Source of the DNA: Acholeplasmatales bacterium
GTDB taxonomy: Bacteria; Bacillota_I; Bacilli_A; Acholeplasmatales; Anaeroplasmataceae
NCBI GenBank assembly: GCA_024698125.1
Contig: JAILRQ010000076.1
Span: 1-56,806, forward strand
Reading direction: 5' to 3'
DNA length: 56,806 nt
The notes beneath the pieces are model-generated. The model was not told the origin of the DNA, searched no databases, and saw nothing but the letters and a program-made list of their open reading frames with translations. Shown in pieces: positions 1 to 56,806 of this stretch. Both the position numbers and the translations under genes were made by a program. Each line of letters opens with the position of its first letter. Positions within the stretch are counted from its first letter, which is position 1.

Positions 1-3000
1 TTGGAATCTATCAAAGTTAGTACTTCCAATAATTCCTCCGGCAATTTCTGAACCATATACATTTCCGTAGTTAGTAACGTTTATGATATTACATAAACCA
101 TCACCCATAATACCACCGGCACATGAATATACTGTAATCCAGCTTGTTGAAGTAGCTGCTCCATTAGAATTTCCACTGAATGCTTCTACAAGTCCATAGT
201 TAATAGTGAAGATAATGTATTGATATGTTGCTCCACTTGCATATGCTGATGATGTTGTAGTAATTTCATTTCTTCCAACAATTCCTCCGGCAAAAATATA
301 TCCATTACCGCTCATATTAACATTTCTAATAGCTCCATCGTTAGCGCAGTTAATAATCATACCATAAGCGCCAGTTTGAAGACCTGTAATACCACCAAGG
401 ATACTATGAATATTAGATGATAAATCTGTTGAGCTTGAAACATCTCCAATATTAAATGAGTTTGAAATTGATGATAGATTTTGTGCTGTAATACCACCAA
501 TATATAGTCCCTTTGTAATATTGTAGCTTGATGAAGCACTAAGTGTAGAGCTATCAGCTATATCTGTAAACTTTAATGCTATAGCACCAGAATTGATTGC
601 ACTATCAATTGATCCAACTGTATCTACATCAAAGTCAGATGACATTGGGTCAGATGTTGCATAGAATGATGCTGCTTGTGCATTATTCTTATATGCGATA
701 CCAGAAATACATACAATTGCTGAAATAGTTGCTGATTGATTAAATGTAATATTTCCACCATTGTAAAGAGCTGTTGCTGTACTTCCAGTTGATACCTCTT
801 GTAGTAATCCAGAGATTACAACATTTCCACTAATCGCTTGAGTAATATTAAATGTTAAATCTCCTTCATTTCTTATATCCTCAGAAGTAACATAGTTACC
901 TGCAATTGCTCCCATATAAGTGATTGCAGAGCTAATTGCTGCAGATGTTTTAAATGTATAAGTTCTAAAGTTATAAACTGTTGTAGCCTCTACTAATCCT
1001 GAAGATGATGATGCTGTTGTACAAATTACAGCACCAAATGTAGGTACTAGTGATGCATTTACTGATGCGCTACCAAGATATGTCTTAGTATTTGATGTAC
1101 CAGAATAATAATATGCAAGATTATAGAATCCAGATACCTCTGAAATAAATTCGTTTGCACTTAAAATGTTTGCAACTCCAGCATAATATGTAATAGCACT
1201 ACTTACTGTTATTTCTCCACCATTTGTGAAAGAATCAGCATAGTATACATACTTAGAATGTGAGTTCTTTAGTGCTGATGCAGTAATTGTTCCAGATGAT
1301 GTTTGAATATTTGCATTTGTTACCCCTGCAAGATAAAGTGTTGTAGCACTTCCATCAATTGTAATTGATCCCTGGTTATGGAATGAAGTTACTTGCTTAG
1401 AAACTCCTAAATGATTTCCAATAACTCCAGCCACATATGCAGTAGCATATGTTCCAACATATTCAATTGATCCCTTGTTAGCAAGGTTTTCTGCAGTTTC
1501 TGTATATCCAGCTCCGATAACTCCTCCAACAGAGATATCAACTCCTGTTGAGTTATCTGGAGTAGTAATAGTCATTGTATTTAATGCTGTATCAACATTT
1601 CCATATGAAGTAATAATATATCCTACTACTCCTCCAATAGCGATTCCATCAACGAAATCAGATATTGTGTCTGTAGCGATAGAATCAATACTTCCACCAT
1701 CAATAGTTCCTGCTGTTGTTACATTAGTAATGCTTCCAGAACCACCAAGAATACCAGTAATTCCTCCACAATATACTCTTCCAGCATTTGTTAAATCGAT
1801 ATTTGCACTAACATTTACATTTGAAATAGTTGCTCCTTCAGCATATCCTGAAACAGCTCCTACTGCACGAATATTAGTTGTAGAATCAAGATTCTCTGTT
1901 GTAATTTCATCACTGAAATAGAAGTTAAGGTTTGATACAGTTCCTGTAAGATATGGGAATACTCCGTAGCACTCTACTCCTTCTGTAGTTACAGTATTAT
2001 AAACATAAGCGTTCATAATTGTAGGGCAGCTAGAATAAGTTCCGTCTACAAGTTTTGTTGTAGTTCTTGAAGAATCCTCAACTCCTGTAATAGTTGCTCC
2101 AATTGAACCATCATAAGCATAAGTTGATGATGGTACATATTGTAAATCTATATCATTTTCAATTTCATATGTAACTGCGCTTGATGCAAAGTATGAATTA
2201 CTATTCATAAGCTCATACATATAGATATAATTGAAAGCATCGTCGATTGCAAATGTCTTAGTGCTACTATCATATGCTAATCCTCTTTGGATTGGTGATG
2301 TAATAACACTCTTTAGGTTAGACTCCTGTGCAGTACCATAACTCTTGTATGTATACCAAGTTGAAGATGAGGATGCAACATCAGTTGTTAGATTATCTAC
2401 ACTTGAAGCATAGTTTGTACCAGTTACATGGTTTCTTGAACTAACATATGGTAGATAATATGTATTATACTTTGGAACCTCTGTAGAATCTCCATCATTA
2501 TATGTTAAATCTAATAATGTGTAGTTATAATAGTATAGATTTGATGCTGTTCCAGTATTTTCTGCTAAAATCTCATGCATTGAGACAACAGAACTAATAG
2601 TCATATTTACAACAATTGTATAAATTGTATATGAATCCTTATATGATCCAGCATTTACTGATACTGCTCCTGCTACAGTGTATGAACCTTCACAAGTAAT
2701 ACCTGCCTCATTTGTGATGGCATCATTTTGTACTGTTGAGTTTTCAAATGCTGTTGATTGAGTTACATAAGTGTACTCAATAGTTCCTGTATTATATCCA
2801 CATAGTGGTGCAACATATTCTAGGCTTGTAGCTGTTGAAGAACAGTTAATATTGATATTTACATCAACTAATCCTAGCTTTGTAATTGTTCCGCTATTTT
2901 GAGCGAACATTGCATAATAATTAATATTTGTATAATCAATTCCTGTTCCGTTAAAGTTCGAAATGTTAGCATCAGTTAGGTTTGCAAGCTTTAGATTTGA

Positions 3001-3462
3001 AATCTCAAATCCATTTCCATTAAATGTACCACTAAATGCTGTCTCTGTTCCTACAAGTAGGAATGGATAGTTGCTTGCCATTGATGAATAATCAATGTTA
3101 TTAACTAGCTCATAATTATATGCTAATAAAGATGTGTATACATTACAAATGTATGAGAAGCAATATAGCTCCTCTGCTGAAGAAATTGAAATGTATGAAG
3201 ATGCAGATGGTGTAGATGTTAAAGTTACAGTTGCTCCGCTTCTTGTTGTGAAGTCAGAAATGCTAACATATGTCTTATCAGACTCTGTAACCTCTGAGAT
3301 TTCATCTTGTGATGAAATATAGTGTGATGTGTTCTTTGAGAACTTATCACTATCGTCGCCACCTCCTACAAAACTAATGGCAAAAATCCCAATGATTAGC
3401 GCAATAGATACGCAAAGCATTGAGATAAGTATATGTAATTTTCTATTCTTATTTTTTACCAT
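1..3462 (-). CDS. Large secreted GLUG-like repeat surface protein (C-terminus beyond window)
   Basis: The minus-strand frame starting at the ATG at 3462 stays open to base 1, giving 1154 residues with no stop, so the C-terminus lies beyond the left edge. The start is preceded by AAGGATGTGA. Residues 1-10 are basic and about 11-33 are hydrophobic, ending in GGG, as in a signal peptide or membrane anchor. The rest is rich in Ser, Thr, Asn and Tyr. It has many irregular repeats of the type A/VGGI-x-G followed by 'nv-x-n-x-G-x-I', for example the GGIIGS copy at the left edge and several GGVIG/GGITG copies around residues 550-700. This pattern is characteristic of GLUG-type beta-helical adhesins. 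The gene is last in a four-gene operon with three SipW/TasA-like proteins, suggesting a shared cell-surface structure. No catalytic motif was seen, and the exact function (adhesin, matrix protein or carbohydrate binding) is unknown. Confidence 0.8.
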   Translation of the reverse strand, partial: MVKNKNRKLHILISMLCVSIALIIGIFAISFVGGGDDSDKFSKNTSHYISSQDEISEVTESDKTYVSISDFTTRSGATVTLTSTPSASSYISISSAEELYCFSYICNVYTSLLAYNYELVNNIDYSSMASNYPFLLVGTETAFSGTFNGNGFEISNLKLANLTDANISNFNGTGIDYTNINYYAMFAQNSGTITKLGLVDVNININCSSTATSLEYVAPLCGYNTGTIEYTYVTQSTAFENSTVQNDAITNEAGITCEGSYTVAGAVSVNAGSYKDSYTIYTIVVNMTISSVVSMHEILAENTGTASNLYYYNYTLLDLTYNDGDSTEVPKYNTYYLPYVSSRNHVTGTNYASSVDNLTTDVASSSSTWYTYKSYGTAQESNLKSVITSPIQRGLAYDSSTKTFAIDDAFNYIYMYELMNSNSYFASSAVTYEIENDIDLQYVPSSTYAYDGSIGATITGVEDSSRTTTKLVDGTYSSCPTIMNAYVYNTVTTEGVECYGVFPYLTGTVSNLNFYFSDEITTENLDSTTNIRAVGAVSGYAEGATISNVNVSANIDLTNAGRVYCGGITGILGGSGSITNVTTAGTIDGGSIDSIATDTISDFVDGIAIGGVVGYIITSYGNVDTALNTMTITTPDNSTGVDISVGGVIGAGYTETAENLANKGSIEYVGTYATAYVAGVIGNHLGVSKQVTSFHNQGSITIDGSATTLYLAGVTNANIQTSSGTITASALKNSHSKYVYYADSFTNGGEITVSSAITYYAGVANILSANEFISEVSGFYNLAYYYSGTSNTKTYLGSASVNASLVPTFGAVICTTASSSSGLVEATTVYNFRTYTFKTSAAISSAITYMGAIAGNYVTSEDIRNEGDLTFNITQAISGNVVISGLLQEVSTGSTATALYNGGNITFNQSATISAIVCISGIAYKNNAQAASFYATSDPMSSDFDVDTVGSIDSAINSGAIALKFTDIADSSTLSASSSYNITKGLYIGGITAQNLSSISNSFNIGDVSSSTDLSSNIHSILGGITGLQTGAYGMIINCANDGAIRNVNMSGNGYIFAGGIVGRNEITTTSSAYASGATYQYIIFTINYGLVEAFSGNSNGAATSTSWITVYSCAGGIMGDGLCNIINVTNYGNVYGSEIAGGIIGSTNFDRFQ

Positions 3463-3493
3463 ATTAATCACATCCTTATTCTTCAACAATTAA

Positions 3494-4219
3494 TTAATCT
3501 GCTAAAAACTCCCTGATATTAGAAATTCCCCAACGTGCTTCTGCACGGTTAGCCTGAATTATATCAACATTAAATGATAGCTCGGCCATTACATATTCAC
3601 GATATGATGTAGCTGTTGAATCAGATTCATAATAATAGCTTGAATCAATATCGAATGTTAGAGTATTTTCTGTTTCTGATGCAGCTATAGCAGTTCTATA
3701 GTAAATATATCCTGTAGTTACATCATATTTCCATTCGCTACCTACGTTATCAAATAGCTCTGCACTTGATACGATAGTTACGTTCTCAACTCTACCTGTA
3801 TTATAGATTCTATGTGAAATCCATGAGTTTCTAACCTGAACTCTTGCATATACCATAATAGTATTTGTAAATGAGAATTGGTAACCATATTGGTTAAGAT
3901 AGCTATATTCATCTGGATCTGATAGGTGTGAATCCTTATATGATGCATATCCAGTTATGCTTGCTGTTGATATTGTAGTAGGGGTATTTGTTCTTACCGC
4001 CTCATAAGTACCATCATCATTAACTGTATATTTCATATTTCCATCACTATCATATGATGTATAGTCTAGATAGTTGTATGATCCTAGCTCAATATTTGCT
4101 AGATCTACAGCTGTATCTGTTACTGAACGTGTAAAATAATATTCTGCAAATACAACTGCATTAACAGTAACAAGTAATGCAAATGTAACAATTAAGGCAA
4201 TAGTTAGCTTTCTTCTCAT
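3494..4219 (-). CDS. Secreted protein with SipW/TasA-like N-terminus (third of trio)
   Basis: This 241-residue protein has a basic start (MRRK) and a hydrophobic segment at about 5-24 ending in VVFAEYYF. A beta-rich, Tyr/Ser/Thr-rich body follows. The C-terminal stretch (ELSFNVDIIQA near residue 220) resembles the last strand of small extracellular proteins of the camelysin/TasA type. Its ATG lies 1 nt after the TAG of the upstream gene, and its ribosome binding site (GGAGGTAGC) is made of that gene's last codons, so the two are translationally coupled. Family assignment rests on the N-terminal pattern only. A fibre or matrix component is an inference from the neighbours. Confidence 0.7.
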   Translation of the reverse strand: MRRKLTIALIVTFALLVTVNAVVFAEYYFTRSVTDTAVDLANIELGSYNYLDYTSYDSDGNMKYTVNDDGTYEAVRTNTPTTISTASITGYASYKDSHLSDPDEYSYLNQYGYQFSFTNTIMVYARVQVRNSWISHRIYNTGRVENVTIVSSAELFDNVGSEWKYDVTTGYIYYRTAIAASETENTLTFDIDSSYYYESDSTATSYREYVMAELSFNVDIIQANRAEARWGISNIREFLAD

Positions 4220-4220
4220 A

Positions 4221-4832
4221 CTAAGCTACCTCCTTAATGGCAGTCATTGTTAATGTAAATCCATAGCTTTCGCTTAGGAAATCATTATTTGATGCCGTAG
4301 TTGGCTGATATCCATAAAGGTATAAGTAAATCTTTGCACTTTCTGCTGGTGCTAAAGATGAAATTGTATACTCATTTGTTAACTCATTTTCAGTAAAGTA
4401 AGTATCTAATGTCTCTACTGTTTCTTCTACTTCAAGCTCAGATCCTGTAATAATTCCTGCACAATATGGATCCCCATCAGCTGGAGTTGTTGCTGATACT
4501 ACATCAATATTTATATCGATGTTTACCTTACACTTGTTTGTATACTCAACTACAAGAACACATGTAGGGCTATATGTGAAGCAATATGCAGCATCTGGAT
4601 CATCTGGACCGAAGAAGGTTAAATTACCAGCATCAAATGTTTTACAGTTTGTTCCTGTATCAACTGTAGTAGTTTCGCTATCTACTGTATATGAGAATAC
4701 GATTCCACTTGTTGAAGCTTCTATTGATTGAGTTTGCTTTAGGTTTAAAAACCAGGCTGAAACGATACCAACGCTTAGAAACGCTAGTGCTAAAAATGAA
4801 GTTGCTATCGCAAGTATAGTACGCTTATTCAT
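4221..4832 (-). CDS. Secreted SipW/TasA-like protein (second of trio)
   Basis: This 203-residue protein has a hydrophobic N-terminus ending in SAWF, then a Gln/Ser/Thr linker and a strand-like segment (IVFSYTV). That layout matches SipW-dependent-type signal peptides (hydrophobic core, then AY/WF, then a strand). Cysteines near residues 63, 84, 90, 96 and 123 could form disulfides outside the cell. The C-terminus is a beta strand (GFTLTMTAI). It has a strong ribosome binding site (AGGAGGT). It lies 39 nt after the first trio member and runs directly into the third. No SipW peptidase is encoded in this window. Function is inferred from resemblance to camelysin/TasA-type proteins. Confidence 0.7.
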   Translation of the reverse strand: MNKRTILAIATSFLALAFLSVGIVSAWFLNLKQTQSIEASTSGIVFSYTVDSETTTVDTGTNCKTFDAGNLTFFGPDDPDAAYCFTYSPTCVLVVEYTNKCKVNIDINIDVVSATTPADGDPYCAGIITGSELEVEETVETLDTYFTENELTNEYTISSLAPAESAKIYLYLYGYQPTTASNNDFLSESYGFTLTMTAIKEVA

Positions 4833-4871
4833 TTATACCTCCTCCTTTCCTTTATAATCATAATCTCTAAA

Positions 4872-5603
4872 TTATCCTATAAAGACATTAAGTGCTGAAA
4901 TAGTTAGCACCTGATATACAAAGTAATTGTTACTTGCATATTCCTTATCTGCTTCAGTAGATGAGTCATAATCCTCATACTCTAATGCAAAGTAAGCATA
5001 TGAAGTACCTGACGCAAGTGATACACCATCACCAAAGATTAATGAATCCAAGTCATTTCCAGTAAGACCTGCAATGCTTGGTGCTCCTGTAACACTTGTA
5101 CCAAGATTATAGGTATTAAATGCATTCGCAATACCATAATCATCAACGATTGTTATAGCACCTGTTGTTTGGTTAATGTTATAAACAACAACATCATCAA
5201 TCTTTACTGTATAATCATCCTCAATGCTAAATAGTGATACTCCTTGGTACGTGATCTCCATTTCATCTAAATCAACTACAAGTCCATCATCACCGCTTAT
5301 AGCTGCTGATGAATAGCTTGAAGGCTCTGCATTAATTGTAGATGAAGATGCACATATAACCTTTAATCTAAAATAGAATGTATCTCCTGGCTCTATGTTA
5401 TCAAACGCTAGCTCATCTAGTTCTACCCAAGAGCCACTTTGATAGGTTTCAATTGTAACATCACAATCCTTACCCTCAACCTTAACATTTAAAACGCTAG
5501 CTGAGACCTGTGAGTTTGTTGTATACCAGGCAAATGTCATAAATACCATAAGCATAGAGGCTAAGCATAATGATACTATTGATAATATTAAATTTTTCTT
5601 CAT
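4872..5603 (-). CDS. Secreted SipW/TasA-like protein (first of trio)
   Basis: This 243-residue protein begins MKKN, has a hydrophobic segment at about 5-24, then FAWYTTN and strands of the form SASVLNVKV. 'FAWY/F-T-x-N' after the hydrophobic core is typical of small SipW-type secreted proteins in Firmicutes. The body is acidic and Ser/Thr/Asp-rich and ends with a hydrophobic strand (VLTISALNVF). The ribosome binding site is AGAGGGGAG, about 11 nt before the ATG. It is the first gene of the operon 5603-1 and has its own promoter (5749-5777) flanked by possible operators. A structural role at the cell surface is an inference. Confidence 0.7.
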   Translation of the reverse strand: MKKNLILSIVSLCLASMLMVFMTFAWYTTNSQVSASVLNVKVEGKDCDVTIETYQSGSWVELDELAFDNIEPGDTFYFRLKVICASSSTINAEPSSYSSAAISGDDGLVVDLDEMEITYQGVSLFSIEDDYTVKIDDVVVYNINQTTGAITIVDDYGIANAFNTYNLGTSVTGAPSIAGLTGNDLDSLIFGDGVSLASGTSYAYFALEYEDYDSSTEADKEYASNNYFVYQVLTISALNVFIG

Positions 5604-5704
5604 AATATCATGCTCCCCTCTGAGTATGAATTAATAACTCTTTTCTAGTTTCTTTTGTAATTCTACTAATATATTTCTTCTTATATTACAATCTAATAAA
5701 CTCA

Positions 5705-5720
5705 TTTGTCGTATGACAAA
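5705..5720. promoter_or_regulatory. Inverted repeat in the leader of the secreted-protein operon
   Basis: TTTGTC-GTAT-GACAAA is a perfect 6-bp dyad at about +22 to +37 from the predicted start. It has the form of a repressor operator and lacks a following T-run, so it is not a terminator. Confidence 0.4.
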
Positions 5721-5748
5721 AGAAAGATTTCAAATTTATCTCATTGTA

Positions 5749-5777
5749 ATTATACTCTCTTTTAAGAGAAAAAGCAA
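5749..5777 (-). promoter_or_regulatory. Promoter of the secreted-protein operon
   Basis: On the minus strand there is TTGCTT (5772-5777), a 17-nt spacer and a perfect TATAAT (5749-5754). Transcription should start near 5742, about 140 nt before the first ATG. The spacer itself contains the inverted repeat TCTCTT-TT-AAGAGA. Confidence 0.7.
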
Positions 5778-5781
5778 ACTT

Positions 5782-5796
5782 ATATAAACGATTTCA
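5782..5796. promoter_or_regulatory. Possible cre-like (CcpA) site
   Basis: The 15-mer ATATAAACGATTTCA matches WTGNAARCGNWWWCA at all but one position and lies just upstream of the -35 box of the secreted-protein operon. A match of this kind can occur by chance in AT-rich DNA. Confidence 0.3.
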
Positions 5797-5832
5797 AAAG
5801 CCTTTATATATAAATATATATAATTCAAAAAA

Positions 5833-5856
5833 GGGCGGTGGTCTTAACCACTGCCC
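5833..5856 (-). terminator. Intrinsic terminator after leuS
   Basis: A 10-bp stem (GGGCAGTGGT / ACCACCGCCC with one G-U pair) and a TAAG loop are followed on the minus strand by six Ts, seven bases after the leuS stop. Confidence 0.9.
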
Positions 5857-5863
5857 TAATTTA

Positions 5864-8272
5864 TTACTTTACAACGATATTTACAAGCTTCTTAGGTACT
5901 ACAATAACCTTTACGATGTTTAATCCATCAGTAAACTTCTTAACCTTTTCAGAAGCTAATGCCATAGCCTTAATATCATCAGCTGATGCGTCCTGTGCTA
6001 CCTCTAGGGTATCACGAAGCTTTCCGTTAACCTGAACAACTACATTAATTGTAGATGCTACAAGCTTAGCTGGATCATACTTTGGCCATGCCTCATATGC
6101 AATAGTATTTGTGTGTCCAAGCTTCTCCCAAAGCTCTTCGCACATATGTGGTGCTATTGGTGATAGCATCTTTACAAGTCCCTCTACATACTCTCTTGAA
6201 ATCTTAGGAGCCTTAGAAGCCTCATTTAAGAAAATCATTAATTGAGAGATTCCTGTATTGAAGCTTAGAGAATCATAATCCTCAGATACCTTCTTTACAG
6301 TTTGGTTATATAATAGCTCAAGCTCCTTAACTGGAGTATCTACCATTTTGCTCTTTGTATCCTCAGATACTGTGAAACGGTATACTCTATCAAGGAATCT
6401 ACGTGCTCCATCAAGTCCTGTCTCGCTCCATGGCTTTTCTGCCATAAGTGGTCCCATAAACATTTCGTATAAACGAAGTGTATCTGCTCCATACTCATTA
6501 ACTACATCATCTGGGTTAATTACGTTTCCACGAGACTTACTCATCTTTTCTCCGTTAGTTCCAAGAATCATTCCTTGGTGAACTAGCTTCTTGAATGGCT
6601 CTGCACAAGGTACAAGTCCCTTGTCATATAAATACTCATTCCAGAAACGAGAATATAATAGGTGTCCTACCGCATGCTCTGGTCCACCAACATATAGGTC
6701 TACTGGCATCCAGTGCTTTAATAGCTCTGGGTCTGCGAAGGCCTTATCATTTTGTGGATCAATATAACGTAGGAAATACCATGAAGATCCTGCTGAACCT
6801 GGCATTGTGTTAGTCTCACGCTTACCAACCTCACCAGTCTTTGGATTTGTATACTTCTTCCAATCCTCGGCATTTTCAAGTGGTGCTGTACCATTTACCT
6901 TTGGCTTGTAATCATCAAGCTCAGGTAATACAAGTGGAAGCTCATCATCAGGAAGAATCTCATCATGATCCTTGTAGTGAACTACAGGGATTGGCTCTCC
7001 CCAATATCTTTGACGTGCAAATATCCACTCACGAAGTCTATATGAAATCTTCTTCTTTCCAATTCCCTTCTCCTCAAGGAAGGCAATCATCTTATTGATT
7101 GCGTCCTCCTTATTAAGACCATCAAGGAATCCAGAATTAATATGAAGACCATCCTCCTCATATGCCTTCTCACTGATATCTCCACCCTCAAGTACTTGGA
7201 TAATATCTAGGTTAAACTTCTTAGCGAAGTCATAATCTCTTTGATCATGTGCAGGTACTGCCATAATAGCACCTGTACCATATGAAGCTAGAACATAGTC
7301 TGAAATGTAGATAGGAATTCTCTTATCATTAACAGGGTTAACTGCATAAGCTCCTGTCCATACTCCAGTCTTTTCCTTATTAAGCTCAGTACGCTCTAAA
7401 TCGCTCTTCTTACTACACTCAGCCTTGTATGCCTTAACAGCATCTCTTTGAGCATCTGTAGTGATTAAATCAACTAGCTCATGCTCTGGAGCAAGTACAC
7501 AGTATGTAGCTCCAAATAATGTATCACAGCGAGTTGTAAATACAGTGAAATTATAATCAGTATTATCTACCTTAAATGTAACGTGAGCTCCTACACTCTT
7601 ACCAATCCAGTTACGTTGCATTGCCTTAGTAGATTCAGGCCAATCAATGGTATCAAGTCCTGCAAGAAGCTTTTCTGCATAAGCAGGGATATCTAGTACC
7701 CATTGCTTCATATTACGACGTACAACAGGGAATCCTCCACGCTCTGACTTACCATCAATAACCTCATCATTTGCAAGTACTGTACCAAGCTCCTCACACC
7801 AGTTAACTGGCATATCAATTTGACGAGCTAGTCCATCCTTCCAAAGCTGCTTGAAGATCCATTGTGTCCACTTGTAGAACTTAGGGTCACAGGTAGATAC
7901 CTGCTTACTCCAATCAAATGAGAATCCAAGCATCTTTAATTGCTTTGTAAATGTATCTATATTTCTTAAGGTAAATCCCTCTGGGTGATTACCTGTATTA
8001 ATAGCATATTGCTCTGCTGGAAGACCAAATGAATCAAATCCCATTGGATGTAATACATTATATCCTTCCATTCTCTTCTTACGACATACGATATCAGTCG
8101 CAGTATATCCCTCTGGATGTCCTACATGTAGTCCTTGTCCTGATGGATATGGGAACATATCTAGGGCATAATATTTAGGCTTTGAAAAATCCCAAACATC
8201 AGTCTTAAATGTCTCATGCTCATCCCAATATTTTTGCCATTTACTTTCGATTTTCTTATGATCAAATTCCAT
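5864..8272 (-). CDS. leuS: Leucyl-tRNA synthetase
   Basis: This class I aminoacyl-tRNA synthetase charges tRNA-Leu with leucine in the cytoplasm. The protein is 802 residues, the normal bacterial length. The HIGH motif is HVGH at 49-52 inside [15 protein letters not shown], and KMSKS is at about residue 575. The CP1 editing domain is present, with TRCDTLFG near 250 and [15 protein letters not shown] near 330, so post-transfer proofreading should work. The start ATG follows TTGGAG. There is no room for a T-box leader: the 55 nt upstream separate it from the AEC permease gene. A TATAAT without a good -35 lies about 30 nt upstream. A strong terminator follows. Confidence 0.98.
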
Positions 8273-8327
8273 ATATTTTCAACTCCAATTTCCAATCTAT
8301 TATATGATAACACATTTATAAATAATT

Positions 8328-9284
8328 TTAAAGAATTAAAAGAACTAAAGGAACAGTTATAACAGATAATAATGTAGAGATTAATACTACATTAGCTGCA
8401 TACTCCTGCTCTGAACCTAGCATTTCTGCAAGGTTTAATAATACTGATGCACAAGGTGCACAGGCAAGGATTACAATAGATGCCCTCATTGAGTATGGTA
8501 GTGGTGTAAAATAAACTATTACATAGCACATAAGAGGGAATACTACAAGCTTTACTGCAGATACTATATAGGCATGGTAGTTTGTAAATACCTTTTTTAG
8601 TGATGTAGTACCAAGCCTTATACCAAGAACTATCATAGATACTGGGGTAGTCATTTTGGCAAGAAGCTCTATAGCATTATCAAATATAGGTCCAAAGTCT
8701 CCCATAGTATCCTCAAAATGTACATCAAAGCCATATAGTATTAAAGCTACTATAACTGATATAGTAGTAGGGTTTAGAATAATACCCTTAATGCTCATAT
8801 ATTCCTTCTTTCCTGTTACAGCATAGGCTCCAACAGTAAAGATTATTAGATTCATTGATAATACAAATAGTGATGAATATACTGCAGCCTCAGGATAATC
8901 TGGTAATAGGGCTGTTACTATAGGAAGTCCAAAGAATCCAACATTACCAAGAGCAGTACCTGCAAGGCCTACCTTCTTTAAATGATTTTCCTCTGGTCTT
9001 TTCCTATCTAAAATATAAGCCACAAGAAAAGCCGTACCAATCATAATAAGCTGTAGTCCTAGAGTGATTAGGGTAAATATTAGCATATTCTTAACCATCT
9101 CTTTGCTTCTCTCAACACCCTGGAAGGCATTTATAATCATGCATGGTGATAGCATATATAATAGAATTGTTGCGATTGATTTTGAATGCGCTGCATCTAC
9201 TCTTTTAAGCTTTGCCAGAATAAAGGCTGGGAAAGCGAATAATAAAACGATAAGTACATTAAATAATGTAGTTGTAAAGTTCAT
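8328..9284 (-). CDS. AEC (auxin efflux carrier) family permease
   Basis: This protein has about 318 residues and some ten hydrophobic segments. The first is FNVLIVLLFAFPAFILAKL and a conserved glycine/proline-rich segment (GNVGFFGLPIV) lies near residue 125. Together with the closing hydrophobic block these are typical of the bile/arsenite/riboflavin (BART) superfamily AEC transporters. Members carry organic acids such as malate or export amphipathic anions; the substrate here cannot be read from sequence. I chose the ATG at 9284, with GAGG 9 nt upstream, over an in-frame TTG at 9299 that abuts an AAGGAG. The gene may be co-transcribed with leuS, 55 nt downstream. Confidence 0.85.
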   Translation of the reverse strand: MNFTTTLFNVLIVLLFAFPAFILAKLKRVDAAHSKSIATILLYMLSPCMIINAFQGVERSKEMVKNMLIFTLITLGLQLIMIGTAFLVAYILDRKRPEENHLKKVGLAGTALGNVGFFGLPIVTALLPDYPEAAVYSSLFVLSMNLIIFTVGAYAVTGKKEYMSIKGIILNPTTISVIVALILYGFDVHFEDTMGDFGPIFDNAIELLAKMTTPVSMIVLGIRLGTTSLKKVFTNYHAYIVSAVKLVVFPLMCYVIVYFTPLPYSMRASIVILACAPCASVLLNLAEMLGSEQEYAANVVLISTLLSVITVPLVLLIL

Positions 9285-9334
9285 AATTAAATACCTCAAC
9301 TCCTTAATTATATAACTTTATTAGAGTAAAAAAA

Positions 9335-9354
9335 GAATGTAATTGCTTACATCC
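9335..9354 (-). terminator. Intrinsic terminator after the MscS gene
   Basis: The 8-bp stem GGATGTAA / TTACATTC (one G-U pair) has a 4-nt loop and is followed by seven Ts on the minus strand. Confidence 0.85.
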
Positions 9355-9365
9355 TTTATTTTTTA

Positions 9366-10370
9366 TTACTTTTTAGAAGTAGCGGTCTTTTTTGTAGTAG
9401 TGCTCTTCTTTACACTAACCTTTTTTGGAGCCTCGATAGCCTCAGGAGCCTCCTGATTTTTATTAATAACATATAAATCCATCTTGTTGTATGGAATTTC
9501 AATATTATTAAGATCGAATGCCTTCTTAACCTCTTCTAATAGGTAGAAGTGTACATCCCAGTAATCACTAGCCTTAACCCATACACGGCATGTAAGGTCA
9601 ATTGATGAATCTCCATAGTTAGAGATACGGCAGAATGGAGCTGGGTCTGTAAAGACTAGCTTATTCTTCTTACAAATATCAATAATGATAGCCTCTGCCT
9701 TAGCAAAGTCTGTATCATATGAAATTGGGAATACCTCGTCTACACGACGAGTATCCTTCATACTCTTATTTGTAATAACTCCGTTAGCAAGAATTCCATT
9801 AGGAATCATATTAATTACATTATCAACAGTTACAACCTCAGTATAGAATAGATGAATATCCTCTACTGTACCAGCCTTACCCTGTGCCTCAATGTAATCT
9901 CCAATTCTAAATGGACGTGTAAGGATAATTAATATACCTCCAGCAAAGTTTGATAATGCTCCCTGGACAGCAAGACCAAGTCCAACTGAGCAGGCTGCAA
10001 TAATGGCTGAAACTGATGCTGTTTCAATTCCAATATATGCTAAAAACATTAAGAATACTACAAGCTTTAAGGCCTTAGATGCAATACCTACAAATACCTT
10101 TGATATTGTAGCATCTGCCTGTCTTTTAATAAGACGCTTATAGAATCTCTTGCAGACAAGATCAATTATCTTTAAGCAGATAAGCATTACAAAGAATGCA
10201 AGTAAATATCTTACACCCTTAGTAGTAGCCCACTCCTTTAAATCCTCCCACTTTCCAAGCCACCAATCCTTTGATGTTAAATCAACTGATGTCGTAGTCT
10301 CTTCAGTAGTAGTTTCTGTAGTTTCTGTTTCTTCCATTAACCTAATTAATGCAGTATTAATTGAAAACAA
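9366..10370 (-). CDS. mscS: MscS-family small-conductance mechanosensitive channel
   Basis: This 334-residue membrane channel releases solutes during hypo-osmotic shock. It has a Glu/Thr-rich N-terminal tail and three transmembrane helices between about 50 and 150. The pore-lining helix has the classical Gly/Ala pattern (GLGLAVQGALSNFAGGI), followed by TRPFRIGDYI of the beta domain and a C-terminal alpha/beta domain to about 300. A basic Lys/Thr-rich tail (KKSTTTKKTATSKK) is appended, longer than in E. coli MscS. The start is a TTG, 8 nt after a strong AAGGAGG. An ATG sits nearer the ribosome binding site but is only 1 nt away from it and opens a 6-codon frame ending in TAA. Confidence 0.93.
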   Translation of the reverse strand: MFSINTALIRLMEETETTETTTEETTTSVDLTSKDWWLGKWEDLKEWATTKGVRYLLAFFVMLICLKIIDLVCKRFYKRLIKRQADATISKVFVGIASKALKLVVFLMFLAYIGIETASVSAIIAACSVGLGLAVQGALSNFAGGILIILTRPFRIGDYIEAQGKAGTVEDIHLFYTEVVTVDNVINMIPNGILANGVITNKSMKDTRRVDEVFPISYDTDFAKAEAIIIDICKKNKLVFTDPAPFCRISNYGDSSIDLTCRVWVKASDYWDVHFYLLEEVKKAFDLNNIEIPYNKMDLYVINKNQEAPEAIEAPKKVSVKKSTTTKKTATSKK

Positions 10371-10394
10371 AAGCCATTCCTCCTTAAATATTAT

Positions 10395-10419
10395 AAAGGC
10401 TTGATGTTTTCAAGCCTTT
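10395..10419 (-). terminator. Stem-loop at the end of the uxa operon
   Basis: A perfect 10-bp stem (AAAGGCTTGA / TCAAGCCTTT) with a 5-nt loop lies 20 nt after the uxaC stop. The following tract is AT-rich rather than pure T (ATAATATTT), so termination may be partial. Confidence 0.7.
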
Positions 10420-10438
10420 ATTTATTAATGTTTTAATC

Positions 10439-11872
10439 TTATAGTCCGAAATACTCGTGAGCGTTATTGTAGCAGATATCCTCAACGATTTGTCCTAGTG
10501 TATCTAGCTCCTCTGCAGGATATTGTCCTGACTCAACTAGATTACCAAGCATTTGGCAAAGAAGACGTCTGTAGTACTCATGACGAGGGTAAGCTAAGAA
10601 TGAACGAGAGTCAGTTAGCATTCCAACTGTTTGAGAAATGATAGCAACCTGCATCATAGTCTCCATATTTTGTCTCATTCCATCCTGTTGATCTAGGAAC
10701 CACCAAGCAGTACCTACTTGAACACGGTTCTTAACTCCTTCCTTTTGGAAGCATCCAGCTAATACCATTAAGGCATAGTTGTCACGAGGGTTTAGATCAT
10801 AAAGAATAGTCTTAGGAAGTGCATCTGCAGCATCTAGAGCTCCTAGTAATGCAGAAAGCTTCTCCATATAAACTTGATCCTCGATAGCATCGAATCCAGT
10901 ATCTGGTCCGATCTTCTTAAGCATAGACTTAGAGTTATTTCTTAAAGCACCGATATGGTATTGTTGTACCCAACCATGCTTAGCATACTCCTTACCTAAG
11001 AATAATAGAATATATCCCTTATACTTGTCCTCTTCCTCAGAAGTAATAGGCTCGTTCTTTAATCCCTTAAGATAAATTGCGTTAACCTCTTCCTTAGTAG
11101 CAGGTGCATAGTGAACTACGTCTAGAGCGTGGTCAGATAGACGAGATCCCATTGAATGGAAGAACTCGATACGCTCAGCTAAAGCCTTAGTTAAGGCATC
11201 AACAGAGTCAAGCTTGTATCCAACAACCTTAGATAATTGCTCAACCCAAGCTCCGAACCAGTCAAGCTCTACGTTAATAGCCTTGTCAGGACGGAATGCA
11301 GGACGAACCTCAACCTTTAAAGTCTTGTCCTCCTTCATTAGCTTATGGTAGTGAAGATCATCAACTGGGTCGTCAGTAGTACATACAACCTTAACGTTGA
11401 ACTTGTACATCATCTCACGTGCAGTTAAAGTTTCAAGCTTCTTATTAGCTGCATCCCAAATCTTCTTAGCATTCTTTGTATTAATTACATCATAGATATC
11501 GAAATATCTTTGCATCTCAAGGTGAGACCAGTGATATAGAGGGTTTCCTACGAAATAAGGCATAGACTCAACAAATTGATAATACTTTTGGTAGTCTGAC
11601 TCCTCTTGGCTCTTTCCAGGAACGTTTCCTGAAATAGAATCCTCCTCATATCCTCTAGCACGAAGAGCTCTCCACTTGTAGTGGTCTCCGTATCTGTCTC
11701 CAGCTCCTAGCCAAACCTCAGCAAGGTTACGGAACTTCTTGTCCTCATAAATCTCCTTTGGTTGTAGGTGGCAGTGGTAATCAATAATAGGCTTTCCTTC
11801 TGCATGCTCATGATATAGCTTCTTAGCTGTCTCAGTAGTTAGTAAGAAATCCTTATCCATAAAATTTTGCAT
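10439..11872 (-). CDS. uxaC: Glucuronate/galacturonate isomerase UxaC
   Basis: This enzyme isomerises D-galacturonate to D-tagaturonate (and D-glucuronate to D-fructuronate) in the cytoplasm, the first step of uronate catabolism. The 477-residue length is normal. It starts with MQNFMDKDFLL and has the amidohydrolase-like metal site IDYHCHL near residue 30, CTTDDP near 165 and DSRSFLAYPRHEY near 430, all typical of the family. It is the last gene of uxaB-uxaA-uxaC, 32 nt after uxaA. Its products feed UxaB. Codon use matches its neighbours. Confidence 0.97.
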   Translation of the reverse strand: MQNFMDKDFLLTTETAKKLYHEHAEGKPIIDYHCHLQPKEIYEDKKFRNLAEVWLGAGDRYGDHYKWRALRARGYEEDSISGNVPGKSQEESDYQKYYQFVESMPYFVGNPLYHWSHLEMQRYFDIYDVINTKNAKKIWDAANKKLETLTAREMMYKFNVKVVCTTDDPVDDLHYHKLMKEDKTLKVEVRPAFRPDKAINVELDWFGAWVEQLSKVVGYKLDSVDALTKALAERIEFFHSMGSRLSDHALDVVHYAPATKEEVNAIYLKGLKNEPITSEEEDKYKGYILLFLGKEYAKHGWVQQYHIGALRNNSKSMLKKIGPDTGFDAIEDQVYMEKLSALLGALDAADALPKTILYDLNPRDNYALMVLAGCFQKEGVKNRVQVGTAWWFLDQQDGMRQNMETMMQVAIISQTVGMLTDSRSFLAYPRHEYYRRLLCQMLGNLVESGQYPAEELDTLGQIVEDICYNNAHEYFGL

Positions 11873-11904
11873 ATTACGTTTTTCTCCTTCTCTTTCTTTT
11901 GTAA

Positions 11905-13383
11905 TTATAGAACTACTCCATCCTTGAAGATTGAAATCTCACGGAAGTTGTTCTTTTCATTACATGTTTGCTTCTTTCCAGATGCAATATCACAAATTAG
12001 ATCGATGAAGTTCTCAAGTAGATGATCCATATCCATCTTATCTACTAAATCACCTGCATTGAAATCAATCCAATTTTGCTTCTTATTAGCCATAGTACTA
12101 TTTGTTGCAACCTTAACAGTTGGAACAAATCCTCCAAATGGTGTTCCACGTCCAGTAGTGAATAATACCATTTGGCATCCTGCAGCTGCAAGTGTTGTAA
12201 CTGCAACCAAGTCATTACCTGGAGTTGAAATTAGGTTAAGACCCTTCTCCTCAACTCTTTCACCCATAGCTAGAACTCCATTAACCTTAGAAGCTCCACC
12301 CTTTTGAGTACATCCAAGTGACTTATCCTCAAGAGTAGTGATTCCTCCAGCCTTGTTTCCTGGTGATGGGTTATCATAAATAACCTGATGATGATTCTTA
12401 AAATAAATCTTGAAATCATTAATAAGCTTTACAATCTTATTAAATGTTGCCTCATCCTTAGCACGAGCCATTAATAGCTTCTCTGCTCCGAACATTTCAG
12501 GAACCTCTCCTAAAACTGTTGTAGCATCATTTAATGATAAGAAATCAGATAGACGTCCTAGAAGTGGGTTTGCAGTAATTCCTGACATACCATCAGAACC
12601 ACCACACTTAAGACCAATACGAAGTACTGATAGAGGCTTTGTAACTCTCTTATCACCCTTCATCTTGTCATATAGCTTCTTAAGTCTCTTAACTCCCTCT
12701 TCAACCTCGTCAGCATACTCTTGAGCAATAAGGAACTCAACTCTGTCCTCATCATACTCACCAAGAGTATCTCTAAACTTATCTACTTGGTTCTCCTCAC
12801 ATCCAAGTCCTAATACAAGAACTCCTCCTGCATTAGGATGCTTAACCATATCCTGAAGAAGAGTTCTTGTTAATGCAAGATCTCCTCCCATTTGAGAGCA
12901 TCCGAATGGATGTTGGAATGTATAAATACCATCAATCTCTGATGTATCATATTGAGCCTTAAATTGCTCGATCATATCACGAGCCATACCAGAAACGCAT
13001 CCTACAGTTTGTACAATCCATAGCTCATTTCTAATACCATACTCACCACTCTTACGAGCGTATACATCAACAGTTCTATCTGACTTATATCCTAGAACAG
13101 GTGGATAGCTTGGCTCATACTTATACTCAATAACGTCATCAAGGTTAGTTGCAACGTTTTGAGTATGAACATGCATACCTGGCTTAATGTCAGATGTTGC
13201 ATGTCCAATAGGTGAACCATACTTAATAATATTTTCTCCCTTAGCAATAGGCTTTAATGCTACCTTATGTGCTTGTGGAATATCCTCTAATAATGTTACT
13301 CCTTCTACTACTTCACCCTTCTTATAAGGTCTTAGTACTACTGCAACATTATCAGTTTGGTGTATTATAATATAATCGTTCAT
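11905..13383 (-). CDS. uxaA: Altronate dehydratase UxaA
   Basis: This enzyme dehydrates D-altronate to 2-keto-3-deoxygluconate. The 492 residues comprise the small N-terminal SAF-type domain (1-95, with HKVALKPI and GSPIGHAT) fused to the long C-terminal catalytic domain. The latter shows TVGCVSGMARD, THQHPFGCSQ-like (FQHPFGCSQMGGD) and LKCGGSDGMSGI, including conserved cysteines likely to bind the metal cofactor. This fused two-domain form is the usual UxaA/GarD arrangement. The ATG follows GGGTGATAAA. The gene sits between uxaB (48 nt upstream) and uxaC, as expected for a galacturonate operon. Confidence 0.97.
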   Translation of the reverse strand: MNDYIIIHQTDNVAVVLRPYKKGEVVEGVTLLEDIPQAHKVALKPIAKGENIIKYGSPIGHATSDIKPGMHVHTQNVATNLDDVIEYKYEPSYPPVLGYKSDRTVDVYARKSGEYGIRNELWIVQTVGCVSGMARDMIEQFKAQYDTSEIDGIYTFQHPFGCSQMGGDLALTRTLLQDMVKHPNAGGVLVLGLGCEENQVDKFRDTLGEYDEDRVEFLIAQEYADEVEEGVKRLKKLYDKMKGDKRVTKPLSVLRIGLKCGGSDGMSGITANPLLGRLSDFLSLNDATTVLGEVPEMFGAEKLLMARAKDEATFNKIVKLINDFKIYFKNHHQVIYDNPSPGNKAGGITTLEDKSLGCTQKGGASKVNGVLAMGERVEEKGLNLISTPGNDLVAVTTLAAAGCQMVLFTTGRGTPFGGFVPTVKVATNSTMANKKQNWIDFNAGDLVDKMDMDHLLENFIDLICDIASGKKQTCNEKNNFREISIFKDGVVL

Positions 13384-13431
13384 TTTATCACCCTTTTACT
13401 CATACATTTAGTATGTATTATATTTTAATTA

Positions 13432-14925
13432 TTACTTTACAATTTCCTTTAATGCTTCACGCATAGGCTTTGTAGCGATTGCGTATACAGCGTTGCAAAC
13501 GAACTCTGTTACACCTGCACACTCGTTAAGGTCAACTTCCCAGTGATCCTTCATTCCTAGAGTGTCCTTAACAATCTTGCATACTGACTCCTTAGTTCCG
13601 TCGAATGTAGCCCACTCGTTCTTGAAGAACTCAATGAACTTAGGATCGTCATTTAATGCGATTGTTGTATTATTGATTGTTCTTTCTCCCTTATAGAAGG
13701 CGATTAATGCAGCAAGTCCGAATAATGCGTGAGTTGGCATCTTACCCTTCTCAAGATTTTGAAGAACTGTAGGTAAAACTCTTGTCTTATACTTAGTTAC
13801 AGAGTTTAAAGCGATACTCATAAGCTCATGACGAACATATGGGTTCATATAACGCTCTAATACTGAATTAGAGTAAGCAATCATTTGATCCTCAGGGATA
13901 TCAATTGTAGGGATAACCTCATTGAAGATGAATTCCTTAACGAACTTTCCAATTTGCTCATCCTCGATAGTCTCTCTTACAGTATCAATACCAGCTAGGT
14001 ATGAAACTGGAACTAAAGTTGTATGTGATCCGTTAAGAATCTTAACCTTTCTTTGCTTGTAAGGTACGATTGAGTCAACGAATAATACGTTTAGGTTAGC
14101 CTTCTCAGTTGGAAGCTTAGCTCTTAGAGCCTCAAGGTTAGCCTTAGCCTCTGCCTTGTCCTCAACTGTGTTAGCATCAATACACCATAGGTGGAAGATT
14201 TCTCCAACTACCATGTTTTGATCTTGGTATCCTAGAGCTGTTTGGAACTCCTCAGCCTCATTACGAGGGTATCCTGGAACGATACGGTCAACTAGAGTAT
14301 TGTAGAACTTGTTCTCTGTAACCATCCAGTTGATGAACTTCTCATCAAGCTTGTTGTTCTTAGCTTGCTCAACAAGAACTCTCTTAAGCTCCTTACCATT
14401 GTAATCAATAAGCTCGCAAGTGATAATGAATAATCCCTTCTTACCAAGCTCATATCTCTTCTTTAAGAAAGCAAGAAGCTTTCCTGGATAAGACTTAGGG
14501 CATACTGTTAAATCAGTATCAGTCTCATCATAAGCAATTCCAGCCTCAGTTGTGTTTGAAATTACAAACTCAAGATCATCTGATGCTGCATACTCTAAAT
14601 ACTTGTCATATTGAGTATATGGATCGATAAAGTCTTGTAAGCACTTGATAACCTCATGCTCTCTTACAGCCTTACCGTTTTGTAATCCTTGTAGATATAA
14701 TGTATATAAACCATCAGCCTTTGCAAGCTCTGCGCAACGTCCGAATGGCATTGGTTGTACTACTACAACACCTGCATTGAAATCAGTTGCCTTGTTAGTT
14801 TGGTTTACGATCCAGTCAACGAATGCACGTAAGAAGTTTCCTTCTCCAAATTGCATAATCTTTACTGGCTTAACTTCCTTCTTATTAACTTCGTTAATTA
14901 ATGGTAAATTTTGTACATTTGACAT
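13432..14925 (-). CDS. uxaB: Tagaturonate reductase UxaB
   Basis: This NADH-dependent enzyme reduces D-tagaturonate to D-altronate. It belongs to the mannitol dehydrogenase family and at 497 residues is close to E. coli UxaB. The N-terminal nucleotide-binding region (KIMQFGEGNFLRAFVDW) is clear, as is the substrate/catalytic signature KILNGSHTTLVP near residue 295. UxuB (fructuronate reductase) is the alternative. The altronate dehydratase immediately downstream favours UxaB. A strong TTGACT-17-TAAAAT promoter precedes it, with ribosome binding site GGAGG. It is first in the operon. Confidence 0.93.
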   Translation of the reverse strand: MSNVQNLPLINEVNKKEVKPVKIMQFGEGNFLRAFVDWIVNQTNKATDFNAGVVVVQPMPFGRCAELAKADGLYTLYLQGLQNGKAVREHEVIKCLQDFIDPYTQYDKYLEYAASDDLEFVISNTTEAGIAYDETDTDLTVCPKSYPGKLLAFLKKRYELGKKGLFIITCELIDYNGKELKRVLVEQAKNNKLDEKFINWMVTENKFYNTLVDRIVPGYPRNEAEEFQTALGYQDQNMVVGEIFHLWCIDANTVEDKAEAKANLEALRAKLPTEKANLNVLFVDSIVPYKQRKVKILNGSHTTLVPVSYLAGIDTVRETIEDEQIGKFVKEFIFNEVIPTIDIPEDQMIAYSNSVLERYMNPYVRHELMSIALNSVTKYKTRVLPTVLQNLEKGKMPTHALFGLAALIAFYKGERTINNTTIALNDDPKFIEFFKNEWATFDGTKESVCKIVKDTLGMKDHWEVDLNECAGVTEFVCNAVYAIATKPMREALKEIVK

Positions 14926-14978
14926 TTTATTTTTTCCTCCGAATTTGTTTAAAATCTATGCGATTTATACCATTTACA

Positions 14979-15007
14979 ATTTTATCACATACCCATATTT
15001 TAGTCAA
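14979..15007 (-). promoter_or_regulatory. Promoter of uxaB-uxaA-uxaC
   Basis: On the minus strand there is TTGACT (15002-15007), 17 nt, then TAAAAT (14979-14984), giving a leader of about 45 nt. The same two hexamers and spacing occur at the promoter of the ABC importer operon (43943-43971). Confidence 0.8.
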
Positions 15008-15039
15008 TAAAACCACTTGACTTTTAAAATAATTAAAAA

Positions 15040-15059
15040 TGCCCCTCCAATGAAGGGCA
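15040..15059 (-). terminator. Intrinsic terminator after rlmH
   Basis: The stem TGCCCTTC / GAGGGGCA (one G-U pair) has a 4-nt loop and is followed on the minus strand by five Ts, directly after the rlmH stop. Confidence 0.85.
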
Positions 15060-15063
15060 AATT

Positions 15064-15543
15064 TTATTTGTGATATGTTTCATTATTATTAATTTTAAAT
15101 GCTCTATAGATAGCCTCAAAGAGGATTAGCTTCATAAGCTTATGAGGATAAGTCATCTTTGAAAAGCATAGCTTATAATCAGCTTTTTTGATAACCTCAG
15201 GGCTTAATCCAAGGGATCCTCCAATAATAAAATCTATAGTTCCAGCCTTATATGCAAATATTTGATCAAGCTTTTGTGCAAACTCTACTGAATCAAGCAT
15301 TTCACCCCTTAAATCAAGGGCTATAACAAAGGCCTGAGGAGAAATAGCCTTAAGGATTCTTTCGCCCTCTATACGCTTAACCTCAGCGCATAGGGCTTCA
15401 CTATCCATATCCTTAATCGGCTCATCATTTAATACCTTTTCCTCAATAGTACAATACTTTCCAAGCCTCTTCTTATATTCAGCAATACCATCCTTGAAGT
15501 ATTGCTCCTTTATTTTTCCAACACTTATAATTTCTATTTTCAT
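15064..15543 (-). CDS. rlmH: 23S rRNA m3-pseudouridine-1915 methyltransferase RlmH
   Basis: This SPOUT-class enzyme methylates pseudouridine 1915 in helix 69 of 23S rRNA on assembled ribosomes, using SAM. Its 159 residues are the typical length. Visible signatures are the N-terminal IEIISVGKIKEQY, the knot-forming FIIGGSLGLSPEV near 105-117 and the C-terminal KLMKLILFEAIYRAF...YHK. The gene overlaps the end of walJ by 4 nt (ATGA-type coupling). The walJ-rlmH pairing is the same neighbourhood as in Bacillus, where htrA lies between them. Confidence 0.97.
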   Translation of the reverse strand: MKIEIISVGKIKEQYFKDGIAEYKKRLGKYCTIEEKVLNDEPIKDMDSEALCAEVKRIEGERILKAISPQAFVIALDLRGEMLDSVEFAQKLDQIFAYKAGTIDFIIGGSLGLSPEVIKKADYKLCFSKMTYPHKLMKLILFEAIYRAFKINNNETYHK

Positions 15544-16328
15544 AGGCTAAATACCTCTGTAGGAAGCTGATTTGTATATATGAAGCGAATACCTGTTACA
15601 TCAAGGCTATATCCTTCATATATTCTCTTACTTTCAGCCTCTATTATATTCCACAAATTACATTCCTCAGATATATGGGCATAGAACACAAGATGTGTTT
15701 TATCTCCCATTATATGAGATAAAAGCTCTAATCCATCCTCATTTGAAAGGTGTCCTGAATCTCCAAGGATTCTTACTCTTGTTTCATAGGGACGAGATGA
15801 TGTCATTAAAAGCTCTGGGTCATGGTTTACCTCCATAACATAGCAATCTGCATTAGCTAAAAGCTCATAGAAGGCTGTAGGTACATATCCTGTATCAGTT
15901 ATATATACTATGCTTCTATTTTGAGCTGTAATCTTATAGCAGCAAGGCTCATATACATCATGGAATGTAGGGAAGGATTCTACAAAGATATCACCTATTT
16001 GAAATGATTCTCTTTGTCCAATAATTCTTACATCATTATTATCTATAATGCTTATACCATTACTCTTCTCTCTAATACCCTTACGTGTACCCTCTGTCAT
16101 ATATAGAGGGCATTTATATTTCTTTGTTATTTGTAATAGGCCTGATATGTGGTCTGTATGCTCATGTGTTATAAGGATAGCACTAAAGTTTCCTGTAAGA
16201 CTATTTTCCTCTAAAAACTTTGTAAGTCTTTTACATGAAATACCAGCATCTATTAATATTTTAGTACTCTCTGATTCTATATAGCACATATTACCCTTAG
16301 AACCAGATGCGACCATAGCTATTTTCAT
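15540..16328 (-). CDS. walJ: WalJ/YycJ-family metallo-beta-lactamase-fold hydrolase
   Basis: This 262-residue MBL-fold protein has the metal motif HEHTDH at 55-60, an N-terminal GSKGN and further metal ligands (EVNHDPELL; GDSGHLSNEDG; FYAHIS). These define the YycJ/WalJ family, a probable 5'-3' DNA exonuclease linked to cell-wall/division control in Bacilli. I use the ATG at 16328, which has GGTGA 8 nt upstream. The in-frame ATG at 16340 lies upstream of that ribosome binding site and has none of its own. It is cotranscribed and overlaps rlmH. The walRKHI genes of the Bacillus locus are not in this window. Confidence 0.93.
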   Translation of the reverse strand: MKIAMVASGSKGNMCYIESESTKILIDAGISCKRLTKFLEENSLTGNFSAILITHEHTDHISGLLQITKKYKCPLYMTEGTRKGIREKSNGISIIDNNDVRIIGQRESFQIGDIFVESFPTFHDVYEPCCYKITAQNRSIVYITDTGYVPTAFYELLANADCYVMEVNHDPELLMTSSRPYETRVRILGDSGHLSNEDGLELLSHIMGDKTHLVFYAHISEECNLWNIIEAESKRIYEGYSLDVTGIRFIYTNQLPTEVFSL

Positions 16329-16373
16329 ATTATTCACCATTAAAAATTATATAATAATTTTAAAAATAATAAA

Positions 16374-16397
16374 AGGATGTATTTTGAAATACATCCT
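16374..16397 (-). terminator. Intrinsic terminator after the second foldase-like lipoprotein gene
   Basis: A perfect 11-bp stem (AGGATGTATTT / AAATACATCCT) with a 2-nt loop is followed on the minus strand by TTTTATTATTTTT. Confidence 0.88.
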
Positions 16398-16407
16398 AAT
16401 ATTTTAA

Positions 16408-19221
16408 TTATGACCAAATGAAGTCGTAGTCAATAGACCAGTTGTACTTTGTTGTATCTGTCCAATCAGTATATAGTGTGAACTCATGTGTTGAGTAGCT
16501 AAATAGTGATCTTGCTAGATAATCTGTATACATTGCCTTCTTATCAGCATCATCTGTAAATGTTAAATCAGCTAGCTCATAAGTTAGGTACTTCCAGTTT
16601 TGGAAGTTTGTTGATGTATAGAATGTGATAGCTCCACTAAATACTGTAGAAATTGCAGTGTTAACTGAAGTCTTTAGTAATGAGTGAGATCCCATAATTG
16701 TTTGCTCATAGAAGTAAACAAATAATTGAGATGCTGATGCATATACTGTATCAGAATATCCATTAGCATAAATTACATACTCAGGATCGTCATCATCATC
16801 GTCTCCACCATCAGCATCATCAGGAATTAATACAACCTCTAGATGCTCATACTGCATATACTCATCATCCTCATCAGCCTTAGAGTCAGAAGATGATTCG
16901 AACTTAGCAGAATCTACCTCATCAGTATCATAGATGTTAAGGATATGGTATCCATAAGTAGTCTTACATAATGAATCAAGTGATGTTTGAGTAGTAGTGA
17001 ATTCAAAGATTCCAGTCTCCTCCATCTCATCCTCATCATATGTACCATCGATTACCTTATCATATAATTCCTTAACTCTTGTACTAAACTCCTCCATATA
17101 ATTTGAAGCACTGAATAAATCAATCTCTGATAGATCCTCAGTAGTTAATACAATTGGGAATACTGTCTTTAGGTCATTCCAATATACATCATGACCTGTT
17201 GTATATGATAATGAACCAATCTTATAGTTATTATTGAATGCATCAACAATATATGATAATGCTTCTGTTACTGTCTTAGTACTATTATCAAGGTTAGTTA
17301 AGATTTGTACCTCAGAAATAATAGCATTAACAATATTTAATACTGCCTGATCAAACTCATCTGCAAGTGTTGAATCAATTTCTTCAAGAGATGCTCTATA
17401 TGCATCTGGATCAGAATATGAACCACTATAATCCTCATCAACAGAGATTAGAATATGAGAGATTGAAGCACTGAAGTATGCATCATATAAATCCTCATAA
17501 ATATCTGCAAATTGAGTGAATAATGTAGATGTTGTATCAAATGTAGAATCACTTGTTACTGGATTTCCAAAGTATGAAGCTACCTTGTCAAGAATCATTG
17601 AAGCCTTCTTATTAGCTAAAACCTCAGCCTTTGTTGATACACCATAAGTTATTTGAAGGTATGTAGATGTACCAAGCTTCTTAGAAACATCCTTATTTCC
17701 CTTCTTAAATGACTTAATCTCATCAGATAGGTCATCCTTATAATCATCATATGTATCATCATCAATTAGATCCTCCATATATGATAGATCTAATGCCCAT
17801 TGATTCTTTAAATATGAAACTGCTAGTGAAGTTCCGTTTGCAGGCTCAAGCTCCTCATATAGCTCCTCTGGAGTATATGTATATTCCTCACCCTCATAAG
17901 TGAACTTATAAACATAATCATTATTTGCTGTTGATGTATATGTGAAATCATCATAATCCTGCTTGAAATTATATCCAATAAGTGGATCATAGATTTCAAT
18001 TGCATCATCATCAACAAGCTCCTCTAATGCATCAGAAACAATAGTTGATGCAAGTGTTGAAATTGACTTATTCTCAAGAATGTAGTCTAGCATTTCGTCG
18101 TAAACTGTAGTTCCGTCTCCTGCTACCTTTTGTGAATCATCAAGCTCATCCCACTCAACTACCTCTTCACCAGAAATACGGTATGCTAGGTAGTATGAAC
18201 CATCAACGTTAAATGGCTTGTCTAGATAATCTCCATCCTCCATTTCCTTGAAGAATGTTTCAAAGGTAGCTGAATAGTTTGAAGTAAGTCTATTCTTCTC
18301 CTTTGTAACTGATAAGTTTGTTTGCTCATCAGTTAAATAATTATCCTCTGTTAAATCAGACTTAGTAGCATTCTTAATATTATAGATTGTAAGATATTGC
18401 TCTAAGAAATTAGAAGAATCAATTGTAGATGAACCAGTAGTTGCGAATGCCTGCTGCATAACACGCTCAGCTTGAGCATATGATGCAAACTTAATTACAA
18501 TACCACGATACTCTCTGAAATACTTTCCAGTTGAGTAATAGTAGTCTGAAACATCCTCATCCTCTACATAATAGTTATTCTCTCCAACTCCAGAAATATA
18601 CTTATTTCCATAGTAATACTTGAAGTCCTTGTTCTTTAGTTGGGCTAAAGCATAGTTACTCATAGCCATATCAAATATATATGATTCGTATAGCTCATAT
18701 GGGAACTCTGCTACGAATTGGTCATCACCATTCTCATCTGTTGTATATGAAATAGTAATTGCCTCGATATCAGCCTTAGTAAAGTAGCTTCCATCGCTCT
18801 TTTTAGTTCCGTTATTAAATAAAGTATCTACATACTTCTCGATTTGAGTAGCCTTTTCCTCATCTGTAAGCTCCTTATAGGCCTCTACACTTGCAGCTCC
18901 ATAAATTGCACTTACAAGATTTTGGTTAATTGTGTAGTAATCATCTGGATCATTAGCCTCAGAGTACTCAAAATATGTCTTATCAGTGACAATATCAGAG
19001 AACATATCCTCTTTAATCTTTTGAAGTACTGTACTATATCCACTACTACGCATTAAATCATATAGCTGCTTCTTAGAGATTGAATAATCTCCAAGAGTAG
19101 CATATGAATCTGTATTTGAAATATTTCCATATGGAGTTTCTGAATTAACAGTTGCCCCACATGATACTAAAGCCATTGTTGAAAGCCCTAGGACAGCTAA
19201 TGAAATAAAACTCTTCTTCAT
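16408..19221 (-). CDS. Giant PrsA/SurA-like (parvulin-type) foldase lipoprotein
   Basis: This is a lipoprotein of about 937 residues, with the lipobox ALVSC at about 17-21. After it, 'YATLGDYSISKKQLYDLM' is the type of SurA/PrsA N-terminal helix that precedes a chaperone domain. A parvulin-like prolyl isomerase domain is suggested by ISHILISVDED near 586 and TTYGYHILNIYDT near 758, the two hallmark strands. They are separated by an unusually long insert. PrsA proteins are about 300 residues, so this is about three times larger. An Asp run (DGGDDDDDD) lies near residue 805. The ATG at 19221 is 1 nt after the stop of the upstream paralogue; the GTG/ATG codons before it are the ribosome binding site region (GGTGAATAAT). 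It probably helps extracellular proteins fold. Confidence 0.72.
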   Translation of the reverse strand: MKKSFISLAVLGLSTMALVSCGATVNSETPYGNISNTDSYATLGDYSISKKQLYDLMRSSGYSTVLQKIKEDMFSDIVTDKTYFEYSEANDPDDYYTINQNLVSAIYGAASVEAYKELTDEEKATQIEKYVDTLFNNGTKKSDGSYFTKADIEAITISYTTDENGDDQFVAEFPYELYESYIFDMAMSNYALAQLKNKDFKYYYGNKYISGVGENNYYVEDEDVSDYYYSTGKYFREYRGIVIKFASYAQAERVMQQAFATTGSSTIDSSNFLEQYLTIYNIKNATKSDLTEDNYLTDEQTNLSVTKEKNRLTSNYSATFETFFKEMEDGDYLDKPFNVDGSYYLAYRISGEEVVEWDELDDSQKVAGDGTTVYDEMLDYILENKSISTLASTIVSDALEELVDDDAIEIYDPLIGYNFKQDYDDFTYTSTANNDYVYKFTYEGEEYTYTPEELYEELEPANGTSLAVSYLKNQWALDLSYMEDLIDDDTYDDYKDDLSDEIKSFKKGNKDVSKKLGTSTYLQITYGVSTKAEVLANKKASMILDKVASYFGNPVTSDSTFDTTSTLFTQFADIYEDLYDAYFSASISHILISVDEDYSGSYSDPDAYRASLEEIDSTLADEFDQAVLNIVNAIISEVQILTNLDNSTKTVTEALSYIVDAFNNNYKIGSLSYTTGHDVYWNDLKTVFPIVLTTEDLSEIDLFSASNYMEEFSTRVKELYDKVIDGTYDEDEMEETGIFEFTTTQTSLDSLCKTTYGYHILNIYDTDEVDSAKFESSSDSKADEDDEYMQYEHLEVVLIPDDADGGDDDDDDPEYVIYANGYSDTVYASASQLFVYFYEQTIMGSHSLLKTSVNTAISTVFSGAITFYTSTNFQNWKYLTYELADLTFTDDADKKAMYTDYLARSLFSYSTHEFTLYTDWTDTTKYNWSIDYDFIWS

Positions 19222-19222
19222 A

Positions 19223-22210
19223 TTATTCACCATCCCCTAATGTTAATACTGTAGTCCACCAATTATCAAATAGATATGCCTCATCAGACTCATCAAGATA
19301 ATTATCATCCTGACGTCTATTGATAGCCATCATCTCTGTTAATCTAGAATCATTATCACTATCTGTAAATGAAATTGATGAAGATAGTGTCTTTGCAAAT
19401 AATAGCTCACGTTGTGTAGCTGTACCTGTGTACTTCTCATATACTGGCATAATGAAGTCAGTAATATAAGATTGTACTGAAGATGGGAAGAATGTTGAAG
19501 TACCATAATTTAAATACTCATAGATGAATAGAATGATTTGGTTGATTGAAGCCTCATCCTCTGAATCATTATAAATATTTTCAATTGTCTTAACAATATC
19601 ATCATACTCAATAACAATATTAGTATATCTTCCGTTTACATCATCCTTAGAGTCAAACTCTGCACTACTTCTTACAGTACATGAAGTAACAAGAAGCATT
19701 GAATATCCCATAGTCTCTCCAAGAGAGTTAGTCATAAGCCAACCTTGGGCACTATCTCCATCATAGTCGGCACTATCAAGATATTCTGAAGGATATGTAT
19801 CATATAGTGAAATTGTATTGTATAGCTCATGTAGCTTAGCCTTAGCTGAGTTTGTAGCTACAGTATTATCTGAAGATGACTCATATGTAGAGATAGCTAC
19901 ATCTGTGTAATCAGTAGTTGTAACATAGATTCCAGCTCTCTTATACTTTGCCCATCTTGTTTCAGGCTCAGTTGGGTCATACTCAGTATTAGTTCCATCA
20001 TATTCATCAATACCGTTTGTGAATCTTCCTGATGATGTATACTCCTCTACCATTGAAGATAGTGTTGTAGCAAATGTTTCATCAGCATTCTCCATACGAG
20101 TAATGAATGTTTGCATTAGCTCAATTGCATAATCTGCATATGTAGATGATGAATCACCTGGAATTGCTGTACTCCAATCGAAATCAAGGTCAGCCTCTCC
20201 ATCCTCATCCATATCTACATAGATTTGAATATTTGTAGCACTTGCTTTAAATGAATCAGTATATGCAGCCTTAGCATATGACTGAACCATTTCATAGAAT
20301 GCAGTGTTATTTGCATAGTCTGTTAAAATCTTAGCAGTTGCAGCCTGTATTCTATAATAGTTATCAATAATGTCATCTACATCTGTCTCATGGAAGTATA
20401 GCTTTAAGAAGTTATACTTTCCTAGGCTTGCATCATAATCACTAATTTGTCCATCAGCGAAATATGCAAGTAATAAATCTAGTGTAGATTCATAATCATC
20501 GATATCTTCCTTAGTATCAGCATACTCATCAGTATCCTTAATAGCCTTCTCTGATAATAGGTCGATTGCAGTCGTTACACCATTTTCAGCCTCAAGCTTT
20601 TCATAAACCTCACCAATAGTGATGTTTGTCTTATTACCGTCATAAACAACAGTCATTAATGTATCCTTTGTAGGTGCATTCTTGTGAGTCTTTGAATAAG
20701 AATCAACATTGTATGCATAAACAATCTCTACATCCTCATCATAAATATAAACCTTAGTATCCTCTAAAGCCTCGCTTATACGCTCTGATACGTAAGAATC
20801 TGTTAGCTTCTCCCACATCATTTCTTCAATAAGCTCTGCTCTATACTCAGATCTTTCCTCAGGAATTTCTGTATCATTTTCGATGTCATCAACTAAAACA
20901 TACTCATCAGCAAGCTCGTCCTCTGCCATCTTAAATGCCATATAGTAATAATCTCCAATAGAGTACCCTGATGTAGAATAACGATATTCTCCATCAGCTA
21001 GATCTGGCTCAACCTGCAATGTAGATGAAATATATTGCTTGAATGTTGTATCAATATCATCTAAATCCTCTTGAGAATATGTGAATGATTCAATTAATTC
21101 ACTATCCCAAGCAGCAGTAATATCCTCTACTGAAACATTGTTATTATTAAAATATGCTAAAATCTTTTCAGTAATATCACGTCTATGAAGTGTATCATTA
21201 CCTGCTGCACTTACAACAGTAGGTACTGCATCACGATATGAATAGATGTAATTGTACATTTGGCAATAAAGCTCAAAAACACCACCATCTCCTACAACCT
21301 GAGTGAAGTTAATTCTTCTATCAGCTGTAGCTTGATCAGTTACATCAAAATCATCATAGTATGAATTATATTCTGTATTAGTCTTGTCAGCCTGTGGAAT
21401 AAAATACATAGTTCCATCGCTAACCTTAATACCAAATGATCTTAGAGTCTTCTCAATTTCATCCTCATCTGTAAAACGGATGTATAGAGCTGTTCTATCA
21501 GCCTCATATTGATAATTCTCCTTTTGGTATGAAATAACGTCAGCATCAGTGAAATAATAATCATCCTCGTCATCCTGATCGTCATTATAATCTTCAATGT
21601 ATTCTTCAAGATAATTATATGAGAAAATCTTTTCTGCAAGCTTAATTTCGTACTTATAGTAATAGTCATATAGGTAATATGTTTCCTCATACTTTGTATC
21701 AGCAAACATAGTCTTTCCATTTTGCTCTACTGTAGATGGAGTTAAATCCTGTGGATCAATAACAACCTGATAATCAATATACATGTTATCAACGAATTGT
21801 TGAGCTAAATCCTCTTGCTCCTTCTTAGTAAGATCCTTGGCAGCATCAATTTCAGATACACCATAAACCTCTGACATTGCTAATTGCTCTAGATAATCTA
21901 GATATCTCTTTTGTTTTTGAACACTTAAATCAGATGAATCATCACAAATGGCAGCAATTGCGCTTTGTGCCTCTGTTACCTCATCTGCTAAAACAGCATA
22001 TTCAATCTTTTCACCAAGGACCTCATATGAGTTCCACTTAAGCTCCTCCCATAGCTCTCCATTTGTAATGGAATAGCTTCCTGAGCTAGCGTAAACATCA
22101 TCATATGCAATAGAGCTGTATGATGTGTGCTTACATGATGCTAGGGCTAGTACTGATAATGCGCCAATCCCTAATGTAGCTACTGTTTTCAATCTGAATT
22201 TATTAATCAT
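19223..22210 (-). CDS. Giant foldase-like lipoprotein, paralogue of its downstream neighbour
   Basis: This protein of about 995 residues has the lipobox LALASC near residue 26. I use the ATG at 22210, which has AAGGAG 9 nt upstream; a longer frame starting at 22279 overlaps the promoter. The order of segments parallels the next gene: 'YASSGSYSITNGELWEELK' after the lipobox, the region 'KYNFLKLYFHET...' near 615, 'ATNIQIYVDMD' near 657 where the neighbour has ISHILISVDED, and 'MGYSMLLVTS' near 835 where it has YGYHILNIYDT. The residues matching the parvulin active-site strands are replaced, so this copy is probably not an isomerase and may act as a chaperone or partner. The protein is very acidic and Tyr-rich. 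Confidence 0.65.
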   Translation of the reverse strand: MINKFRLKTVATLGIGALSVLALASCKHTSYSSIAYDDVYASSGSYSITNGELWEELKWNSYEVLGEKIEYAVLADEVTEAQSAIAAICDDSSDLSVQKQKRYLDYLEQLAMSEVYGVSEIDAAKDLTKKEQEDLAQQFVDNMYIDYQVVIDPQDLTPSTVEQNGKTMFADTKYEETYYLYDYYYKYEIKLAEKIFSYNYLEEYIEDYNDDQDDEDDYYFTDADVISYQKENYQYEADRTALYIRFTDEDEIEKTLRSFGIKVSDGTMYFIPQADKTNTEYNSYYDDFDVTDQATADRRINFTQVVGDGGVFELYCQMYNYIYSYRDAVPTVVSAAGNDTLHRRDITEKILAYFNNNNVSVEDITAAWDSELIESFTYSQEDLDDIDTTFKQYISSTLQVEPDLADGEYRYSTSGYSIGDYYYMAFKMAEDELADEYVLVDDIENDTEIPEERSEYRAELIEEMMWEKLTDSYVSERISEALEDTKVYIYDEDVEIVYAYNVDSYSKTHKNAPTKDTLMTVVYDGNKTNITIGEVYEKLEAENGVTTAIDLLSEKAIKDTDEYADTKEDIDDYESTLDLLLAYFADGQISDYDASLGKYNFLKLYFHETDVDDIIDNYYRIQAATAKILTDYANNTAFYEMVQSYAKAAYTDSFKASATNIQIYVDMDEDGEADLDFDWSTAIPGDSSSTYADYAIELMQTFITRMENADETFATTLSSMVEEYTSSGRFTNGIDEYDGTNTEYDPTEPETRWAKYKRAGIYVTTTDYTDVAISTYESSSDNTVATNSAKAKLHELYNTISLYDTYPSEYLDSADYDGDSAQGWLMTNSLGETMGYSMLLVTSCTVRSSAEFDSKDDVNGRYTNIVIEYDDIVKTIENIYNDSEDEASINQIILFIYEYLNYGTSTFFPSSVQSYITDFIMPVYEKYTGTATQRELLFAKTLSSSISFTDSDNDSRLTEMMAINRRQDDNYLDESDEAYLFDNWWTTVLTLGDGE

Positions 22211-22257
22211 AGAAAAGTACTCCTTTTTCCTCAAAATCTTAAAATCACGCATAATAT

Positions 22258-22286
22258 ATAATAACATTATATAGGGCAAAAATCAA
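22258..22286 (-). promoter_or_regulatory. Promoter of the two foldase-like lipoprotein genes
   Basis: On the minus strand there is TTGATT (22281-22286), 17 nt, then TATTAT (22258-22263). A second TATAAT-like hexamer lies in the spacer. Confidence 0.6.
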
Positions 22287-22322
22287 GTTGCTATTTATGT
22301 GTATTTTAAGTGTTAGTTATGC

Positions 22323-24356
22323 CTATTTATGCTTATAGAACTTTACCCTGTCCATAACTCCAATTGGTTCTGTAAACTCACCATCCTTTGTTTTAGCAAG
22401 CTCATCCCCAAGAACTCTAAACTTTGAATCAATTGAATCAATGAACCAAAGCATTGCACTTTCAGCAATACAAGGCTTTTTAATTGCTCCATATTGTGGA
22501 ATTCCATGATGGGAAGCCACCATATGTAATAGCATTAGGACCTCTTCCTCGTCTCCAGTGTAGCCTAATTCCTTAGCTGTTTGTGATATAATATCGCATC
22601 CAATAAGTAGGTGACCAAGAAGCTGACCTTTCATAGCATACTCAGTGTTTTCAACACCTGTAAACTCAATCACCTTTCCAATATCATGCAGTATTGTACC
22701 ACTAATTAGTAAATCGTGGTCTAGATATGGATAGCATTCTATCATTCTTTTAGCTACATCAAGCATACCAAGTGTGTGGTAGGCAAGTCCTCCCACATAA
22801 GCATGGTGAAGCTTTGCAGCTGCAGGATATAGATAGAAATCATTAGAATATCTATCAATAATAGACCTTGTAATATCATGTAATGACTTAGTCTTAATTG
22901 AATCAATATATCCGTCAATTCCATTCTTTAATTCAGTATAGTCAAGAACAGCAGAGCTCATAAACTTACGATATATAGCATTTTGCTTTTCTGTATCCTC
23001 AACCTCTGTAATATGCTTAAATGAAACTACATAGGCACTAAGCTTATCAGAATTAGTGTTACGTGCAATCTCAAACTCATATATACAGTTTAAGAATAAA
23101 TCCACTGCTCTTTCACATTCAAGCTTTAGATTATATCTAGTTTTATCATCTAATGTAACAATAAGATTAACCATTGAATCACTATTCATGATTTGGTCAA
23201 TCTTAGCGTATATAACGCTCTTAATTACCTCATCCATCTTTTTCTTCTCCTCTAGCACATATTTCATAATGTCATCCTTACTATTTTTTATTTTTCCCTT
23301 AAGGATGGCATTCATTATCCTTTGCTTCATATCAGATATCATCTCAGGCTCAATATGCTCCATCAAATCATATGATGTTACATCTATGCCCTTAATACCC
23401 TTTATAGGAAGGCTTTTATAATATTCATCAATATTATCCTTATGCTCTCTTCCAAGTATTCTATTAACCTCATTTGAAAGCCTTATGGCCTCAAATGATT
23501 TATCCATATAGGTGATATCATCTGTAGGGTCTACAGATAGCATTTCCTTTAATAGGGCCTTTGTTTCATTATCATATTCAAGCGAATAATCAATACCCTT
23601 ATTAAGCCTTGCTCCAAGTGCAAGTACAAGTATTATATCATTTGTAACTATTTCATTATTATATAGGAAATATAGTGCCTTTTTAATTGGCTTATAGGCA
23701 TCTACTATTCTTGATTTGATTAAGACATCAATATAGCTATTATTAGTGTTATATTTAATCATCTTAAATAGCTCTATTCTTTTTCTCATACCAGATAGAT
23801 CTTTTACAAGGGCTGCCTTCTCATAGATAGCATCCATTGTATTCTTTTCAATCTCAAAGCCAAGCTTTGATGTTAAATAGATAGCTCTAAGCATTCTAAG
23901 TGAATCCTCATCAAATCTCTTTATTGGATCCCCTATACATCTTATAACCTTATTCTTTATATCATTAAGACCATTATGCTTATCTATAATGTTACCATTA
24001 ACATCCACTGCCATAGCGTTTATAGTAAAGTCTCTTCTTACTAAATCCTCATCAAGGGTTTTAGCAATTGCTGTTTGTGGATGTCTATGATCATCATAGC
24101 TTATATCCTTACGAAATGTTGTAATCTCAAATGAATAAGCACCCTCCTCTATTGTAAGAGATTGATACTTACCTCCATTATCTACTACATTAAATATTTC
24201 CTTAATCTCATCTGGTGTAGCTGATGTGGTAATATCTATATCATAGGCCTCAAGACCTAAAAGCTTATCACGTACGTATCCACCTACGATATAAGCCTCA
24301 TATCCCTTTTCTATTAGCTTTTTAAGAATTTCTTTAGCTTTAGCATCTATTACCAT
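22323..24356 (-). CDS. cca: CCA-adding tRNA nucleotidyltransferase fused to a YhaM-like HD exoribonuclease
   Basis: This 677-residue protein looks like two enzymes in one chain. The N-terminal half is a class II tRNA nucleotidyltransferase that adds or repairs 3'-CCA: GGYVRD at 25-30, the metal-binding DID at 39-41, RRDFTINAMA at 107-116 and DEDSLRMLRA at 149-158. From about 380 on it resembles nearly the whole of Bacillus YhaM (3'-5' exoribonuclease): an OB-like strand region (about 380-450), then YPAAAKLHHAYVGGLAYH near 515 and the HD motif LHDIGKV near 555, then VASHHG near 610. Standard Cca is about 400 residues and YhaM about 314, so the length fits a fusion. The ATG follows AAGGTGGTGA. 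A stem-loop sits in its leader. Both halves are intact by eye; the boundary is approximate. Confidence 0.85.
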   Translation of the reverse strand: MVIDAKAKEILKKLIEKGYEAYIVGGYVRDKLLGLEAYDIDITTSATPDEIKEIFNVVDNGGKYQSLTIEEGAYSFEITTFRKDISYDDHRHPQTAIAKTLDEDLVRRDFTINAMAVDVNGNIIDKHNGLNDIKNKVIRCIGDPIKRFDEDSLRMLRAIYLTSKLGFEIEKNTMDAIYEKAALVKDLSGMRKRIELFKMIKYNTNNSYIDVLIKSRIVDAYKPIKKALYFLYNNEIVTNDIILVLALGARLNKGIDYSLEYDNETKALLKEMLSVDPTDDITYMDKSFEAIRLSNEVNRILGREHKDNIDEYYKSLPIKGIKGIDVTSYDLMEHIEPEMISDMKQRIMNAILKGKIKNSKDDIMKYVLEEKKKMDEVIKSVIYAKIDQIMNSDSMVNLIVTLDDKTRYNLKLECERAVDLFLNCIYEFEIARNTNSDKLSAYVVSFKHITEVEDTEKQNAIYRKFMSSAVLDYTELKNGIDGYIDSIKTKSLHDITRSIIDRYSNDFYLYPAAAKLHHAYVGGLAYHTLGMLDVAKRMIECYPYLDHDLLISGTILHDIGKVIEFTGVENTEYAMKGQLLGHLLIGCDIISQTAKELGYTGDEEEVLMLLHMVASHHGIPQYGAIKKPCIAESAMLWFIDSIDSKFRVLGDELAKTKDGEFTEPIGVMDRVKFYKHK

Positions 24357-24386
24357 AAGCTCACCACCTTATATAAAATAATAAAA

Positions 24387-24409
24387 GGAAATGTTTTAAG
24401 CACATTTCC
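24387..24409 (-). terminator. Stem-loop with T-rich tail in the leader of the cca fusion gene
   Basis: A perfect 8-bp stem (GGAAATGT / ACATTTCC, 7-nt loop) is followed by TTTTATTATTTT on the minus strand. It lies between the predicted start (about 24412) and the ATG at 24356. It could be an attenuator or a 5'-end stabilising hairpin. Confidence 0.5.
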
Positions 24410-24418
24410 CTATAAAAT

Positions 24419-24447
24419 CTTATATAATGTGTCTTTAAACATACCAA
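24419..24447 (-). promoter_or_regulatory. Promoter of the cca fusion gene
   Basis: On the minus strand there is TTGGTA (24442-24447), 17 nt, then TATAAG (24419-24424). Confidence 0.55.
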
Positions 24448-24535
24448 AAAATATTCATAATTTAAAGCCACTTATTTATTAATACACTAAAATTATATCA
24501 AACTCCTTTTATTTATTCAATGCTTTTTTAAGTTA

Positions 24536-24544
24536 TGTTATAAT
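24536..24544 (+). promoter_or_regulatory. Extended -10 promoter of the YigZ-family gene
   Basis: TGTTATAAT is an extended -10 box with no clear -35. The start would fall near 24551, at the first base of the ribosome binding site GGTGA, leaving a leader of about 10 nt. Confidence 0.65.
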
Positions 24545-24560
24545 AGTGTTGGTGATTTTG

Positions 24561-25178
24561 GTGAAATATATAGATAGCACATATTCAAATGAAATAGTAA
24601 TTTTAAAATCTAGGTTTATTACATCTATATATAATGTATCCTCAGTTGAGGAGGTTAATGATATTTTAGCTAAGACTAGAAAAAAGTATTATGATGCCTC
24701 TCATAATTGCTACGGCTACATTTTAGGAGATAGAGCAGAAATACAAAAATGCTCTGATGATGGTGAGCCACAAAAAACTGCAGGATTTCCTATTCTTGAT
24801 GTTTTAAAGAAAAACGAGGTTACAAATATCCTTTGTGTTGTAACTCGTTATTTTGGAGGTACACTACTTGGAGCCGGAGGTCTTGTAAGAGCCTATAGTG
24901 AATCCTGTAGTGAATGCCTAAAAAAGGCTAAGCTATTAATAAAAAAGGAGCTTAACACAATAATAGTTAAGCTCGATTATTCATCATATAATACACTTCT
25001 TTCATCAATTAAGGATGTGGTTATTCTTGATACATCATATCAGCAGGATATTACGCTTAGGCTTGCAGCTCCAGGTGATATGATTGATTCACTAATACAA
25101 TCAATTAATAACATTACAAAGGGTAATGCATTAATTGAGGATAGTGGTCTATATGAAACCTTTGTTCCTATAGACTAG
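24561..25178 (+). CDS. YigZ/IMPACT-family protein
   Basis: This protein of about 206 residues belongs to the YigZ/YvyE (IMPACT) family, linked to translation control and of uncertain biochemical role. The N-terminal UPF0029 domain shows 'KSRFITSI', the conserved block YDASHNCYGYILG near 48-60, 'DDGEPQKTAGFPIL' and the glycine-rich TRYFGGTLLGAGGLVRAYS. The C-terminal 60 residues are the ferredoxin-like DUF1949 domain. Several in-frame GTG/TTG codons precede 24561. I chose the GTG at 24561 because the predicted transcript begins near 24551 with GGTGA; the alternatives would lie at or before the transcription start. It is the only plus-strand gene for many kb, and its 3' end overlaps the convergent ywzB gene by 11 nt. 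Confidence 0.93.
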   Translation: MKYIDSTYSNEIVILKSRFITSIYNVSSVEEVNDILAKTRKKYYDASHNCYGYILGDRAEIQKCSDDGEPQKTAGFPILDVLKKNEVTNILCVVTRYFGGTLLGAGGLVRAYSESCSECLKKAKLLIKKELNTIIVKLDYSSYNTLLSSIKDVVILDTSYQQDITLRLAAPGDMIDSLIQSINNITKGNALIEDSGLYETFVPID

Positions 25179-25374
25179 CCCCTGTTAGGCTAAATATTCT
25201 ATATAATAGCTCAGAGGCTGCGACACCTACTACCAAGGATATTAAAAAGTAGGCTAGCCTTATTTCAAATACTCTTCCCTTTTTAAAGGCCTCCTCTAGG
25301 CGAGAGGCACGAAGAGAGTAAAAGGCTAGGCCAAAGAATATTATAAATGTTACTGAATAAAGAATTGCTTCCAT
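25168..25374 (-). CDS. DUF1146/YwzB-family small membrane protein
   Basis: This 68-residue protein has two membrane helices (about 3-20 and 42-60) separated by a basic loop (RASRLEEAFKKGR). The R-L-E-E motif in the loop and the location just after atpC match the YwzB/DUF1146 family of Bacilli, whose function is unknown. It has its own extended -10 promoter (25393-25401) embedded at the foot of the atp operon terminator, and AGGTGAT as ribosome binding site. Its last 11 nt overlap the YigZ gene on the other strand. Confidence 0.85.
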   Translation of the reverse strand: MEAILYSVTFIIFFGLAFYSLRASRLEEAFKKGRVFEIRLAYFLISLVVGVAASELLYRIFSLTGASL

Positions 25375-25392
25375 AATTTATCACCTAAATAA

Positions 25393-25401
25393 ATTATAAC
25401 A
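25393..25401 (-). promoter_or_regulatory. Extended -10 promoter of the DUF1146 gene
   Basis: On the minus strand TGTTATAAT follows directly on the T-run of the atp operon terminator. The predicted leader is about 12 nt and contains AGGTGAT. Confidence 0.6.
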
Positions 25402-25406
25402 AAAAT

Positions 25407-25426
25407 GCCACTACATTTGTAGTGGC
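25407..25426 (-). terminator. Intrinsic terminator of the ATP synthase operon
   Basis: A perfect 9-bp stem (GCCACTACA / TGTAGTGGC) is followed by ATTTTTG on the minus strand, 9 nt after the atpC stop. Confidence 0.9.
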
Positions 25427-25434
25427 TAATTTTT

Positions 25435-25824
25435 TTATAGACGTCCTGCTCTTGCCTTCTTAAGGTTATCAAGAAGCTCAGACTCCTGTTTAGTAAAGTC
25501 TCCTTGATCCTTACGGTTAAGCTCAAGGCGTTCCTTTCTAATAGCATTTAGGTGGTCTCTTGCACTATCCTCGCTCTTTCCAGCGTGGGCCTCCTGTGCA
25601 ATTATAGTGGCCACATTATTTTTAAACTCAAGTACTCCGTTAGATAGTGCTAGATATAGCACCTCATTTCCAAGTACCATCTTAATATATCCATAAGGAA
25701 TAACACATACAAGAGGTATGTGGTCCTTTAGAATTGCGAACTCATTATCAACCATATGAACAATGATATGGTCAAGCTCTTCATCATAAAGCTTTCCCTG
25801 ATGAGTTGATACTAAAAACTTCAT
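25435..25824 (-). CDS. atpC: F1Fo ATP synthase epsilon subunit
   Basis: This 129-residue epsilon subunit of the F1 central stalk couples and restrains rotation. The N-terminal beta-sandwich (residues 1-85, with 'ILKDHIPLVCVIPYG', a variant of the usual LPGH-type turn) and the helical C-terminal hairpin (about 88-129, KSEDSARDHLNAIRKER) are both present. It is the last gene of the atp operon and sits 21 nt after atpD. Confidence 0.95.
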   Translation of the reverse strand: MKFLVSTHQGKLYDEELDHIIVHMVDNEFAILKDHIPLVCVIPYGYIKMVLGNEVLYLALSNGVLEFKNNVATIIAQEAHAGKSEDSARDHLNAIRKERLELNRKDQGDFTKQESELLDNLKKARAGRL

Positions 25825-25845
25825 ATACTAGCACACCTCCCTTTA

Positions 25846-28205
<2,360 letters not shown>

Positions 28206-28218
28206 ATTTTCACACTCC

Positions 28219-29727
28219 TTACATGAATATCTTCTTAGTCTTCTTAATGAAGCTATCTAATACATCAGCATCTGGTAATACCTTTTGCTCGTTAATATAG
28301 TTAACGATCTTCTTACCTTCCTCTGTTATATCTAGCTGACGATATAGCTCACGCTCAAACTTTAGAATATTTTCAACATCAATATTATCTAAGAATCCCT
28401 TAGTTAAGCAGTATAGTACTACTGCCTCATTTGCCATAGGGATAGTCTCATGAAGTCCTTGCTTAAGGATTTCAACTGTACGCTCTCCACGATCTAGACG
28501 AGCCTTTGTTGCAGGGTCGATATCTGAACCGAATTGAGAGAATGACTCTAGCTCACGATATGAAGCTAGGTCTAGACGTAATGTACCAGAAACCTTCTTA
28601 ATTGCCTTAGTTTGTGCAGCACCTCCTACACGAGATACTGATAATCCGGCATTGATGGCTGGTCTAATTCCCTTATAGAAATAATCTGCTTGTAGGTAGA
28701 TTTGTCCATCAGTGATTGAAATTACGTTTGTTGGGATATAAGCTGAAATATCTCCAGCCTGTGTCTCAATGATAGGAAGAGCTGTAATAGATCCTCCTCC
28801 AAGATCAGCTGATAATCTAGCTGCACGCTCTAGTAAACGAGAATGTAGGTAGAATACGTCTCCTGGGTATGCCTCACGTCCTGGTGCTCTCTTTAATAGT
28901 AATGAAAGCTCACGATATGCTACGGCATGCTTTGTAAGGTCATCATAAACGATTAATACATCCTTACCTTGGAACATAAAATACTCTCCAAGAGTTACTC
29001 CTGCATATGGTGCAAGATATAATAATGGTCCTGGATTTGAAGCACTGGCATCAACAATAATTGAATAATCCATTGCATCATACTTCTTTAATGTTTCATA
29101 GATATTTGATACAGAAGACTCCTTTTGTCCGATTGCAACATAAATACAGATTACATCCTTACCCTTTTGGTTTAGAATTGTATCAATTGCAATTGAAGTC
29201 TTTCCTGTTTGTCTATCTCCAATGATTAGCTCACGTTGTCCTCTTCCAATAGGTACTAGGGCATCTAGAACCTTAATTCCTGTTTGAAGTGGTACGTTAA
29301 CTGATTGACGTTGCATAACTCCTGTAGCCTTTTGCTCAATAGGTCTTGTACCATTAGCCTTAATAGCACCCTTTCCATCAAGTGGCTGTCCTAGTGGGTT
29401 AACAACACGTCCAATGAAATTTTCTCCTACTGGAATTTCAAGAATTCTTCCAGTACACTTAACTGTATCTCCCTCACTAACTAGTGAAGAATCTCCTAGT
29501 AGAATTACTCCAACTGAATCATCATTTAGGTTTTGAACCATTCCATATACATCATTAGGGAAGATTAATAGCTCTGCCTGCATAGCCTTATCTAGACCAT
29601 GAACTAGGGCAATACCATCTCCTACCTCAACTACTGTACCGACTGTTTCTGTTTTGATTTCGTCTTTATATGACTCAATTTGCTGTTTAATTAAACTAGA
29701 GATTTCAGATAGATTTATTTTACTCAT
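28219..29727 (-). CDS. atpA: F1Fo ATP synthase alpha subunit
   Basis: This 502-residue regulatory nucleotide-binding subunit of F1 has Walker [10 protein letters not shown] near 170, the arginine finger region ([15 protein letters not shown]-like, here [11 protein letters not shown]) near 365 and the C-terminal helical bundle. The N-terminal '[15 protein letters not shown]' is typical. It lies 15 nt after atpH in the standard order. Confidence 0.98.
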
Positions 29728-29742
29728 AAGTTCAATCCTCTC

Positions 29743-30258
29743 TTATAATAGACCTCTAATATTTTTAATCTTTCCACGAACAGAGAAATCCATAAGCTTT
29801 CCTTCATATTCGCACTTGATTCCACCTATTAGATTGTTATCTACTATATTGTTTATTTTTACCTTTCTTCCATCAAGCTTTGATGTAAGAATGGCTTCAA
29901 GCTTCTTAGTTTGTTCCTTTGTCAAAGCATTCTTTGATGTAACATTTACATCTACTGCCTTAATTGAATTATTGACAATAAGCTTAAACTCATCTCTAAT
30001 ACCCTTAATACTATTAATTCTCTTATTATCTACAAGAACATATAAAAATCTTGTAATAAGCTCATCAAAATCCTTAGTTGTATTAGCTATGATATCCTTT
30101 TTAGCCTTGTCAGTAATATTTGGAGCATCAAATATTTGCCAAGACATTGGATTTTCATCTAATGCCTTAATAAATAGGTCTAGCTCCTCTAGTATTTCTT
30201 GAGCGTCTTTAGTGCTAGCAAGCTCAGATAGGGCCTTTGCGTATTCAGCCTCTACCAT
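29743..30258 (-). CDS. atpH: F1Fo ATP synthase delta subunit
   Basis: This 171-residue peripheral stalk subunit joins F1 to subunit b. The N-terminal helical domain begins AEYAKALSELA, and the C-terminal strand region has the family signature 'DNNLIGGIKCEYEGKLMDFSVRGKI' (shown in part: LIGGIKCEY). The ATG overlaps the atpF stop by one base (TAATG). Confidence 0.93.
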   Translation of the reverse strand: MVEAEYAKALSELASTKDAQEILEELDLFIKALDENPMSWQIFDAPNITDKAKKDIIANTTKDFDELITRFLYVLVDNKRINSIKGIRDEFKLIVNNSIKAVDVNVTSKNALTKEQTKKLEAILTSKLDGRKVKINNIVDNNLIGGIKCEYEGKLMDFSVRGKIKNIRGLL

Positions 30259-30821
30259 TATTTGTTAGCCCCCTCAATAATTTTATTTACTAAATCAATA
30301 TATTTATCCTGATCAACCTCATGCTCAACAATCTTCTCTGCTGCTAGCATAGCAATGTCAACGATTTGTTGATGAATTTCGGCATTACGCTGTTGAATCT
30401 CTTGCTTAATATCCTCTTCAACATTAACAAGTCTTCTATGTGCCTCATCCTTAGCATTTTGAATAATCTCATCACGACGAATGTTAGCATCCTTCTCAGC
30501 CTTTTCAAGCATAGTCTTGATTTGAGCTTGAGCCTCCTCAAGCTTATTCTCGTTTTCAATTGCAAGAAGTCTTGCCTTACGATTTGATTCCTTAGCCTCA
30601 ACAAGCTCCTTATCAATCGCAGCACGTCTTGCCTCAAGAATATTAGTTACTCTCTTCCAAATAAATACACGGATAACAATAAATAAAATTAAAGTTGCGC
30701 AAAGCTGAATAATAATATCTCTTAATGTATTCCATGTAAATCCATCAGAACCTAAAGGTCCTAAGCATGTATTTACGAAATCTGATACATTCTCAAGTAC
30801 TTCACTCATACTTAAAATCAT
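30258..30821 (-). CDS. atpF: F1Fo ATP synthase b subunit
   Basis: This 187-residue peripheral stalk subunit has a single membrane helix near 33-55 (IIQLCATLILFIVIRVFIW), followed by a long charged coiled coil (about 60-180, rich in Glu, Lys and Ala). The ATG at 30821 has AAGGAGGT 6 nt upstream, preferred over an internal ATG four codons in. The N-terminus before the helix is longer than in E. coli. It lies 64 nt after atpE. Confidence 0.95.
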   Translation of the reverse strand: MILSMSEVLENVSDFVNTCLGPLGSDGFTWNTLRDIIIQLCATLILFIVIRVFIWKRVTNILEARRAAIDKELVEAKESNRKARLLAIENENKLEEAQAQIKTMLEKAEKDANIRRDEIIQNAKDEAHRRLVNVEEDIKQEIQQRNAEIHQQIVDIAMLAAEKIVEHEVDQDKYIDLVNKIIEGANK

Positions 30822-30885
30822 AATGTTACCTCCTTAATAGTTAATTTCAAATAATAATTTTTAAATATATTTTTACCTTTATAAA

Positions 30886-31161
30886 TTACTTTGATAATAA
30901 CATGAAGGCAATGATTAATCCGTAAAGTCCAGTAGTCTCGGCGATGGCACATCCGATGATCATAGTAACTGTGATCTTTCCTGAAGCCTCTGGTTGTCTT
31001 CCTACAGCCTCTACTGCCTTAGCAGCTGCCATACCTTCTCCAATACCTGAACCAAATCCTGTTAATACAGCTAGTCCAGCTCCTAAATATGCAAGTCCTG
31101 AAGCAATGCTTCCCTCTACTGCAAAAATTGTTGTAAGTAATGATAAAATTGTTTGAATCAT
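30886..31161 (-). CDS. atpE: F1Fo ATP synthase c subunit with two-carboxylate (Na+-type) ion site
   Basis: This 91-residue double-helix hairpin forms the rotor ring in the membrane. Helix 1 carries [13 protein letters not shown] (38-50), the polar loop is RQPE (55-58) and helix 2 carries [11 protein letters not shown] (72-82). The canonical ion carboxylate is E75. E42 occupies the place usually held by Gln in Na+ rings or Ala in H+ rings, 33 residues before E75. T76, T77 and Y80 match the Na+-binding residues. This combination is the two-carboxylate motif described for the Na+-driven Fusobacterium nucleatum c-ring, where E32 and E65 are also 33 apart. Na+ coupling is therefore predicted, not shown. 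Confidence 0.96.
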
Positions 31162-31177
31162 AATTTAAATTTCTCCT

Positions 31178-31876
31178 TTAAGCATAAATTTTTTCTTTGT
31201 CATCGACTTTTTGCGATATGTTAATAATTGTAAGTATTACGAATACGAAGCATTGAATCAATCCGAATGCAATATCGAATATTCCATTAAATATTGGCAG
31301 TATTGGTATAGCCCACCATACAAGTAGACCCTTTATCATAATACCAAGTACCGCACCGGATACGATGTTACCTAGTAAACGTAAGCTTAATGAAATTGGT
31401 AATGTTAACTCTGACACGATATTGATTGGTATCATAATGAATGCCATTGGCTTTACTGGTCCAACGAATCCACTTAAATAACCGACAATACCTTGAGAGA
31501 CAATACCTGTGATTTGAACCAAGAAGAATGTTATCAAGGCCAAACCGAAGTTTAATACTATATAAGATGTTGGATTATCCATAGCAAATATTCCACAAGT
31601 ATTAGCTACAAACAAGTAAATTGCTAGTGCTAAGAAATATGGCGCATAAGACTTCCACCTTTTACCTATATTTGATTTAGCAAACGAGTTTATTAAATCA
31701 ACTATAAATATTAGCGGTACTAGCCATAAAGGTGTCTTCTTTGTTGGGTCAACCTTTTTAATAAAATGTCCTATGATGATACATACAATCGATAATACAA
31801 TTGTAATACCAATTAGAGATTTTACCTGGCCAGATAGGTCATTACGCAAATAATCCATTACTGATGATAATATCAC
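31178..31876 (-). CDS. atpB: F1Fo ATP synthase a subunit
   Basis: This 232-residue stator membrane subunit forms the ion half-channels. Five to six hydrophobic segments are visible. The essential arginine is R166 in ISLSLRLLGNIVSG. The start is a GTG at 31876 that overlaps the atpI stop (GTGA), with AAGGTGA just upstream, giving translational coupling. An ATG six codons further has no ribosome binding site. Residues around the channel were not enough to confirm Na+ versus H+ specificity. Confidence 0.94.
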   Translation of the reverse strand: MILSSVMDYLRNDLSGQVKSLIGITIVLSIVCIIIGHFIKKVDPTKKTPLWLVPLIFIVDLINSFAKSNIGKRWKSYAPYFLALAIYLFVANTCGIFAMDNPTSYIVLNFGLALITFFLVQITGIVSQGIVGYLSGFVGPVKPMAFIMIPINIVSELTLPISLSLRLLGNIVSGAVLGIMIKGLLVWWAIPILPIFNGIFDIAFGLIQCFVFVILTIINISQKVDDKEKIYA

Positions 31877-32316
31877 GCGCTCACCTTCCCTTGCTCTTTA
31901 TCTTTATTAAGATTTATAACTAGGCTTACTATAATAAACACCGTTTTAACTATTACATAGCCAATAAGTGCAGGTATTACATTAAACCTTGGAGTTTCAG
32001 CCGTTGTTTGATCATATACAATGTATGCGAATATTAATCCAGCAATTAATAATCTTGTTGCATATGAAAGTATTGAACGCCTAACGGGTGCTCCATCCGC
32101 TCTATTTACCTCACGTACAAATCCATGTCCCCATGAGACCATAAGGCCTAGGTTAAGTAGTGCTGTAATCAATCCAAGCACAAAGGATACTGTCCATACC
32201 TTATGTATGCTATCCTTTAATGCAAACCAGAATATCAAACCAATTATAAGACCTAAGGCCCAGCAAATTGGTACTGTAATAATGGCAATAATATTTAAGC
32301 TATTTTCCTTCTTCAT
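31873..32316 (-). CDS. atpI: ATP synthase AtpI-like assembly/cation protein
   Basis: This 147-residue membrane protein has four hydrophobic segments (about 8-30, 40-62, 84-103 and 115-138). Its position immediately before atpB and its size match AtpI, which helps assemble the c-ring and, in alkaliphilic Bacillus, forms a Mg2+/Ca2+ pathway with AtpZ. A longer frame reaching back to 32382 overlaps atpZ deeply; the ATG at 32316 with GGTGAT just upstream is better supported and gives a 17-nt overlap. Its TGA stop overlaps the atpB start. Confidence 0.75.
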   Translation of the reverse strand: MKKENSLNIIAIITVPICWALGLIIGLIFWFALKDSIHKVWTVSFVLGLITALLNLGLMVSWGHGFVREVNRADGAPVRRSILSYATRLLIAGLIFAYIVYDQTTAETPRFNVIPALIGYVIVKTVFIIVSLVINLNKDKEQGKVSA

Positions 32317-32608
32317 TCTTATCACCATCACTATTCTTTGTTTTTGGTAGGTCATCGAAGTAGTGGTTCTTATAAACCACAAATATAAAATTGATAAGTC
32401 CTATAAGACCACCTACTACTGCTAATACACCAGGTAGTGCGCTCTTCTTATCAATCTTCCAGCCTATAAAGAATCCAAGACCACCAAGAATTATTATTGT
32501 GAATAATCCTTGAGAAAATATTGTATAAGCCTTAAGCATACCTCCAGTATCCTTATGAGCGTTATTTTCCTCTGGATTTTCTAAATCCTTCTTCTCTTCC
32601 TCATCCAT
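32300..32608 (-). CDS. atpZ: AtpZ/AtpI-family small membrane protein
   Basis: This 102-residue protein has a very acidic N-terminal tail (MDEEEKKDLENPEEN), then two membrane helices (about 26-48 and 55-80) with FFIGWKIDK between them, and a charged C-terminus. The two-helix hairpin with a G-W-x-x-D motif is typical of the AtpZ (AtpI/Ca2+-Mg2+ transporter-associated) family. It is the first of the atp genes proper, 83 nt after rpiB, with ribosome binding site AAGG. It overlaps atpI. Confidence 0.82.
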   Translation of the reverse strand: MDEEEKKDLENPEENNAHKDTGGMLKAYTIFSQGLFTIIILGGLGFFIGWKIDKKSALPGVLAVVGGLIGLINFIFVVYKNHYFDDLPKTKNSDGDKNEEGK

Positions 32609-32691
32609 AAGCCTTACCTACAAGTAAATGAGATATAGGAAATCTCAATAGTATTAATCATGCGAAGCTTAGTTCGTCTCAATAATACCAC

Positions 32692-33123
32692 CTACTCTTC
32701 TATCATATTTATTCTTCTTATATGTCTTTCTGCATTTGAGAACTCAGTATTTAACCAGACAGTAACAATACGCTCTGCAAGATCAAATGAAACATTCTTT
32801 TGTCCCATAGCCATACAGTTAGTATTATTGTGCTCACGAGTAAGTCTTGCGCTATTCTCATCAGTAAGTAGTGCACATCTAACACCCTTTACCTTATTAG
32901 CTACAATACTCATTCCAATACCTGTAGAGCATATAACAATTCCTCTATCACACTTTCCACAAGCTACAGCCTCTGCAGCCTTCTTTCCATAAACTGGATA
33001 ATCACAAGAATCTAGTGTGTAAGTACCAAAATCCTCTACCTCGTGTCCCATTTTCTTAACGAACTCAATAATATGGTTCTTAAGCTCTAGTCCACCATGA
33101 TCACATGCAAATGCAATTTTCAT
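32692..33123 (-). CDS. rpiB: Ribose-5-phosphate isomerase B
   Basis: This 143-residue enzyme interconverts ribose-5-phosphate and ribulose-5-phosphate (pentose phosphate pathway). The RpiB/LacAB fold is clear: FACDHGG at 5-11, 'GIVICSTGIGMSIVANK' near 61-77 with the catalytic Cys, and DENSARLTREHNNTN near 90-105. It is the first gene transcribed from a strong promoter (33156-33184). No terminator separates it from atpZ, so it is probably cotranscribed with the ATP synthase genes. Confidence 0.96.
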   Translation of the reverse strand: MKIAFACDHGGLELKNHIIEFVKKMGHEVEDFGTYTLDSCDYPVYGKKAAEAVACGKCDRGIVICSTGIGMSIVANKVKGVRCALLTDENSARLTREHNNTNCMAMGQKNVSFDLAERIVTVWLNTEFSNAERHIRRINMIEE

Positions 33124-33155
33124 ATAAAAACACCTCTTTAATTAATATATTATTA

Positions 33156-33184
33156 ATTATATTATTTTTGTGCCATTTTTTCAA
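33156..33184 (-). promoter_or_regulatory. Promoter of the rpiB-atp operon
   Basis: On the minus strand there is TTGAAA (33179-33184), 17 nt, then TATAAT (33156-33161). The leader is about 25 nt with AGAGGTG as ribosome binding site. Confidence 0.8.
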
Positions 33185-33242
33185 CAACCTTTCGGGCTAA
33201 TATAAGCCCTAAATATAATAAAACGTTAACACAAAACATATA

Positions 33243-33347
33243 AAAAAGGGACATACCATCATTTTTAGTATGCCCCGTTGCTTAATACTGTATAATTAAA
33301 TATATTAATGTGGTGAAACGCGCATAATCAGAGTAGAAAACAGCGCA
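33243..33347 (-). ncRNA. Possible small RNA or leader with terminator (unrecognised)
   Basis: In the 347-nt gap between rpiB and the polygalacturonase, a minus-strand TATAAT at 33353-33358 (no clear -35) is followed by about 105 nt that end in a strong terminator (33248-33276). The segment contains a TGCGC ... GCGCG pairing near its 5' end and a six-codon ATG frame. It matches no riboswitch or RNA family I recognise. The rest of the gap holds a GGGCT/AGCCC hairpin (about 33195-33210), the rpiB promoter, an 8-bp dyad and the polygalacturonase terminator. Confidence 0.4.
33248..33276 (-). terminator. Intrinsic terminator of the possible small RNA
   Basis: A 9-bp stem (GGGGCATAC / GTATGTCCC, one G-U pair) with an 11-nt loop is followed by six Ts on the minus strand. 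Confidence 0.8.
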
Positions 33348-33413
33348 TTTTTATTATACAACTTTTTTACATTTTTTCGCCATAAATTTAAAATTAATTC
33401 ATTTAATTAATTA

Positions 33414-33434
33414 TTTTGAAACATTATTTCAAAA
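33414..33434. repeat. 8-bp inverted repeat
   Basis: TTTTGAAA-CATTA-TTTCAAAA is a perfect dyad just downstream of the polygalacturonase terminator. It could be an operator or a fail-safe hairpin. Confidence 0.4.
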
Positions 33435-33444
33435 TAAAATAAAA

Positions 33445-33463
33445 GGAGCAAATAATATGCCCC
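33445..33463 (-). terminator. Terminator of the importer/polygalacturonase operon
   Basis: The stem GGGGCA / TGCTCC (one G-U pair) has a 7-nt loop and is followed by TTTTATTTTATTTT on the minus strand, just after the polygalacturonase stop. Confidence 0.75.
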
Positions 33464-33470
33464 TAATAAA

Positions 33471-35021
33471 TTATCTCTTTAAAGACTTAACCTCGTTACA
33501 TTCAACGTCCTTATCCTTAAGTCCGATGAACTCAACATTCTCCATCTTTACCTTATTAACATAGTTGAATAATAGTCCCTTACCCTTCATTGGATCAAGT
33601 CCTGTCATCATTGCAGGAACTCCCTCCTTAGGGTTATCAGAGTATTGAAACTTAACATTAACGATATCAATCTCTTCAATTGGCATCTCAGGGATTCCAT
33701 AGAAGGCTCCTGCAGCTACATTTACATTAGTACAGTTGATATCCTTAAATACAAACTTTCCAAGATATGGAGTTCTATCATCAACAGGAAGCTTCTCCTT
33801 GCTCCAAACATATTCTGTCTTTCCATCTGGATCACAGAAATAGAACATATTGATTACAAGTGGTGTTAATACATCATCCATCTCAATATTCTCGAATGTT
33901 ACACCATCAATAATAGCGTCCTTACCTCTTCCACGACGAGTCTTAATTCTAAGTCCTCTATCAGTTTGGTTGAATAAGCATTGAGAAACCTTCATATTCT
34001 TTATTCCACCACTCATCTCTGATCCAAGAACTACTGAACCATGTCCAAAGTTCATTGAGCAGTTTCTAACATTTAGGTTCTCACAAGGCTTCTTGTAAGT
34101 CTTACCCATATAAATCTTTCCAGACTTAACGGCAATACAGTCATCTCCTACAGAGAAATGTACTCCAAGGATATCTACATTCTTACATGACTCAGGGTCA
34201 CATCCGTCTGTATTAGGTGAATCCTTTGGATTTTCAATCTCAAGGTCAATAAACTTTAAATCATCTGAGAAATAAGGGTGTAGATTCCATGATGGAGTAT
34301 TACATACCTTAACTCCTTGTAATACTATATTATTACAATGATTTAAGAATACTCCTCTTGGTCTCCAAGAACCTCTCTTAGTTCTTACATCAACCCACCA
34401 GTCACTATTTTGAGCATTACCATCAATAGTACCTTCTCCAATGATATTAACATTAGATACATTAATACCAGTAATAATTGATGCGTAGCAATCAAGAGGG
34501 TTACCCTCCCAAGATCCTAGATTATACTCACCAGTTTCATCTGTTGTCATAATCATACCAGGAAGCTTTGGATAGTTATTTCTATTAGTATCTCCTACAA
34601 GTCTAGCTCCCTTAGCAAGCTCGATTGTAGTATTGCTTCTTAAGAATAATGGTCCTGTAAGATAATCTCCCTTAGGGAAATAAATTCTACCATTATCTGG
34701 ACAAGCATTAATTGCTGCCTGAATATATTGAGTAGAAATAGTTTTCCCATCCTTATATGCACCAAAATCTAATACATTAAGAGTCACATACTCTTCCTTA
34801 GTCTTAATAGTCTTCTTAGACTCAACCCCATTAGATACAAGGTTTAACTCATATTCAGTATTTGGGAAAAGGCCGAATACAGAAATTATATTCTTAGATC
34901 CCTTCTTATATAATTCTCCATTAACATAAAGCTCATATGGGGCCTTTGAATTATAAATATCCTTATTTTCTAGCTCAATAGATAAACTTCTTGCGCCTAA
35001 AAATATAGTATTAAAATTCAT
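33471..35021 (-). CDS. Cytoplasmic GH28 polygalacturonase
   Basis: This 516-residue glycoside hydrolase family 28 enzyme hydrolyses alpha-1,4 links between galacturonate units. The four GH28 motifs are in order: NTDG near 267, GDDC near 290, GHGS near 322 and RIKT near 357, supplying the catalytic aspartates, histidine and substrate-binding arginine. An N-terminal domain of about 80 residues resembles a fibronectin-III-like fold and precedes the beta-helix starting at LDFGAYKDG. This layout is common in exo-acting bacterial polygalacturonases. No signal peptide is present, so it should act on imported oligogalacturonides. It is the last gene of the importer operon, 3 nt after its neighbour, with ribosome binding site GGAGG. 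Confidence 0.93.
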   Translation of the reverse strand: MNFNTIFLGARSLSIELENKDIYNSKAPYELYVNGELYKKGSKNIISVFGLFPNTEYELNLVSNGVESKKTIKTKEEYVTLNVLDFGAYKDGKTISTQYIQAAINACPDNGRIYFPKGDYLTGPLFLRSNTTIELAKGARLVGDTNRNNYPKLPGMIMTTDETGEYNLGSWEGNPLDCYASIITGINVSNVNIIGEGTIDGNAQNSDWWVDVRTKRGSWRPRGVFLNHCNNIVLQGVKVCNTPSWNLHPYFSDDLKFIDLEIENPKDSPNTDGCDPESCKNVDILGVHFSVGDDCIAVKSGKIYMGKTYKKPCENLNVRNCSMNFGHGSVVLGSEMSGGIKNMKVSQCLFNQTDRGLRIKTRRGRGKDAIIDGVTFENIEMDDVLTPLVINMFYFCDPDGKTEYVWSKEKLPVDDRTPYLGKFVFKDINCTNVNVAAGAFYGIPEMPIEEIDIVNVKFQYSDNPKEGVPAMMTGLDPMKGKGLLFNYVNKVKMENVEFIGLKDKDVECNEVKSLKR

Positions 35022-35024
35022 AAA

Positions 35025-35702
35025 TTAATCCTCCTTATTAAGGTCATCCTTAATTTCTTCTGCCTCTGTAGCAGTATCATTTGTAAAATTGTCTACCTCA
35101 TTAACAGGTGACTCATCAGCACCTAAAAGCTTTACATCATCCTCATCAAGTAGGGATTGCTGAAGCTTTAGATTCTTCTTATATTGGATATGCTTATATA
35201 AAGCAATTATTCCATTTTTAATAGCAATACAGATTACATCAATTGCTAGGTAAACTGCAGCGACACCGAAAGGCTCTGCTCCATTTGTACCTAGATCCCA
35301 TAAATTTTCGTAAGTAAATACATTTACAACAAATATCATCATAACAAGTGTTGCAAGCATTCCGTATACGAAATGTAGTAGGAACGAAAGTGTTCCATGT
35401 AGATTTATTAAATTATATCTATAGGTATCATCCGTACTAGTTCTCATTAATCTTATGATATGCTTTTCAACATATTCCTTAAATAAAACATATCCAAATC
35501 CAACGATAACATATATTTTTAATGTTCCAGTATAAATATCATCTGTAGATTTATACCATAGGAAATAAGACCCCATACCAAAAAAATAAAAGGTGGCACC
35601 AGCCACCCAATATTTTAGTAGAAGAATCTTTAACCAAGATGGGATTTTACCTAGCTTGTCTTGCTTATAAGCATCATTTTGATTTTCTACTTTTTTACTC
35701 AT
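35025..35702 (-). CDS. Unrecognised membrane protein in the importer operon
   Basis: This 225-residue protein has a charged N-terminus, four hydrophobic segments (about 22-50, 62-82, 104-130 and 145-168) and an acidic Asp/Glu/Asn-rich C-terminal tail of about 45 residues. I do not recognise the family. It lies between a second unknown membrane protein (4 nt upstream) and the polygalacturonase (3 nt downstream), so it should be made together with the oligosaccharide importer. Tight spacing suggests a role in uptake or in assembly of the transporter. Confidence 0.6.
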   Translation of the reverse strand: MSKKVENQNDAYKQDKLGKIPSWLKILLLKYWVAGATFYFFGMGSYFLWYKSTDDIYTGTLKIYVIVGFGYVLFKEYVEKHIIRLMRTSTDDTYRYNLINLHGTLSFLLHFVYGMLATLVMMIFVVNVFTYENLWDLGTNGAEPFGVAAVYLAIDVICIAIKNGIIALYKHIQYKKNLKLQQSLLDEDDVKLLGADESPVNEVDNFTNDTATEAEEIKDDLNKED

Positions 35703-35706
35703 AATC

Positions 35707-36345
35707 CTAGAACTTGTCCTTCTTATAATTCTTATCTCTCCAAATGAATGCTAATACACATCCAACAACTGAAAGAACCATAGAAGATCCAACAGTAATG
35801 AATGACTTTACATTAGTTGAAGAAATAGACATATTTTGCTCGTTTGTAGTATCAATTACATCAACGATATATAATACTCCAGTTACAACAATTAATAGAG
35901 TAAGAGCAGATGCAATGATTACTGTACTTAAGTTCTTATTTTTAATTAATTGTGCAGACTCAAATATATTAATATATCCAGCTAAAACTAGAATGAACAT
36001 ACATACTGGGGCATAAGTAACTCCAAGAGAATATACAGAGTCAATCTCATAGTCTAGTAAGAATCCAATGAAAACTCCTGGAACAGCAATAAGATATCCA
36101 GCAATCTTCATCTTATTACGCTTGAAAGAGTCAATAAAATCAATGAACCAAATTGCAAAGAATGTATAGAATGATACCCATGCCTTCTTAAAACCTGGCT
36201 CCATCTCTGATAAGCGTGCAGCTACGCGATCAGCATATCTTTGTGAAGGCTCATCATTAGTAAGCTCCTCAGCAAGTGCATCTGCTTTATCAACCTCAGC
36301 GTTTGTATTTTCTACATTTTCATTTAAATTTTCGTTATCTAGCAT
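35707..36345 (-). CDS. Unrecognised membrane protein in the importer operon
   Basis: This 212-residue protein has a very acidic N-terminal 45 residues (Asp/Glu/Asn-rich) with no membrane segment. Five hydrophobic segments follow from about 58 to 205 (for example FYTFFAIWFIDFI and VGSSMVLSVVGCVLAFIW). The C-terminus is basic. No family is recognised. It follows the MsmX-type ATPase by 11 nt. The acidic cytoplasmic tail could contact the ATPase, but this is speculation. Confidence 0.6.
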   Translation of the reverse strand: MLDNENLNENVENTNAEVDKADALAEELTNDEPSQRYADRVAARLSEMEPGFKKAWVSFYTFFAIWFIDFIDSFKRNKMKIAGYLIAVPGVFIGFLLDYEIDSVYSLGVTYAPVCMFILVLAGYINIFESAQLIKNKNLSTVIIASALTLLIVVTGVLYIVDVIDTTNEQNMSISSTNVKSFITVGSSMVLSVVGCVLAFIWRDKNYKKDKF

Positions 36346-36356
36346 AATTAAACCTC

Positions 36357-37523
36357 CTAGTCCTCATCGTCTTCGTCATGCTTTGCTAATGCAGCAAGAC
36401 GAGCAGCTTCTGCTTCTTCATCAACGATACGATTAGTAGTATCCTTGTCATAGAAATGTGCATGAGACATATCGAATGAAACATCAACCTTACCCTCATG
36501 GCTTCCATCTCTATCATCAATCTTAGCGATAACATCAGTTGTTCCAATTGTACCATAAACTAGATTATATGCACCTAATTGCTCAGTGTACTCAGCATCC
36601 ATATTTAATACGTTACCAAATAGCTTCTTAGACTCATTGTCTACATATAGGTACTCTGGTCTAATACCAATTACAACTTCCTTACCAACATAATCAAGCT
36701 TCTTTAATAACTCAAACTTCTCATCAGAAATCTTAAGCTTATTATTAGAATCAACAAGCTTTGCATAACCATCAGCTTGAACAACAACATTAATTAGGTT
36801 CATTGGAGGAGTTCCAATGAATGTTGCTACGAATAGGTTTGATGGATTATCAAACATTTCCTTAGGTGTAGCAATTTGTTGTACGCGTCCAGCACTCATA
36901 ACGACGATTCTTGAAGCAAGTGTTAGGGCTTCAATTTGGTCATGAGTTACATAGATGAATGTAGTACCAAGCTTATGGTGAAGTAATGATAACTCCTTAC
37001 GCATAGATCCACGAAGCTTAGCATCTAGATTTGATAAAGGCTCATCTAATAGATAGCAAATTGGACGACGAACAATTGAACGACCTACGGCAACTCTTTG
37101 TCTTTGTCCTCCTGATAATTGCTTTGGTAATCTATTTAGATAAGGAACTAATCCTAAAATTTCAGCAGCTTCCATAACTCTTACATGAATTTCATCTGTA
37201 TCATAGTTACGAATCATTAAGCTGAATGCTAAATTTTGATAAACTGTCATATTACCATAAAGAGCGTAGTTTTGGAAAACCATTGCGATATCTCTATCAC
37301 GTGGTGCTTCATCATTACATCTCTTTCCATTGATAATAAGATCTCCACTTGAAATGTCCTCAAGACCGGCAATCATACGAAGTGTAGTTGACTTTCCACA
37401 TCCTGATGGACCACATAATACAATAAATTCTCCATGTTCAATTTCGATATTAAAATCAAATACAGCTTGAACACCATTAGGATAAATCTTATTGACATTA
37501 TTTAATATAACTTCTGCAGCCAT
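36357..37523 (-). CDS. msmX: MsmX/UgpC-type sugar ABC transporter ATPase
   Basis: This 388-residue ATPase of the CUT1 (carbohydrate) family powers import of oligosaccharides. Walker A is GPSGCGKS near 38-45, the signature is LSGGQRQRVAVGR near 135, Walker B is CYLLDEP near 158 and the switch histidine is in YVTHDQ near 192. A C-terminal regulatory domain (about 240-370, TOBE/OB-like, with GIRPEYL) follows. In Bacilli MsmX-type ATPases often serve several importers. Here it lies inside the operon, after membrane proteins and before the polygalacturonase. Confidence 0.95.
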   Translation of the reverse strand: MAAEVILNNVNKIYPNGVQAVFDFNIEIEHGEFIVLCGPSGCGKSTTLRMIAGLEDISSGDLIINGKRCNDEAPRDRDIAMVFQNYALYGNMTVYQNLAFSLMIRNYDTDEIHVRVMEAAEILGLVPYLNRLPKQLSGGQRQRVAVGRSIVRRPICYLLDEPLSNLDAKLRGSMRKELSLLHHKLGTTFIYVTHDQIEALTLASRIVVMSAGRVQQIATPKEMFDNPSNLFVATFIGTPPMNLINVVVQADGYAKLVDSNNKLKISDEKFELLKKLDYVGKEVVIGIRPEYLYVDNESKKLFGNVLNMDAEYTEQLGAYNLVYGTIGTTDVIAKIDDRDGSHEGKVDVSFDMSHAHFYDKDTTNRIVDEEAEAARLAALAKHDEDDED

Positions 37524-37539
37524 TATAAAAACCTCCTAC

Positions 37540-38106
37540 TTAAAACTCAACGTTAATTGATTTTAAATATCTTTGTAACTTTAATGTTTTAACTAATCCA
37601 AAATATCCAGCTAATAGGAATAAAGTAGATGATGTAATTAATAATACCATCATTAAAATTCCTCTAAATATTCCGTTACGAGGAAGATATCCTCTTAATC
37701 TATCAGTTGTATTGAACATAATCTTAGAGAAGTTTTCAGAAAGAATAGTTTCATCTCCTGAGCTCTTGTAATCATTCCAATACTTAATCATTCTTACTGG
37801 ATACCAGAAAATTCTAGCAACATTAACACCAGCGAAAACGAATAGGAAAATTGATGCACCGAACTTATACTTCTTTACATTCTCAGTAGCAGCGAATCCT
37901 AAAAGTAAGATAACAATATTAAGAAGGATCTTAACGATAGTTAGCCATGAAGCCTTCATAGTATTTAATCCTACGAATCCAGCGAATATACTAATTACAC
38001 AAGCCATTAATCCTAAATAGTATGCTAGCTTGTTAGTTTGATATCTAAGCTTCTCGTTTCTAACAGCCTCGATATCTATGATCTCGATTGTTTTAACCTT
38101 TGCCAT
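37540..38106 (-). CDS. Unrecognised membrane protein in the importer operon
   Basis: This 188-residue protein has hydrophobic segments at about 28-48, 55-75, 82-102 and 148-172 and a basic N-terminus. No family is recognised. The start codon follows the stop of the upstream gene by 1 nt and the MsmX gene begins 16 nt downstream. It is one of four small membrane proteins that surround the ATPase gene. Confidence 0.6.
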   Translation of the reverse strand: MAKVKTIEIIDIEAVRNEKLRYQTNKLAYYLGLMACVISIFAGFVGLNTMKASWLTIVKILLNIVILLLGFAATENVKKYKFGASIFLFVFAGVNVARIFWYPVRMIKYWNDYKSSGDETILSENFSKIMFNTTDRLRGYLPRNGIFRGILMMVLLITSSTLFLLAGYFGLVKTLKLQRYLKSINVEF

Positions 38107-38107
38107 A

Positions 38108-38782
38108 TTATTCAGTTACCTCCTCTACACTAGCGATTTCCTCATCAGCTAACTCAGCCTCAGAGTTTGTCTTTGAAGAAATATACTTTAATACTGCATA
38201 TACAATGTTTAGAACAAATACAACCAAAGCAACTAATTGAATTACAAACGCAGCCTTACAATAAACTAAAGTTAAAGGATACTCATCAGTAACATCGAAA
38301 TTCTCCTTCATGAACTCTAGTGTATGCTTGTTGTCAGCAAATAGATTCCAAACATTTATATTTAAAATTATTGTAATAACCGTAAAAATTGCCATCATAG
38401 CTGGTAAAGCAACTCCAACAATTAGGTTACTTAAATAATATTTTTTTCTATATTTATTTCCAAAAATGCACATAACTGCAAATGAAACAACTCCAACAAG
38501 ACCAGTACCTAGTAACCAGTTATCACATTTATTGAAGGCAGCAGTAAAATCTGAATATCCCTTAAGTGTAGCATCCTTAGTTGAACTAGAGAAATATAGC
38601 TCCTTCCATTCATCACTAGCAAGTGAATTAATATACTTAGTTAATAATGAATCTGATAATGTTGAAAAGAATCTAAAATTAGTAGAATAGAATAGCGCAG
38701 CAACAATAATTGCAGCTGAAGCTAAAAGAATTCCCCATAATAAACTTTTTTGTAAAATCTTATTTTCCATTAGGTTTTTCAT
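38108..38782 (-). CDS. Unrecognised membrane protein in the importer operon
   Basis: This 224-residue protein has a hydrophobic segment near 13-32, then a 50-residue soluble region (about 35-85, Ser/Lys-rich). Three further hydrophobic segments follow (88-106, 118-145 and 175-205), then an acidic C-terminal tail rich in Glu. The family is unknown. It is separated from the solute-binding protein gene by a 98-nt gap holding a stable hairpin, and from the next gene by 1 nt. Confidence 0.6.
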   Translation of the reverse strand: MKNLMENKILQKSLLWGILLASAAIIVAALFYSTNFRFFSTLSDSLLTKYINSLASDEWKELYFSSSTKDATLKGYSDFTAAFNKCDNWLLGTGLVGVVSFAVMCIFGNKYRKKYYLSNLIVGVALPAMMAIFTVITIILNINVWNLFADNKHTLEFMKENFDVTDEYPLTLVYCKAAFVIQLVALVVFVLNIVYAVLKYISSKTNSEAELADEEIASVEEVTE

Positions 38783-38815
38783 AAGATATTATCCTCCAAA
38801 CAAATAATATATCTC

Positions 38816-38838
38816 CCCAGGGGACAAATGCCCCTGGG
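38816..38838 (-). repeat. Stable intergenic hairpin after the solute-binding protein gene
   Basis: A perfect 8-bp GC-rich stem (CCCAGGGG / CCCCTGGG, 7-nt loop) lies 42 nt after the binding-protein stop. It lacks a T-run (GAGATATATT follows), so it looks like a 3'-end stabilising or partially terminating hairpin rather than a full terminator. Confidence 0.6.
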
Positions 38839-38880
38839 TAATATACTATTAAAATATTTTTTATTAATTTGAACTATAAA

Positions 38881-41211
38881 TTATAAGTTATAGCTTAAGT
38901 TTAAGAATGTATATGCATCATCAGAAGCATAAGATACACCCATATTTAATGCATAATACTTTCCACGTGAATTATTAGAATCTGCGAAGTAAGATTGAAC
39001 TGTAGATGCAGCAGATGGAGTAGCTGTAGACCATCCTCCGTATACTACTTCTAGACATGGAGCAACCCAGTCAGAATCTCCAGACTCAATCTTCCAGAAG
39101 TCTGTTAAGTTCTTAGCATAACTATTAACAGACTCAGACTCAGTTGTAGATAATGAAGTTGTTGTAGGAACTACCTTTAAGAAGTTAGATCCTGAAGTCT
39201 TAGCTAGATACATAGCTCCAGCAGACATAGCGTCAGCATACTTCTCAGTTGCAACGATTTGGCGAGATCCAGTTAATTGAGCCTCTAGATAGTTAGAACG
39301 AATGTTTCCAATTCCTAGACAAGATCCCCAATACATAGTCATGAAGTTATGCCAAGTTCCTGAAGTCTTAGCAACTTGCTCCTCCTTGAATGAATCAGAT
39401 AGGTTAACATAGTAGTTTCCATCACTATCCTCTTGGATATACTTTCCATCAGATCCCTTAACCCATCCAGTAGCCTTAACATCGTCAGATGCTTGATCAT
39501 TATATCCAAAGCACTCTAGAACTGATCCTTCTGGTGTATACATGTAATCCATAATCTCTAAGCACTTTAGACGAACTTCCTCATCTGTTGTATTCTTAGC
39601 AACGATTGCCCATCCACCATTCTTTAATGAACGGTCGTCATCAGTAAATCTTGTATAAGAATATGTATTGTCAGATGAAGCTCCAACGATTTGCTTCTTA
39701 GCTGTAGTTGTTAATGTTCCATCCTCAGAGTTGAATTGCCACTTAGCTAATGCAGGAAGTACTCCGACCATGTTGTAGCATCTGTTATTGTTGCTATTTA
39801 ATGTTGGAGCCTTATCATTATTATAAGCTGCAACGTTGTTGTAGTCATAAGTCATGAATCCAGCACCTTGTGCTAATGTAGTTTCACGATAGTCTTTCTT
39901 GAATGAAGCTCCATCTTGATACCAACGAGTTGTTGTTGGGAATAATCCTTCCTCTTGAAGTAATCTTAATTGATTTAAGCAGTATAATGAATAATCTTGA
40001 GCATATGAGTCAACTAGCTTTCCATCAGCGTTGAACCAGAATCCTCCTTGCTCTCCTGACCATCCACGATGTCCCCAAATTTGAGTTAGCTTAAGGAATG
40101 ATTGGATACGGTTTCCTTGAGCAGTACGAGGGAAGAATGGAATCATAACTGCATTAGCATTACCAGTTAAGTAATTTGGGTTAGCCTTAACGCAACGGAA
40201 TAAAGCGATTAGCTCATCAGCGTTGTATGCAGCGTTAACTCCAGTGAAGATCTCTGAACGAGTCTCCCAAAGCTTTCCTTCTCCGATTTGGTCTCCATAT
40301 ACATCATCAAGATAATCCTTTAAGCACTCTACGAATGTAGCACCATTCTTAGTTGTAAGGTTGTTCATTCTAGTGATGATATCCTGACCCTCTTCAATCT
40401 TTACAGTGAATGTATCAGCCTCTCCATCAGCGTTAGCAACAGCAATCTTTTGATCAATTGATCCGATATATGGAGTAGTATACTTTAATGTTGATAAGAT
40501 TGTAGCATCTGTATCAAATGATCCATTGCAGTATGCAGCTACATTGTTATCATGACCATCCTTTGTAGCATAGTCATAAGTTGAAGGATTGTCATCAAGA
40601 AGTGCTCTTGCGATATCAATGTTCATATTGAATCCGCACTCTACTTGGTCTAGTCCATCAAAGTATGGAGTATAGTAAACTCCCTCTGTATCTGTATCAG
40701 CGTTCATTGTTAATTGCTCAGCTAGTGAAGGGTGCTCATCTAACCATGCCTTTAGGTTAGGTAGGTCATCCATATAGTCGCTAAGGTTAACGAAGTCTCC
40801 AGCGTTAACTGCATCTCCAAATTCAGATGCTGTAGTGATTTGAAGTAATTGAACATCTAGGTTGTTGTTTCCAACATATCCAGCTGTAATTGTGTTCTTC
40901 ATTACTGTAGCTGTATCCTTACCAATTAAAGATCCATCCTTGAATGTGATATTGTTGTTTGTTCCAATATCTTGCCAAATAGGGCTTAATGTTTCTCCTG
41001 AAATAAGAGTTCTTCCGTCAACTGTTGTATAAGTTGCATCAACAGTACTTCCTCTTCCATAAGTCATATAACCCTTATTTGAGTAGTTAACTGCAGCAAC
41101 GATATCTCCAGTATATGTTGAAGTTCTACGTTCTTCTTTACCGCAAGATGCTAATCCTACAACTGCAAGACTTGCGACACTTGCAATTGATAATACTTTT
41201 TTGAAATTCAT
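38881..41211 (-). CDS. Large ABC transporter solute-binding lipoprotein (oligosaccharide, LipO-like)
   Basis: This 776-residue extracytoplasmic binding protein has a lipobox VVGLASC at about 17-23. The long fold of family-1 carbohydrate-binding proteins is suggested by 'VNLSDYMDDLPNLKAWLDEHPSL' near 130-160, 'YYTPYFDGLDQVE' near 180 and the C-terminal 'EEVRLKCLEIMDYMYTPEGSVLECFG', typical of LplA/YtcQ-like receptors. It is longer than usual (about 500-550). Two permease genes of the LplB/YtcP type lie directly upstream. With pectin enzymes in the same operon, oligogalacturonides are the likely ligand; this is inference. The ribosome binding site is AAAGGTGAA. Confidence 0.9.
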   Translation of the reverse strand: MNFKKVLSIASVASLAVVGLASCGKEERRTSTYTGDIVAAVNYSNKGYMTYGRGSTVDATYTTVDGRTLISGETLSPIWQDIGTNNNITFKDGSLIGKDTATVMKNTITAGYVGNNNLDVQLLQITTASEFGDAVNAGDFVNLSDYMDDLPNLKAWLDEHPSLAEQLTMNADTDTEGVYYTPYFDGLDQVECGFNMNIDIARALLDDNPSTYDYATKDGHDNNVAAYCNGSFDTDATILSTLKYTTPYIGSIDQKIAVANADGEADTFTVKIEEGQDIITRMNNLTTKNGATFVECLKDYLDDVYGDQIGEGKLWETRSEIFTGVNAAYNADELIALFRCVKANPNYLTGNANAVMIPFFPRTAQGNRIQSFLKLTQIWGHRGWSGEQGGFWFNADGKLVDSYAQDYSLYCLNQLRLLQEEGLFPTTTRWYQDGASFKKDYRETTLAQGAGFMTYDYNNVAAYNNDKAPTLNSNNNRCYNMVGVLPALAKWQFNSEDGTLTTTAKKQIVGASSDNTYSYTRFTDDDRSLKNGGWAIVAKNTTDEEVRLKCLEIMDYMYTPEGSVLECFGYNDQASDDVKATGWVKGSDGKYIQEDSDGNYYVNLSDSFKEEQVAKTSGTWHNFMTMYWGSCLGIGNIRSNYLEAQLTGSRQIVATEKYADAMSAGAMYLAKTSGSNFLKVVPTTTSLSTTESESVNSYAKNLTDFWKIESGDSDWVAPCLEVVYGGWSTATPSAASTVQSYFADSNNSRGKYYALNMGVSYASDDAYTFLNLSYNL

Positions 41212-41244
41212 ATAAATTTCACCTTTTTCCTTTCTTTTCTTTTT

Positions 41245-42105
41245 CTATTCCTTAACTCCACCTACATTAACTCCGGCAGCAAAATACTTTTGCATTTGTG
41301 GATAAATAATGCAGATAGGTATGATAGAACATAAAATTAATGCGAACTCCTTAGATTGAGGAGTGTAATTGACACTAGTATCAACTGTATCTTCATTCTC
41401 AAGGGATTCGATCATGTTACGTAGGTAAACCTGTAATGGTTGGTCTCTATCATTATTTAATAATAATGTAGCCCAGAACCATCCGTTCCATCTTGATAAT
41501 GCATAGAACATTGTTACTGTGACAATAGATGTCTTAGACATAGGCATATAAATCTTAGTTAATAATTGGAACTCAGTAGCTCCGTCGATTGTAGCAGCCT
41601 CTTCGATTTCACTTGGAATTGTTTCGAAGAAGTTTCTTAGGATAACGATATTGAAGGCATTGAATCCAAGTCCAATGATATATCCATACTTATTGTTAAT
41701 TCCTAAGTTAGAGAAGTTCTTATATGTAGGAATCATTCCGGCATTGAACCACATTGTGAATACTAGCATGAAGTTAAATCCACGTCTAAACATTAATCTT
41801 GACTTACTTAATGCATAAGCACCAGTAATTGCAACAACCATTGATACGATTGTTCCATAGAATGCATAGAAGATAGTATTACAATAAGCCATCCAGAACT
41901 TTCTGTCCTGTAGAACTTCCTTATAAGCTGTAAATTGTAAATCCTTAGGGAAGAATGTTACTTCTCCTAGGATAACTGCATCTCTACCAGAGATAGAAAT
42001 GAAGATTACATAGAATAATGGGTAGATACAGCAGAATGCGAATACAATTAGTATTACATAAGCTAATATCTTAAATATTAATTCACTCTTATCAAGTCTA
42101 TTCAT
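41245..42105 (-). CDS. ytcP: ABC transporter permease, YtcP/MalG type
   Basis: This carbohydrate importer permease has about 286 residues and six hydrophobic segments. The EAA-type loop is EIEEAATIDGATEFQLLTKIYMP near 165-187. I use the ATG at 42105 (MNRLDKSE), preceded by GAGG; a longer frame from 42168 would overlap the upstream permease gene. It pairs with the LplB-type permease 22 nt upstream. The C-terminus ends GVNVGGVKE, a form typical of YtcP proteins. Confidence 0.93.
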   Translation of the reverse strand: MNRLDKSELIFKILAYVILIVFAFCCIYPLFYVIFISISGRDAVILGEVTFFPKDLQFTAYKEVLQDRKFWMAYCNTIFYAFYGTIVSMVVAITGAYALSKSRLMFRRGFNFMLVFTMWFNAGMIPTYKNFSNLGINNKYGYIIGLGFNAFNIVILRNFFETIPSEIEEAATIDGATEFQLLTKIYMPMSKTSIVTVTMFYALSRWNGWFWATLLLNNDRDQPLQVYLRNMIESLENEDTVDTSVNYTPQSKEFALILCSIIPICIIYPQMQKYFAAGVNVGGVKE

Positions 42106-42127
42106 AAATAATATAACCTCGTTTCTA

Positions 42128-43156
42128 TTAGAATAATGATGTATTAGAAACTCTCTTAGAAATTGCATTAGCTCCGATAACTAGTACCATCGCAATGATA
42201 GACTCTAGTAATCCGGCAACAATTCCTAATGGTTGATCAGATGGTGTTGATACCTTACGATAAACCCAAGTTGAGATAACATCGGCAGTTTCATATGTAT
42301 CTGTCTTATATAATAGTAGGACCTTCTCATATCCAACATTAAGAATATGTCCGATACGAAGAATTAGCATGATTGCTAATGTTGAAGTCATACCTGGTAA
42401 AGTAACATACCTGATTTGTTGCATCTTAGAAGCTCCGTCAATCTTAGCTGCTTCATAGTTTGCTGGAGAAACTCCAAGCGCTGCTGCGAAGTATACGATT
42501 GATCCATATCCAGATCCTTCCCAAATTCCTGTGATTTGGTAGATAGGTCTGAATAATCTTGCTGAAGATAATGCTCCTGTAGCCGCATGTCCTGTTGTAC
42601 TATCAATCTTTAATAAGTGTAGGTTCTCACACCAGTTTTGTAGTAATCCTGGAGCATAAATTGTAGTTCCAGATTGAGTGTATGGTCTACACCAAACAAT
42701 GATGATAGTTGCAGTTACGATTGTTGACATGAACTTAGGAAGATAAGTACATACTTGAACAACTGATCTTACAGCACCATTCTTAATTTCTGTAAAGAAT
42801 AACGCAAGTATAATTGGGATAGGGAATCCAAAGAATAATCCATACATTGAGTTAACGAATGTATTACGGAATGCAACCCAGAATTGAATTGTATCCTCAG
42901 ATCCTCCCTTGAAAATACTTAATAGATATGCAATTCCACGCCAGTCTTGGTCTAGAACTGATTCTACTGAGTTATATGTCTTAAATCCTTGTAGTAATCC
43001 ATAAATAGGTAAGTATTTAAACATTACTAGGAAAATTAGCATTGGTAATAGTAAAACATAAAGTCTCCAGTCCTTTAATAGAGTCTTTCCTACTCTCTTC
43101 CACTTTGTTTTTTCTAATTCCTCTAGCTCTTTTTCATCTGCTTTTAATAAACTCAT
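42128..43156 (-). CDS. lplB: ABC transporter permease, LplB/YteP type
   Basis: This 342-residue partner permease has a basic N-terminal tail with an 'LLKDWRLYVLLLPML' start of helix 1, 'KYLPIYGLLQGF', and the EAA loop NYEAAKIDGASKMQQIRYVTLPGM near 228-250. Members import oligosaccharides such as rhamnogalacturonan or oligogalacturonide fragments in Bacilli. An insert of about 40 residues (near 165-200, loop with 'STTGHAATGALSS') is longer than in YteP. It lies directly downstream of an unknown membrane protein. Confidence 0.93.
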   Translation of the reverse strand: MSLLKADEKELEELEKTKWKRVGKTLLKDWRLYVLLLPMLIFLVMFKYLPIYGLLQGFKTYNSVESVLDQDWRGIAYLLSIFKGGSEDTIQFWVAFRNTFVNSMYGLFFGFPIPIILALFFTEIKNGAVRSVVQVCTYLPKFMSTIVTATIIIVWCRPYTQSGTTIYAPGLLQNWCENLHLLKIDSTTGHAATGALSSARLFRPIYQITGIWEGSGYGSIVYFAAALGVSPANYEAAKIDGASKMQQIRYVTLPGMTSTLAIMLILRIGHILNVGYEKVLLLYKTDTYETADVISTWVYRKVSTPSDQPLGIVAGLLESIIAMVLVIGANAISKRVSNTSLF

Positions 43157-43180
43157 CGCAAATTTCCACCGCTTTCCTTA

Positions 43181-43864
43181 TTATTTTGAAGAATCTTCCT
43201 CTTCATTTGGCTTTTCAAGTATCTCATTTCTGTAGTGAGAATAATACTGCTGCTCAAGCTCTTGCTCCTTCCTCTTGCTAATTAGATTCTTTTTAGCATC
43301 TACTATAATTCCTTGCTTTCTAAGAACAAACATCACAATTAGAGTGAAGAACCAGCATGGTATATTAACCACAGCGAGAGTCCCGATATATTCAATAGGA
43401 TTTTCTGCTACTATTATACTATAAGATAAAACCTCGACGATAAATGCTACTAACATCACTAGTGCGATAAACGCAATCGTGATTGAACCGTCGTTGTTCT
43501 CTTTGAAGCTCTTACTTTTCTGCTTCAATGGGATTATCAGTGCAGTTGACGCTAAGCTAAGCGCAACCGATATAAACATCTTCCAGTTGTAGATGCTTGC
43601 TCCATCCGTCCCTGTTGCTTTTCTTAAAATGAAACCGGATAGCACAGAAATCAAGCTCATAACTGGCACAATTGCTAATCCCTTCCAATTCCATCTTCCT
43701 ACTGCTATGATACATACCAATAGAGAGATAATATAGAAAGGCACAACGTTTGCACCAAACATTTCTAGGAAGATATACATAACTATTACTTCGAATATCA
43801 ATCCAGTCAGTGCTAACACCGCTAGATCAATAATCATATACTTCTTAATAGAAATTTTAATCAC
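43181..43864 (-). CDS. Unrecognised six-helix membrane protein, first gene of the importer operon
   Basis: This 227-residue protein has six hydrophobic segments between about 10 and 190, and a charged C-terminal tail with KKNLISKRKEQELEQQYYSHYRNEI. The overall shape recalls ECF S-component-like folds (six helices, R-W-N-W-K after helix 3), but no family match can be claimed. The start is uncertain: the GTG at 43864 lies inside the GGGGTGAT ribosome-binding-like stretch, and an ATG at 43837 is the alternative. It is the first gene behind the TTGACT-17-TAAAAT promoter, so any protein here should be co-expressed with pectin uptake. Confidence 0.6.
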   Translation of the reverse strand: MIKISIKKYMIIDLAVLALTGLIFEVIVMYIFLEMFGANVVPFYIISLLVCIIAVGRWNWKGLAIVPVMSLISVLSGFILRKATGTDGASIYNWKMFISVALSLASTALIIPLKQKSKSFKENNDGSITIAFIALVMLVAFIVEVLSYSIIVAENPIEYIGTLAVVNIPCWFFTLIVMFVLRKQGIIVDAKKNLISKRKEQELEQQYYSHYRNEILEKPNEEEDSSK

Positions 43865-43927
43865 CCCAAAACAGCATATAGTTTTTTAACCCTACTCTTA
43901 ATATAAAGGCACTAACCCCTATGGGTA

Positions 43928-43940
43928 GCCAATTTTCACT
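43928..43940. repeat. Direct repeat flanking the importer promoter (copy 1)
   Basis: GCCAATTTTCACT lies near the transcription start of the importer operon. A near-identical copy (GCCAATTTCACT) is at 44019-44030, on the other side of the promoter. Confidence 0.4.
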
Positions 43941-43942
43941 TT

Positions 43943-43971
43943 ATTTTATCATTTATAACCTACCTAGTCAA
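43943..43971 (-). promoter_or_regulatory. Promoter of the oligosaccharide importer operon
   Basis: On the minus strand there is TTGACT (43966-43971), 17 nt, then TAAAAT (43943-43948). It is identical in hexamers and spacing to the uxaB promoter. The leader is about 70 nt and can fold an imperfect hairpin near 43908-43930. Confidence 0.8.
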
Positions 43972-43998
43972 TACGGTTATGAAAACTTTTACATTTTT

Positions 43999-44013
43999 TT
44001 GCAAGCGCTTTTG
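43999..44013. promoter_or_regulatory. LacI-family-type operator or cre-like site
   Basis: TTGCAAGCGCTTTTG has the AAGCGCTT centre typical of LacI/GalR-family operators. It sits about 28 bp upstream of the importer -35 box, between that promoter and the pectinesterase promoter. Confidence 0.5.
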
Positions 44014-44018
44014 TGAGT

Positions 44019-44030
44019 GCCAATTTCACT
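44019..44030. repeat. Direct repeat flanking the importer promoter (copy 2)
   Basis: GCCAATTTCACT repeats copy 1 (43928-43940) about 91 bp away. It is followed by CACTA-x7-TAGTG, a short dyad (about 44026-44042). Confidence 0.4.
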
Positions 44031-44108
44031 ATCACTTTTAGTGCAAAAAATCAAGCCCCATTTTTAATCTATTTAAGGAAAAAATAGTATATTTTTATAT
44101 GCTTGTCG

Positions 44109-44117
44109 TGTTATAAT
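44109..44117 (+). promoter_or_regulatory. Extended -10 promoter of the pectinesterase gene
   Basis: TGTTATAAT has no clear -35. The predicted start near 44124 gives a leader of about 15 nt containing GAGGTGAT. Confidence 0.65.
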
Positions 44118-44138
44118 CACATTATGAGGTGATATCAA

Positions 44139-45044
44139 ATGAATATAACAGTAAACCCAACAGATATTATATATAATAAGATATCTGAAGCGAACGATGG
44201 AGACACAATTATCATTAAAGAGGGTGTCTACAACGAAAAGCTTAAAATCACAAAATCAAATATAACTATAAAGGGTGTTGGAAATGTCGTAATTCAAAAT
44301 AAGGATTGGTACTCTAAAACTCATATAGATAATAAGGAGTATAATACATTTAGAACCTATACAGTAATGGTTACTGGTGACAACGTCACAATTGATAACA
44401 TTACCATAAAGAATCTATCTACTCCTTCTAGACTATATGGTCAAGCTGTAGCCCTACATGTATTAGGAGATAACTTCAAGCTTTTAAACTCAAAGCTATA
44501 TAGTGCACAGGATACCTTATTCCTAGCACCACTTCCAGTAAACCTTCAAACAAAGTATATTGGATTCCTATACCCAGATGAGCTAAGCCCAAGATATAAT
44601 AAGATGTATTTTGAAAACTGCTACATTGAAGGTGACGTAGACTTTGTATTCGGTGGCGCAAATGCCATCTTTAACAAGTGCCACTTCCACTGCATAAGAG
44701 ATGGAAGAGTAAATGGCTTCTACTTCGCTCCATGTCATAACCAAGGAGATCCATATGGATTTACAGTAGTAAACTCAAAGTTCACTGCTACAAACAAGGA
44801 TTCAGCAATCCTTGCTCGTCCTTGGAGAGATTATGGTAAGATTACAATTATAAATGCCGATATTGAGGATGGAATCATTCAAAAGGAAGGATTTGACAAG
44901 TGGAATAACACAGAACGTGATAAAACCGCAATATTCGAATACTATAACCTTGGAATTGATACTAAGGACTTCGTAAAGTGGGCTAAGCCACTTACAAAGG
45001 AAGAGGCAGACAAATATCTAAGCTACGCATTAAAAAACGACTAG
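44139..45044 (+). CDS. Cytoplasmic pectin methylesterase (CE8)
   Basis: This 301-residue carbohydrate esterase family 8 enzyme removes methyl groups from galacturonate residues of pectin, releasing methanol. The right-handed beta-helix motifs are clear: Q102 (GQAVALHV), Q124-D125 (QDTLF), D168 in GDVDFVFGG, and R227/W229 in ARPWRDYG, the full set of catalytic and oxyanion residues. No signal peptide is present, unlike most pectinesterases, so it should act on imported methylated oligogalacturonides. It is divergent from the importer operon across a shared regulatory region. The stop codon lies in the stem of a bidirectional terminator shared with the convergent methyltransferase gene. Confidence 0.95.
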   Translation: MNITVNPTDIIYNKISEANDGDTIIIKEGVYNEKLKITKSNITIKGVGNVVIQNKDWYSKTHIDNKEYNTFRTYTVMVTGDNVTIDNITIKNLSTPSRLYGQAVALHVLGDNFKLLNSKLYSAQDTLFLAPLPVNLQTKYIGFLYPDELSPRYNKMYFENCYIEGDVDFVFGGANAIFNKCHFHCIRDGRVNGFYFAPCHNQGDPYGFTVVNSKFTATNKDSAILARPWRDYGKITIINADIEDGIIQKEGFDKWNNTERDKTAIFEYYNLGIDTKDFVKWAKPLTKEEADKYLSYALKND

Positions 45045-45059
45045 TCCCCTAGTCGTTTT
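45034..45059. terminator. Bidirectional terminator shared by pectinesterase and methyltransferase genes
   Basis: A perfect 11-bp stem (AAAACGACTAG / CTAGTCGTTTT, loop TCCC) has T-runs on both strands. Both TAG stop codons (45042-45044 plus; 45049-45051 minus) lie inside the stem, and the loop is the whole 4-nt intergenic gap. Confidence 0.9.
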
Positions 45060-46170
45060 CTTTTCCAAAGCATAAATCATATAGAGTTTGATGTATACCA
45101 TATTTTTTGATGGTCTCATCAAGCTCTTTTTTTATTGCCTCATTTTTACCACTATCTGTTTTAACACCCTTGATTAATACATTCTTTGGTGATGCATCAA
45201 AATCAACAAACTCACCAACATTTACTCTATATCCATAATACTCTAAAATATTAGCTCTTATAGAATCAGTTAAGAGTGCACTAAATCTTTCCTTTAAAAG
45301 CCCATACTTATTCATAAGGTTAAATGAGCTCCTATCAAGCTGCTTATTAATTTCCTTTTGGCAGCAAGGCACAGATAATATATATTTACACTTTAATCTA
45401 ATTGCGTGATATAGTGCAAAGTCAGTTGCCACATCACACGCAAGAAGAGTCATAATTAAATCAATATGATCAAACTCATCAAAATTTGCAATATCCTTAT
45501 TGATAAAGCTTAGATTCTTATATCCATACTTATCCCTTATCTTGTTGCAGATATCAATAACACCACTCTTTAAATCAAGACCAATGATATTAACATCAAT
45601 ATGGCGTATGTTTACTAAATAGTAATATACAACAAAGGTAAGATATGACTTACCACATCCAAAATCAACAATATTTAAATGATCCTCATAGCCAATAGTT
45701 GAATCAAGCATCTCTAAATACTTATTAATCTGTCTATACTTATCATAGTGAGATTTAACAATCTTACCATCAGCTGTCATAACACCTAAATCAATTAAGG
45801 CTGGTATAATCATACCCTCCTTAATAATGTAGTTCTTCTCCTTATTAATAGCCTTAGCCTCAATAAGAGTATTAAGCTTCTTTTTATTGCTTAAAACCTT
45901 ACCCTTAGATGTAATCTTAAAGGCATAGTAATAATCACTTGTCCATATTTCAGCCTGCTTAAAAAACTCCATATCAGCCTCTAAGGCCTCACATATATTA
46001 TCAAAGCTATAGTTTTTAACAAAGCTTTGAGTCTTAGTTAAAAGCTCATGCTTTAAAACTGTTTCACCCTTAACTAAAGCCTTTGTAACCATAACCTTTT
46101 TATAATCCTTATTAGATGGATTTGATATTATGATCTTCTGTGTTTTATTAAAATCTACTTCCTCAAACAT
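45049..46170 (-). CDS. SAM-dependent methyltransferase (Methyltransf_32-like)
   Basis: This 373-residue class I methyltransferase has the SAM-binding motif VDFGCGKSYLTF near 168-179 and an acidic IIGLDLKSG near 195. It has the cysteine-containing motif LACDVATDFAL and a VPCCQKE segment near 282-288, which are typical of the METTL25/GSTCD-like methyltransferase family (Methyltransf_32). An N-terminal domain of about 150 residues precedes it. The substrate is unknown. Its leader holds an intrinsic terminator hairpin upstream of the ATG, suggesting attenuation. It is convergent with the pectinesterase gene. Confidence 0.85.
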   Translation of the reverse strand: MFEEVDFNKTQKIIISNPSNKDYKKVMVTKALVKGETVLKHELLTKTQSFVKNYSFDNICEALEADMEFFKQAEIWTSDYYYAFKITSKGKVLSNKKKLNTLIEAKAINKEKNYIIKEGMIIPALIDLGVMTADGKIVKSHYDKYRQINKYLEMLDSTIGYEDHLNIVDFGCGKSYLTFVVYYYLVNIRHIDVNIIGLDLKSGVIDICNKIRDKYGYKNLSFINKDIANFDEFDHIDLIMTLLACDVATDFALYHAIRLKCKYILSVPCCQKEINKQLDRSSFNLMNKYGLLKERFSALLTDSIRANILEYYGYRVNVGEFVDFDASPKNVLIKGVKTDSGKNEAIKKELDETIKKYGIHQTLYDLCFGKEND

Positions 46171-46195
46171 AATAGCACCTCCATAAAAAAGAAAA

Positions 46196-46213
46196 TGCCA
46201 ACTACTGTTGGCA
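46196..46213 (-). terminator. Terminator hairpin in the leader of the methyltransferase gene
   Basis: A perfect 7-bp stem (TGCCAAC / GTTGGCA, 4-nt loop) is followed on the minus strand by TTTTCTTTTTTA. It lies between the predicted start (about 46257) and the ATG at 46170, so it is an attenuator or the end of a small RNA. Confidence 0.75.
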
Positions 46214-46263
46214 TAGAAAAAAGAAAAGATTGTAGGAATGATTCAAAAAATGAATACACTGAT

Positions 46264-46291
46264 ATTATATACAATAAAAAAGCTTTTTCAA
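46264..46291 (-). promoter_or_regulatory. Promoter of the methyltransferase gene
   Basis: On the minus strand there is TTGAAA (46286-46291), 16 nt, then TATAAT (46264-46269). The leader is about 85 nt with a weak ATTCA/TGAAT hairpin before the terminator. Confidence 0.65.
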
Positions 46292-46315
46292 CACCTTTTT
46301 TCAAGTAAACGTTTT

Positions 46316-48256
46316 CTATTTTATTTTCTTTAAAAACTCACCACGATAGTTACTCATAGCGTTCTCTGGATAGGCTTCAAATGATGATATAGATTCATAC
46401 CTTTCTGCCTTATAAACATACATTTTATGCTGATCCCATAAGATAATTTCAGAAATGGAATCAGAATCAATATCTATTGCCTCCTGGCATAGATTAGGAT
46501 GTCCATCATCTGGGAACTCTACAACTCTATCAAGATCATAGTCAATTAATCCCTCAATTGAGTTCGCAATCGCAAGCATATGACGTCCATCATATGAAAC
46601 TGGAGTTACAACAATACCATTTGTTGTAAACTCATATTCACATACCTTATTGGCATTACTATCAAACATATAGCATATGTTATTAGCTCCCCAGAAGGAT
46701 GTAACACAAATCTCACAATCTCCATCTGCGTTATAATCAGCAATAGAGATACGCTGTGCGTGTCCTATTTCATTATGCTTATAAATAGAACCATCTAGAT
46801 TAACCACATTAAAGCCTTCATTACCAGACGCAAGATATAGCCTCTTAGGCTCATTATCCTTTGTGTTAATATAGATTATCTCATCAGTATGATCACTTTC
46901 AATAGGCATACTCCATAAAATAGTACCATCATCATCTACCATAGAATATCCTACAAACATCTCATCTCTTCCATCATTATCAAAATCATAAATGTATGGG
47001 AAATGACCTGTATTCTTTAAATGATATCTAAATAGTATATTCATATTATGGTCTAAGGCAAATACATTCTCATATCTATCCTTAACAATAATATCTCCCT
47101 TATACCCTAGACCCTCAAAATCTGCAAATCTTATCGCATCAACATTTAATCTCTTATAAGGTCTATCCTTCATAAGCTCATCTGTAAGAGGAGTCTTAAA
47201 GGATGCAATTTCCTTTCCTGTTTCAAAATCACAAACAAATATTTTGAAATCAGCAGAATATACGATCTCATCTCTTCCATCATTATTCCAGTCTCCTACC
47301 TGGAATGGTAGGTCACAGGAAATAACAGTTGTATCATAGGTATTATTATTCTCACCCTTTTGCCACAGCATATTACCATCAAAGTCATAGGCTGTAAGGC
47401 ATTCTATTTGAGCAAATGAATCTCTTATAATAAGCTTTTGATGCTGTGCTAGCACAAATCCCATTTTGCCATTTTTTAAATGACCAAATCTAATTTGACG
47501 AGCACTACCTCCATTAGATATATCAAGCTTCTTTATAAGCTTAAGGCTTGGATACTCATTCTTCTTTTTAGCAACTCTATCTAAATACTTATTCTTAATA
47601 GCTACACTCTCTAGATATTCATCATCACTCATATAAACCAATAGGTCTGTATATAGTGCTGATACCTTAGATAAAACTCCACATCTAGTTCGCTCATGCA
47701 TGTCTATTTCAGACTCTAGGAATAGATTATCATCAACATATACCTTTAAGGATTTATTTACTACAACCTTTACCCTATAGTAATGGTATTCATCAAGGCT
47801 AAATGGTACCTCCTTTAAAATAATCTGCTGATCCTGATCCTTATGAATAAGCTTAATGCTATTTTCAAAGAAAAGTACGGCATTATAGTGACGTGATGTA
47901 ATATAGTTAAACACAAACCCTGCACCAAGTGTTGTTTGAAGAGCTCTCATAGTACCCTCAATCGTATAGGTACCATAGATATCATCCTTAAACATCATCA
48001 TACTATAAACATCACTGTAATGCCCCTTAGTATAATCTCCTCTGTTTTGTCTTAAATATCTTTTACCATCAATATTTGATATAATCCATGACCCATTCTG
48101 GCTTCTCCACTGATGTAGCTGGATTGGATCATAAAAGGAACCATAATATCCAGGATATACTACAGTGTGATATTCTCCTGCAGCCGAATGCTCATGATCA
48201 TATGGATATTCCCCAAGTGGGAAATCATTAAAAGTTTCATTATATAAAATACGCAT
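46316..48256 (-). CDS. Beta-propeller protein with LamG-like N-terminus (possible rhamnogalacturonan lyase)
   Basis: This 646-residue protein has an N-terminal region (1-215) of the concanavalin/LamG type (TIEGTMRAL, YHYYRVKVVV, KVYVDDNLF). A beta-propeller follows, with repeated D-x-D/N-x-D-G-x-x-E calcium-type motifs (DWNNDGRDE near 317, DFDNDGRDE near 425, DYNADGDCE near 510, DIDSDSISE near 605). Such propellers occur in PL11 rhamnogalacturonan lyases, and the pectin context supports a pectin role. I could not identify lyase residues with certainty. It lacks a signal peptide. The promoter is an extended -10 (48277-48285) with a 14-nt leader. Confidence 0.5.
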   Translation of the reverse strand: MRILYNETFNDFPLGEYPYDHEHSAAGEYHTVVYPGYYGSFYDPIQLHQWRSQNGSWIISNIDGKRYLRQNRGDYTKGHYSDVYSMMMFKDDIYGTYTIEGTMRALQTTLGAGFVFNYITSRHYNAVLFFENSIKLIHKDQDQQIILKEVPFSLDEYHYYRVKVVVNKSLKVYVDDNLFLESEIDMHERTRCGVLSKVSALYTDLLVYMSDDEYLESVAIKNKYLDRVAKKKNEYPSLKLIKKLDISNGGSARQIRFGHLKNGKMGFVLAQHQKLIIRDSFAQIECLTAYDFDGNMLWQKGENNNTYDTTVISCDLPFQVGDWNNDGRDEIVYSADFKIFVCDFETGKEIASFKTPLTDELMKDRPYKRLNVDAIRFADFEGLGYKGDIIVKDRYENVFALDHNMNILFRYHLKNTGHFPYIYDFDNDGRDEMFVGYSMVDDDGTILWSMPIESDHTDEIIYINTKDNEPKRLYLASGNEGFNVVNLDGSIYKHNEIGHAQRISIADYNADGDCEICVTSFWGANNICYMFDSNANKVCEYEFTTNGIVVTPVSYDGRHMLAIANSIEGLIDYDLDRVVEFPDDGHPNLCQEAIDIDSDSISEIILWDQHKMYVYKAERYESISSFEAYPENAMSNYRGEFLKKIK

Positions 48257-48276
48257 AATTTAATCACCCTAATTAA

Positions 48277-48285
48277 ATTATACCA
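48277..48285 (-). promoter_or_regulatory. Extended -10 promoter of the beta-propeller gene
   Basis: On the minus strand TGGTATAAT is followed by TTAATTAGGGTGATTAAATT and the ATG. The predicted leader is about 14 nt. Confidence 0.6.
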
Positions 48286-48293
48286 TAGTTATA

Positions 48294-48515
48294 TTAGTTA
48301 CTACCATTATTTAGGTGTAGGAAAACAATAAATGTATTAAGTACTACAAGGATTTCTCCGAATCCAATTAAATCATTAATCAATATCTTCATATTCTTAG
48401 ATATTGTAATACTTTCATTGCTTATGGCCTTGTTAAACACAACAAGACCAATTGTAAGAAGGATTGTAGCACATAGCCCTAATCCTAATACGATATATTT
48501 AAAATACTTATTCAT
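48294..48515 (-). CDS. Small two-helix membrane protein downstream of the ECF S-component
   Basis: This 73-residue protein has two hydrophobic segments (about 7-28 and 48-68). The start overlaps the S-component stop by 8 nt, so translation is coupled. Family and function are unknown. It could be an accessory of the transporter. Confidence 0.55.
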   Translation of the reverse strand: MNKYFKYIVLGLGLCATILLTIGLVVFNKAISNESITISKNMKILINDLIGFGEILVVLNTFIVFLHLNNGSN

Positions 48516-49362
48516 GTGCTACATCCTCCTTATTATCATCAAATACAATCTCTTCTTCTGTATCATCCTTAAATGATTCATTATTCTTAACTGCTCTATA
48601 TACTGGCTCATATACTAAAACTGATAAAAATACTGTAATAAATCCTGTAATAAGTGATCCTGGAATCTTTGATGTAGCTACAATAATAGATGTCTTAAAT
48701 GATGATAGGAATAATCCCTCTAGAATAAATCTTAGGATAAACTCACCAACTACATTTACAAATACCGCAATAAGTATTGCAACTAGTGCTGCCATACTAC
48801 GCTTTGTAAGCTTATGTCCAAATATTATTGATAATAGTGTACCCAAAGTAAATATAATACTAAAGATTGGCACATATAGTGAAATAGTAAGGCTCTTCTC
48901 TGAACCAAATATATTGCTATACTTTCCAGCAAATCCATTACTAAAGCTAAATCCTGACTTATCAGATAAGGCGAATAGCACAACTGATGTAATAGATGTC
49001 GCAATAAATAATCCTAATAATACATATAAAATCTTCTTAGCACTAATATCACGCTTAATAATAAGTCTAAAGATAAATCCTACTAAGAATCCTATAATAA
49101 ACTTTAGGATAAATGTTCTTGCGATTGTTGTAGGCTTTGATGTATAGAATATTAAATCATATAATCCCATACCAAATGATCCTACAATACCTCCTGCAAT
49201 ACCACCAAGCAGTAATGCTGATGTAATCATTACAAAGTTACCCAAGTGCACAAAATCTCCTGCTGGCATTCTAATCTGTACAAATGTTGCGGCGCAGCAT
49301 AGCGCTGTAAACATTGCGATTATTATAATCTTGTTTGTCATAATTCTTGTCTTTTCATTCAT
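48508..49362 (-). CDS. ECF transporter S component (likely vitamin uptake)
   Basis: This 284-residue substrate-binding membrane subunit of an energy-coupling factor importer has several hydrophobic segments. Helix 2-3 carries the conserved HLGNFVMITSALLLGGIAGGIVGSFGMGLYDLI (about 38-70), typical of ECF S components of the DUF1393 / pyridoxine-type group. It lacks the ATPase and T components, which are usually encoded elsewhere. The divergent gene encodes a MocR/PdxR-like regulator, which points to vitamin B6; the ligand is inferred from this neighbour only. Confidence 0.75.
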   Translation of the reverse strand: MNEKTRIMTNKIIIIAMFTALCCAATFVQIRMPAGDFVHLGNFVMITSALLLGGIAGGIVGSFGMGLYDLIFYTSKPTTIARTFILKFIIGFLVGFIFRLIIKRDISAKKILYVLLGLFIATSITSVVLFALSDKSGFSFSNGFAGKYSNIFGSEKSLTISLYVPIFSIIFTLGTLLSIIFGHKLTKRSMAALVAILIAVFVNVVGEFILRFILEGLFLSSFKTSIIVATSKIPGSLITGFITVFLSVLVYEPVYRAVKNNESFKDDTEEEIVFDDNKEDVAHE

Positions 49363-49388
49363 AAATATAACCCCTTTTCCTTTACATG

Positions 49389-49397
49389 TGATATAAT
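49389..49397 (+). promoter_or_regulatory. Extended -10 promoter of the MocR-type regulator gene
   Basis: TGATATAAT lies upstream of the plus-strand regulator gene, with a leader of about 59 nt that contains the dyads at 49404-49452. Confidence 0.5.
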
Positions 49398-49403
49398 ACT
49401 ATT

Positions 49404-49452
49404 AAACTGATACCTTTTTTAGTTTCAGTTTACATCTATTTTTTGGTACCAG
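49404..49452. promoter_or_regulatory. Probable operator dyads between the ECF S-component and regulator genes
   Basis: Two inverted repeats overlap: AAACTGA (49404-49410) with TCAGTTT (49425-49431), and CTGATACC (49407-49414) with GGTACCAG (49445-49452, one mismatch). They lie in the 101-nt divergent gap and are candidate binding sites for the MocR-type regulator. Confidence 0.5.
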
Positions 49453-49462
49453 AGGTGTTAGT

Positions 49463-50812
49463 ATGAGATTACTTAGTATAAACTTTAGAAATGAAGAGCC
49501 TAAATATATAGAGCTTTATAACTACATTAAAAATGCCATTACTGATGGAACCCTTTCTCCTAATGAGAAGCTTCCATCAAAAAGAGTAATGGCAAGCTAC
49601 CTATCAATTTCCTTAAATACAGTAATGGAGGCCTATAACCTTCTTCTTGATGAGGGATTTATAGTATCCATTCCTAAAAAGGGATATTATGTAGTAGGAT
49701 ATAAGCTTTTAGTTGATAAAAAGGAGGAAATGAATGATATCAGTATTAAAAATGATATCATCTATGACCTATCAACTAAAAACATAGATTCTAATGCCTT
49801 CCCTTACTACACCTTCAACAAAATATCTAAAAATATTATCTATAACGAAAATATATTGGAGCGTTCTCCATCATTTGGAAATATAAAGCTTAGAAATACC
49901 ATTAAAAAATACCTATATGAAACAAAGGGAATAAATATAAATCCCAATAATATCATAATAGGATCTGGTATTGAATATCTATTAACAAATCTTATAGATA
50001 TCCTAGATTCAAAATCCTATGCTATAGAAAATCCCGGATATGATAAGCTTTATAAGCTAATTTTAAATAACCATAAGGAGGTTGAGCTTTTAGATGTAGA
50101 TAGCGAGGGTGTGGATATATCAAATATAAAAAGTGATATTTTATATATAACACCATCAAACCAGTTCCCAACTGGTATTAAAATGAGTATGGCAAGAAAG
50201 GCCATGATAGCTAAATGGGCAACTGGAAATAGGTATATTATAGAGGATGACTTTGATAGTGAGTTTAAATACCTATCTAATAAATCCCTTTCCCTTTATG
50301 ATTTAAATAAGGAGCACACTATAATACTTCAAACCTATTCTAGATCCCTTTCTCCTTCATTTAGACTTGCCTATATGATACTTCCTGATTCACTTATTAA
50401 TCAATACAAGGATAAATATAGCTTCTACTCTTCAACTGTATCAACCCTAGATCAGCTCATAGTAGATGAGTTTATACAAAGTGGAGCCTATTCTAGAAAT
50501 ATTAATAAGAACAAGAGCTTATACAAGAACAAAAGAGAAATACTTATAAACATGCTAAAGAATTATGATTTTTTAAGCATTGATTATCAAAGCTCATACC
50601 TTTCATTAATTATTGATGTTAAACCATTTGATAAGAAGCTATTTAAAAGGCTAGCTAAGGAAAATGGTATAGATATATCTATTATGGATGATTACTATAT
50701 GGATGATAAAACAGATAACAGAATAATTGTTGGATATTCTGGAATTGATATTAATATATTAGAGGCTGCGGCCACAAAGCTTATAGATATAATAAAAGAG
50801 GCACTTATCTAA
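49463..50812 (+). CDS. MocR/PdxR-type transcription regulator lacking the PLP-binding lysine
   Basis: This 449-residue protein has a GntR-type winged-helix domain (about 10-78: KYIELYNYIKNAITDGTL, KLPSKRVMASYLSISLNTVMEAY) joined to a fold-type I aminotransferase domain. The aminotransferase part keeps PGYDKLY near 191, TPSNQFPTG near 230 and EDDFDSEF near 261. The usual PLP-lysine motif S-K-S-L-S-P reads TYSRSLSP, with Arg at position 294 (codon AGA). A Schiff base with PLP is therefore not possible in the normal way. The ribosome binding site is AGAGGTG. The divergent ECF S-component is the likely target, so a vitamin B6-type regulon is inferred. The gene ends in a bidirectional terminator. 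Confidence 0.88.
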   Translation: MRLLSINFRNEEPKYIELYNYIKNAITDGTLSPNEKLPSKRVMASYLSISLNTVMEAYNLLLDEGFIVSIPKKGYYVVGYKLLVDKKEEMNDISIKNDIIYDLSTKNIDSNAFPYYTFNKISKNIIYNENILERSPSFGNIKLRNTIKKYLYETKGININPNNIIIGSGIEYLLTNLIDILDSKSYAIENPGYDKLYKLILNNHKEVELLDVDSEGVDISNIKSDILYITPSNQFPTGIKMSMARKAMIAKWATGNRYIIEDDFDSEFKYLSNKSLSLYDLNKEHTIILQTYSRSLSPSFRLAYMILPDSLINQYKDKYSFYSSTVSTLDQLIVDEFIQSGAYSRNINKNKSLYKNKREILINMLKNYDFLSIDYQSSYLSLIIDVKPFDKKLFKRLAKENGIDISIMDDYYMDDKTDNRIIVGYSGIDINILEAAATKLIDIIKEALI

Positions 50813-50820
50813 AGTGCCTC
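50798..50820. terminator. Bidirectional terminator between the regulator and galU
   Basis: A perfect 9-bp stem (GAGGCACTT / AAGTGCCTC) with a 5-nt loop has T-runs on both sides. The regulator's TAA (50810-50812) lies at the loop and stem edge. Confidence 0.9.
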
Positions 50821-50825
50821 ATTTT

Positions 50826-51698
50826 TTACTTTATTTTTGACTCAAGAAGTGCCTTTACACTATCCTTTAAATCATCACGCTTTAATGCGAAATCAATTGT
50901 AGCCTCGATAAATCCAAGCTTAGAACCAATATCATATCTTCTTCCATCGATATCAAGGGAATATACTTCCTTCTCCTTCATCATACGAAGAATTGCGTCA
51001 GTTAGCTGAATCTCATTTCCAGCTCCACGAGTCTGTGTCTCAAGATAGCTAAAAATCTTAGAATCTAGGATATATCTTCCTCCGATTGCTGAATGAGATG
51101 GGGCATCCTCTAGGGCTGGCTTTTCAACTACACCCTTAAGCTTAGATAATCCCTTTTCAACAACAGCCTCTGGATCACAAATTCCATACTTAGATACATT
51201 CTCATCTGATACCTCAAGAGTTCCAAGAATTGAAGCTCCTGTCTTCTCATAGGCATCAATAAGCTGTGCTAATGCTGGCTTCTTGTTTCCAACATAAACA
51301 TCATCACCCAATAATACAGCAAATGGCTCATCACCAATAAATGTCTTAGCAGTAAGTACGGCATGACCAAGACCTAGCTGCTCATGCTGACGAATGAAAT
51401 GAATATTAATCTTTGAAGGAAGATCTGTAATTTGAGCTAGCTCCTTCATCTTACCCTTAGTCTTAAGCTGTGTTTCAAGCTCAAAGTTATTATCAAAGTA
51501 GTCCATAATTGAGTTCTTGTTTGAAGAAACAATGATAATAATATCCTCAATTCCTGACTCCATAGCCTCACGGACGATATACTCAATTGTTGGTGTATCA
51601 ATAATTGGTAGCATCTCCTTAGCTACAGCCTTTGTTACTGGTAAAAATCTTGTTCCATATCCTGCGGCAGGAATAACTGCCTTTCTAATCTTTTGCAT
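50826..51698 (-). CDS. galU: UTP-glucose-1-phosphate uridylyltransferase
   Basis: This 290-residue enzyme makes UDP-glucose from glucose-1-phosphate and UTP, for cell-envelope glycans and galactose metabolism. The nucleotide-binding signature (AAGYGTRFLPVTK at about 11-23, then KEMLPI) and the substrate motif 'FAVLLGDDV' near 127 are clear. VVEKP near 190 is conserved. The start overlaps the stop of the upstream membrane protein by 1 nt (TAATG). Confidence 0.97.
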   Translation of the reverse strand: MQKIRKAVIPAAGYGTRFLPVTKAVAKEMLPIIDTPTIEYIVREAMESGIEDIIIIVSSNKNSIMDYFDNNFELETQLKTKGKMKELAQITDLPSKINIHFIRQHEQLGLGHAVLTAKTFIGDEPFAVLLGDDVYVGNKKPALAQLIDAYEKTGASILGTLEVSDENVSKYGICDPEAVVEKGLSKLKGVVEKPALEDAPSHSAIGGRYILDSKIFSYLETQTRGAGNEIQLTDAILRMMKEKEVYSLDIDGRRYDIGSKLGFIEATIDFALKRDDLKDSVKALLESKIK

Positions 51699-52807
51699 TA
51701 TTTGTTATCTCCTTTATCCTTGACGTCTGCGTCAACTACATTTGTATTCTTATTCATTAAATCAGGGGCATCAGAAGCCTTTCTTCCACTACCTGTAGGC
51801 TGAGTGAATGAACCACCCTCATTTCTTCTATTTCCAATACGTTGGAATAATGCGATAATTCTTCTCTTACCAACTAAAATATCACCAACGATTAATACAA
51901 ATAGTACATAAAGTACAAGAGAACCAATAATCTTGAAGTATACCATTCCACCAATGATATCCTTACTCTTTAGGTATAGATTAGCACCATCTATTTGAAG
52001 GTACTCATCCTCCCATGCATCATACATTTCGTTATATTCAGTAAAATCCTCAGCATCTACACCAGCATTATAATAATCCATCATTTCAGCTACCTTATCA
52101 AGATAAGTATCACTGTAATCTAGAGCCTCATCAAATGAAATGCTTGTGTATGTATTACCATCTCTATCAATAATATCAATAGATTTGATATCAATAAGGC
52201 TAAATCCTGAATACATTGTAAGAAGAGTCTTTGGAATATAGAACATATAAATATCCTCATAGTAATTGTTATTGATATCAATTACTCCATACTCTTCTCC
52301 ATCTACATCTGTTGTAGAACCATTAGCATCCTCTACAAGATAAGCGTTCTTCTTATCTGTAGCATTACCATCTACATAACCATTGTCATAAACCTTAAAT
52401 GTTTCACCAGCTGAGTTTGTAACAACAAAACCAGATTGATTAATAACCGTACCATCAGTTGAAGCTGATGATGGGTTTGACATATCCATACTTGAATTCT
52501 CAAGGGCAATTCCATACTCAATATCCATATAGCTATACTTATCGCTTGAAGCAGCAGCTATATTAGTATATGAGAACTCAAACACTCTAACCTCACAGCT
52601 AACATCAGTATCTGCCACTTCATCAAATAGGGCATTAGTATTTGAATATGATGTATAAGCCTTTAAGGCATTAGTATAATCTCCTGATGTAACACTCTTT
52701 TTAATGAATGCCATCTCTGTAGAAGTTACTACTGATACCATAATCATTAGCATAAATACAATTCCAAAAATAATCATTAACGCATAATATAGTATTTTTT
52801 TCCACAT
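51698..52807 (-). CDS. Unrecognised two-helix membrane protein with long extracellular domain
   Basis: This 369-residue protein has a hydrophobic segment at about 5-26, then some 260 extracellular residues rich in Tyr, Asp, Ser and Thr. A second helix lies at about 295-315, with a basic cytoplasmic tail (GKRRIIALFQRIGNRR) and a polar end. No family is recognised. The extracellular part has strand-like segments such as SFSYTNIAAAS and YGVIDINNNYYEDIYMFYIPK. It is co-transcribed with galU, so a role in the cell envelope is plausible. The promoter is at 52841-52868. Confidence 0.6.
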   Translation of the reverse strand: MWKKILYYALMIIFGIVFMLMIMVSVVTSTEMAFIKKSVTSGDYTNALKAYTSYSNTNALFDEVADTDVSCEVRVFEFSYTNIAAASSDKYSYMDIEYGIALENSSMDMSNPSSASTDGTVINQSGFVVTNSAGETFKVYDNGYVDGNATDKKNAYLVEDANGSTTDVDGEEYGVIDINNNYYEDIYMFYIPKTLLTMYSGFSLIDIKSIDIIDRDGNTYTSISFDEALDYSDTYLDKVAEMMDYYNAGVDAEDFTEYNEMYDAWEDEYLQIDGANLYLKSKDIIGGMVYFKIIGSLVLYVLFVLIVGDILVGKRRIIALFQRIGNRRNEGGSFTQPTGSGRKASDAPDLMNKNTNVVDADVKDKGDNK

Positions 52808-52840
52808 AAGACAAAAATCCTTTCAATCAAAACTATCTTA

Positions 52841-52868
52841 ATTATACTATATAATTAGGAATTATCAA
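52841..52868 (-). promoter_or_regulatory. Promoter of the membrane protein-galU operon
   Basis: On the minus strand there is TTGATA (52863-52868), 16 nt, then TATAAT (52841-52846). The leader is about 30 nt with AAAGGA. Confidence 0.65.
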
Positions 52869-52907
52869 GAAATTATTAGACTTCTTAAAAGAAAAATAAT
52901 TTTTTAC

Positions 52908-52936
52908 TTTACAAAAATCGTTTCATAAAGTATAAT
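52908..52936 (+). promoter_or_regulatory. Promoter of the tRNA-His gene
   Basis: TTTACA (52908-52913) is followed by 17 nt and TATAAT (52931-52936). The start is near 52943, 12 nt before the mature tRNA. Confidence 0.7.
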
Positions 52937-52954
52937 CATAATTGCTTGACAAAT

Positions 52955-53031
52955 GGCGTACGTGGTGAAGTGGTTAACACATTGGTTTGTGGCACCAACA
53001 TGCGCAGGTTCGATTCCTGTCGTACGCCCCA
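52955..53031 (+). tRNA. tRNA-His (anticodon GUG)
   Basis: The acceptor stem is GCGTACG / CGTACGC with the extra G at -1 (52955) opposite C73, the identity signature of tRNA-His. The anticodon arm is TTGGT-TTGTGGC-ACCAA, giving GUG. The T arm has GCAGG/CCTGT around TTCGATT. CCA is encoded. The flanks carry GCTTG (before) and CAAGC (after), able to extend the stem in the precursor. Confidence 0.95.
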
Positions 53032-53052
53032 GGCAAGCTTAATCTAATAGAT

Positions 53053-53066
53053 GAACCGTATGGTTC
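53053..53066 (+). terminator. Terminator of the tRNA-His transcript
   Basis: The stem GAACC / GGTTC with a GTAT loop is followed by nine Ts. Confidence 0.85.
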
Positions 53067-53092
53067 TTTTTTTTTACATTTTTTTAAAATCA

Positions 53093-53120
53093 AAGGGCTA
53101 CTCCAGCTGGAGTAACCCTT
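53093..53120 (-). terminator. Terminator of the giant repeat-protein gene
   Basis: A 12-bp stem (AAGGGTTACTCC / GGAGTAGCCCTT, one G-U pair) with an AGCT loop is followed on the minus strand by TGATTTT. Confidence 0.8.
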
Positions 53121-53125
53121 CTTTT

Positions 53126-56100
53126 CTATAATCCGTAGGATTCAATATAGCTCTTAGCTATTACATCATAGCCTGATGTTTTTGAAACCACACCAGCAGT
53201 ACATGAATAGATGTCATAGCTTTCATATGTAGTATATACTGACTTAAACATCTCAGATACATATAGCCATAATGTATTAGATTCAAGCACTGTAGCTCTA
53301 TCAGCCTGTTCTAGGGCAATGACATTTGCCATTGTGAATGTTAATCCCTCAGTATATGTATCAACACCAAGCTTTGCAAGACCTATAATTATAGTCTCTG
53401 CCTCATCAGCACTATATACATAAACTGATGCTGTAGAATTATATACATCATATCCTGCTACTAAATCATCATTTAGATAAATGATTCCCTTTTCATGATC
53501 ATATAGAATAGAATCACAAATTGTAGCTCTTAGTGTTAGGGTATTTGAAACATAATCTGTAAGATTCTTCTCAACAAGAGTTACTGGTGAAATATCTGCT
53601 GATGTAAGGGATGTAAGTCCTAATGTCTTACATGTATATAGCATATTATAAACCTCACTATACTTCATATATACACTATCACCTATTGTATAATCCATCG
53701 CATCCTCAAGAATTCTAAACTCACCATTATCTCTAATCTTTATTGAAGCCTCATACCAAACAATATGTGAATCAAGTACTACATCTAAATCACTTACATT
53801 TAGAAGTAGGCTTTCAGATACATCATATGTTGAAATTGATGTTTCACCAAATTGGTTCATAGCCTTAGATAAGGCCTTGATTTCATCTGATGTAATATAA
53901 TCCTGACTACTAATACTTTCAATTACATCAGCTGGTATATTTGTAATCTTCTCCTTAAACTCCTTAGATATCTTATACCATGCAATATATGATGATAGTA
54001 CTGTATTAAGCTTAGTGTCATCATTATAAAGGCTTAGGAATGTCTCACTATTAACATTAATATTATCTAAATCAGTATCACCTAAGGCCTTTAATGCCTC
54101 AACAGTGTTTTTAATCTCATCCTTATATACATATTTTTCATCAGCATCTAAATCAACGTATGAGGCATTAGGTACCTCTACTGTTGTCTCACCAAATCTT
54201 GATGAAATTGAATACCAAATGATATTAGATGCAAGAATGATATCCATATCCAAATCATCATTTAGGATAACATTTTGGTCAATAGACTCAATGCTCTTAG
54301 TCTCCATACCAGACTCTAGCTCCTCTATAGCCGCAATTGTATTAATGATTTCATCCTTAGATATAACACCATCACTATCATATGCAATACTTGGTATTGT
54401 ATACTCAGTATTGGTTGCATCCTCCTCTACCATCTTATTTGAAATAGTATAGTGAACAATTGCACTATTAAGAGCTACTGCAATCTTTTCTGAATCAAGA
54501 ATTGAATTAATATCAATATCACTACCATCAGTTACAGCACTTGCAAGATCAAATGTAATAACTGCGTTTAATAGATTATAAAGCTCACCATCACTACCAA
54601 GCCAAGATTCAATATGCTCCTCCTTAGTATTCTCATCAAGAGTAAGATATGAAGGTATTGTAAGCTCTGAGCTTAGATTTTGGCAAATGTAGTTAGCAGC
54701 AATTGCTGATAATACATTTGATTGTGTAACAAATCCTGGAAGTTCACTATTAGATGAGATTGAGCTTATAAGCTCTGGTACTATATCTGATGCAAGATCA
54801 GATAATAATACCTCATCCTTTGAGAATGTTGTAGATCCTACTACATCACTTATAGCATTGAAGAAGCCTTCAAACTCCTTTGATGTGATATATCCATCGC
54901 TATCCTTACAAGACTCTGGGACATATAATGTATTTCCATCAACATCAGAGTTATAGATTAGGCATGAAGATATTCTTCTTAATGCCTCTGAGCTCTTTAT
55001 ATCATCCATAACTGATGTTTCACCCTCAGTATCTGAATTAAAGATTGAATTAATATTCTTATAATTAAAGTACATATTAGAATCAGTATATGAGATTACA
55101 TCTGATGTTAAAAGCTTATATAAGGCATCCGCAAAGTTATGAATCTCTCCATCACTTCCTAAGAAATCAACGCCATCAAACTCAACATCCTTAAGGCTTG
55201 AGGCGTTATCGCATGCAAGCTCTAGTAAATCTCCAATAACGTAGTTTACATTTTCCTCATCCTGGTTAAATATCTTAAGCTCTAATAAATCATCTACTAC
55301 ATCAAACACTGTATCAACTGAGTTTATAACAAGCTCCTTAACATCCTTATTTGCTTCAGTATAGGTATCATATGCACCAAGACCATCACCAACAATATTA
55401 ATCATAACTCTAATATCATCCTTAGATACTAAATCATCAAGATTAATCGCATGCTCTCCTGTAAATACTACATCTAAATATTTATTATCATATCCAGCAT
55501 TAGTTACAATATCATAGAAATGATTTGTAATAGTTCTACCTAAGGCTCTATGAAGCTTTGTAGCTCCAATACCTGTAATATAGTCATATACATCATCAAC
55601 AAAGCCTTCATCTGTTTGAACAAGGGTCTTAAGAGTATTAAAGGAATCCTTATTAAAGCTTGATACACCATAGCTATCAAGAAGCCTTACTCCCTCATGA
55701 AGAATAGACATAATATGTCCTAGCTCCTCAATTGGATATACTGTAACACTATCCCCATCACTAACCTCTATCTTACCCTTACAGAATAGGGATGATATTG
55801 ATGCGTATACAGGCACTCCTTTACTATTAGTAAAATTGTTTAGAGGATAGTTAACTCCTGTATTATCATAATCATACATAAAATTATAAACTTCTGTTAA
55901 ATCATAGGTATCATCGCCAAAGGAAACAGTAATGCTTTCTCCTTCCTCTACACCCTGTGTATCCATTCCAGATACTACATAGAAGGTTGTACCAAATATA
56001 GAAATTAAAAGAATTCCAATTAATGTACCTCTTAAAATACCAACAGCACCTCCAAGAAGTCTACGCCTCTTATATGGCTTAGGCTCCTTTTTTGAAGCCT

Positions 56101-56677
56101 CTTGATTATCTTCACCCTTAACAGCTCCGATATTATTCATAGCTGTTTGATATTCATATTCCTTAATCTTCTTTTTCTTATACTTTCCTTCTCTAAAAAA
56201 TGGAAGATATATGAATAGATGGAATAATCTATATAATAGCTGCCATATAATAATTGTAAATATCATGTAGATAAGACCAAGTATTGAAGTAGCTAGGGCT
56301 TCTACATAGGTTGCAAAATATGTATAGCTATTAGCATTATCTCCTTCAATCTTAGATTCTACAAAGGCTGATATAATAGTTTTAAATCTAGTATTTTCCT
56401 CAGATACATTGAGTGTTTGCTGTAGGGACTCTCCTGCAGCACTCTTATAAATGCCTAAAACAAACTCCTCAAAAAACGCTTGAGTCAAAACAGCGGCATA
56501 CACAACATATGCCACAATTAAAGCTATTATAGATAGAGTCATAAGAATTGTATTCTTTCTTAGACCCCTTAATAAACCAAGTAAAAGCTGAACTAAAATA
56601 CATAATCCAACAATAATGGTTGGTACCCAGGCAATATACATTCCATAGTTAGATAAAAATTCTGTAAATATATCCAT
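53126..56677 (-). CDS. Giant CvpA-like membrane protein with tandem extracellular repeats
   Basis: This protein of about 1183 residues has four hydrophobic segments in the first 250 residues. The first two carry LLLGLLRGLRKN and a TM block typical of CvpA (colicin V production) proteins. A last helix near 210-232 (GGAVGILRGTLIGILLISIFG) recalls CvpA helix 4. An acidic domain of about 900 residues follows. At least six repeats of about 75-85 residues are visible from about 740. Their conserved features are a helix ending in I-x-W/H-Y-x-I/A-S (near 742, 818, 897 and 971, more divergent near 1055 and 1137), a loop, then 'Y/V-x-x-x-D/S-E-I-x-x-x'. I use the ATG at 56677; a GTG three codons upstream is possible. 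Function unknown. CvpA similarity is by pattern, not proven. Confidence 0.65.
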   Translation of the reverse strand: MDIFTEFLSNYGMYIAWVPTIIVGLCILVQLLLGLLRGLRKNTILMTLSIIALIVAYVVYAAVLTQAFFEEFVLGIYKSAAGESLQQTLNVSEENTRFKTIISAFVESKIEGDNANSYTYFATYVEALATSILGLIYMIFTIIIWQLLYRLFHLFIYLPFFREGKYKKKKIKEYEYQTAMNNIGAVKGEDNQEASKKEPKPYKRRRLLGGAVGILRGTLIGILLISIFGTTFYVVSGMDTQGVEEGESITVSFGDDTYDLTEVYNFMYDYDNTGVNYPLNNFTNSKGVPVYASISSLFCKGKIEVSDGDSVTVYPIEELGHIMSILHEGVRLLDSYGVSSFNKDSFNTLKTLVQTDEGFVDDVYDYITGIGATKLHRALGRTITNHFYDIVTNAGYDNKYLDVVFTGEHAINLDDLVSKDDIRVMINIVGDGLGAYDTYTEANKDVKELVINSVDTVFDVVDDLLELKIFNQDEENVNYVIGDLLELACDNASSLKDVEFDGVDFLGSDGEIHNFADALYKLLTSDVISYTDSNMYFNYKNINSIFNSDTEGETSVMDDIKSSEALRRISSCLIYNSDVDGNTLYVPESCKDSDGYITSKEFEGFFNAISDVVGSTTFSKDEVLLSDLASDIVPELISSISSNSELPGFVTQSNVLSAIAANYICQNLSSELTIPSYLTLDENTKEEHIESWLGSDGELYNLLNAVITFDLASAVTDGSDIDINSILDSEKIAVALNSAIVHYTISNKMVEEDATNTEYTIPSIAYDSDGVISKDEIINTIAAIEELESGMETKSIESIDQNVILNDDLDMDIILASNIIWYSISSRFGETTVEVPNASYVDLDADEKYVYKDEIKNTVEALKALGDTDLDNINVNSETFLSLYNDDTKLNTVLSSYIAWYKISKEFKEKITNIPADVIESISSQDYITSDEIKALSKAMNQFGETSISTYDVSESLLLNVSDLDVVLDSHIVWYEASIKIRDNGEFRILEDAMDYTIGDSVYMKYSEVYNMLYTCKTLGLTSLTSADISPVTLVEKNLTDYVSNTLTLRATICDSILYDHEKGIIYLNDDLVAGYDVYNSTASVYVYSADEAETIIIGLAKLGVDTYTEGLTFTMANVIALEQADRATVLESNTLWLYVSEMFKSVYTTYESYDIYSCTAGVVSKTSGYDVIAKSYIESYGL

Positions 56678-56755
56678 AGCTACCACCCCTTCCCTAATAA
56701 TATTTTACCATAATATAAAATACTTTTATATATCTTTTAATTTTTTGAAATAATC

Positions 56756-56784
56756 TTGCAAAAGACACTTCTTTATGATATATT
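56756..56784 (+). promoter_or_regulatory. Promoter directed out of the right edge
   Basis: TTGCAA (56756-56761), 17 nt, then TATATT (56779-56784) on the plus strand. A gene to the right of the window is probably transcribed rightward. Confidence 0.5.
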
Positions 56785-56806
56785 ATAAATCGTTGGTAAC
56801 TAAAAC

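Follow-up and report, generated by a model that had tools for sequence, protein, structure and literature searches.

The fused reading frame and its surroundings

The DNA analysed here (the window) is a 56,806-nucleotide stretch from the metagenome-assembled genome (MAG) of an uncultured acholeplasma relative (G000; 1.5 Mb in 120 contigs, 94.6% complete and 5.6% contaminated). On its minus strand, cca and yhaM share a single open reading frame of 677 amino acids (positions 22323-24356) that runs from ATG to stop with no internal stop codon, exactly where a first-pass annotation of this DNA had described one uninterrupted frame. The Cca part comprises residues 1-373 (23238-24356, minus strand) and the YhaM part comprises residues 374-677 plus the stop codon (22323-23237, minus strand), the latter beginning at the ancestral yhaM start codon (Met374).

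The same 677-aa frame is present, at 87% identity, in a second MAG of the same genus (g1), G141 (Caryophanales bacterium UBA3206; L003). Two more cases come from a different genus of the family (g3): G118 (L044) carries a stop-free fused frame of 677 aa with a homologous join point, and the fused frame of G117 (L043) is open as far as the contig end, the remainder of its YhaM sitting on a short contig of that genome. The window comes from a fragmented metagenome assembly, which would favour a frameshift or assembly artefact joining two genes, and the loss of an intervening stop through sequencing error had been a worry of the first-pass annotation. Such an artefact is extremely improbable, however: the independent genomes, with the G141 frame and the comparable frames in the two g3 genomes, rule it out, and the apparent selection on both halves (see below) also speaks against it.

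Single-frame Cca-YhaM fusions were found, among the matches listed, in four of the 160 genomes of the order (G000, G141, G117 and G118), and none further appeared among the matches listed for wider samples of the class, where a fusion would rank high; the survey tables hold best matches only. A literature search, which misses most subscription journals, found no paper on a Cca-YhaM fusion. One frame holding a complete Cca and a complete YhaM is confirmed as a genuine gene fusion, and the architecture is genuine and uncommon.

Upstream, an intergenic leader (24357-24545) separates the fused gene from the divergent yigZ. It contains a promoter-like site (24520-24492, minus strand), a terminator-like hairpin (24411-24385, minus strand) and the ribosome-binding site of the cca start, AAGGTGG (24364-24370, minus strand; duplex energy -11.0, computed, like all such energies here, against a generic bacterial 16S rRNA tail). 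The hairpin lies between the promoter-like site and the cca start and might act as an attenuator. By eye, G000 and G141 share about 95% identity in the leader, even though the flanking coding starts diverge; the leader gave no Rfam match. Directly downstream of the fused gene (16408-22279) are two very large lipoprotein-like genes of 941 and about 1000 aa, both encoding a signal peptide with a lipobox-like cysteine, and comparable large lipoprotein genes follow yhaM in G118, G116, G129 and G127.

The Cca half

The first-pass annotation took the N-terminal tRNA nucleotidyltransferase to be complete, and profile searches bear this out. The NCBIfam model for CCA tRNA nucleotidyltransferase (PRK13299) aligns to residues 6-372 over profile positions 8-395 of 396 (E 2.3e-79), and Pfam places PF01743 at residues 21-139 (116 bits against a cut-off of 23), PolyA_pol_RNAbd at 166-220 and PF13735 at 280-367. 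All head-domain motifs are retained: GG.VRD (G25, G26, V28, R29, D30), D.D (D39/D41), RHP (R91, H92, P93), RRDFT (R107, R108, D109, F110, T111) and ED..R (E150, D151, R154). The closest solved structures to the N-terminal part are the CCA-adding enzymes 1miv and 7otr/6ibp, and in Foldseek the model of this half matches CCA-adding enzymes of the Bacilli type (target TM 0.79-0.85). The Cca half is thus predicted to be a complete class II CCA-adding enzyme; no other nucleotidyltransferase of its kind was found in the genome, which is consistent with full CCA addition by this half.

The protein shares with the Bacilli class II enzymes (PRK13299; 1miv, 6ibp/7otr) their full length, nucleotidyltransferase motifs, neck and body domains and PF13735, but lacks their stop and continues into YhaM; in addition, its PRK13299 score of 267.3 bits is below the curated cut-off of 290 (the unfused Cca of G116, a g3 genome, scores 342). 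As a correction to the first-pass annotation, the C-terminal domain usual in Bacilli Cca (PF13735) is kept and YhaM is appended after it.

The YhaM half

The C-terminal half contains an OB-fold region (residues about 377-448; 23013-23228, minus strand) followed by an HD exonuclease domain (residues 455-677; 22326-22994, minus strand), the latter assigned from YhaM alignment, structure match and the retention of invariant residues. The YhaM model PRK13480 of NCBIfam (E 8.5e-64) and the solved YhaM 9h3f (E 2.6e-50) both align to residues 455-675, and Pfam reports an HD domain at 525-620. The closest solved structures to the C-terminal part are the YhaM structures 9h3f and 9o7t; the modelled HD part superposes on 9h3f with a target TM of 0.95 and an rmsd of 1.2 over 210 columns (Foldseek). 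In the alignment to 9o7t, H557/D558 correspond to H192/D193 of Staphylococcus aureus YhaM, a hexameric, Mn-dependent enzyme that requires these two residues for activity (PMC11347170).

The OB assignment has no OB-specific database match and rests on the strand pattern of the model (strands at 377-392, 395-401, 407-413, 425-433 and 440-448, with pLDDT mostly above 90) and on homology to the N-termini of standalone YhaMs. In relatives, standalone YhaMs align to the fused protein from residue 374-375 through to its end; therefore, the OB region is included in the fusion. The first-pass annotation was right that the region resembles nearly all of YhaM, though its start lies at residue 374 and not at about 380. 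This half is therefore a predicted complete YhaM-type 3'-5' exoribonuclease with OB fold and HD domain. In these two domains, the catalytic His-Asp pair and a length of about 304 aa it resembles YhaM/Cbf1 (PRK13480; 9h3f, 9o7t), from which it differs in being joined to the C-terminus of Cca and in scoring 215.6 bits against a curated cut-off of 460. One relative's standalone YhaM scores similarly (218) and none of the 15 genomes of the order searched passes that cut-off, which is thus narrow for the order.

Multifunctional Cca of the Escherichia coli type (PRK10885) has the same outline, a nucleotidyltransferase followed by an HD-superfamily domain. PRK10885, however, aligns to residues 20-219 only and not to the HD part, which here is that of YhaM, with an OB fold in front of it. 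The HD part is thus distinct from the E. coli-type domain, as originally proposed.

Structure and selection across the fusion

The AlphaFold model of the whole protein (58-row alignment) has a mean pLDDT of 92.8 and a pTM of 0.56, which means that each half is modelled with confidence but their placement relative to each other is not. Helix 360-374 runs directly into the OB strands at 377, and no linker domain lies between the halves: a near-native Cca end meets the native YhaM start, Met374.

Of the columns conserved to at least 95% in unfused relatives, nearly all are kept in the g1 genomes, with one conservative change in the Cca half and four such in the YhaM half, none of them within the named catalytic motifs. 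Estimates of dN/dS (Nei-Gojobori) are 0.11 for Cca and 0.07 for YhaM between G000 and G141, and 0.20 and 0.11, respectively, between the g3 fused genomes; these values are rough because synonymous divergence is high. They indicate that both halves are under purifying selection and that the join is selectively maintained, and both halves look functional. Synonymous divergence between G000 and G141 (22326-24356 against L003) differs about twofold between the Cca half (1.10) and the YhaM half (0.52); recombination, codon bias and overlapping signals are candidate causes.

The junction retains a start site

All four fusions have a methionine at the exact start of standalone YhaM (Met374 in G000 and G141, Met376 in G118 and G117), and just upstream of it lies a Shine-Dalgarno-like motif (AGAGGAG, AGGAG or AGGAGG). 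In the window this is AGAGGAG (23247-23253, minus strand; duplex energy -9.2), 9 nt before the ATG (23237-23235) of Met374. The Shine-Dalgarno at the ancestral start is the strongest of those at internal ATGs in each fused gene (rank 1 of 23, 23, 11 and 8), and its strength is comparable with that of some real starts in the window. The sequence at the junction differs between the g1 and g3 lineages; since GAG is the commoner glutamate codon in g1 genomes and this preference may partly yield GAGGAG, the g1 motif is weaker evidence than the g3 motif. Over the internal Shine-Dalgarno, three synonymous differences occur among 17 same-residue codons (20-codon block), and values elsewhere are similar. 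The survival of the ancestral start codon together with the strongest internal Shine-Dalgarno suggests that free YhaM is probably produced alongside the fusion.

That all four genes keep an internal Shine-Dalgarno and ATG precisely where yhaM ancestrally started, and that no linker domain separates the halves, could also mean that the fusion exists at the level of annotation only, with mostly separate Cca-like and YhaM-like products arising by internal initiation or proteolysis and the joined form being incidental. This is distinctly unlikely: as no stop codon ends cca, ribosomes finishing it must enter yhaM, and free Cca would need proteolysis, none of which is evident.

Gene order and origin of the fusion

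Most genomes of the order that were examined carry cca and yhaM as neighbours in the same orientation. They are directly adjacent in 16 genomes, spaced by -20 to 50 nt. Among relatives with separate genes, the spacing is -13, 42 and 50 nt in the three nearest, and other members of the order have -20 to 15 nt or one gene between them. In the latter case cca and yhaM lie about 1.9-2.1 kb apart, and the intervening gene is the type I pullulanase gene pulA wherever tested. Two further families of the class (f16 and f24) share the gene order cca-pulA-yhaM, and a third (f7) has cca directly next to yhaM. The three-gene cluster, with tiny gaps or overlaps, is kept across several Bacilli families (e.g. 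L035, L086, L093, L101; L121, L126, L131). In genus g4, cca was not found beside yhaM. Genus g18 (L100, L134, L135, L130; small genomes, probably phytoplasmas) has short Cca frames of 176-314 aa, in some genomes beside an intact yhaM, which suggests decay of cca or frame breaks.

In G116, which belongs to g3 with G117 and G118, cca and yhaM are separate genes in different frames that overlap by 13 nt. A maximum-likelihood tree of Cca and YhaM groups G116 with G117 and G118 (support 97/98). The tree needs two changes of the fused state, which would be two fusion events or a single fusion plus a split.

Cca is also joined to its neighbour in two g2 genomes, where a single frame of 1058 aa encodes Cca-PulA (L032:2209-5385 in G097 and L033:2366-5542 in G091). 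As in Cca-YhaM, Cca is in frame with the next gene of the same conserved cluster; the partner, however, is a type I pullulanase with no RNA link, and no internal ATG is retained at the junction. These frames show that Cca tolerates a neighbour at its C-terminus. Because fusion of Cca to a neighbour recurs in this tight cluster, fusion alone need not mean functional coupling. YhaM open frames of 867-1023 aa raised the possibility of PulA-YhaM fusions as well, which was rejected: a stop separates the abutting in-frame genes in the loci examined.

A profile search of G000 found no second cca or yhaM in the 120 contigs of this 94.6% complete MAG. The first-pass annotation had held that loss of a separate yhaM would support a functional replacement; no separate copy was indeed found, yet the argument fails, as the fused copy is itself the ancestral operon copy.

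tRNA 3'-end processing in the host genome

ARAGORN predictions on regions found by Rfam search recovered 37 distinct tRNA genes in G000, all 37 ending in an encoded CCA. Thus, Cca is probably a repair enzyme and not a de novo builder of CCA. RNase R and PNPase are present in G000, whereas RNase PH was not found, nor was RNase Z, which gave weak matches only, taken to represent different proteins with the metallo-beta-lactamase fold, for example RNase J. These absences are not certain in a MAG of this fragmentation, completeness and contamination. With CCA encoded and RNase Z and RNase PH not found, tRNA 3' ends are probably made by exonucleases. For Mollicutes, Grosjean and colleagues have argued that encoded CCA makes RNase Z and Cca dispensable; YhaM or PNPase has been suggested as a substitute in phytoplasmas without RNase R, and in Mycoplasma genitalium RNase R does the trimming alone (PMC4014445). 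In Bacillus subtilis, YhaM is stated to compensate in part for the loss of enzymes that process tRNA and rRNA (PMC11347170).

This setting is compatible with a trim-and-repair fusion but fails to explain it, because the RNase set is common to unfused relatives. A tie between the fusion and RNase loss is not supported: fused and unfused relatives have the same set, except that RNase R was not found in two incomplete g5 genomes.

The fused protein could nevertheless be a dedicated bifunctional enzyme of tRNA 3'-end quality control, in which the YhaM half removes trailers or damaged ends and the Cca tethered to it puts CCA back on that tRNA. The apparently intact active-site residues and purifying selection in both halves would fit such an enzyme, as would the presence of the fused state in two genera, the likelihood of exonucleolytic maturation given encoded CCA without RNase Z or RNase PH, and the partial substitution by YhaM in B. 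subtilis. Against these points, unfused relatives carry the same RNases, the parallel Cca-PulA fusion has no such logic, the retained internal start suggests that free YhaM is still wanted, RNase R could trim alone as in M. genitalium, and in many relatives the two genes sit side by side in an operon. On balance a dedicated quality-control enzyme is rather unlikely. The same holds for its more specific form, a doubtful one, in which a hexameric YhaM core would trim tRNA ends, tethered Cca arms would rebuild CCA and the internal start would set the dosage through free YhaM. The favoured reading is that proximity in the operon led to fixation, with the internal start retained; quality control is the less probable one.

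Proposed origin and implications

The evidence taken together makes it likely that this is a real fusion, created by loss of the stop between operon neighbours and fixed through their proximity, from which both the full-length protein and free YhaM would be made. Once the stop codon between the adjacent cca and yhaM was lost, the two genes would share a frame; translation from the cca start would then yield the 677-aa Cca-YhaM protein, and translation from the retained internal Shine-Dalgarno and ATG would yield free YhaM of about 304 aa. Assembly into the hexamer usual for YhaM, if it occurs here, would give hexamers in which free subunits are mixed with subunits that carry Cca. The most likely task of the Cca half is to mend damaged or over-trimmed CCA ends, and the YhaM half would trim a few nucleotides off the 3' ends of RNAs, perhaps tRNA trailers among them. 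The fusion may place repair beside trimming, but operon proximity would explain its fixation well enough.

Should the two halves work together as one enzyme, the protein would offer a natural test of the physical coupling of 3' trimming and CCA repair, set in bacteria where every recovered tRNA gene encodes CCA and neither RNase Z nor RNase PH was found. Even with a neutral fusion, the cluster exemplifies how operon neighbours fuse in different combinations, with the downstream gene retaining its own ribosome-binding site in the Cca-YhaM case, and it warns against inferring function from one fusion.
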